From: a bacterium
GTDB lineage: Bacteria > Bacillota > Clostridia > UBA1381
Assembly: GCA_030536655.1 (NCBI GenBank)
Contig: JAUNPN010000021.1
Location: forward strand, 1-32,289
Reading direction: 5' to 3'
Length of the DNA stretch: 32,289 nucleotides
Shown here in pieces: positions 1 to 32,289 of the stretch (its first letter is position 1; each line of letters opens with the position of its first letter). Under the pieces are notes generated by a model. That model searched no databases and was not told the DNA's origin. It saw nothing but the letters and a program-made list of their open reading frames with translations. Both the position numbers and the translations under genes were made by a program.

Positions 1-51
1 GAAAAATCTGACTGTGTTCACTGCGTACTATATTTAATCAGTGCTTCCTTA
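1..51 (+). mobile_element. Family 1 MITE-like element, right-end fragment cut by the window edge
   Basis: These bases match positions 476-526, the right end of the complete family 1 element at 348-526, essentially base for base and in the same orientation. The inverted end AATCAGTGCTTCC followed by TTA is present. The rest of the element lies outside the window. It carries no coding capacity. Its right end abuts family 2 sequence that has lost its own left end, so it appears to have inserted into that element. Confidence 0.8.
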
Positions 52-189
52 AAAAAGTGCATACTGCTGAATTGAATTTTTGCCGGATTATTCCAAAAAT
101 TCTGCGCATACAGGTATATGCCGAGGATTTTTTGGCAATATGCAGGAAAATCAGCAAGCAAGACATGCTTAATTTACGGATAGGCTATG
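52..189 (+). mobile_element. Family 2 MITE-like element, copy a (left end missing)
   Basis: This stretch aligns with the copies at 11731-11944 and 18188-18340. Shared blocks include GGATTATTCCAAAA, TATGCCGAG followed by a T-rich run and TTTGG, ATCAGCAAGCAAGA, and the right inverted end TTACGGATAGGCT. The left inverted end (GAGCCTATCCGTAA in copy d) is absent, and a family 1 end sits there instead. It contains no open frame of note. It is most simply a non-autonomous element interrupted by a later insertion. Confidence 0.7.
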
Positions 190-233
190 AATAAGGCAGT
201 CAAAAGCGTGAACAGTTTTTTGGCTGCCTTATT
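190..233. terminator. Long inverted repeat, possible terminator
   Basis: Arms AATAAGGCAG (190-199) and CTGCCTTATT (224-233) are perfectly complementary. The stem continues inward through a T-G wobble and CAAAA/TTTTG to give about 16 pairs around a 12-base loop. A T-rich but interrupted tract follows on the plus strand. It could be the original terminator of the GH51 operon or of a plus-strand gene outside the window. Neither side has an uninterrupted U run, so termination is only suggested. Confidence 0.45.
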
Positions 234-300
234 CGTTTGTTTGCATTTTTCTTTTATCATTTAATGACTCAAAAACTCATGTAATCTTGCAGTATGATAC

Positions 301-338
301 GAACAGCTTCGATACAGGAGATTGTCACGCAGCTGTTC
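301..338. repeat. Inverted repeat in the gene-free stretch 234-347
   Basis: GAACAGCT (301-308) and AGCTGTTC (331-338) are perfect complementary arms around a 22-base loop. Nothing else is recognisable between 234 and 347: no ribosome-bound open frame, no clear promoter, and no RNA gene that I can name. The stretch separates the two layers of mobile elements and is probably relic intergenic DNA. Confidence 0.35.
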
Positions 339-347
339 TCCCGGATC

Positions 348-526
348 TTAGGGAACCACTGATTAATTAACGCCTAACGGCTTAGCACGCATTGAACTTG
401 CATATTTTCCGTCATATCATACAAAAATCTCTCGACATACGCGAGTATGCCTTCGATCTTTTTATATAATCTGACGAAAAATCTGACTGTGTTCACTGCG
501 TACTATATTTAATCAGTGCTTCCTTA
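348..526 (+). mobile_element. Family 1 MITE-like element, complete copy
   Basis: The element spans about 351-523. Its inverted ends are GGGAACCACTGATTAA on the left and, read as complement from the right, GGAAGCACTGATTAAA, which differ at only a few positions. TTA at 348-350 and TTA at 524-526 look like a 3-bp target duplication. A small internal hairpin (CATACGCGAGTATG) is present, and there is no coding capacity. Partial copies occur at 1-51 and 32238-32289. Three-base TNA-type target duplications are known for some IS5-family transposons, so mobilisation by such a transposase encoded elsewhere is an inference. The right TTA is also the complement of the stop codon of the neighbouring GH51 gene. 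Confidence 0.8.
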
Positions 527-3500
527 ATCTACTTCCACACCCGTCAATACTCCGTTTTCATCATAACTGAGCCTTATATCGTGCTTACTGCCGTTTGTAT
601 CATAAAACTCCGCGCTTCCCGGCGCATTCAGCTTTAATCTTGACGTCTTGATCCTTATCACGCTGAGTGAACGCGCGTCCGCCTCATACACAAACTCATT
701 TGATGCGTTTGATATACTACGTTCTCTCGGCACGACATTATCCTTATTTTCCGGCGTATTTACAGCGCCCGCCTCTGCACTCATCACAGTTACTGCCGCA
801 TTCGGCTCAACCAATCCCGCATTATCAAGCCTTACATTTACCTTTAAGTCCGCATCTGCTGTATTGACAAGCTTCAGCACAACATCTCCCGTTTCATTAT
901 CATATACGCTTGAAGCGTATACAGGACCGTAGCTCTGCGGCTTCGTATACCGGCAGGCAAGCTCTCCGTCAAGATATGCCTCAACACTGCTGCCTTTTAC
1001 AATAACCTTAATCTCCTGCCACTGATTTTCCTTTACACTTACATTCGTGTTAAGATTTCCCTCCGCAAGATTGGAAACAAGCTCCGACGCTCCATCGGTA
1101 ATCTTCTGCAGGCGGGTTGCGGTATTTGACCAGCCGCCCATATTTATTCTGTAATAGTTGCTGCTGTCTTTACCGCCCACTCCAATCTGGAAGCCTTCTC
1201 CGCCGCTTAACTTTCTTGCCTTCACAGTCAGAGTATAATCATTGAACTCTCCCGGAATATAATTGATACAGCCCGTCGCCGCAGCCGACTGAGTAACCGA
1301 GCCGTCATCGTTTACGCGCCATTCTCCCGGTGCGCCGGCAATCATTCCGTCCTCGCCTGCCATAGCCTTAAAGTCAATAACCTGCTCCGTACCGTCCTCA
1401 AATGTAAGCTTCAAATCCTTATACTCAGCCTGAGTATTCCATGTGCCTATCGCAATACCTCCGGTAAGTCCATTATCCTCCGCACCGTCAAGCTTTGCGG
1501 CTGTTTCAAGCGAGTAATCCCCGGTATTATTTCCGAAAAGCTTCTGAACATAATAATTCGGGGTCTTAACCATATCCGAATTGTTAAACCATATCATGTC
1601 AGCCGCTGACCACTGGGTATTGCCGTACTTCGCAAACATAGGCGCATAGCTTGCCATGCGTACCACATCCGCATTTCTTTCAAGCCCGGTCATAAAGGCA
1701 GCCTCCGAAAGAGCGTTATACCACGTATTTCCCTTTGAGGCATACTCTCCCAAAAATACCTTTGTTGTATCTCTGTCATAGTTATCATAACGATAAGCGT
1801 GTGTTCTGAACCAGTCCGGAGCCTCATAATAATGCTCATCCATCACATCGGCATACTCGTTGTGGCTATTTGCCCAATCCCATGCCAAATCGTTCATATC
1901 TCCGCTCGAAGCGGTTCCGGAGGTAGTCACAAGATTAAGCTCCATATCAGGATACGCTTTTCTTAATTCCTTTGCAAAAGCTTCATATCTCGCAAAATAG
2001 TCATTTCCCCACTGCTCGTTTCCGATACCAAGATACTTTAAATTAAACGGTTCGGGGTGTCCCATATCCGCTCTGAGCTTTGCCCATTTATTGTTCATAT
2101 CGGTGCTGTTCGCAAACGCTACCAAATCAATCGCATCATCAATATACGGCTGAAGCTTATTGAGCGGCACAAGATAGGTTTCCTCCTTCGAGTCGCCGGA
2201 GCGAACCTGACACGCAATACCGCAGTTCAAAATCGGCACAGGCTCCATGCCCATATCCTCACAAAGCTGGAAATATTCATAGAATCCCAGTCCGTAGCTC
2301 ATGATGTACGGGTCAGGCTCGCCGGAATTCCAGATGTTCTCCATCTGTTTTCTTTCCGCCCTGTCTCCGACTGTATCCTTCCAGTTATACGCAAGCTCCA
2401 TTGTTCTGCCTTCAACGGCACAGCCTCCCGGAAAACGCAGGAATTTAGGGTGAACTTCCTCAATCGCCTCGCACAAATCTTTTCTTAAGCCATGACCTTT
2501 ATAGGTATCCTGCGGCATAAGCGAAACATAATCTATTGCCGAGGTTCCTTCCACCGCTATTTTCAGTCCGGCATTCTCCGCATCCTTATCTGATGTGAGC
2601 GTTCCTTCAAGCTTCGTCCAGTCGCTGTATCCCTCGCTCCAAGCTAAATCACTCATCTTGTTTCCGTTGTCATCAAGCAGCTGAACCGATATTTTGCCGC
2701 TGCCCTTCGCATAAAGCGAAAGGTTGTATACGGCGTCCTTCTTAACGCTCATACCCATATAGCCGTCATTTTCTGTTTCGGCGTCTGTAATTTCAATATA
2801 AGTCGGATTGTTTTCGTTCAGACCGCCTTCCGTTTTTACCTCAACACCGTCCGCGGCAGTCCACGAATACAGATGCTCCGGATATTCAAATGAACAGTTC
2901 TGAATAAGCTCGGCATACAAACCGCCGTCCGCAGCCGAATTGATGTCCTCAAAAAACATTCCCCACATATGGTCGGAAATCTGCTTTGAACGGTCAGCGG
3001 CGTTCACCTCAACCGTAAACGGAGCCGTTTCTCCGGACGGGACAGTAACGTTATACTCTCTTACGGCAGCCGGTTCTTCCTCCGTACCCTCCCATGCTGC
3101 TTTCAGCGTAAGCTTAACCTTCTTATTCTCCTTGCCCGGAGTTATCGTTCCCGTAGACGTATTTATCACACTCTCATCCGAGGAATTCCAGACCAATTTC
3201 AAATCGCCGCATTCAAAGCCGTCAAGACCCACAGAATCTCCGAAAAGAATCTGTCCCTCTTCAATATCTGCGGAATACGTATTCATAATCTCGTCGGCGT
3301 CCGATACTGAGATATGCTCCGCCATATCAGCTAAGATTTCCTCATCGGATAAAACACGGTTATACACCTTGAAATCATCAACCGTACCGGCAAAATACGC
3401 GTCACCCTCATAATGCGACTTACCTATATAATTAAGCGAATCCTTTATATTTGAAAGTTTAATCCCGCCCTTCTTTTCAGCCATAAGTTTTCCGTCACGA

Positions 3501-3979
3501 TAAAGCCTGAAACCGTCCTTATCAGCAGTAACGGTGTAGTATGCCCATACTCTCGCAGCCTCAAACTCAGCCGCGTCAAGCGTGCTTACCTCCTGAGGAC
3601 TTTTTGCCTCCACCCTCGACGCTCCTCCGGAGCAGGGCGCAAAGAAAAAGTTATTGCTGCTGTCCTCGCCAAGGTCAAACAATCGTCCCCAGACGTTCTT
3701 TTTATCCTGCTTTACCCATGCCGAAATCGTCATTTCGTCCGAAATGATATTTTCCGGCAGAACTGCATAATCATCAACACCGTCCAGATGAAGCCCTTTT
3801 CCGTTCTTTCCTTCCGCAAGTTCCGCTCCGCTCTCAAGCTTTATTCCCTTTTCACTCTCAAAATCGCTTGAGAACACAAGCCCGTTATCCGCGGCAGCAG
3901 CCGGAAAAGCCGGAAGCATTGCAGTCATAAGCGCCGCAGCTGCAAATACAGCAGTAAATTTATCGGTATTCTTTGCCAT
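524..3979 (-). CDS. Secreted multidomain GH51 alpha-L-arabinofuranosidase
   Basis: This enzyme should release terminal alpha-L-arabinofuranosyl groups from arabinan or arabinoxylan outside the cell. Residues 1-30 form a signal peptide ending in an Ala-rich stretch. A LamG/concanavalin-like jellyroll (about 33-220) and a bacterial Ig-like segment (about 230-320) precede the GH51 part. The GH51 part opens with a MWGMFFEDIN block. Predicted acid/base Glu655 lies in GNEQWG and predicted nucleophile Glu745 in LGEYAS. A second lectin-like sandwich module (about 860-1020) interrupts the C-terminal part before a final beta-sandwich tail. At 1151 residues it is about twice the length of a minimal GH51 enzyme. 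A strong AAGGAAAGGTG site precedes the ATG, which begins 14 bp after the CE12 gene, so the two are probably co-transcribed. The stop codon coincides with the edge of a mobile element, so a shortened C-terminus is possible. Paralogue: 14892-16787. Confidence 0.93.
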   Translation of the reverse strand: MAKNTDKFTAVFAAAALMTAMLPAFPAAAADNGLVFSSDFESEKGIKLESGAELAEGKNGKGLHLDGVDDYAVLPENIISDEMTISAWVKQDKKNVWGRLFDLGEDSSNNFFFAPCSGGASRVEAKSPQEVSTLDAAEFEAARVWAYYTVTADKDGFRLYRDGKLMAEKKGGIKLSNIKDSLNYIGKSHYEGDAYFAGTVDDFKVYNRVLSDEEILADMAEHISVSDADEIMNTYSADIEEGQILFGDSVGLDGFECGDLKLVWNSSDESVINTSTGTITPGKENKKVKLTLKAAWEGTEEEPAAVREYNVTVPSGETAPFTVEVNAADRSKQISDHMWGMFFEDINSAADGGLYAELIQNCSFEYPEHLYSWTAADGVEVKTEGGLNENNPTYIEITDAETENDGYMGMSVKKDAVYNLSLYAKGSGKISVQLLDDNGNKMSDLAWSEGYSDWTKLEGTLTSDKDAENAGLKIAVEGTSAIDYVSLMPQDTYKGHGLRKDLCEAIEEVHPKFLRFPGGCAVEGRTMELAYNWKDTVGDRAERKQMENIWNSGEPDPYIMSYGLGFYEYFQLCEDMGMEPVPILNCGIACQVRSGDSKEETYLVPLNKLQPYIDDAIDLVAFANSTDMNNKWAKLRADMGHPEPFNLKYLGIGNEQWGNDYFARYEAFAKELRKAYPDMELNLVTTSGTASSGDMNDLAWDWANSHNEYADVMDEHYYEAPDWFRTHAYRYDNYDRDTTKVFLGEYASKGNTWYNALSEAAFMTGLERNADVVRMASYAPMFAKYGNTQWSAADMIWFNNSDMVKTPNYYVQKLFGNNTGDYSLETAAKLDGAEDNGLTGGIAIGTWNTQAEYKDLKLTFEDGTEQVIDFKAMAGEDGMIAGAPGEWRVNDDGSVTQSAAATGCINYIPGEFNDYTLTVKARKLSGGEGFQIGVGGKDSSNYYRINMGGWSNTATRLQKITDGASELVSNLAEGNLNTNVSVKENQWQEIKVIVKGSSVEAYLDGELACRYTKPQSYGPVYASSVYDNETGDVVLKLVNTADADLKVNVRLDNAGLVEPNAAVTVMSAEAGAVNTPENKDNVVPRERSISNASNEFVYEADARSLSVIRIKTSRLKLNAPGSAEFYDTNGSKHDIRLSYDENGVLTGVEVD

Positions 3980-3993
3980 AGTATCACCTTTCC

Positions 3994-5088
3994 TTATATC
4001 TGCAACCCCGTTATATCAGCGTCAATATCTCCCTCAGGAACATTAACCAAGCCAATCGATTTTATATGAGCCTGCATCTCCGAATTATCAAAGCAATCTC
4101 CCTCATCAGCCGTAACCTGTACGGTTTCAATCCTCTTCTCATCAACAAAATCCGAAATCGGCTTCACTCCGTTCTTCAATACCTCCTGCGCAAAAAACCT
4201 TGCAATCAGCAGTCCGCCTATATCATTGGTATGGGTGTAATCCCTTTCTTCTCCCTTGCAGCGGAAAAAACCCCATGATTTAACCGGTCCCGCGGTTTCA
4301 AAATACTCCGTTGTACGCTTCCACATATCAATAAACGGAACATTCATTTCCTCCGCCACGCACTTCACAGCATCACGATACTCGCCCAAAAGATTTCTCA
4401 GCGTTCCGTCCGACTCAAAGATAATTCTGTTAATAGGTGAATTAAGCACCGGATACGCGCCTTTCTCTCTTGCATATTCAACAAAATATCTCAACCGTTC
4501 CGCATATCCGCCGTAAGCGTCAAGCTCCTTTATCTTCTGGTCATTATGACCAAACTCACACACAAGCACATCTCCGGGTTTTATTTTATCCTTAAATGCA
4601 GTCCAGTTCGTGCCGATAAAAGCCATTGTGCATGAGCCGGACTGCGCATGATTCGACACTGCAATTCCCGGCTTCAGCAATCCCTGCAAAGCCTGTCCCC
4701 AGCCGCAGAAGGTTTCCGAAGGCTCATACGGATACTCCGCCGGCTGATCCGTCACAGTCGAATCTCCTGCAATGTATATTGTCGGAATATCAACAGGACT
4801 TACCGCCGCAGTAGCCGTAACTGCTCCGTCACAAAGGATATATACATCAACAGTCTTAACCTCGGTATATTCTCCCCCGTCAAAATGATAATCACACACG
4901 TTGGCGTTGAACACAATATCCATGCTTTCGCCGTTTTTTATCTCGACATCGTTCCTTATGAAACGTCTGCTCTGCGAGAGAACCGAAAATACAGTGTCCT
5001 CGTGCGCCCTAATCGACAGAGTAACCTCATAATTTCCGTTCGGTACCGCCATGCTTATTAAAAGCGGTTCGTTTATGTAGCTTTTCAT
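3994..5088 (-). CDS. SGNH-family rhamnogalacturonan acetylesterase-like protein (CE12 type)
   Basis: Likely removes acetyl groups from pectic rhamnogalacturonan fragments. The SGNH landmarks are visible: AGDSTV with Ser110, the Gly in AQSGSC near 151, GHND with Asn182, and the D-x-x-H pair Asp283/His286 in DYTHTND. The first 100 residues form a beta-rich N-terminal domain, as in CE12 proteins. No signal peptide is seen, so it probably acts in the cytoplasm on imported oligosaccharides. I chose the start at 5088 because GGAG lies 6 bases before that ATG. The in-frame ATG at 5124 would add 12 residues but has no ribosome binding site. It lies upstream of the secreted GH51 gene in the same apparent operon and downstream of fbp across a palindromic repeat. 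Confidence 0.85.
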   Translation of the reverse strand: MKSYINEPLLISMAVPNGNYEVTLSIRAHEDTVFSVLSQSRRFIRNDVEIKNGESMDIVFNANVCDYHFDGGEYTEVKTVDVYILCDGAVTATAAVSPVDIPTIYIAGDSTVTDQPAEYPYEPSETFCGWGQALQGLLKPGIAVSNHAQSGSCTMAFIGTNWTAFKDKIKPGDVLVCEFGHNDQKIKELDAYGGYAERLRYFVEYAREKGAYPVLNSPINRIIFESDGTLRNLLGEYRDAVKCVAEEMNVPFIDMWKRTTEYFETAGPVKSWGFFRCKGEERDYTHTNDIGGLLIARFFAQEVLKNGVKPISDFVDEKRIETVQVTADEGDCFDNSEMQAHIKSIGLVNVPEGDIDADITGLQI

Positions 5089-5130
5089 TATATTCTCCAT
5101 TCTTATATTTTGTAAAATAGGCATATCCCG

Positions 5131-5238
5131 GTAACGCGGAAAAGAAGCAAGCAGATTGCCCTTTTGAGGAACGACGTCGCATGTTTATACTTCGAGTTCC
5201 GAAAGAGGGCAAGATGCGCAGCTTATTTTTCGCGTTAC
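5131..5238 (-). repeat. Family 3 palindromic repeat, copy 1
   Basis: The outer arms GTAACGCG and CGCGTTAC are perfectly complementary. Inner arms TTGCCC and GGGCAA enclose a third pairing, so nearly the whole 108 bp can fold on itself. It begins 2 bp after the fbp stop codon. A diverged second copy lies at 28086-28188 right at the 3' end of the MacB-like permease gene, in the same orientation relative to transcription. Shared blocks are AAAAATAAGC, GCCCTCTT and GTTCCTCAAAAG on the minus strand. No U tract follows, so it is not a classic intrinsic terminator. It could be a REP-like element, a processing or stabilising hairpin, or a small MITE. Confidence 0.7.
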
Positions 5239-5239
5239 A

Positions 5240-7195
5240 TTATTTAATTAGTCCCTTTCTGTATGCTTTTACAAGTGCCTTTAATGCGTTAATCTTCTTC
5301 TGAATTGCCTTTCCGGTGTCGGTGTCCTCAACAAGCAGACGCTTAGGTGCAAGCTCAATAACATCAAGCGTTGAATACATATCCTCGTCACGCTTAACCG
5401 CAAGAGTAACCGACTCAAACGCATCATGCGCGCTCAGAAGCAGTCCGTGGGAATTGAACAGGAGAGTATATCCCGCGATTCCGGTCTGCGGCTGATATGC
5501 CCTTGAAAGTCCGCCGTCAATAACGATAAGCTTTCCGTTTGCTTTTATCGGACTTTCACCCTTCTTTATCTTAACCGGCACATGACCGTTTATGATATGT
5601 GCAAAGTTATCCTTATCAATTCCAAACTCATCAAGAATCCTGTCGCAGGTTTCCGGATTTTCAACCAGCTTATAATACGGATCCTTAAGCTCCGTCCATA
5701 TGCTTTCGTCCTCAATAAAATACCTCTCAAACGTGGTCATTTTATTCTTGCCGTAAACAGGCGAATAACAGCCGCACCATAAGAACCATAAGAAGTCCTC
5801 ACCGTACGCCTTTTCCTCTGTACCCCGCTTTGCAAAATACCCCTCGCGCGCAATAATTTCCGCCTTATCCATCAGAGCCTTTCCGCTGACCTTGGAGCCT
5901 TTGAGCATAACCTCGCGGAAGCTTCCGTCCTCATTCATCGGCACACAGCCGTGATAGAGCAGATTATTATTCGTACTGAGATACAGGCTGCCTTTATTAT
6001 ATATAAAACGCACATGACGCTGTAATTTTTCCGAATGGAGGAAGGATGCTCTCAGTGATTCCATAAGCTCCTTTTCCGCCGGAGTAAGCTCAAACGGATA
6101 ATCCGGATTGATTGTCGGGAAGTTATTATCTTTCAGTTTATATGTTTTTCCGTCGATTTTAATTGTTCCGGTTATAAAATCAATCTTATCCAGCATAATA
6201 TGATTGTCCATCATAAATTCCGGATGGCGTTTGATAAGCTGACCCTCAAGCTTGAACTGAATAACGGAGATTGCCTTGTGCATCTTTGCCCATAGTGCGC
6301 TGTCATGACGTGAAAGCTTTACCATGTTCGGATTTCTCGGGATGAAGCATTTGCACGGGTCGCTTGCATATGTTTCCATTGCAAATACCGTAAGCGGACG
6401 CATATTGATTCCGTAACCGTCCTCCAGACAGTCAAAGTTTGAGTACTTTGTCGAAATCGAAAGCACCGTTGCAATGCACGCGAGCGAGCCTGCCGCCGCG
6501 CCCATCCACTGTACGTCATGGTTTCCCCACTGAATATCCACGCTGTGGTAGTTCTCAAGTGTATCAAGGATAATATCCGCTCTCGGACCTCTGTCAAATA
6601 TATCGCCTATAATATGCAGCTTGCCTATTGCAAGATTCTGAATCAGGTTGGAAATTTCGACAATAAACGCGTCCGACTCTCCCATCTCCACAATGGTTGA
6701 AATACAGTTATTGTAATAGCCCTCCTTATCGGAGCCGATTGCCAAATCAGCATGGATAAGCTCGTCTATCACATCGCCGAAGCAGCTCGGAAGCAGCTTC
6801 AAAATAGAGTTTCTCGTATATTTCGAAGCAATGGTGCGGCAGATTTCGATAAGGCGGTAAATCGTAATCTTATACCAGTCGTCAATATTATCCACCTCGC
6901 GCTTAATTAAGTCAAGCTTGCGCTCCGGGTAATAGATAAGAGTCGACAGAGTCTGACGGTCATGCTCGGAAAGAGTTCTGCCGTAGATCGAAGTTATCTT
7001 ATCCTTGATAACCCCCGACGCATTTTTAAGAATATGTAAGAACGGCTCATACTCGCCGTGAATATCGCTCATAAAATGTTCTGTAAGCTTCGGCAGTTTC
7101 TGACGCGACTGAAGCGATATGATCTCCGCACATGCGGAGGATATATTCGGATACTGCTCCGCAAGCAGGTTTAAATAATCGATTGAATAGTTCAT
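5240..7195 (-). CDS. fbp: Class III fructose-1,6-bisphosphatase
   Basis: Hydrolyses fructose 1,6-bisphosphate to fructose 6-phosphate in gluconeogenesis. The protein carries the calcineurin-like metallophosphatase signatures of the Firmicutes class III enzyme: DIHGEYEPF at 44-52, GDIFDRGPR at 197-205 and WGNHDVQW at 223-230. These supply the usual Asp, His and Asn metal ligands. Length is 651 residues, close to the roughly 640-670 of this family. AAAGGA lies about 9 bases before the ATG. The start codon overlaps the stop codon of a 16-codon ORF, so translation may be coupled. No promoter was recognised between the methylase gene and fbp, so at least part of its transcription may come from the RM operon upstream. 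Confidence 0.96.
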   Translation of the reverse strand: MNYSIDYLNLLAEQYPNISSACAEIISLQSRQKLPKLTEHFMSDIHGEYEPFLHILKNASGVIKDKITSIYGRTLSEHDRQTLSTLIYYPERKLDLIKREVDNIDDWYKITIYRLIEICRTIASKYTRNSILKLLPSCFGDVIDELIHADLAIGSDKEGYYNNCISTIVEMGESDAFIVEISNLIQNLAIGKLHIIGDIFDRGPRADIILDTLENYHSVDIQWGNHDVQWMGAAAGSLACIATVLSISTKYSNFDCLEDGYGINMRPLTVFAMETYASDPCKCFIPRNPNMVKLSRHDSALWAKMHKAISVIQFKLEGQLIKRHPEFMMDNHIMLDKIDFITGTIKIDGKTYKLKDNNFPTINPDYPFELTPAEKELMESLRASFLHSEKLQRHVRFIYNKGSLYLSTNNNLLYHGCVPMNEDGSFREVMLKGSKVSGKALMDKAEIIAREGYFAKRGTEEKAYGEDFLWFLWCGCYSPVYGKNKMTTFERYFIEDESIWTELKDPYYKLVENPETCDRILDEFGIDKDNFAHIINGHVPVKIKKGESPIKANGKLIVIDGGLSRAYQPQTGIAGYTLLFNSHGLLLSAHDAFESVTLAVKRDEDMYSTLDVIELAPKRLLVEDTDTGKAIQKKINALKALVKAYRKGLIK

Positions 7196-7242
7196 GTTTT
7201 ATATCCTTTCTTTAATACTTTAAAATCGTTAATATCCGCCAT
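7192..7242 (-). CDS. Putative 16-residue leader peptide coupled to fbp
   Basis: A 17-codon frame encodes MADINDFKVLKKGYKT followed by TGA. GAGGA sits 5 bases before its ATG. The GAGGA overlaps the stop codon of the upstream methylase gene, and the frame's own TGA overlaps the fbp ATG as ATGA. The fbp ribosome binding site lies inside this frame. This layout is what one expects of a translated leader or a coupling peptide. It could also be the 5' remnant of a gene lost when the RM genes arrived. No family is recognised, and the translation evidence is only positional. Confidence 0.45.
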   Translation of the reverse strand: MADINDFKVLKKGYKT

Positions 7243-7250
7243 TTTTATCC

Positions 7251-8000
7251 TCATTTTCTAAATACAAACAAATACTCATGTGCAATCAATAAAAAGTTGT
7301 ATTTCACACTATTTGTTTTCCAATATCCCGTAGCCTTACAATTATGCTGTTCTTTAATAATCAACTCTTTCAGCTTAAATCCTGTATCTTCAAAAATCCG
7401 CATTACTTCAAATGACATAGGTATCATGTGACCTTTTTGTCTTGTATCCCCCATAAGAACAGCGCAAAACTTGTCTTTTTTAAGCACACGACTGCTTTCT
7501 GACGCCACTTTTTTCATTTCATCAAGAAAATCCTTAATCTTTAATTGTGACAAATCGCCCTCTATCCCATCGCTGTATTTTATAATATCAGCATACGGCG
7601 GGTGAGTGCATATTAAGTCAATACTTTCATCAGGAATAAAGTCAAGATTTCTTGCATCACCTTTTTTAATATAAACTTTACCTTTTGCCGGTTCATAATC
7701 GAAAATAGTTTTTTCTCTGCACCGTTCAAGCGCAGCATCGTTTATATCAACGCCTATTATATCACGATTTAAAAGTTTAGCTTCAACAAGAGTTGTCCCG
7801 CCGCCCGCAAACTGGTCAAGAACCAAATCTCCTTCCTGCGAATACCGCAAAATAATATTTCTTGGTATATACGGCGACCAATTACCACGCCATTTCGCAT
7901 CGTGTGTAGCCCAATCTCCACGCTTAGGGAATGACCAATGTGTAGTCATTTCAAGTTCAAAATCTTCTGGCTCCCATTTCTTTATCTTCTTTTCAGCCAT
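7251..8000 (-). CDS. Putative N4/N6-type DNA methyltransferase of the DpnII-type RM operon
   Basis: Predicted to methylate an exocyclic amino group in DNA using S-adenosylmethionine. The AdoMet motif LDQFAGGGTT is at 61-70 and the catalytic THPPY motif at 132-136; acidic GVDIN at 83-87 fits the second AdoMet strand. The order is motif I then IV, with no large recognition domain between them. That differs from DpnA of the classical pneumococcal DpnII system, which is normally assigned to the class with motif IV first. Length is 249 residues. The ATG overlaps the endonuclease stop codon by one base (TAATG), indicating translational coupling. Visibly A/T-rich, like the two genes before it. Target sequence cannot be read from the protein; GATC protection is an inference from context. 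Confidence 0.8.
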   Translation of the reverse strand: MAEKKIKKWEPEDFELEMTTHWSFPKRGDWATHDAKWRGNWSPYIPRNIILRYSQEGDLVLDQFAGGGTTLVEAKLLNRDIIGVDINDAALERCREKTIFDYEPAKGKVYIKKGDARNLDFIPDESIDLICTHPPYADIIKYSDGIEGDLSQLKIKDFLDEMKKVASESSRVLKKDKFCAVLMGDTRQKGHMIPMSFEVMRIFEDTGFKLKELIIKEQHNCKATGYWKTNSVKYNFLLIAHEYLFVFRK

Positions 8001-8863
8001 TATTTAAAAACCTCGTCAACAATACCACTTTCTAAATCGTTTATATTATAAATGTGTTCCATAACATCAAACGTTTCTTCAAGGTTGTGTCTTGCACTTG
8101 TCCAGCCTTTGCCGTCCGTAAACCATACAAAAGTAACTCCATCAATCGTGTCAACCTCTTGTGCAATCTGTTTATAGCTGCGAGCCGTCTCATTAAGCTT
8201 AGATCCACTGCCTGTATAGCAATTTGTTTCAATCACATAAATTTGTCTATCCTTTTTTACAACAAAATCAAAGCGCTTTTCCGTTTTTCCCCGATTTGAA
8301 ATAGCAGATAAATCTATACCCCATTTTTCAGTAATTTGGTGGATATACATTTCTTTGAAATAGTTTTCGTCTTTAACAAAGCCCGACTTCGTGATAAAAC
8401 TTTCCACTAAGTTTTCCATTAAATGACCACCACGATTTTTCCTACCGTTAGAGTCTAACCCGGTTTCCACTCCCGTTGCATAGTCTACAAGGTTATTTAC
8501 AATATGATTAGATATTAAATCAAACAATCCTGTTTTACGCATAAACACTTTGTACTGCTCTACCGAAAGATTAGGTTTTTTAAATCCGTATGTAAATTCA
8601 CCATCACCGTCAACGGCGTATATCTCATTCGCTCTTACAGCTAAAAGCAGTGGTATACACTTTAAAACTTCAGGATATTTTGCTATTAAATCTTCAAAAT
8701 CCGCTTCAGTATTTTGGGAGCCTATAAGTGAATTTAATATATTAAGCTCAACCTTTATATTGCCTACATTGCGGTGCACCTTTTCAAAGTCAACATAATA
8801 TCCATAATCCGCTATACTGTCACGAAAACCCGATAACCATGTCATAAAATCTCTGTTCGCCAT
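8000..8863 (-). CDS. DpnII-family type II restriction endonuclease (GATC)
   Basis: Members of this family (DpnII/MboI) cut unmethylated GATC. The protein is 287 residues, matching the roughly 288 of R.DpnII. The C-terminal half carries a PD-(D/E)xK-like core: Asp199 in RFDFVV, Glu212 in VIETN, with Asn214 in place of the usual Lys. The strongly family-specific GSKLNETARSY block follows at 220-230. The upstream Dam-type methylase gene ends 12 bp before it, with GGTGG as ribosome binding site. The downstream methylase starts inside its stop codon. Composition is A/T-rich relative to the flanking fbp and DUF genes, a sign of transfer. The frame is intact, so an active nuclease is expected. Confidence 0.9.
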   Translation of the reverse strand: MANRDFMTWLSGFRDSIADYGYYVDFEKVHRNVGNIKVELNILNSLIGSQNTEADFEDLIAKYPEVLKCIPLLLAVRANEIYAVDGDGEFTYGFKKPNLSVEQYKVFMRKTGLFDLISNHIVNNLVDYATGVETGLDSNGRKNRGGHLMENLVESFITKSGFVKDENYFKEMYIHQITEKWGIDLSAISNRGKTEKRFDFVVKKDRQIYVIETNCYTGSGSKLNETARSYKQIAQEVDTIDGVTFVWFTDGKGWTSARHNLEETFDVMEHIYNINDLESGIVDEVFK

Positions 8864-8875
8864 AATTTACCACCA

Positions 8876-9946
8876 TTAAAAATTCGATATTAAAAGCTCT
8901 TTTATTTTTCCTCTTGCTTCACTATTGCAATTAATCATTCGGTTGGCCTCAACTCGTTTGATTTTGCGGTTTGCATATATAGTATCAAAAAAATCATCAT
9001 CTGTATCAGAATTCTTCGGATCTGAATTGCTTACCAAAACTCTCGCGCCTTTTTTATGCATACATTCCACAAATCGCGCAAGTTCAATTTGTTCTTCATC
9101 GTTAAACAAATTTTCTGTATACGCAGTAAAGCTTGCCGTTTCGGTTAATGGTCTATACGGAGGATCGAAATATACAAAAGTATGCTCATCAATAAAATTC
9201 GCAGATTCTCTGTAATCTCCGCATACTATTTTAACATTTTGCAGTTTTTCCGATACAGCCATAAGGTTTTTCTCGTCACAGATAAGAGGATTTTTATAAG
9301 CACCCATAGGAACATTGAACATCCCTTTTTTATTCACTCGAAACAATCCGTTAAAGCAAGTCTTGTTTAATAAAATCATAAGTGCGGCTTTTTCAATATT
9401 TTCAGCTTCATTGCCGTTTGCTTTCAAGTCATTAAATCTTTCTCTCTTTGCCATATAATAGACTTTTCTTTGTTCTGTTTCTTTTGGTATATATTCATTC
9501 TGATATAATGACAGCAACGTCAAAAGCTCGTCTATATGTTCTCTTATGGCAGTATAGGTATTGATAAGCTCCGCATTTATATCGCTGATATATACTTCTT
9601 CTAAATTATATTTGCTGAGAATATCAAAAAGCACAGCGCCGCCGCCAACAAACGGCTCTGCGTATTTCGTAACAGTACCATTTTTAAAAGGATAATATTG
9701 CTCAATTTCCTTTAAAAGTTGACTTTTTCCGCCTGCCCATTTCAAAAACGGCTTTACGCGCTTTTCATCGCTTATATTATATCCCGCGCTTCTTGTGTCA
9801 ATAGTCTTTTCGGCAATAGTCGGAATAATCCGCATACTGCCTGCCATTTCAGCATCAGGAATTCTATTCTCAGAACCAAGAACAGCATCTCGTCTTTGGG
9901 AAATACCCCATTTATCAGCCGCATCTCTTGCAGATATAGCTTCCAT
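8876..9946 (-). CDS. HTH-Dam fusion: GATC adenine-N6 methyltransferase with N-terminal DNA-binding domain
   Basis: The main domain is a class alpha Dam/DpnM-type methylase that protects GATC from the DpnII nuclease next door. KPFLKWAGGKSQ (65-76), AEPFVGGG (96-103) and catalytic DPPY (261-264) appear in the order expected for that class. Residues 3-55 form an extra N-terminal segment (ISARDAADKWGISQRR, then RIPDAEMAGSM) resembling small helix-turn-helix proteins of gut Firmicutes. Classical DpnM of about 284 residues lacks it; here the total is 356. A strong GAGGGGG site precedes the ATG, so the fused start is well supported. It begins 18 bp after the 121-residue DUF-cassette gene, leaving no room for its own promoter in the gap. 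The extra domain may bind DNA for autoregulation, which is inference. Confidence 0.88.
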   Translation of the reverse strand: MEAISARDAADKWGISQRRDAVLGSENRIPDAEMAGSMRIIPTIAEKTIDTRSAGYNISDEKRVKPFLKWAGGKSQLLKEIEQYYPFKNGTVTKYAEPFVGGGAVLFDILSKYNLEEVYISDINAELINTYTAIREHIDELLTLLSLYQNEYIPKETEQRKVYYMAKRERFNDLKANGNEAENIEKAALMILLNKTCFNGLFRVNKKGMFNVPMGAYKNPLICDEKNLMAVSEKLQNVKIVCGDYRESANFIDEHTFVYFDPPYRPLTETASFTAYTENLFNDEEQIELARFVECMHKKGARVLVSNSDPKNSDTDDDFFDTIYANRKIKRVEANRMINCNSEARGKIKELLISNF

Positions 9947-9964
9947 AAATATACATCCCCCTCT

Positions 9965-10330
9965 TTACAGTTGGTCTTCCTGCTGTATTTCCCCGTAATC
10001 ACTGCCGAAAAAATCGTTGAAGAAATCATCTCCAAAGCCAAAGCTGCGGAAAAAATCATCTAATTCATTATCATCAAAATCATCGCTTCCATAATCTCCT
10101 CTATACGGAGAGGTTCCGAAGCCATCATCGTAATAACCGCCGTTTCCATAATGTCCGTCGTCATATTCACTGCCTGAGCTGTTTTTTTCGTCCCCGCCGA
10201 TCTCAAATCCCAAGCCCGGTAATGCTTTGTCACAGCTTCCGCCCATGACTGAGCCTGCCGCCATGCAAATTACTCCGCAAACCGAAAACAAGGACGCAGT
10301 TATTATAACTGTTTTTGTGAGCTTATTCAT
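9965..10330 (-). CDS. Small membrane-anchored acidic Gly/Asp-rich protein of the DUF4097 cassette
   Basis: A 121-residue protein of unknown function. Residues 8-30 form one hydrophobic helix ending in AAGSVMGG. The rest is low-complexity and rich in Asp, Gly, Phe and Tyr, for example FDDNELDDFF and GDDFFNDFFG. The N-terminal helix followed by MGG resembles the start of many DUF4097 proteins, so this may be a shortened relative without the beta-helical sensor part. Its ATG overlaps the DUF1700 stop codon by 4 bases (ATGA), placing it firmly in the same operon. No lipobox is convincing. Function cannot be assigned; partner or regulator of the DUF1700/DUF4097 pair is a guess. Confidence 0.7.
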   Translation of the reverse strand: MNKLTKTVIITASLFSVCGVICMAAGSVMGGSCDKALPGLGFEIGGDEKNSSGSEYDDGHYGNGGYYDDGFGTSPYRGDYGSDDFDDNELDDFFRSFGFGDDFFNDFFGSDYGEIQQEDQL

Positions 10331-10896
10331 TGCACCCGCCTCCTTAACCTCGCTCTTATCCTTCTGTATGATGAGGCAAGCTCACCAATAATCCATGGGA
10401 TAAGCTTTCTATATAATTTATATACACCCAGCATAATAAAAATTCCTATACCGCTTAGCAAAAGCCCGGAGCCTATTATGCACAGTCTGTCCGCAAGTCC
10501 CGCATTTTCCGGCATAAGCCTTATAAACGAGTCAATTCCGCTGAGCCAAAGCTCAGCTCCCGCAAGCGGAAAAGCTGCAAAAATCAACAGCACAGCAATA
10601 ATGACAGCCAGCAAGATCAGTAAAACGGCTGCGGCAGCATAAATGACAGCCGGTGATGCGAGCAGCGCCGCACCGCACATCAAAAGCTTTTTTATCCTTC
10701 CGTATCTGCCGGCTCTTTTCTTTAAAAGATACCGCTTTAAGGCTGCTCCCGGTTCTCCAAGTTCTGCGCATACCGCTTCCTCATCATCACCGGGAACAAA
10801 TCGATCCCTAAAATAATTCACAGCTGTCCGTCTGTCCTCAGGCAGCATAAAACCTGATTCCCTGTATAGTTCCTTCAAAAATTCATTTCTTTTCAT
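10327..10896 (-). CDS. DUF1700 (HAAS-type) membrane protein
   Basis: A 189-residue protein with the DUF1700 layout. A helical cytoplasmic N-terminus (about 1-60) contains the typical EFLKELYRE, LPEDRR and EAVCAELGEP pattern, followed by two or three hydrophobic segments at about 68-110 and 130-155. The C-terminus is very basic (RRIRARLRRR). Members are usually encoded with a DUF4097 protein and a PadR regulator, and are thought to take part in membrane signalling. The gene overlaps DUF4097 upstream and the 121-residue gene downstream by 4 bases each. No PadR gene is present beside it. The biochemical role of the family is not established. Confidence 0.78.
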   Translation of the reverse strand: MKRNEFLKELYRESGFMLPEDRRTAVNYFRDRFVPGDDEEAVCAELGEPGAALKRYLLKKRAGRYGRIKKLLMCGAALLASPAVIYAAAAVLLILLAVIIAVLLIFAAFPLAGAELWLSGIDSFIRLMPENAGLADRLCIIGSGLLLSGIGIFIMLGVYKLYRKLIPWIIGELASSYRRIRARLRRRVQ

Positions 10897-11711
10897 ACGG
10901 CATACAGCCTCCCGAAATCAATTTCAACACTGCCCATTCCGCAGCTTACCTTTATATTTTGCTCCGCATTGTTTTCTATTCTTCCGCTTCTTCGTTCAGC
11001 CCCGAAAAGCTCACTTCCGATACGGATACTGCCCCTGCCGGTCACTGCCTCAGCATTAAAATCCTCAGCATTATTTTCTAAGACCGCACTGATACTTCCG
11101 CTGCCGCATACAAACTGTGCAGAACCCGAAAGCGATAAATTGATTTTGACTTTACCCTTACCGGTTTCCGCATAAATCTCCTTTGTATGTATTTTTCGTA
11201 TTTCAGCTTCTCCGTTATGATTATTTATTCTGACCGAGTCCGCGGCGGGAATAAGTACAATCACATTTCCCCTTTCAGCCGTTATTTCAAGCCGCTCCGG
11301 CACAAACTCCGCCGGTATACGTATTTCCACAGGCGCGCTGCCTGCCGCTGTGCCAAGCGTATTACTGCTGTCATCGTTATCTTCTATCCTCCAGATTCCT
11401 TTTTCGACATAACTCATGATCCCTGTCTGGAGGTTGTCCTCTATACTAAATCCATCGCCTGCCGAAATAACATAGTTTTTTCCTCTTGCACCAATAGAAA
11501 TACTCCTTATATCCGAGCAAAGCTCCGGCTCAATATCGTTCCCCTTTTTATTCGGCTTCTTTACTGTAAGTATCACAAGCACGATAATCGCCGCCGCTGC
11601 CACGGCTGCCGCTGCCGCCGCGTTTATTTTTCCGTAAAGACTGTTAATAACCGGAATAATCACCAATGCGGCAACCGCTGCAAGCACTGCTTTAAATTTA
11701 TTGTTATCCAT
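10893..11711 (-). CDS. DUF4097-family beta-helical membrane protein
   Basis: A 272-residue protein. Two hydrophobic helices (about 8-27 and 33-52) anchor it. The remainder is a repetitive beta-strand domain with recurring turns such as ERGNVIV, GKGKVKI, GSGSISA and GMGSVEI, the hallmark of DUF4097. The start at 11711 is preferred because AAGGAAGG lies about 10 bases upstream. The in-frame ATG at 11738 lies in the end of a mobile element and lacks a site. First gene of the cassette, transcribed from the promoter at 11974-12002 through a leader of roughly 255 bases that contains a family 2 element. It probably senses or organises something at the envelope together with DUF1700; that is inference. 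Confidence 0.8.
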   Translation of the reverse strand: MDNNKFKAVLAAVAALVIIPVINSLYGKINAAAAAAVAAAAIIVLVILTVKKPNKKGNDIEPELCSDIRSISIGARGKNYVISAGDGFSIEDNLQTGIMSYVEKGIWRIEDNDDSSNTLGTAAGSAPVEIRIPAEFVPERLEITAERGNVIVLIPAADSVRINNHNGEAEIRKIHTKEIYAETGKGKVKINLSLSGSAQFVCGSGSISAVLENNAEDFNAEAVTGRGSIRIGSELFGAERRSGRIENNAEQNIKVSCGMGSVEIDFGRLYAV

Positions 11712-11727
11712 ATTCCAACTACCTTCC

Positions 11728-11947
11728 TTAGCGCCCATCCGTAATTAAAGATGCGCATATTGCAAAGCCGGATTTTTCCTGCTGCGGTGAGCTGTAAACA
11801 GCTCACATATGAATTACTTTGCAAGTCATCCGGTAAGATTATTCCAAAAAGCCGATGCATACCGGCGCATGCCGAGTATTTTGGGGGCAATACGGCGGAG
11901 AATCAGCCGGCAAGACACGCTTAATTTTATTTACGGATAAGCCCTTA
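11728..11947. mobile_element. Family 2 MITE-like element, copy b, in the DUF operon leader
   Basis: The element body is 11731-11944. The left end GCGCCCATCCGTAA and right end TTACGGATAAGCCC are inverted, and TTA flanks both sides (11728-11730 and 11945-11947), as expected for a 3-bp target duplication. Blocks shared with copies a and d include GCAAAG, GATTATTCCAAAA, GCATGCCGAG and AATCAGC. It carries an extra internal segment of about 50-60 bp not present in copy d. The insertion lies directly upstream of the Shine-Dalgarno of the DUF4097 gene, so it now forms most of that mRNA leader. Together with the divergent promoters it fills the gene-free stretch 11712-12144. Confidence 0.78.
11787..11806. 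repeat. Perfect 9+9 bp palindrome inside family 2 copy b
   Basis: GTGAGCTGTAAACAGCTCAC has two perfect 9-base arms around AA. It is found only in copy b of the family 2 element and lies in the leader of the DUF4097 operon. It can fold as a stable RNA hairpin or serve as a protein-binding operator. The sequence does not decide between these. Confidence 0.5.
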
Positions 11948-11973
11948 ATAAATTCAACAAATTACCTATATAT

Positions 11974-12002
11974 ATCATACTATTATTCTCTTTTTATGTC
12001 AA
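11974..12002 (-). promoter_or_regulatory. Sigma-A-type promoter for the DUF4097 operon
   Basis: On the minus strand TTGACA (complement of 11997-12002) and TATGAT (complement of 11974-11979) are separated by 17 bases. This is a near-consensus promoter pointing toward the DUF4097 cassette. The expected transcript start is near 11967. No other good promoter is seen before the RM operon, so it may also drive dam-DpnII. Confidence 0.75.
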
Positions 12003-12050
12003 GTTTTTTTAAAAAATATTTTTTGCATTAAAAAATATTCTCTTACCCCC

Positions 12051-12080
12051 TTGCCAAAAGGCATTGTTTTATGTTATAAT
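12051..12080 (+). promoter_or_regulatory. Sigma-A-type promoter for the RpiB-like gene
   Basis: TTGCCA (12051-12056) and TATAAT (12075-12080) are separated by 18 bases, with an extended TGT just before the -10 box. It is divergent from the DUF operon promoter. The -35 boxes are about 48 bp apart, so one regulator could touch both. Confidence 0.8.
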
Positions 12081-12099
12081 ATATTTACAATAAAAATCA

Positions 12100-12122
12100 A
12101 CGAACGTCCCTTTAGCGTTCGT
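12100..12122 (+). promoter_or_regulatory. Hairpin in the 5' leader of the RpiB-like gene
   Basis: ACGAACG (12100-12106) and CGTTCGT (12116-12122) are perfect complements around a 9-base loop. The hairpin ends about 6 bases before the AGAGGG ribosome binding site, and the transcript should start near 12087. It could stabilise the mRNA or influence initiation. It has no U tract, so it is not a terminator. Confidence 0.5.
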
Positions 12123-12144
12123 ACAAAGAAAGAGGGTTTTTCCA

Positions 12145-12783
12145 ATGAAAATTGCTTTAATCAATGAAAACAGCCAGGCTGCAAAGAACAGCATTATCGC
12201 TGATACTTTAAAGAAGGTTGTTGAGCCGTTAGGCCACGAGGTATTTAACTACGGTATGTACACAGCTGACGACGAGGCTCAGCTCACATATGTACAGATC
12301 GGTATCCTCGCTGCTATTCTTCTTAACTCAGGCGCTGCTGATCTTGTGATCACAGGATGCGGTACCGGCGAAGGCGCTTGCCTTGCCTGCAACGCGTTTC
12401 CGGGCGTACTCTGCGGACATGTTGTTGACCCGACAGACGCTTACCAGTTTACACAGGTAAATAACGGTAACTGTATAGCTATGCCTTTTGCAAAGGGCTG
12501 GGGCTGGGGTGCTGAGTTAAACCTCCAGTACGTATTCGAGAAGCTCTTCGTTGAGGAGTGGGGCGGCGGCTATCCGAAGGAGAGAGCTGTTCCGGAGCAG
12601 AGAAACGCAAAGATCCTGAACGAGGTTAAGAAGGTTACTCACAGAGATCTCTTAGACATCCTCCCGGCACTTGACCAGGAGCTTGTTAAGGGTGCCGTTG
12701 CAGGTGCTCAGTTTAAGGAGCTTTTCTTTGCCAACGCTAAGTGCGATAAGATTAAGGCTTACGTTGAAACACTTGTCGGTTAA
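12145..12783 (+). CDS. RpiB/LacA/LacB-family sugar-phosphate isomerase
   Basis: Family members interconvert ribulose 5-phosphate and ribose 5-phosphate or related sugar phosphates in the cytoplasm. The core signature GCGTGEGACLACN is at 71-83 with the catalytic-type Cys72, followed by GHVVDPTDA near 91-99. Length is 212 residues, about 60 longer than a classical RpiB. The extra C-terminal part (about 150-212) is helical and charged. AGAGGG precedes the ATG. It is transcribed alone from its own promoter and closed by an intrinsic terminator. Nearby arabinose-releasing enzymes make a pentose-phosphate role plausible. The true substrate could instead be another aldose phosphate, so no symbol is given. 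Confidence 0.82.
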   Translation: MKIALINENSQAAKNSIIADTLKKVVEPLGHEVFNYGMYTADDEAQLTYVQIGILAAILLNSGAADLVITGCGTGEGACLACNAFPGVLCGHVVDPTDAYQFTQVNNGNCIAMPFAKGWGWGAELNLQYVFEKLFVEEWGGGYPKERAVPEQRNAKILNEVKKVTHRDLLDILPALDQELVKGAVAGAQFKELFFANAKCDKIKAYVETLVG

Positions 12784-12798
12784 TTAAACGAAACTGCA

Positions 12799-12838
12799 AA
12801 ACACGCCGAAGGCTTTTATCGTTTTCGGCGTGTTTTAT
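12799..12838 (+). terminator. Intrinsic terminator after the RpiB-like gene
   Basis: The stem AAACACGCCGAA (12799-12810) pairs with TTCGGCGTGTTT (12824-12835), and a T-rich tract follows. It lies 16 bp after the stop codon. The A-rich 5' side makes it usable from both strands. Confidence 0.88.
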
Positions 12839-12853
12839 TTGCAATATATTGCC

Positions 12854-12888
12854 AAAAAAGACTTCGTCCGAAAACGAAGTCTTTTTTG
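12854..12888 (-). terminator. Intrinsic terminator of the glnK-amt operon
   Basis: AAAAAAGACTTCG (12854-12866) pairs perfectly with CGAAGTCTTTTTT (12875-12887) around an 8-base loop. On the minus strand it ends in a run of six U and lies about 20 bp after the amt stop codon. It can also back up the plus-strand terminator just before it. Confidence 0.88.
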
Positions 12889-12907
12889 TATATCATAGGA
12901 ATGCACA

Positions 12908-14203
12908 TTAATCCTTATATGCCGGCATAAAGTCCGGATATGCTGACGGTAAGCCGTGCTCTGTAGCATCAAGACCCTGTAACTCCTCCTCAGGCTTTGC
13001 TCTTAAAATACCTGCCTTCTTCAGTATTCCAAAGAGAATTCCTCCCAAGATAACTGCCCACACAATTATCGAAGCCGCACCAAGTATCTGAATACCGAGA
13101 AGCTTGAAACCGCCGCCGTAGAACAGACCCTGACCTGCAAGAGCTCTGTCCGAAGCAAACAGTCCTACCGCAATTGTACCCCAGAGACCGTTTACTCCGT
13201 GAACACTGATAGCGCCTACAGGGTCGTCAATCTTAAGCTTCGTATCAAAAAACGGAACTGCAAGGCAAAGAAGAACCGCACCCACAACACCGATAATAAT
13301 CGATGCAAACGGAGATACAACGTCGCACGGAGCTGTAATCGCCACAAGACCTGCAAGTACTCCGTTTAATGTCATTGAAACGTCCGGCTTTCCGTAACGA
13401 ATCCATGTAAAGAACATTGTTGTTATAGCCGCTGCACAGGCTGCAAGATTTGTAGTGATAAATACCTTTGACGCTTCAGCCGTAGCCTCTGCATCAAGCA
13501 CGATTCCCGAATCCGATACCGCTACAAGCGAACCGCTTGACGCCGGGTTAAATCCAAACCAGCCTACCCACAAAATAAGTACACCGAGCGCGCCGATTAA
13601 GATATTGTGACCCGGAATAGCGCGCGCTGTTCCGTCCTTCTTGTACTTATCGATTCTCGGTCCTAAGATCGCAGCGCCTACAACCGATAATGTACCGCCA
13701 AGCATATGTACGATTGCCGAACCCGCATAATCATGGAAGCCGATCTCGCTTAACCAGCCGCCGCCCCATACCCAGTGACCTGCGATAGGATAAATAGCCA
13801 GTGAAATGACTGCACTGTATATACAGTATGCCTTGAAATTTGTTCTCTCCGCCATAGCTCCCGATACAATCGTAGCAGACGTTGCGCAGAATACGGTCTG
13901 GAAGAACAGCTTAGTGTATTCAGCCGAACCAATATCCGCCGCGCCGCCGTTCAGGAACATACCGAACGGATTTCCGATAAAACCATTTCCGTCTCCGTGC
14001 ATTAAGCCGTAGCCTATGCACCAGAAAATAATAGAACCGAACATAAAATCAACTATGTTCTTCATTATAATATTTCCGGTGTTCTTTGCCCTTGTAAATC
14101 CGGCTTCAACCATCGTGAATCCGGTCTGCATAAAAAATACCAATACTGCGCCAAAGAACAGCCAGAAGCAATTTAACGCATCTGCCAAAAATTTCGTTTC
14201 CAT
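12908..14203 (-). CDS. amt: Ammonium transporter, Amt family
   Basis: Carries ammonium across the cytoplasmic membrane. At 431 residues with about eleven hydrophobic helices it fits the Amt/MEP family. The conserved pore histidines are present in GSAIVHMLGG and in SVHGVNGLWG, and the WFGFNPAS loop carries a conserved pore-lining Phe. The ATG at 14203 is preferred: GGAGG lies 10 bases upstream, whereas the in-frame TTG at 14209 would be only 4 bases from it. It follows glnK by 33 bp, the usual glnK-amt pairing in which the PII protein plugs the transporter when nitrogen is plentiful. A terminator closes the operon. Confidence 0.95.
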   Translation of the reverse strand: METKFLADALNCFWLFFGAVLVFFMQTGFTMVEAGFTRAKNTGNIIMKNIVDFMFGSIIFWCIGYGLMHGDGNGFIGNPFGMFLNGGAADIGSAEYTKLFFQTVFCATSATIVSGAMAERTNFKAYCIYSAVISLAIYPIAGHWVWGGGWLSEIGFHDYAGSAIVHMLGGTLSVVGAAILGPRIDKYKKDGTARAIPGHNILIGALGVLILWVGWFGFNPASSGSLVAVSDSGIVLDAEATAEASKVFITTNLAACAAAITTMFFTWIRYGKPDVSMTLNGVLAGLVAITAPCDVVSPFASIIIGVVGAVLLCLAVPFFDTKLKIDDPVGAISVHGVNGLWGTIAVGLFASDRALAGQGLFYGGGFKLLGIQILGAASIIVWAVILGGILFGILKKAGILRAKPEEELQGLDATEHGLPSAYPDFMPAYKD

Positions 14204-14236
14204 AATCAATCTTCCTCCTTTAGACTAAACACCCGC

Positions 14237-14590
14237 TCAAATAAGAGCGTCTTTGTCTGTTTCGCCGGTTCTTACCTTGATAACCTTTGATACCGGTGAA
14301 ATGAAAATCTTACCGTCTCCGACCTGACCTGTACGGAGCACACTTATCGCCGCGTTGACAACATCATCAACCGGAACCGAGCATACAACCATCTCTATCT
14401 TCACCTTCGGAAGAAGATCCACGCTGTACTCAACGCCTCTGTACTTATGCTTCTGTCCCTTCTGAGTACCGTAACCAAGAACATTGTAAACTGTCATTCC
14501 GTTGATGCCCACATTGTTTAGAGCTTCCTTAAGCTCCTCAAGCTTGCTCTGCCGTGTCACGATTTCAATTTTTGTCATTTCGTCTGCCAT
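14237..14590 (-). CDS. glnK: PII nitrogen-regulatory protein, GlnK type
   Basis: A small trimeric signal protein that reads 2-oxoglutarate and ATP/ADP and binds the ammonium transporter. The T-loop (about 37-55) reads GYGTQKGQKHKYRGVEYS, with Tyr50 matching the uridylylated Tyr51 of enteric PII. The GQVGDGKIFI block at 88-97 is typical of the C-loop side. Length from the chosen start is 117 residues. The ATG at 14590 is supported by AAGGGGAG 7 bases upstream; an in-frame ATG at 14608 lacks a site. Pairing with amt supports the GlnK assignment over GlnB. Its promoter and a leader terminator hairpin lie at 14683-14776. Whether Tyr50 is modified here is unknown. Confidence 0.93.
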   Translation of the reverse strand: MADEMTKIEIVTRQSKLEELKEALNNVGINGMTVYNVLGYGTQKGQKHKYRGVEYSVDLLPKVKIEMVVCSVPVDDVVNAAISVLRTGQVGDGKIFISPVSKVIKVRTGETDKDALI

Positions 14591-14682
14591 TACAAACTCC
14601 CCTTTCATTATATGACCCTCCGCCGCTCGGAACAGGGCTAACCACTCCCCGCGCTCACACCGAAAAAAGCCGTTTTAAAAAC

Positions 14683-14719
14683 AAAAAAGCGCGTTCGGCA
14701 ACTCCATTGCCAAACACGC
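14683..14719 (-). terminator. Terminator-like hairpin in the glnK leader (attenuator candidate)
   Basis: In the minus-strand transcript GCGTGTTTGGCAA pairs with TTGCCGAACGCGC (13 pairs including two G-U) around a 5-base loop, then six U follow (complement of 14683-14688). It begins about 22 bases after the expected transcript start and lies about 90 bases before the glnK ATG. An intrinsic terminator between promoter and gene implies regulated readthrough, or a separate short RNA of roughly 55-60 nt. The antiterminating factor or alternative fold is not evident. Confidence 0.7.
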
Positions 14720-14747
14720 CTTTGTGCTTTTCTTTATTACAAGAAAC

Positions 14748-14776
14748 ATTATACTCCGCTGTTACTCAAAAGTCAA
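14748..14776 (-). promoter_or_regulatory. Sigma-A-type promoter of glnK-amt
   Basis: On the minus strand TTGACT (complement of 14771-14776) and TATAAT (complement of 14748-14753) are 17 bases apart. Transcription should begin near 14741, just ahead of the leader hairpin. Confidence 0.82.
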
Positions 14777-14855
14777 GAGAAATTTTCAATTTCATCAAAT
14801 CAATAGAACATTGGTATAATTTTAATACATCTTTTATGCAATTTGTAAAATTTCT

Positions 14856-14895
14856 GTGAACAGTTCTCATATTATGTGAACAGCTCTCATATTAT
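14856..14895. repeat. Tandem 2 x 20 bp repeat at the 3' end of the intracellular GH51 gene
   Basis: GTGAACAGTTCTCATATTAT (14856-14875) is followed at once by the same 20 bases with one change (14876-14895). The second unit runs over the GH51 stop codon at 14892-14894. The repeat lies between convergent-looking ends: downstream of the GH51 gene and upstream of the glnK promoter. It may be a replication-slippage duplication or paired binding sites. Confidence 0.75.
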
Positions 14896-16787
14896 CTTAT
14901 TGTAAGGATTATTATACTTCCACTGTCTATTATAATCTCGCTGCCGGTTCCCAAATTTCTGATATTCATAACCGGCTTAACCGCCTCCGGATTTTCAAAG
15001 CTGTTTTCCGCTTCCGGCGCCGCGCGGAACACTGTCTCCTCAGCTTCGGCGTCCTCCAAAACGCTGCCCGGAGTTTCAAGCGTAAGTCTTGCCTGCTTAT
15101 CCGCAGAAGTGTTTACTATCTTTATAAAAAGCCTGTCACCGTCCGTAGTAGAGGAAACGCTCACAAAATCCAAGTCGCAGTCAGATCTGATAAGCTCACT
15201 GCCGTAATGCGTTGAAAACTCCTTCTGAACATAATAGCTCGGAGTGCCGTATACCTCTAAATTATTGAACCTTATAAGATTGGGCTTCCACTGTTCAAAT
15301 CCATCCTTTTCCAGCAGCGGTGCATAGCACGCCATCCATACATGATCCGCATTGTTTTCCATCCCGGTCATAAATGCAGCCTCGCATAATGCCGCCTTGA
15401 AATTATTCCTGCGTTCATCAATATCTTTTGCCGTGTGACATGCATATTCTCCGGCAAAAACCTTCGGCATTGTCCTGTCATAGCCATCATAGCGGTGTAT
15501 ATTTTCAAGGAACCATTCCGGCGATTTATAGAAATGCTCATCAACAGCAAAGGCCTTTTCCTTGTTTCCGTTCATCCATTCCACAGCTAAGTCAAAATCC
15601 TCTCCCTCGCTGTTCCAGCCCGCACTTGTGATAAGCTTTATTTCCGGGTGTTTTTCGGAAATCTCCTCAAAAAACCTCTCGTAACGCTCAAAATACTCTG
15701 TACCCCATTGCTCGTTGCCTATACCTATGTATTTCAGGTTAAACGGTTCCGGATGTCCCATTCCCGCACGCTTTGCGCCCCATTCGGTATCCGGCGCTCC
15801 GTTGGCAAACTCTATCAAATCAAGCACATCATCAATCCACGGCTGCAAAGCCTCAAGAGGTATCTTCAAAGCCTCATGCCACTGACATGTCATTCCGCAG
15901 TTCATAACCGGCACGGGCTCTGCCCCTATATCCTCGCAGAATTGGAAGTATTCATAAAAGCCCAATCCAAGCGACTGGAAATAATCCCGGTTTTTCCTTC
16001 CTTTACGCTGATACTCGTCCAACTGCCACCGGTTACTGTTCACCCGCCTTTCACTCACATCGCCTATGCTGTTTTTCCAGTTATACATTGTAGCAATACT
16101 CCTGCCTTCAACTACACATCCGCCCGGAAAGCGCATAAATTTCGGCTTAAGGTCGCGGATCATTCTCGCAATATCCTTTCTCATGCCGTTTTTCCGCCGC
16201 TTGAAGGTATTGAGCGGAAACATTGTTATGCAGTCTATATCTGCCTGACCGCCGAGCGGAAGAAGAATTTCAAGCTCCGCATGAGGTTTAGTTGACGGAG
16301 ATTTAATATAAACATTATAATCCTTCCATTCATTTCCTCCCACGGATACCGAAGCCTCCGCAATTTCCCGGCAATCCGCCCATATACGGAAGGATAAAAC
16401 CGTATTCTCCACAGAACGTGCCTTAAAGGATATTCTGTAACCCTCGTCCCTGCGAACTCCGAAGCCATCGCCGCCAAAGCCCTTGCTTCGGATTCCGCCG
16501 CTGCGCAACGTCTTTATATTAATATAATTCGTATTTATTTCATTTACCGGTCTTTTCCTTTTAATCGTCAGCTCTGCGTCCCCCGACGGCTCCCAGTCAG
16601 CAAAGCTCATATCATTGCCGTCCTCGTCCTCGCCATAGTCAAAGGAGCCGTTGGCAATAAGATTTCCGTAAAGACCTCCGTCCGCAGCGCGGTTTATATC
16701 CTCAAAGAACACACCGTAAAGCATCGGTGAGATCGGCTTTCCCGGCTTCGACAGGTCAATCGTCAGTGTTCCTTCACCATATTCCAT
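14892..16787 (-). CDS. Intracellular GH51 alpha-L-arabinofuranosidase
   Basis: Should hydrolyse arabino-oligosaccharides taken into the cell. The first residues lead into the GH51 start motif MLYGVFFEDINRAADGG with no signal peptide. A carbohydrate-binding-like beta domain occupies about 60-190. The catalytic barrel carries predicted acid/base Glu359 in GNEQWG and predicted nucleophile Glu447 in AGEYAC, spaced as in the secreted paralogue at 524-3979. A C-terminal beta-sandwich ends the 631 residues. GGAGAGG lies 6-9 bases before the ATG. Its promoter at 16818-16847 contains a near-palindrome that may be an operator. It is a single-gene unit; its 3' end overlaps a 20-bp tandem repeat. Confidence 0.93.
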   Translation of the reverse strand: MEYGEGTLTIDLSKPGKPISPMLYGVFFEDINRAADGGLYGNLIANGSFDYGEDEDGNDMSFADWEPSGDAELTIKRKRPVNEINTNYINIKTLRSGGIRSKGFGGDGFGVRRDEGYRISFKARSVENTVLSFRIWADCREIAEASVSVGGNEWKDYNVYIKSPSTKPHAELEILLPLGGQADIDCITMFPLNTFKRRKNGMRKDIARMIRDLKPKFMRFPGGCVVEGRSIATMYNWKNSIGDVSERRVNSNRWQLDEYQRKGRKNRDYFQSLGLGFYEYFQFCEDIGAEPVPVMNCGMTCQWHEALKIPLEALQPWIDDVLDLIEFANGAPDTEWGAKRAGMGHPEPFNLKYIGIGNEQWGTEYFERYERFFEEISEKHPEIKLITSAGWNSEGEDFDLAVEWMNGNKEKAFAVDEHFYKSPEWFLENIHRYDGYDRTMPKVFAGEYACHTAKDIDERRNNFKAALCEAAFMTGMENNADHVWMACYAPLLEKDGFEQWKPNLIRFNNLEVYGTPSYYVQKEFSTHYGSELIRSDCDLDFVSVSSTTDGDRLFIKIVNTSADKQARLTLETPGSVLEDAEAEETVFRAAPEAENSFENPEAVKPVMNIRNLGTGSEIIIDSGSIIILTIR

Positions 16788-16817
16788 TTATTTCACCTCT
16801 CCAGAATGTTTTTCACT

Positions 16818-16847
16818 ATTTTACCATATAACATTACGTATTGTCAA
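16818..16847 (-). promoter_or_regulatory. Promoter of the intracellular GH51 gene
   Basis: On the minus strand TTGACA (complement of 16842-16847) and TAAAAT (complement of 16818-16823) are 18 bases apart, with an extended TGG before the -10 box. A family 2 element begins only about 6 bp upstream of the -35 box. Confidence 0.75.
16831..16844. promoter_or_regulatory. Near-palindromic operator candidate between -35 and -10
   Basis: ACATTACGTATTGT is a dyad around ACGT with a single mismatched pair. It lies in the spacer of the GH51 promoter and overlaps the -35 box by 3 bases. A LacI- or GntR-type repressor bound here would block polymerase. The sequence does not match the Bacillus AraR box closely, so no regulator is named. 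Confidence 0.45.
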
Positions 16848-16850
16848 GCA

Positions 16851-16944
16851 TTAAGAGCCTATTCGTAAATCAAGCACATCTTGCTTGCTGATTTTCCGCC
16901 ATATTGCTCAAAAAATCCGGCTTCGCAATATGCACTTCTTTAAC
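16851..16944 (-). mobile_element. Family 2 MITE-like element, copy c (shortened)
   Basis: Read against the other copies this is the reverse orientation. AGAGCCTATTCGTAAAT, then CTTGCTTGCTGATTTTCC and CATATTGCTC, match the complement of copy d. The centre has been deleted, and the CAATATGCACTTCTTTAAC stretch near 16925-16943 matches the far side. The distal inverted end is missing. TTA at 16851-16853 could be the left target duplication. It lies between the GH51 and galE promoters. Confidence 0.65.
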
Positions 16945-16996
16945 CCTAAGAAAACAGTGTTTTCTTAAATAAAATCCAAAAAAGTCAAAATATCTA

Positions 16997-17025
16997 TTGC
17001 AAATTACAGTAAAAAGAGATATAAT
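16997..17025 (+). promoter_or_regulatory. Promoter of galE
   Basis: TTGCAA (16997-17002) and TATAAT (17020-17025) are separated by 17 bases, followed by a short A/T-rich leader and a good GGAGG site before the ATG. A perfect 8-bp stem (AAGAAAAC/GTTTTCTT, 16950-16968 region) lies about 30 bp upstream of the -35 box; its role is unknown. Confidence 0.8.
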
Positions 17026-17062
17026 ATAAATACATAATAAATTTATATCGGAGGATAAAATT

Positions 17063-18076
17063 ATGACTATTTTAGTAACCGGCGGAGCCGGCTATATCGG
17101 AAGCCATACCTGCGTTGAGCTTATCAATGCCGGATATGATGTTGTCATTCTCGACAACCTGTACAATGCAAGCAGGAAGTGCGTTGACGCAGTTGAGGCT
17201 CTCACTGGCAGAAAAATTCCGTTCTATGAGGTTGACCTTCTCGACGCGGAAGGAACCGAAAAGGTATTTAAAGAGAATAAAATCGATGCGGTAATTCATT
17301 TTGCAGGTCTTAAGGCTGTAGGCGAATCCACGCAGATTCCGCTCCGTTATTATCACAATAACATTACCGGCACACTTATTCTTATGGATATTATGGAGAA
17401 ATACAATGTAAACAATATCGTATTCTCATCATCCGCTACGGTTTACGGTATGCCAAAGACTGTTCCGATTACCGAGGATTTCCCGCTTTCAACAACCAAC
17501 CCTTACGGTTCGACAAAGCTTATGATTGAGCAGATTATGACAGACGCTCAGAAGGCTAATCCAAAGCTTTCGGTTACGCTTCTCCGTTACTTCAACCCGA
17601 TTGGCGCGCACAAGAGCGGCACAATGGGCGAGGATCCGAAGGGTATTCCGAACAATCTTCTCCCCTACGTTGCCCAGGTTGCTGTCGGCAAGCTCGAAAA
17701 GGTTCACGTTTACGGCAACGACTACCCGACAGTTGACGGTACAGGCGTTCGTGATTACATACACGTTGTTGACCTTGCTTTAGGTCACGTTAAGGCAATT
17801 GAGAACTGCGCAGACAAGCAGGGTGTTCATATCTACAACCTCGGAACCGGAAACGGCTACAGCGTTCTCCAGATTATCAACGCTTTCTCAAAGGCCTGCG
17901 GCAAGGAGATTCCTTACGTTATCGACCCTAGACGTCCGGGAGATATTGCAGAGTGCTATGCCGACGCTTCAAAGGCAAAGAACGAGCTTGGCTGGGTCGC
18001 AGAGCGCGGTGTTGAGGAAATGTGCGAGGACTTATGGAGATGGCAGAGCAGTCACCCGAACGGCTTCGCTGATTGA
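17063..18076 (+). CDS. galE: UDP-glucose 4-epimerase
   Basis: Interconverts UDP-glucose and UDP-galactose with tightly bound NAD, supplying galactose for catabolism or cell-surface glycans. The NAD-binding GGAGYIG motif is at 7-13. The short-chain dehydrogenase triad is Ser124 (in FSSSATVYG), Tyr148 and Lys152 (in NPYGSTK). Length is 337 residues, typical for bacterial GalE. GGAGG lies about 8 bases before the ATG. It has its own promoter and a strong terminator, so it is monocistronic. No other Leloir gene is adjacent. A related 4-epimerase acting on UDP-GlcNAc or UDP-xylose cannot be fully excluded. Confidence 0.94.
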   Translation: MTILVTGGAGYIGSHTCVELINAGYDVVILDNLYNASRKCVDAVEALTGRKIPFYEVDLLDAEGTEKVFKENKIDAVIHFAGLKAVGESTQIPLRYYHNNITGTLILMDIMEKYNVNNIVFSSSATVYGMPKTVPITEDFPLSTTNPYGSTKLMIEQIMTDAQKANPKLSVTLLRYFNPIGAHKSGTMGEDPKGIPNNLLPYVAQVAVGKLEKVHVYGNDYPTVDGTGVRDYIHVVDLALGHVKAIENCADKQGVHIYNLGTGNGYSVLQIINAFSKACGKEIPYVIDPRRPGDIAECYADASKAKNELGWVAERGVEEMCEDLWRWQSSHPNGFAD

Positions 18077-18144
18077 TTTTCACTTTGATGACGGCAGAAT
18101 TATACCTGCCTGTTATGTAAAAATTCCGAATTAAGGTTTTCCAC

Positions 18145-18187
18145 AAAAACACCCCCGAATCGAATCTGATTCGGGGGTGTTTTTTTA
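18145..18187 (+). terminator. Strong bidirectional terminator between galE and the SLH gene
   Basis: ACCCCCGAAT (18151-18160) pairs with ATTCGGGGGT (18169-18178), extended by AAAAAC/GTTTTT on the outside. Seven T follow on the plus strand and about five on the minus strand. It ends galE and probably also the SLH gene coming from the other side. Confidence 0.92.
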
Positions 18188-18343
18188 GAGCCTATCCGTA
18201 ACTAGAGAAGCGTATATTGCAAAGTAAATTTTTATCAGATTATTCCAAAATCCCAATGCACACTATCATATGCCGAGAATTTTTGGAGCAATATGAAGAA
18301 AAATCAGCAAGCAAGAGGCATTTAATTTACGGATAGACTCTTA
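18185..18343 (+). mobile_element. Family 2 MITE-like element, copy d
   Basis: The body is about 18188-18340 (153 bp). Inverted ends GAGCCTATCCGTAA and TTACGGATAGACTC are nearly perfect, and TTA flanks both sides (18185-18187 and 18341-18343). The left flank is inside the T tract of the galE terminator. It lies in the 3' untranslated region of the SLH gene. No coding capacity. Best reference copy for the family. Confidence 0.8.
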
Positions 18344-18352
18344 GTTATTTAC

Positions 18353-21300
18353 TTATTCAAATACTACAATCAATCTGATTGAGCCGGCTCTTGAGCATAC
18401 AAGTACCTTTGAGCACTCTGAACCATAGTTCTGAGCAGCCTTCAGGTCACGGTATGTCATTGCAGTTTCTGTTCCCTCTGCATTCGGTGAGAACTTAACT
18501 CTGCCGTCTCTGTCCATGCGGATAATTCTTGTTCCGCTTGAAATTGTGATTTCCTCATAGTTATCAGTATCATAAAGCACATTCTCGGCATCGCCGCTGC
18601 TGTTTACGGCAAATCCTCCCTGTGTTACAAAGAGCTTGTTGCTCTCCTCCTGAATCTGATATACATTGTACATACAAGCTCTTGAATACGGAATTGTTCC
18701 GAGTGTCGCACTTGTATATGTTTCATAGAACGGGCTGGTCTTGCTGTTTGACTTCGGATAACGGTAATTGAACTTCTGCGTCTGAACTGTATCACCATCC
18801 GGTTCTTCTGTCCAGTTATACATCTCCTGATGTGTAGTCTCGGACTCAACACTTCCTTCACCGTCTTCATCATCCTCGCTTATCGAGGTCTTGTCTGCAA
18901 CGTCAACAAGCTTTCCGTCAAGGATTTCCGATATATCACTGTATCTGATTATATCCTGTCTGCCCTGGGCATATCTGTCCTGATCATAACCGAACAGAAT
19001 AACATCACCCGGTTCAACGTCCGCGAACTCATCAGAATCTGCGGCTGTCCACTGTCTCGGAGTGCTTGATGTTCCCGCATATACCGAGAATGAGAGCCTG
19101 TCCTCTCCGTTATCCTCATCATATACACTCTGCGGCTGCTCCGCGACGATCGAATAATCAGTAAGCTTAGTAACCTCTGTATCCGAACCGGTCTTTCCGT
19201 AAAGAATTACAAGTCCGGCAACCTTTGATGAATTTATATCATATGCCTCAACATAGTACTTCATGGTAGAAGTAAAGGAGCTTGTAGCCTTTTTCGTATA
19301 TTCCGACTTATCTGTTCTGTCACCCGGAACATAAATAATTGCAGTTGACGAATTGATCTGGAACTGCGATTTATTCGACAGCGTAAAGCTTGATGAAGTA
19401 TAATTATACTGAGTAAGGTCCTTACATCTTACGATTCTTGTTGTATCCTCATTCGTTGTAATCGCAGTTGTTCCGTCCTCATTATACGCATTTTCATCAT
19501 CGGTAACCGTTACAATTGATATTATCTCATTAGCGGAATTAAGCTCCATTCTTACAGGCTGTGAAGCATTTGTAAGATTTGTTTTTGTAGTACCGTAAAT
19601 CGCGCTCTGCTTCGACGCATTGTTAATATCGTTGTTATTGTAATAGTTTGTGCTGTCACCTATCGGATTCTCAGCAAGCTCACTGAGATACGAAATAACA
19701 TCCGTATCCGATACCTTCTTTCCGTTTAATGTTACCTTGTCTTTAAGCTTATAATTTACCGCACCCGAAGTGGACTTTGACGGAATAAAGGCAGACAAAT
19801 AGTAGCTGCTGTTATCCTCTGACGCATACGCATTTGTAACATACGCATAAGGCTTTGTCGTTTCATCCTCAATTACACCGTAAACCACAGTATTGAACTT
19901 ATCAATATAGAATGTACCGGTCTGACCCGTTGAAAGGGTCTTTCCATCCTGATTTGTGCTTATGTACTTTCTGCACATACTGCCGATTTTGTACATAGTG
20001 TTATCAATATAGATTTCGTTATCCTGGTCATTAATTGACGTAACCTTACCTTTAACCGATTCATTGCTTACCTCACAGGTATACATCTCTCCGTCAAGGC
20101 TCTTCGCATAAAGAAGGACATCGTTTGCATTAAGGCTTGTAACATCAATCTGCGAACCATTCTTAACAATGGTGTATGTATAATCTCCCGAATCCGGGTC
20201 AAGCGTAATGTTGTTTCCGGTTATAAGCTTATCCGTAACTCTGTAATCCGATGTAACCGGCTTTCTGTAAACAACCATTACATTATAGTCATTAATCTGA
20301 ACATCGTTTATATCTCCGTCCGAATCTCTGTCCGTAAGCTTAATATCTCCGTAAATGAAGAAATCGCTGTCAGGGTCAAGCCAGTTCTTAAGAGCTTCGT
20401 CAAAGCTGAATTCATCGGTCAGAGTCTGGATAACGCCGTTCTCGTCAACCCTCTGCTTTGACACACTGTATGTTTGTCCGCTTCTTACAACCTTTCCGTT
20501 ATATCTGATATTTATGTCGTTCTCGCTGAAACGGAGCTTCTTTGAGTTCGAGCTGTTTTCTCCCTCATAATATTCAAGATTATTGTTTTTGAATGAGAGA
20601 ATATTTGTATACCGGATTTCGTACTCCTTGTTATTTGTGCTCTCATCATCAATAATCATAAGCATCGGCGTATCAATATCTCTTGCCTGCTGATAGTAAA
20701 CGGTAATTGTCTTTCCCAGATATTTATTAATATCCGTAACGCTTGCCGCCGCGCCGGACGCATTCTTGAAGTTTTGATAGTTAATAATAACCTCGCCCTC
20801 GTTTTTTGAGCCGAGAATGTCAAGCTCCTTAAGATTTAAGGTCTGCGAGCAGTCACCCGTCACATAATTCTCAACGCCGACAAGAATACCCTTGAGCTTC
20901 TTAACCTTAAGATAATCCTTAAGCAGAGTTACCTCGTTATCAGAAGTTGATGTACTCATTTCTACCTCAAGCGCATTATACATAATCTGCGCAATTACAC
21001 CTCTTGTTGCCGCACTGTCATATTTTAAATCCTGAACGCCTTCTGTCAGCTTAAGCTTTGCCGCTATCGAACGGTAACCCTCCGGGTAGCCGCCCTCAAG
21101 CTCCGCCTGATCACCGCGATTCAGCATACATACAACAATTTTCAGCGCCTGGTCATATGTGACATTCTCATCGGGAGCAAATGTTCCGTCCCCCATGCCG
21201 TTAATGATCTTGCTGTCATATGCAGCCTTGATACTATACTTTGCCCAATGCGAGCTTACATCTGTGAATTCAGTCGGCTCAAGCTTAATGCCCTGAAGTC

Positions 21301-21565
21301 CGAGAGTATACACCGCAATCTTCGTAAACTCCGCTCTTGTAATTGTAGAATCCGGCTTAAAGGTTCCGTCCTCGTAGCCGTTTAAAATTGTTTTGCTTTC
21401 GCCTTCTCCTATAGGTCCCGCCGATTCAAGCTTTGAAAGCGTTGTAATAGCTTCATAATACTTGTGATCCTGCGCGACGTCTGAAAAAGCTGCAAAAGCA
21501 CTTCCGGCAAATACAACTAAGAATAAAGCTGTAAATACCGCCGCTAATGAAATCTTTTTTTTCAT
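18353..21565 (-). CDS. Large SLH-domain cell-surface protein
   Basis: A 1070-residue secreted protein expected to attach non-covalently to cell-wall polymers. A signal peptide covers 1-26 (KKKISLAAV start, ending SAFA). Three S-layer-homology repeats follow at about 27-90, 100-150 and 158-202, recognised by GYEDGTFKPDSTITRAEF, GMGDGTFAPDENVTYDQA and the third TRGVIAQIMYNALE. The remaining 860 residues are beta-rich, Ser/Thr/Asn/Asp-rich and have no recognised catalytic motif. The ATG at 21565 is preferred: AAAGGGTG precedes it and it starts a clean signal peptide. An upstream in-frame ATG at 21703 would lie upstream of the promoter. It shares layout with the SLH protein at 25833-28061, with similar phrases on loops and turns. 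It may be an S-layer or envelope scaffold component. Confidence 0.85.
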   Translation of the reverse strand: MKKKISLAAVFTALFLVVFAGSAFAAFSDVAQDHKYYEAITTLSKLESAGPIGEGESKTILNGYEDGTFKPDSTITRAEFTKIAVYTLGLQGIKLEPTEFTDVSSHWAKYSIKAAYDSKIINGMGDGTFAPDENVTYDQALKIVVCMLNRGDQAELEGGYPEGYRSIAAKLKLTEGVQDLKYDSAATRGVIAQIMYNALEVEMSTSTSDNEVTLLKDYLKVKKLKGILVGVENYVTGDCSQTLNLKELDILGSKNEGEVIINYQNFKNASGAAASVTDINKYLGKTITVYYQQARDIDTPMLMIIDDESTNNKEYEIRYTNILSFKNNNLEYYEGENSSNSKKLRFSENDINIRYNGKVVRSGQTYSVSKQRVDENGVIQTLTDEFSFDEALKNWLDPDSDFFIYGDIKLTDRDSDGDINDVQINDYNVMVVYRKPVTSDYRVTDKLITGNNITLDPDSGDYTYTIVKNGSQIDVTSLNANDVLLYAKSLDGEMYTCEVSNESVKGKVTSINDQDNEIYIDNTMYKIGSMCRKYISTNQDGKTLSTGQTGTFYIDKFNTVVYGVIEDETTKPYAYVTNAYASEDNSSYYLSAFIPSKSTSGAVNYKLKDKVTLNGKKVSDTDVISYLSELAENPIGDSTNYYNNNDINNASKQSAIYGTTKTNLTNASQPVRMELNSANEIISIVTVTDDENAYNEDGTTAITTNEDTTRIVRCKDLTQYNYTSSSFTLSNKSQFQINSSTAIIYVPGDRTDKSEYTKKATSSFTSTMKYYVEAYDINSSKVAGLVILYGKTGSDTEVTKLTDYSIVAEQPQSVYDEDNGEDRLSFSVYAGTSSTPRQWTAADSDEFADVEPGDVILFGYDQDRYAQGRQDIIRYSDISEILDGKLVDVADKTSISEDDEDGEGSVESETTHQEMYNWTEEPDGDTVQTQKFNYRYPKSNSKTSPFYETYTSATLGTIPYSRACMYNVYQIQEESNKLFVTQGGFAVNSSGDAENVLYDTDNYEEITISSGTRIIRMDRDGRVKFSPNAEGTETAMTYRDLKAAQNYGSECSKVLVCSRAGSIRLIVVFE

Positions 21566-21617
21566 TCCTGTCACCCTTTCTAAAACATAGCATATAAAAA
21601 TAAAATAAGATATTATA

Positions 21618-21646
21618 ATTATACCACAGTTTGTATATTTTGTCAA
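21618..21646 (-). promoter_or_regulatory. Promoter of the large SLH gene
   Basis: TTGACA (complement of 21641-21646) and TATAAT (complement of 21618-21623) are spaced 17 bases apart, the consensus arrangement. The leader is about 45 bases. The strength fits an abundant surface protein. It also rules out translation from the ATG at 21703. Confidence 0.88.
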
Positions 21647-21791
21647 CAAGAAAAATATATCTTTTTTTAAAAAAATTTTATTTTTGTTACTTTTCAAAGT
21701 CAATTTATATCAAAAAATTTCATTGCATTTAAAATTCATTTACCTTATTTTCCAAAAAAATAACAGACTATAAATTATCTGAAAATACCTA

Positions 21792-21820
21792 TTGCAATTT
21801 GAGCTGCGATTTGTTATAAT
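21792..21820 (+). promoter_or_regulatory. Promoter of aroF-pheA
   Basis: TTGCAA (21792-21797) and TATAAT (21815-21820) have a 17-base spacer and an extended TGT before the -10 box. The leader is only about 35 bases, too short for a T-box or a classical peptide attenuator. Confidence 0.8.
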
Positions 21821-21860
21821 ATAAGATAGATTAGTATTATATATTTAAGGAGAATTTACA

Positions 21861-22880
21861 ATGATTATAATCATGAAGGACTCCGCCTCAGCCTTACAAA
21901 TTGAGGCGGTCGAAAAAAGACTTGCCGATTTCGGCTTTAATACACATCCGATTGTCGGTGAAAAGAAAACAGTTATCGGCGCCATAGGCGACAAGAGGCT
22001 TTTGAGCATGAACGAGGTTCTTCTCATGCCCGGCGTTGAAAATGTGGTTCCTATAATGAAGCCGTACAAGCTGGCTTCGAAAGAGCTTCAGAAAGAGCAG
22101 AGCATAATTGACGTAGGCTACGGAGTAACCGTAGGCGGCAACCAGCTTGCTGTATTTGCCGGTCCCTGCGCCATTGAAAGTCAGGAGCAGTTTACCTCCG
22201 TTTCACGTTCGGTTAAGGCAAGCGGCGCAAACATTCTGCGCGGCGGCGCGTTCAAGCCGCGTTCATCGCCGTATTCCTTCCAAGGGCTTGAAGGCGACGG
22301 CTTAAAGATTATGTACAACAGCGGCAAAGAGCTCGGAATGCCGATATGCACCGAGGTTCTCGATACACGTGACGTTGAGCTCGTTGCATCATACGCCGAC
22401 ATCATGCAGATAGGCGCAAGAAATATGCAGAACTTCAAGCTTCTGCGCGAAGTAGGCAAGTGCAACAAGCCGATTCTCTTAAAGAGAGGTCTTGCCTCCA
22501 CAATGGAAGAATGGCTGATGGCTGCCGAGTATATAATGTCAGAAGGCAATGAGAACGTAATTCTCTGCGAACGTGGAATAAGAACCTACGAAACCTCAAC
22601 AAGAAATACATTTGACATAAGCGCTATTCCCGTGTCAAAGGAGCTTTCACACCTTCCGATTATCGCTGACCCGAGTCATGCGACAGGCTCATACAAGTAT
22701 GTCGCTCCGGTTGCCAAGGCTGCGATTGCCGCAGGCGCGGACGGACTTATGATAGAGGTTCACAACTGCCCGGAAAAAGCCGCTTCGGACGGTGAGCAGT
22801 CATTAAAGCCGCATAAGTTCGACACTCTTATGAAGGAGCTTGACCCTATTGCCAAGGCTGTGGGCAAGAAGCTGCTGTAA
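21861..22880 (+). CDS. aroF: 3-deoxy-7-phosphoheptulonate (DAHP) synthase
   Basis: Condenses phosphoenolpyruvate and erythrose 4-phosphate in the first step of the shikimate pathway. A ferredoxin-like N-terminal regulatory domain (about 1-65) precedes the barrel, as in the Thermotoga/Bacillus type I-beta enzymes. The metal-ligand Cys103 lies in AGPCAIES. GGAFKPRSSPYSFQG, KRGLAST and ADPSHATG are all present. Length is 339 residues. AAGGAG precedes the ATG. It overlaps pheA by one base (TAATG), so flow into phenylalanine is directly coupled. Feedback inhibition through the N-terminal domain is known for the family and is expected here. The aroF symbol follows common usage for this type. Confidence 0.93.
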   Translation: MIIIMKDSASALQIEAVEKRLADFGFNTHPIVGEKKTVIGAIGDKRLLSMNEVLLMPGVENVVPIMKPYKLASKELQKEQSIIDVGYGVTVGGNQLAVFAGPCAIESQEQFTSVSRSVKASGANILRGGAFKPRSSPYSFQGLEGDGLKIMYNSGKELGMPICTEVLDTRDVELVASYADIMQIGARNMQNFKLLREVGKCNKPILLKRGLASTMEEWLMAAEYIMSEGNENVILCERGIRTYETSTRNTFDISAIPVSKELSHLPIIADPSHATGSYKYVAPVAKAAIAAGADGLMIEVHNCPEKAASDGEQSLKPHKFDTLMKELDPIAKAVGKKLL

Positions 22881-23695
22881 TGCTCGGATATCTCGGACCA
22901 AAGGGAACCTTCTCGCATCAGGCAGCCGCCGAATGGTCGCAGGGACGCGAGGAGCTTAAGGAATTTAAAACAATATACACAGCGATAAAAGCGGTCAATG
23001 ACGGCGAAATTGACCGCTGCATTGTGCCGATTGAAAACTCTATCGAGGGCAGCATCAATACAACGCTTGATATGCTTGCCTTTGACGTTGACTTGTTTAT
23101 AACCGGCGAACATATACTGCACATTACGCAGAATTTGATGGCTGCACCGGGCGTCAGGGACGAGGATATAAAAACAATAACCTCTCACCCGCAGGCGATA
23201 GGTCAGTGCGCAAAGCTGATTGCGGAGAAATTTCCGAATGCAAAAATCGATTTTGCAGACTCCACCTCCTCCGGCGCAAAGCGTGCCGCTTCCGGAGAAA
23301 AAGGGGTAGCGTGCATTGCATCCCCCAGCTCTGCTGAAATTTACGGACTGAATATTCTGTACCCGAACTGCGGAGATGATACCAATAATTCAACGCGCTT
23401 TGTTATTCTCGAAAAACAGCAGAATATGAAGGTAACAAACCACGACAAAACATCCATTGCCTTTACACTTGAGGACAAGCCCGGAATTCTTTTCAGCACA
23501 CTTGCCCACCTTGCGGATGATAATATCAATCTAAAAAAGATTGAATCACGCCCAATGAAGAACGAGCTTGGGAAGTATATGTTTTTTATTGACATAGACG
23601 GAAATATAGATAACGCCGTAATATATTTTGCGCTTGACAGGCTCAGAAGGAACACGCTTTTCTTTAAGCTGTTGGGATCATACCATTACGAATAA
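22880..23695 (+). CDS. pheA: Prephenate dehydratase
   Basis: Converts prephenate to phenylpyruvate, the precursor of phenylalanine. The catalytic domain (1-180) starts with GYLGPKGTFSHQAA and contains IENSIEGSIN and the STRF motif with Thr172. The ACT regulatory domain (about 192-265) has PGILF and ESRP (222-225), the residues that bind phenylalanine in this family. There is no chorismate mutase domain, so this is the stand-alone 271-residue form. It starts within the aroF stop codon. The downstream subtilase begins 24 bp after it and may share the transcript. Confidence 0.94.
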   Translation: MLGYLGPKGTFSHQAAAEWSQGREELKEFKTIYTAIKAVNDGEIDRCIVPIENSIEGSINTTLDMLAFDVDLFITGEHILHITQNLMAAPGVRDEDIKTITSHPQAIGQCAKLIAEKFPNAKIDFADSTSSGAKRAASGEKGVACIASPSSAEIYGLNILYPNCGDDTNNSTRFVILEKQQNMKVTNHDKTSIAFTLEDKPGILFSTLAHLADDNINLKKIESRPMKNELGKYMFFIDIDGNIDNAVIYFALDRLRRNTLFFKLLGSYHYE

Positions 23696-23719
23696 TACGG
23701 AAAGGAAGCGGAAAAGAGA

Positions 23720-25246
23720 ATGTTCAAATTTATTGCCGCGGCCGCAGCCGCAGTCTTAATATCCTCCGCTGCATATTCCGCATATGCAGCAGAGGGCGAT
23801 TATGCTGTGATTCTCAAGCATGAGCCGCAGGTCCTGCTTGCGGACGAAAGCTCCGGAGTTATCAGCCGCAGCGGCCGTGTGGTTGTTGTCAAATCATACA
23901 TGGACGCACTTTCTCTTGCTCCCGCTTCGGAAATTGAGTGTATCTTCGAGGACGGCATTGCTTATCTGCTTGATACCGAGGTTTCTGACGCACCTCCCGT
24001 GAACGATCCCTCATACGGCAGGCAATGGGGACTTGAAGCAATAAACGCTCCCTATGCGTGGGCAAAGGGTTTCACAGGAAATGGAGTTAAGGTAGGCATT
24101 GTTGACAGCGGAATGAAGCGCCCGTCGCACGCGGATCTGCCCATTCCGTCCTTATCGCTTAACGCAATCAGCAATGCCTCGGATTACACAGACTACGGCG
24201 ATAATCACGGTCACGGAACAAAGGTTGCCGGAATTATCGGAGCAATCGCAAATAACGCAACAGGCATCGCAGGCGTTGCCTATGACTCTGAGCTTGTTCC
24301 GATAAAGGTTACCGATGCCAAAACGCTTTCCATATCGGATATGATTGCCGGCTTTGAACGCGCAGTGGACTTCGGCTGCCAGGTCATAAACATGAGCCTT
24401 GGCTTCACCGAAAACAATACCCCGGACATAGCCGCTATAGGTTCACGCATTCAAAGAGCCGCAGACAAAGGCATAATCGTAGTTGCCGCCGCCGGAAACG
24501 ACGGCAACTCGACATACCAATATCCGGCATCCTACGATTGTGTTGTTTCGGTTGCAAGCATAGGAACCTCATCTTCAAACGATGCTCCGTCAACCTTTTC
24601 ACAGCACAACGATAAGGTGACGCTTGCAGCCCCCGGTTATCAGATTTATTCTACAAACCGCATTGGTACATACGGATACAGTGACGGCACTTCATTTTCA
24701 GCTCCCATGGTAAGCGCTGCCGCCGCAATCGCCAAGCAAATCAATCCGGCGATTACCCCGGACGAATTTATTGAGGCGCTTAAGCTCACATCAAGAGATG
24801 TGTACACAACCGGTTATGACGAATACACCGGATACGGAGTACTGGATTTGCAGGCTCTTACAGATTATCTGTTAAAGAACGCTCCAAGCATAACACCGTC
24901 CCCGGTGCCGACAGCTACGGCGATACCGGAGCCAACAGTTCCGCCCGAACCGACAGATGCCCCGGTGCCGGAAAAATCCGAACTCATTTATGACGGGGAA
25001 CGATACGTTCTGACAGCTGTTCATGAGCCATTTTCGTCACAGACACGCATAATTGCTGCATTTTATGAGGAAGAACGCCTTATCGCGGTAAAATCCGCAT
25101 ACGGTATTGAAGGAAACGAAATAAACAAGATTACATATCCGACAGAAGCCTCAATTACAAAGGCGGAGATTTTCGGCTGGGATTTTTCAGACAAAGAAAG
25201 ACCTGTTCCCGTATCGGACAAACAGACGGTTTATCTCAGCGAATAA
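23720..25246 (+). CDS. Secreted subtilisin-like serine protease (S8) with C-terminal beta module
   Basis: An extracellular endopeptidase. Signal peptide 1-23 (ending AYA), a short propeptide-like region to about 100, then a catalytic domain. The triad is complete: Asp129 in GIVDSG, His165 in HGHGTKVAG and Ser325 in GTSFSAP, with oxyanion Asn260 in AAGNDG. A Pro/Thr-rich linker (about 395-425) leads to an 80-residue C-terminal beta module with an AAFYEEERLIAVKS core. A similar module type is seen in clostridial secreted glycosidases. GGAAAG/AAAAGAG sequences precede the ATG 24 bp after pheA. Total 508 residues. A terminator follows. Substrate is unknown; surface-protein maturation or nutrient proteolysis are both possible. 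Confidence 0.92.
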   Translation: MFKFIAAAAAAVLISSAAYSAYAAEGDYAVILKHEPQVLLADESSGVISRSGRVVVVKSYMDALSLAPASEIECIFEDGIAYLLDTEVSDAPPVNDPSYGRQWGLEAINAPYAWAKGFTGNGVKVGIVDSGMKRPSHADLPIPSLSLNAISNASDYTDYGDNHGHGTKVAGIIGAIANNATGIAGVAYDSELVPIKVTDAKTLSISDMIAGFERAVDFGCQVINMSLGFTENNTPDIAAIGSRIQRAADKGIIVVAAAGNDGNSTYQYPASYDCVVSVASIGTSSSNDAPSTFSQHNDKVTLAAPGYQIYSTNRIGTYGYSDGTSFSAPMVSAAAAIAKQINPAITPDEFIEALKLTSRDVYTTGYDEYTGYGVLDLQALTDYLLKNAPSITPSPVPTATAIPEPTVPPEPTDAPVPEKSELIYDGERYVLTAVHEPFSSQTRIIAAFYEEERLIAVKSAYGIEGNEINKITYPTEASITKAEIFGWDFSDKERPVPVSDKQTVYLSE

Positions 25247-25269
25247 GACGATGCTTTAATGAGAATATA

Positions 25270-25316
25270 AAAAACAAGGCTGCCGCGCTGACTTTACGCG
25301 CAGCAGCCTTGTTTTA
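25270..25316 (+). terminator. Terminator after the subtilase, usable from both strands
   Basis: AAAACAAGGCTGC (25271-25283) pairs with GCAGCCTTGTTTT (25303-25315), and the loop side contains further GCG/CGC pairing. A run of T follows on each strand. It also closes the minus-strand tautomerase gene. Confidence 0.9.
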
Positions 25317-25336
25317 TCTTTTATAATTGTATGATT

Positions 25337-25678
25337 TTAAAAATTACCGCCGTTCCAGCCCCAATCGGATATCGGATGATATGTTACATATACCGCATTT
25401 CCGGGGATGCCAAGCTCTTTTTCATACAATTCACAGATCTGCCCTGTCATTTTATCGTAATCGACGGCAGAAGCGTTTCCGTAAAGGCTGACCGAAACAT
25501 ACGCGCCTTTATCAAGCTTCTTCCCCGCCATCCACAAATCATAATTATCCTCAATTCCCACCATAAGGTAAGCTTCGGTTTTATGAAGTGTTGTTACAGC
25601 CTTTCCAAGCTCTGATTTAATTTTCTCCTTCTTTTCCGGTGTTACCGGAACTGAAATTTTCGAATCAATAAACGGCAT
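25337..25678 (-). CDS. MIF-like tautomerase (phenylpyruvate tautomerase family)
   Basis: A 113-residue protein of the macrophage-migration-inhibitory-factor superfamily. The start MPFIDSKIS leaves the catalytic Pro as residue 1 after Met removal. The TEAYLMVGIEDN block and the Tyr/Trp-rich C-terminus (YHPISDWGWNGGNF) fit MIF homologues. It would catalyse keto-enol exchange of phenylpyruvate-like compounds, although the physiological substrate in bacteria is usually unknown. AGGAGGG precedes the ATG. It has its own promoter (25711-25739) and shares a bidirectional terminator with the subtilase. Location next to pheA, which makes phenylpyruvate, is suggestive but not proof. Confidence 0.85.
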   Translation of the reverse strand: MPFIDSKISVPVTPEKKEKIKSELGKAVTTLHKTEAYLMVGIEDNYDLWMAGKKLDKGAYVSVSLYGNASAVDYDKMTGQICELYEKELGIPGNAVYVTYHPISDWGWNGGNF

Positions 25679-25710
25679 TTTATTTCCCTCCTGATCTTTC
25701 CGTTATTTAT

Positions 25711-25739
25711 ATTATACCCTAAAACAAAACATAATGCAA
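25711..25739 (-). promoter_or_regulatory. Promoter of the MIF-like gene
   Basis: TTGCAT (complement of 25734-25739) and TATAAT (complement of 25711-25716) are separated by 17 bases. AGGAGGG and the ATG follow within 30-35 bases. Confidence 0.78.
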
Positions 25740-25760
25740 TAAAAAAATCAGACTGTTCCG

Positions 25761-25806
25761 CAAAAACATAAGACATTATCATTTACTGATAATGCCCTAT
25801 GTTTTT
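25761..25806 (-). terminator. Terminator of the second SLH gene
   Basis: On the minus strand AAAAACATAGGGCATTATCA pairs with TGATAATGTCTTATGTTTTT, with a few wobbles or mismatches, around a 6-base loop. It ends in a run of T. It lies 27 bp after the SLH stop codon. Confidence 0.85.
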
Positions 25807-25832
25807 CTGATATGATTGGAGTATTTATATAA

Positions 25833-28061
25833 TTACTTCTCCCTTGCAATTATGATTCTGATTCTGCCGCCGGCAGACTCCTCACTGTCATAATATGCGG
25901 TGAGAGTATAATTACCTTCTATTGCCTCATTAATTGAGATTTTACTATATGATAAAACGCCTGTTTCTTTATAGACAGCCACTTCGTCACTGAGCTTATA
26001 TGTTTCGCCGTCTATATCTATCGTAGTCTGCGTAAGATTCTTTCCCGTACCGCTGTAGCTCTTGAGCCCCGATACAACCGTAAACTTACCGTTATAGCTT
26101 CTGATTTTGCACGGTGATCCGTTTCCTGCTCCGGAAATTGCAATGCTTGCATTCTGCACGCTGCCGCCGACATCAACCTTAACAGTCCGCGTGCCGGCTG
26201 TACCGGACGCCGATGAGGTTATTATACCGTAGCTGTAAATATCTCCCGTTGCCGTACTGAGAATAAGCTCATCAATTTCACCGCTGCTGTTTTTGTGCAC
26301 GTAGCTTACCTTTCCATTGCTCAGGTTCATTCCGTCAAGTCTTTGCAGATATAATCTCTTGTACACCGGCTCATCCGACGAAATTGTACCGCCGGTATCA
26401 ATAATCTTACAGTCCTCGCTTACGTCATACGAACCGATTTTCAGATTATCGGCGTCTACAACTCCCGTTATACCGCCGCTCTGTACACTTGCAATGCCTG
26501 TTCCCGAGCTTGTTGTCGTCAGCTTCACCACTCTGCCCATATAATCGCTTGGATTATTCTTCACCGGATATTCGTATTCGTCTCCGTCCGGCGCGGCTAT
26601 CCTTACATAATAGCTTGAATAATCAGTGCTGTCGTTATTGCTGAAGCTCTTTTTTCCGGTTTCCAGAACATAACCGTAATGTACATCGGTTGATGCTGCC
26701 GAGCTTGTTACTACACCGGCAACAGTCTTTCCGTCCTTTCCAAGGCAGACGGTTATTGTATCGCCATATTTGAACGGTCCGCTTGAGGACAGGTCATTAT
26801 ATGCCTCAACTCCCTCAACCGTATATTCCTTGCCTGAAACCGTTACGGTTTTCGGATTATCTCTGGACGGCGACGCCGACTGATAAACTCCGGATACCTT
26901 TGTTGAATATGCCATTACTATATTAAGCTCATCACTGTAATATATAATATCATTGGTTTTCAAGCCTGACGATGTAACCTCATTGCCGTCACGCATATAT
27001 CTCGTGTCGGAATTGGTTGCAAAGCCCGTTCCCGAAACATATTTAACAGGTCCCTTAAGACTTCCCGTACTATATATACAGTAATCAATATCCCCGTCCG
27101 CATTGTACTTTACGCTTATAACATCACCCATTTCCATCCCGTTCCTCAACGCGGAATAGGTTGACTTCGTATTTTCCTTATAGCAAACGGTATCGTCCTT
27201 AAGCTCTATTTCGCTCATCAAACCGTTCCTGTAGCCTATTACAGTATCATCGAGCACCGAATAAATTACATACTTCTCGCTTCGGCTGTCCTCCGGCACA
27301 AAGCTGAGCAAATCCTTTGAATTTATAACCGCTATATCACCGCTCAGTCCGAGATAATCACTGCTGAAGCCGTCATAAGCGTTATATTTTCCCGATGTTG
27401 TGGTCACCTTGCCGCCGCTTCCGGATGGAACCTCAGTTATTACAACATCCTCAATAATCTCCGCGTCAAATACAGAGATAAGCTTTGAATTGCTGTCTGA
27501 ACGTTCTGTATTCAAAGCGTTGTATACCAGCCTTGCCACCTGACGCCTTGTAAGCGCAGCTCCGTAATCGCTGTCAACATTGTCCAGAAGCCCAATATTT
27601 TTTGCAAGATTTACCTGTCCGTGAGGATATGACGCTCCGAAACGCGAATCCTCATACCCAAGAACGCGGAGCATCATTGTCACGGCCTCCTCAAACGAAA
27701 CAGTATCATCGGGATGGAAACTTCCGTCCACAAAGCCCTTGAACAGTCCGTTTGAGGAACCGTTTAAAATATACGGCGCCGCCCAGGAGTAGGAGGGAAC
27801 ATCACTGAACGGAGAAACGCTCATACCAAGAGCGGTTTCGTCCTTGTAGGAGGACGAATTCACCGTAATTTTCGCCATTTCAGCGCGGGACACAGTACGG
27901 TCAAGTCCATAGCTGCCGCTGCCGTCACCCTGCATAATACCGAGCGAATCAAGGAGCGGCATTATATTATCATCATTCCATGAATCTGTGTCCGCATAAG
28001 CAGCGCCTCCGGCAGCGATACACGCCGCACAGACCGCCGCTGTTATATATTTCTTTAACAT
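25833..28061 (-). CDS. Second SLH-domain cell-surface protein
   Basis: A 742-residue secreted protein. Signal peptide 1-23 (ending AYA). SLH repeats lie at about 26-80 (weak, GLDRTVSRAEMAKI), 84-136 (GFVDGSFHPDDTVSFEEA) and 140-187 (third, ALTRRQVARLVYNAL). The rest is beta-rich with many Gly/Ser/Asp turns and no catalytic motif recognised. Overall design matches the larger SLH protein at 18353-21565, so the two are likely distant paralogues serving the same envelope. GGAGG sits 6-7 bases before the ATG. The upstream gap of about 120 bp is filled by a family 3 palindrome after the MacB-like gene. No clear separate promoter was found there, so readthrough is possible. Confidence 0.85.
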   Translation of the reverse strand: MLKKYITAAVCAACIAAGGAAYADTDSWNDDNIMPLLDSLGIMQGDGSGSYGLDRTVSRAEMAKITVNSSSYKDETALGMSVSPFSDVPSYSWAAPYILNGSSNGLFKGFVDGSFHPDDTVSFEEAVTMMLRVLGYEDSRFGASYPHGQVNLAKNIGLLDNVDSDYGAALTRRQVARLVYNALNTERSDSNSKLISVFDAEIIEDVVITEVPSGSGGKVTTTSGKYNAYDGFSSDYLGLSGDIAVINSKDLLSFVPEDSRSEKYVIYSVLDDTVIGYRNGLMSEIELKDDTVCYKENTKSTYSALRNGMEMGDVISVKYNADGDIDYCIYSTGSLKGPVKYVSGTGFATNSDTRYMRDGNEVTSSGLKTNDIIYYSDELNIVMAYSTKVSGVYQSASPSRDNPKTVTVSGKEYTVEGVEAYNDLSSSGPFKYGDTITVCLGKDGKTVAGVVTSSAASTDVHYGYVLETGKKSFSNNDSTDYSSYYVRIAAPDGDEYEYPVKNNPSDYMGRVVKLTTTSSGTGIASVQSGGITGVVDADNLKIGSYDVSEDCKIIDTGGTISSDEPVYKRLYLQRLDGMNLSNGKVSYVHKNSSGEIDELILSTATGDIYSYGIITSSASGTAGTRTVKVDVGGSVQNASIAISGAGNGSPCKIRSYNGKFTVVSGLKSYSGTGKNLTQTTIDIDGETYKLSDEVAVYKETGVLSYSKISINEAIEGNYTLTAYYDSEESAGGRIRIIIAREK

Positions 28062-28085
28062 ACTAATCCTCCATATATACTAACT

Positions 28086-28188
28086 GTAAAAGGAAGCAAG
28101 CCGCTTCCTCCCTCTTTTGAGGAACGCAGACGTATGTATGCTCTCTTTTCCGGAAGAGGGCGGAATTCACAGCTTATTTTTCCTTTAC
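28086..28188 (-). repeat. Family 3 palindromic repeat, copy 2
   Basis: Read on the minus strand it starts GTAAAGGAAAAATAAGC and ends GCTTGCTTCCTTTTAC. The outer arms pair (GTAAAGG/CCTTTTAC, allowing one bulge), as do the inner arms (CCCTCTT/AAGAGGG). Compared with copy 1, arm sequences differ but pairing is kept. The first bases overlap the stop codon of the permease gene. No U tract follows. Confidence 0.7.
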
Positions 28189-29372
28189 TCAAATTTAAGT
28201 GCGTCTATCGGATTTAACTGTGCGGCCTTTCTTGCCGGAAGAAATCCGAATGCCACACCTATTCCTACGGATACAAAGAACGCAACGGCTACCGCTCCGA
28301 CAGACGGCACAACCGCCATATCAAGAACCTTTCCTGCCGCAAAGGATACAACGCATCCCAAAATAATTCCAAATATACCGCCCATGCAGCTCACTGTTCC
28401 GGCTTCAATTACAAACTGCATCATAATATGCTTATGCTTTGCGCCAAGAGATTTCCTTATACCGATTTCTCTTGTTCTCTCAGTTACCGATACAAGCATG
28501 ATATTCATAATTCCTATGCCGCCGACAAGAAGTGAAATTGCCGCTATCGCGATAAGCACAGTCCCCATTGAATCCATCATGCTCGACATATTGTCAATCA
28601 TAGAAAGCATGGAGGTTACGGTATAATAGTCCGAATCGCCTATCTTATCCTGCAAAAGCACCTTTAACGACGTCACCGCCGAGGTTACAACATCCTCGTT
28701 CACTGCGGAAACCGTATAGCTGCCTATTGTTGATGTTACGCTTGCTTTCGCTGCCGTCGTATACGGAATATATACAACGTCATCCGCCGACGACTGGGTT
28801 GAATCCTCTGTCTGCTCCAGAACTCCGACTATCTTATACGGAACACCGTTTATTTTAAGCTCCTTATCCAATGCCGCAGATGCACTGTTGAAGAAGTACA
28901 GAGCCTGATACGTTCCTATAACACAGGTTTTAAGCTCTCTTTCACAGTCAATATACTGCAAAAAACGTCCAAAAGACATCTCTAAATTCTTAATATCCGC
29001 ATACGACTCCGCAACGCCGGTGCAGGATGAGGTTATCGAGTCATCCCCCGAATCCGAGGTCTTAAGCGTGCCGCTGAGCGTAACGTTCGGCGAAACATTT
29101 GTAAAAAGCTGAGTATTACTGTCAATCCAGTCAAACATTTCCTGAGGTTCAACCTTCTTGGTGGTTCCGCGCGAGCGGATGCTTACCGTAATAGTATTCG
29201 TACCCATCTCCTGAAAGGTGCTTGTAACCTCGCCGGTAAGTCCGTTCATTACGCTTACAAGAATAATAACCGCCGCAATACCGATGATTATGCCGAGCAT
29301 TGTCAGGAATGAACGCATCTTGTTATTGATTATACTCGAAAGCGCCATAGAAAAGCATTTACGAAATCCCAT
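28185..29372 (-). CDS. MacB-like ABC transporter permease
   Basis: The membrane part of a MacAB/YknXYZ-type exporter. One N-terminal helix (about 21-43, FLTMLGIIIGIAAVIILV) is followed by a large extracytoplasmic domain (about 44-265) and three C-terminal helices with the FtsX pattern. TERTREIGIRKSLGAK, just after the second helix, is the typical coupling segment. The end LPARKAAQLNPIDALKFE is the classic MacB C-terminus. Length is 395 residues, normal for Gram-positive stand-alone permeases. The ATG overlaps the ATPase stop codon by one base (TGATG). The substrate (a peptide, antimicrobial or lipid) cannot be read from sequence. Confidence 0.93.
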   Translation of the reverse strand: MGFRKCFSMALSSIINNKMRSFLTMLGIIIGIAAVIILVSVMNGLTGEVTSTFQEMGTNTITVSIRSRGTTKKVEPQEMFDWIDSNTQLFTNVSPNVTLSGTLKTSDSGDDSITSSCTGVAESYADIKNLEMSFGRFLQYIDCERELKTCVIGTYQALYFFNSASAALDKELKINGVPYKIVGVLEQTEDSTQSSADDVVYIPYTTAAKASVTSTIGSYTVSAVNEDVVTSAVTSLKVLLQDKIGDSDYYTVTSMLSMIDNMSSMMDSMGTVLIAIAAISLLVGGIGIMNIMLVSVTERTREIGIRKSLGAKHKHIMMQFVIEAGTVSCMGGIFGIILGCVVSFAAGKVLDMAVVPSVGAVAVAFFVSVGIGVAFGFLPARKAAQLNPIDALKFE

Positions 29373-30106
29373 CAGGCGCCCTCCTCTCCGGCGCGCAGCT
29401 GCTGCGCAACGCGTTTGTCACCCATCGCAGGTCCGTCATAAACTATATGTCCGTCCGTTATTCTTATTACCCTTTTAGCCTGTGCTGCAATTGAATTATC
29501 ATGAGTAATCAGCACAATAGTATTACCCTCTTTATGAAGCTGCTGAAGAAACAGCATAACCTCGCGTCCCGTTGCCGAATCCAAGGCTCCGGTCGGCTCA
29601 TCGGCAAGAATGACCGAAGGGTCGCCCGCAAGCGCACGTGCAATCGAAACCCTCTGCTGCTGACCGCCCGAAAGCTGAGACGGAAGATTTTTTGCTTTTT
29701 TATCCAGTCCTACTCTTGCAAGCGATTTCAACGCTCTTTCCCTCTGCTCCGCATCACTGAACCCGCCGTACAGCAGCGGCAGTTCCACATTCTCCAGCAC
29801 TGTAAGCTTCGGAATAAGATTATACTGCTGAAATATAAAGCCGAGCATCTTATTTCTTACCTCCGCAAGTTCATCTGCGGAATATCCGGATATGTCTCGT
29901 CCGTTCAGAAGATAAGTTCCTTTTGTCGGCACGTCAAGGCAGCCTATGATATTCATACAGGTTGACTTTCCCGAGCCGGACTGACCGACAATCGCTACAA
30001 ATTCTCCGCGTTCTATTGTAAGCGATATTCCGTCCAATGCATGAACCTCTGTATCTCCCATATGATATATTTTGTATATGTCTTTAAGTTCTACCAAAGG
30101 AGGCAT
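29372..30106 (-). CDS. MacB/LolD-type ABC transporter ATPase
   Basis: Powers the MacAB-like exporter. Walker A GQSGSGKST is at 41-49, the Q-loop Gln at 93, signature LSGGQ at 145-149, Walker B VILADE at 165-170, and the switch His at 202 in LITHD. Length is 244 residues. The upstream adaptor gene ends 14 bp before it, and its stop codon overlaps the AAGGAGG ribosome binding site of this gene. The C-terminal extension after about 225 is short and charged. Family members act as mechanotransmitters rather than classical pumps; that is family knowledge. Confidence 0.94.
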   Translation of the reverse strand: MPPLVELKDIYKIYHMGDTEVHALDGISLTIERGEFVAIVGQSGSGKSTCMNIIGCLDVPTKGTYLLNGRDISGYSADELAEVRNKMLGFIFQQYNLIPKLTVLENVELPLLYGGFSDAEQRERALKSLARVGLDKKAKNLPSQLSGGQQQRVSIARALAGDPSVILADEPTGALDSATGREVMLFLQQLHKEGNTIVLITHDNSIAAQAKRVIRITDGHIVYDGPAMGDKRVAQQLRAGEEGA

Positions 30107-30120
30107 TTTTACTTACCTCC

Positions 30121-32148
30121 TTACCTTCCGCCGGGAGCGCCGCCGCCACCGCCGCCGGGCATTCCGCCCATTTGAGCTTCTGCTTCGGCTGTGCCGCTGG
30201 TTTCATTTCCGCTTGCACTGTTTGCGCCCTTAATCTCATCGCCTTCATTAAGACCTGACTTGACCTCAATAAAATCGGTATCATTTATTCCGGTTTCAAT
30301 CTTCACACTCTTGTAGCCCTCCGGCGCATGGTCGTTTTCTTCTGTCTTATCACCCTTAACATATACAACATTGCCGCGGTTTACAGCAGAAACAGGAATT
30401 GCAACGACGTTTTCCACGCTTTCCACAACAATCGAAGCATCGACATTCATACCCGGAAGCAAATCTCCGTATTCTTCGATTTTTACCTTAACCGGATAAG
30501 TAGTTACACCATTGGAAGCCGTTCCGTTTACGCCCACCTTCTCAACAACACCCTTAAACTCACCTTCAACCGCATCTGCGGTTATTTTAACCTCCTGACC
30601 CACCTGTACCTTCCTTATGCTTGACTCATCTATCGCAAGCTCAAAGCTGAGACTTGAAAGGTCATAGATAATTGCCATTTGTGATGTGTTGGAGTTATTT
30701 CCCGAATTCTCAAGCTTATCTCCCGCCTTCACGTTCTTTATTACCACTGTTCCCTCTATCGGAGATTTTATTGTATAGTTTTCCAGCTTTTTATTTGCTT
30801 GATCCAGCTGAAGCTTTGCATTATCGAGTTCCAGCGCCGCCGTTTTTACCGAATTGCTCTGCGAACGCGCGGTTTTCTCATATGAGGACTTTGCCTCGTC
30901 CAATGTCCTCTGCGCCTTCTGTACTTCAGAATTTTTAGCAGTTTCATCATTCTTTAATATAGTATCTCTCAGGCTCATTTCCGCGCTGTCCATTTCAAGA
31001 GCCGCATTCGCAAGAGTATTTCCAAGACTGTCGGAGCTCATATTCACCACTACAGTTCCCTCATATACTTTGTCATTTGCCTGAATATTGGTGGAATAAA
31101 TCTTGCCCTGTGTCTTTGCGGTTATAGTCGATGTATCAATATATTCAAAATTAGCCGTATTCTGACAGCTTATTCCGTTAACCGTTACAGACGCACTGTC
31201 CGAGGTTGTAAGCGCGCCCGGATTCTTTACCTCAACAGTAACATACCTTACAATAGCGTGTGACGCGGTTGATACCTCCGCGCTGCTTACATTGGTGACC
31301 GTTCCGTAAATCTCGCCGCTTTGTCCGGCAATTTTTACCGACGCTCCGCTGCCGTTAGAAATCTTATCCGCATCTGCGGTATTGAACGGCACAGAAAGCT
31401 TCATATATGTATCGTTATACACCTCTGCTATTTTTGTACCATTGCTCACATTGTCGCCGTTTTTAACAAAAACCTCTTTAACCGTTCCTCCGCAGTCAGA
31501 AACAATATTAAGGTTTTCCATGTCATCGGACGCCTCCTGATACGAACGCTTTGCCTTCTCAAGACTGTTTGCCGCTTTCTGAACCTCGGTATCCTTGCTG
31601 CCGAGCTGACGCACCGTATCCGCAAGACTCTGCTCCGCGTTAAGCAATGTATTTTTTACCTTCAGCAGCTCACCGGAGGTATCCTTATTATTATATACTG
31701 CATCCTCATATGACATCTGTGCCTTTATAATAGAATTTTTCGCACTTTCAACACTGTTCTGCGCATCGTCCGCTTCTATAGTATAAAGTACCTGATCTTT
31801 TACAACCTTGTCGCCCTCGTTAAAGTTATCCGTAAGAACTTCACCGGTTACCATCGCCGACACGTCATACGAATCATTTGCCTCAACGCTTGACGAGCCG
31901 GTTACTGTATTCTGTATACTGCGCCTCTCGGCTTTCACCATTGTAATCTGATTGTTTTTTCCTTTTTGATTGTGTTGCACAACAAAGAAGCTTGATACTG
32001 CCGCCGCAATAACAACAATTGCCGCAATAATAATTACCAGCTTCCTTTTCTTCTTTGGAATAGAGATTTTAAATTTCTTTTTCGGCTTTTTCTCAGCCGA
32101 GCCGGTTCCATTCTCCGGCGACGTCGGTTCGGTAACTGACATTTCCAT
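30121..32148 (-). CDS. Double-length MacA/HlyD-like membrane-fusion adaptor
   Basis: The adaptor of the export system, 675 residues against about 380-420 for typical MacA or YknX. A basic Lys-rich N-terminus (20-36) precedes one membrane helix (37-57). A lipoyl half (about 96-127), a coiled-coil hairpin (about 130-213) and the second lipoyl half (about 215-243, IVSDCGGTVKEVFVKNGD) lead to a beta-barrel. The same set then appears again: lipoyl half 340-370 (ITAKTQGKIYS), coiled coil 375-458, lipoyl half 458-498 (IKSPIEGTVV), barrel 500-580 and a membrane-proximal part. A Gly/Pro-rich tail ends it (GGMPGG onward). The ATG at 32148 is chosen because AGGAGG lies 7 bases upstream; the ATG at 32193 has no site. 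First gene of the operon. Confidence 0.9.
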   Translation of the reverse strand: MEMSVTEPTSPENGTGSAEKKPKKKFKISIPKKKRKLVIIIAAIVVIAAAVSSFFVVQHNQKGKNNQITMVKAERRSIQNTVTGSSSVEANDSYDVSAMVTGEVLTDNFNEGDKVVKDQVLYTIEADDAQNSVESAKNSIIKAQMSYEDAVYNNKDTSGELLKVKNTLLNAEQSLADTVRQLGSKDTEVQKAANSLEKAKRSYQEASDDMENLNIVSDCGGTVKEVFVKNGDNVSNGTKIAEVYNDTYMKLSVPFNTADADKISNGSGASVKIAGQSGEIYGTVTNVSSAEVSTASHAIVRYVTVEVKNPGALTTSDSASVTVNGISCQNTANFEYIDTSTITAKTQGKIYSTNIQANDKVYEGTVVVNMSSDSLGNTLANAALEMDSAEMSLRDTILKNDETAKNSEVQKAQRTLDEAKSSYEKTARSQSNSVKTAALELDNAKLQLDQANKKLENYTIKSPIEGTVVIKNVKAGDKLENSGNNSNTSQMAIIYDLSSLSFELAIDESSIRKVQVGQEVKITADAVEGEFKGVVEKVGVNGTASNGVTTYPVKVKIEEYGDLLPGMNVDASIVVESVENVVAIPVSAVNRGNVVYVKGDKTEENDHAPEGYKSVKIETGINDTDFIEVKSGLNEGDEIKGANSASGNETSGTAEAEAQMGGMPGGGGGGAPGGR

Positions 32149-32237
32149 GTGAAAGCCTCCTGTAACGATTTTGATATATTTATTGTAAATCATTTCCCTT
32201 AAACGAACCTTAAATTTTATTTTAACGTTTTGTTACA

Positions 32238-32289
32238 TTAAGGAACCACTGATTAATTAACGCCTAACGGCTTAGCACGCATTGAACTT
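32238..32289 (+). mobile_element. Family 1 MITE-like element, left-end fragment cut by the window edge
   Basis: From TTA at 32238-32240 the sequence matches 348-399 of the complete element, starting AGGAACCACTGATTAA. It runs off the window in the same orientation as the other two copies. It lies about 90 bp upstream of the adaptor gene start. No confident promoter was recognised between it and that gene. Confidence 0.8.

Follow-up and report, generated by a model that had tools for sequence, protein, structure and literature searches.

A miniature palindromic element that probably inserts at ribosome-binding sites and restores a Shine-Dalgarno sequence in a family of Clostridia

The window analyzed here, a stretch of 32,289 nucleotides, belongs to a clostridial genome (G000) with an assembly of 3.49 Mb in 266 contigs that is 98% complete, and all element counts given for it are lower bounds. 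It contains two hairpin-forming palindromes on the minus strand. Copy A (5131-5238; read directly as GTAACGCGAAAAATAAGC...CTTTTCCGCGTTAC) starts 1 nt beyond the stop codon (5240-5242) of the minus-strand gene fbp, encoding a Firmicute fructose-1,6-bisphosphatase (5240-7195; PF06874, E = 2.5e-289). On its 3' side follows a minus-strand tail (5089-5130) ending in GAATGGAG, which was read directly and compared with the tail consensus of subfamily S2. This tail carries the Shine-Dalgarno (SD) sequence GGAG at 5095-5098, 6 nt ahead of the ATG at 5086-5088 of the next minus-strand gene, which codes for a GDSL-like lipase/acylhydrolase (3994-5088; PF13472, E = 1.9e-11) and has the element tail as its SD-start region. 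The longest open reading frame of this gene (3994-5124) starts at 5124 and so within the tail of copy A; the ATG behind GGAG is the more likely start. Copy B (28086-28188, minus strand; GTAAAGGAAAAATAAGC...GCTTCCTTTTAC), a divergent S2 copy, encloses the stop codon (28185-28187) of a minus-strand gene for a MacB/FtsX-like permease (28185-29372; PF12704, E = 1.2e-32; PF02687, E = 9.7e-20). Its minus-strand tail (28062-28085), again read directly against the consensus, carries ATATGGAGGATTA, which corresponds to the right end of S2. It includes the SD GGAGG at 28068-28072, also 6 nt from the ATG (28059-28061) of the following minus-strand gene, which encodes a protein with S-layer homology domain (25833-28061; PF00395, E = 1.8e-15). 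Both copies are, beyond their position at upstream stop codons, situated just 5' of the SD and start codon of a co-oriented gene, and both were assigned to S2 from their arms and tails.

The original prediction described the two palindromes as sharing sequence blocks, starting at or near an upstream stop codon, lacking a U tract and having exchanged GTAACGCG/CGCGTTAC in one copy against GTAAAGG/CCTTTTAC in the other, all of which was confirmed. The predicted minus-strand folds reach -42.6 kcal/mol for copy A (z = -8.0) and -38.3 kcal/mol for copy B (z = -4.7), and none of 200 dinucleotide shuffles was equally stable in either case. No T run follows either hairpin on its 3' side, and on this ground an intrinsic terminator was rejected.

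The two copies are members of a large family. About 100 copies, often in tandem with a spacing of approximately 111 or 135 bp, are present in the 3.5 Mb of G000, and some of them are near-identical to each other. The exact block GTTCCTCAAAAGRG occurs only in the two window copies and in two one-mismatch matches, of which one belongs to a divergent copy from contig C126; the family became visible only by blastn with a whole copy. Copy A gave 57 matches at E <= 10, 53 of them below 1e-4, while a copy of the commoner subfamily gave at least 80 matching pieces from the 40 candidates scored. The motif GATAAGCNGCGCATCTTGCCG was found 96 times with up to three mismatches (reversed control: 0), and an iterated HMM applied to the G000 regions around matches yielded 124 non-overlapping matches in 88 clusters, some of them partial or at contig ends. 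The unit measures about 135-150 bp and consists of an imperfect hairpin of about 105 nt and an asymmetric 3' tail with an SD. Of the two main subfamilies, S1 can be written as GTTTGGAAAAAGATAAGC...CTTTTCCCAAAC followed by the tail GCATTGGTGAAAGGAGTTCGGATTATAA, and S2 as TTAACGTG...CACGTTA followed by a tail with a small GC-rich hairpin and AATGGAGGATTA.

That the fold is maintained by paired changes of the arms, as had been proposed from two copies, is strongly supported by an alignment of 26 diverse copies, be it in the form of RNA or of single-stranded DNA. In this alignment 92.7% of the cells pair and 19 of 26 pairs show compensatory changes; since the alignment also served to derive the structure, the latter is somewhat favoured. 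The covariation score of 0.442 compares with 0.184 for shuffles, a test inflated by the kinship of the copies, and with at most 0.145 for slid structures, a control in which kinship is retained. The further genomic copies, whose absence had been named as the outcome speaking against the idea, are numerous, and their arm changes are overwhelmingly paired. The proposed covariance-model search of relatives (model R1, which scores copy A, itself a member of the training set, highest in the genome) revealed copies in 55 of 70 genomes of the family. When whole 5' regions were folded, no clear sequestering of either SD was found, and the z-scores became mostly weaker with flanks added.

The position of the copies is fixed with regard to the downstream gene. 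Among G000 clusters with both neighbours on the same strand, the element is oriented with the genes in 40 cases and against them in 6, according to approximate, simple ORF calling. An ORF start within 90 nt beyond the 3' end (ORFs of at least 80 amino acids, or 50 if running off the locus) was found for 43 of 78 copies in G000, for 38 of 39 in genome G006 and for 35 of 42 in other genomes, compared with 12, 5 and 11, respectively, in a mirror control; these counts and the SD counts below rest on simple ORF and motif rules. A minority of the copies has no start codon after them. In 20 of 48 intact S1 clusters the first ATG begins exactly 5 nt past GGATTA. In well-preserved copies the native SD of the downstream gene comes first, the element follows directly on its 3' side, and the element tail provides a second SD by the start codon. 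Most S1 copies in G006 read (native SD)..AA/GTTTGG...GGTGAAAGGAGTTCGGAATATAAnnATG, and typical S2 copies there read GGAGGA/TTAACGTG...GCGGCATGGAGGATTAnTATG, with the slash marking the left junction. An SD-like 4-mer is present in the last 10 nt before the 5' end of 17/25 S1 copies in G006 (3-9/25 in earlier bins) and of 13/14 S2 copies (0-1/14). In further genomes, the last 12 nt contain an SD-like motif in 31 of 56 copies (4-10 in earlier windows) and GGAG in 20 of 56 (0-3). In G000 this excess is weak (18/63 against 6-13), which could reflect decay of native SDs that have fallen out of use.

Filled and empty sites were compared at the argD-argF junction within one genus, using the joined flanks as search query. 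Genome G049 has a filled site (L236) with an S2 copy of 140 bp following GTTTTGGAGGA, while G046 has an empty one, GTTTTGGAGGAAATATAAAATG, in flanks 96.5-97.5% identical to those of G049; seven further genus mates show a plain SD-spacer-ATG arrangement. In G049 the sequence at the right junction is GGAATGGAGGACTAAAATG, with an SD again beside the argF start and a difference of about 3 nt from the empty site between SD and ATG. The left junction is GGAG(GA), as in most S2 copies, and GGAG is thus found at both junctions of the argF insertion, either as target duplication or as a carried SD. This single close filled/empty pair involves an S2 copy, and the S1 comparison runs across genera. At folD, G000 has two units, whereas 13 family relatives as well as other members of the order show a plain SD followed by ATG there. 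Between atpG and atpD of G046 (L251) and G049 (L276), a copy cuts into the final codons of atpG and provides this gene with a new stop, and the other genus mates are without it. No long target duplication was found, and exact repeats of at least 5 nt (5/48 versus 2.3 in shuffled pairings, p = 0.06) were not significant. The SD of argF has been occupied independently in two genera, by the TTAACGTG-type copy of G049 and by a copy of a third, AAGTCTG-type subfamily in G009 (L331).

The close filled/empty pair and the copy-number variation demonstrate mobility. Collectively, our data are best explained by a miniature mobile element, non-autonomous and aimed at ribosome-binding sites, each insertion of which restores an SD, a reading to which we assign a probability of roughly 0.8. 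The element would insert in the orientation of a gene and directly behind its native SD, by recognition of the SD region itself and through an enzyme acting in trans. Start codon and native SD would be parted by the inserted hairpin, the SD of the element coming to lie beside the start, and judged from position translation probably begins from the element's SD. The palindrome may be kept because folding, as single-stranded DNA or RNA, is needed for movement. A more tentative idea, which we hold with rather less than even confidence, is that the SD itself is the target core of a transposition or recombination system, whose enzyme would connect a GGAG-type core in the element with the SD of whichever gene it meets. 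In that case, each insertion would re-place a well-spaced SD and be near-neutral, a safe-harbour strategy inside operons.

It is unlikely, though the best of the alternatives, that insertion occurs untargeted in transcribed intergenic DNA and that selection retains the SD-carrying, gene-facing copies. Copies with no gene start on their 3' side do exist in G000, and landing between SD and ATG could be survivable only with an SD in the tail. However, under selection alone many copies would be expected ahead of the native SD or in the gaps of convergent gene pairs, whereas 38 of 39 copies in G006 have a gene start 3' of them and the native SD is mostly within about 10 nt of their 5' end. We consider it very improbable that the repeat is a cis-regulatory RNA of the 5'-UTR, riboswitch-like or a protein-binding leader, kept for gene control, despite the covarying fold, the constant orientation and the fixed site before the start codon. 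The downstream genes have no pathway in common (they code for OTCase, IGPD, CoaE, pyruvate kinase, GalT, ATP synthase beta, RsmB, NusB, isopropylmalate/isocitrate dehydrogenase and FolD), orthologues in close relatives are without the element, and tandem arrays occur. R1 matches are distributed over 14 of the 17 genera of the family, and genomes of a single genus may have none or at least 55 of them. Moreover, no Rfam match at gathering score was obtained in the window, and focused scans gave two chance-level matches (E 0.8-1.0). Hardly any credit is left for a 3'-end element of the upstream gene, acting as mRNA stabilizer, RNase processing site or terminator: many copies in G000 start on or close to the stop codon of an upstream gene with the same orientation and the strong hairpin might have such an activity alongside mobility, but in 10 G000 clusters the downstream gene is co-oriented and the upstream gene opposite, the fixed distance is that to the downstream start and not to the stop, and the U tract is absent. 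The upstream 3' end as defining context, as originally assumed, was thus not upheld, the copies being mobile insertions with a fixed relation to the downstream SD and start.

Returning to the proposed SD-targeting mobile element, the question arises how it relates to known systems. The suggestion of a REP-like repeat or self-folding MITE pointed in the right direction with regard to mobility, while defining features of both were lacking. The pneumococcal BOX, RUP and SPRITE sequences are MITE-like small repeats of bacteria (PMC3049150). They resemble the present element in being shorter than 200 bp, palindromic, RNA-folding, non-autonomous, present in about 100 copies per genome and patchily distributed between related species (PMC3049150). 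The present element differs from them in its SD-start target, the SD in the right tail, the gene-following orientation and the absence of a clear target duplication. It also does not have terminal inverted repeats at both ends, as expected for a MITE, because the left arm is terminal and the right arm is followed by the 28-35 nt tail of the unit. REP elements, which are associated with RAYT/Y1 proteins, are likewise interspersed intergenic palindromes and often in tandem, but the unit here is about 135 bp long with an SD tail, and the Y1 transposase (PF01797) is absent from G000. REP/RAYT membership was rejected for this absence and because the R1 scan of 12 canonical Y1 loci found no element copies. 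Elements of the IS200/IS605 type have asymmetric ends with hairpins, insert 3' of a short fixed motif without long duplication and possess a target-like right end. The large left and small GC-rich right hairpin of S2, GGAG at both junctions and the lack of a clear duplication would be in line with this general picture. In contrast stand the missing copies at the canonical Y1 loci and the missing trans-acting Y1 protein in G000 as well as G049, on account of which derivation from this group was rejected. By analogy, the asymmetry may reflect single-strand insertion of the IS200/IS605 type, a recombinase with a GGAG-like core being an equally plausible candidate. The presence of Y1 among the family genomes does not track element copy number, and of eight loci with more distant Y1 proteins one, in G006, contained an element copy, which lies 1.3 kb downstream of the RAYT-like gene with other ORFs between. 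A search for an autonomous parent gave isolated matches to the 5' end and tail in G000, which proved to be truncated, recombined or tandem remnants enclosing no transposase. A mobilizing enzyme did not come to light in these searches. Since for each of the MITE, REP and IS200/IS605 families a defining feature was looked for and found missing, the element is placed outside them and filed as a new variant among the small palindromic mobile repeats. In the literature, searched in open-licence papers only and hence weak evidence of absence, no SD-targeted, SD-carrying repeat was found.

Small palindromic repeats occur in many bacteria, and their landing sites are usually viewed as any tolerant intergenic DNA. 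The present repeat, in contrast, lands on a functional signal required by most genes and brings a substitute for the signal it displaces, which may permit its spread through operons with little harm. The argF gene offers a natural experiment, since among close relatives its SD is either natively spaced or followed by a 140-nt insert that carries a new one. The element also matters for annotation, because it can supply upstream stop codons and mislead the calling of downstream starts, and in the G000 assembly contigs often end in its copies.

The relatives that have names are mostly Clostridia MAGs from ruminant gut. When the class was sampled evenly, G329, from another family of the class, was the sole genome outside the family that was rich in copies (at least 12 S2 copies, L313-L323, mostly in the arrangement tail-SD-start), and four other genomes had one weak match each. 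The copies in G329 suggest occasional horizontal spread, with contamination as the alternative. Distant tandem relatives (GAATTTGA..AAATAAGCGGCGCATCTTGCAC...) were observed in a further family (L326 and L327; G240 and G280). In G000, a chimeric copy on contig C126 (L004, 1481-1603) has an S1-like tail (CCCAAACGCATTGGTGCAAGGAGTTCGGATT) within an S2-like hairpin, resulting from either recombination or nested insertion. Finally, mini-copies reduced to the outer arms and the tail (GTTTGGAAAAAGATAAGCACCGCTTCTCTTTTCCCAAAC plus tail) are located beside full copies at L015 (1620-1692) and L060 (1620-1692).
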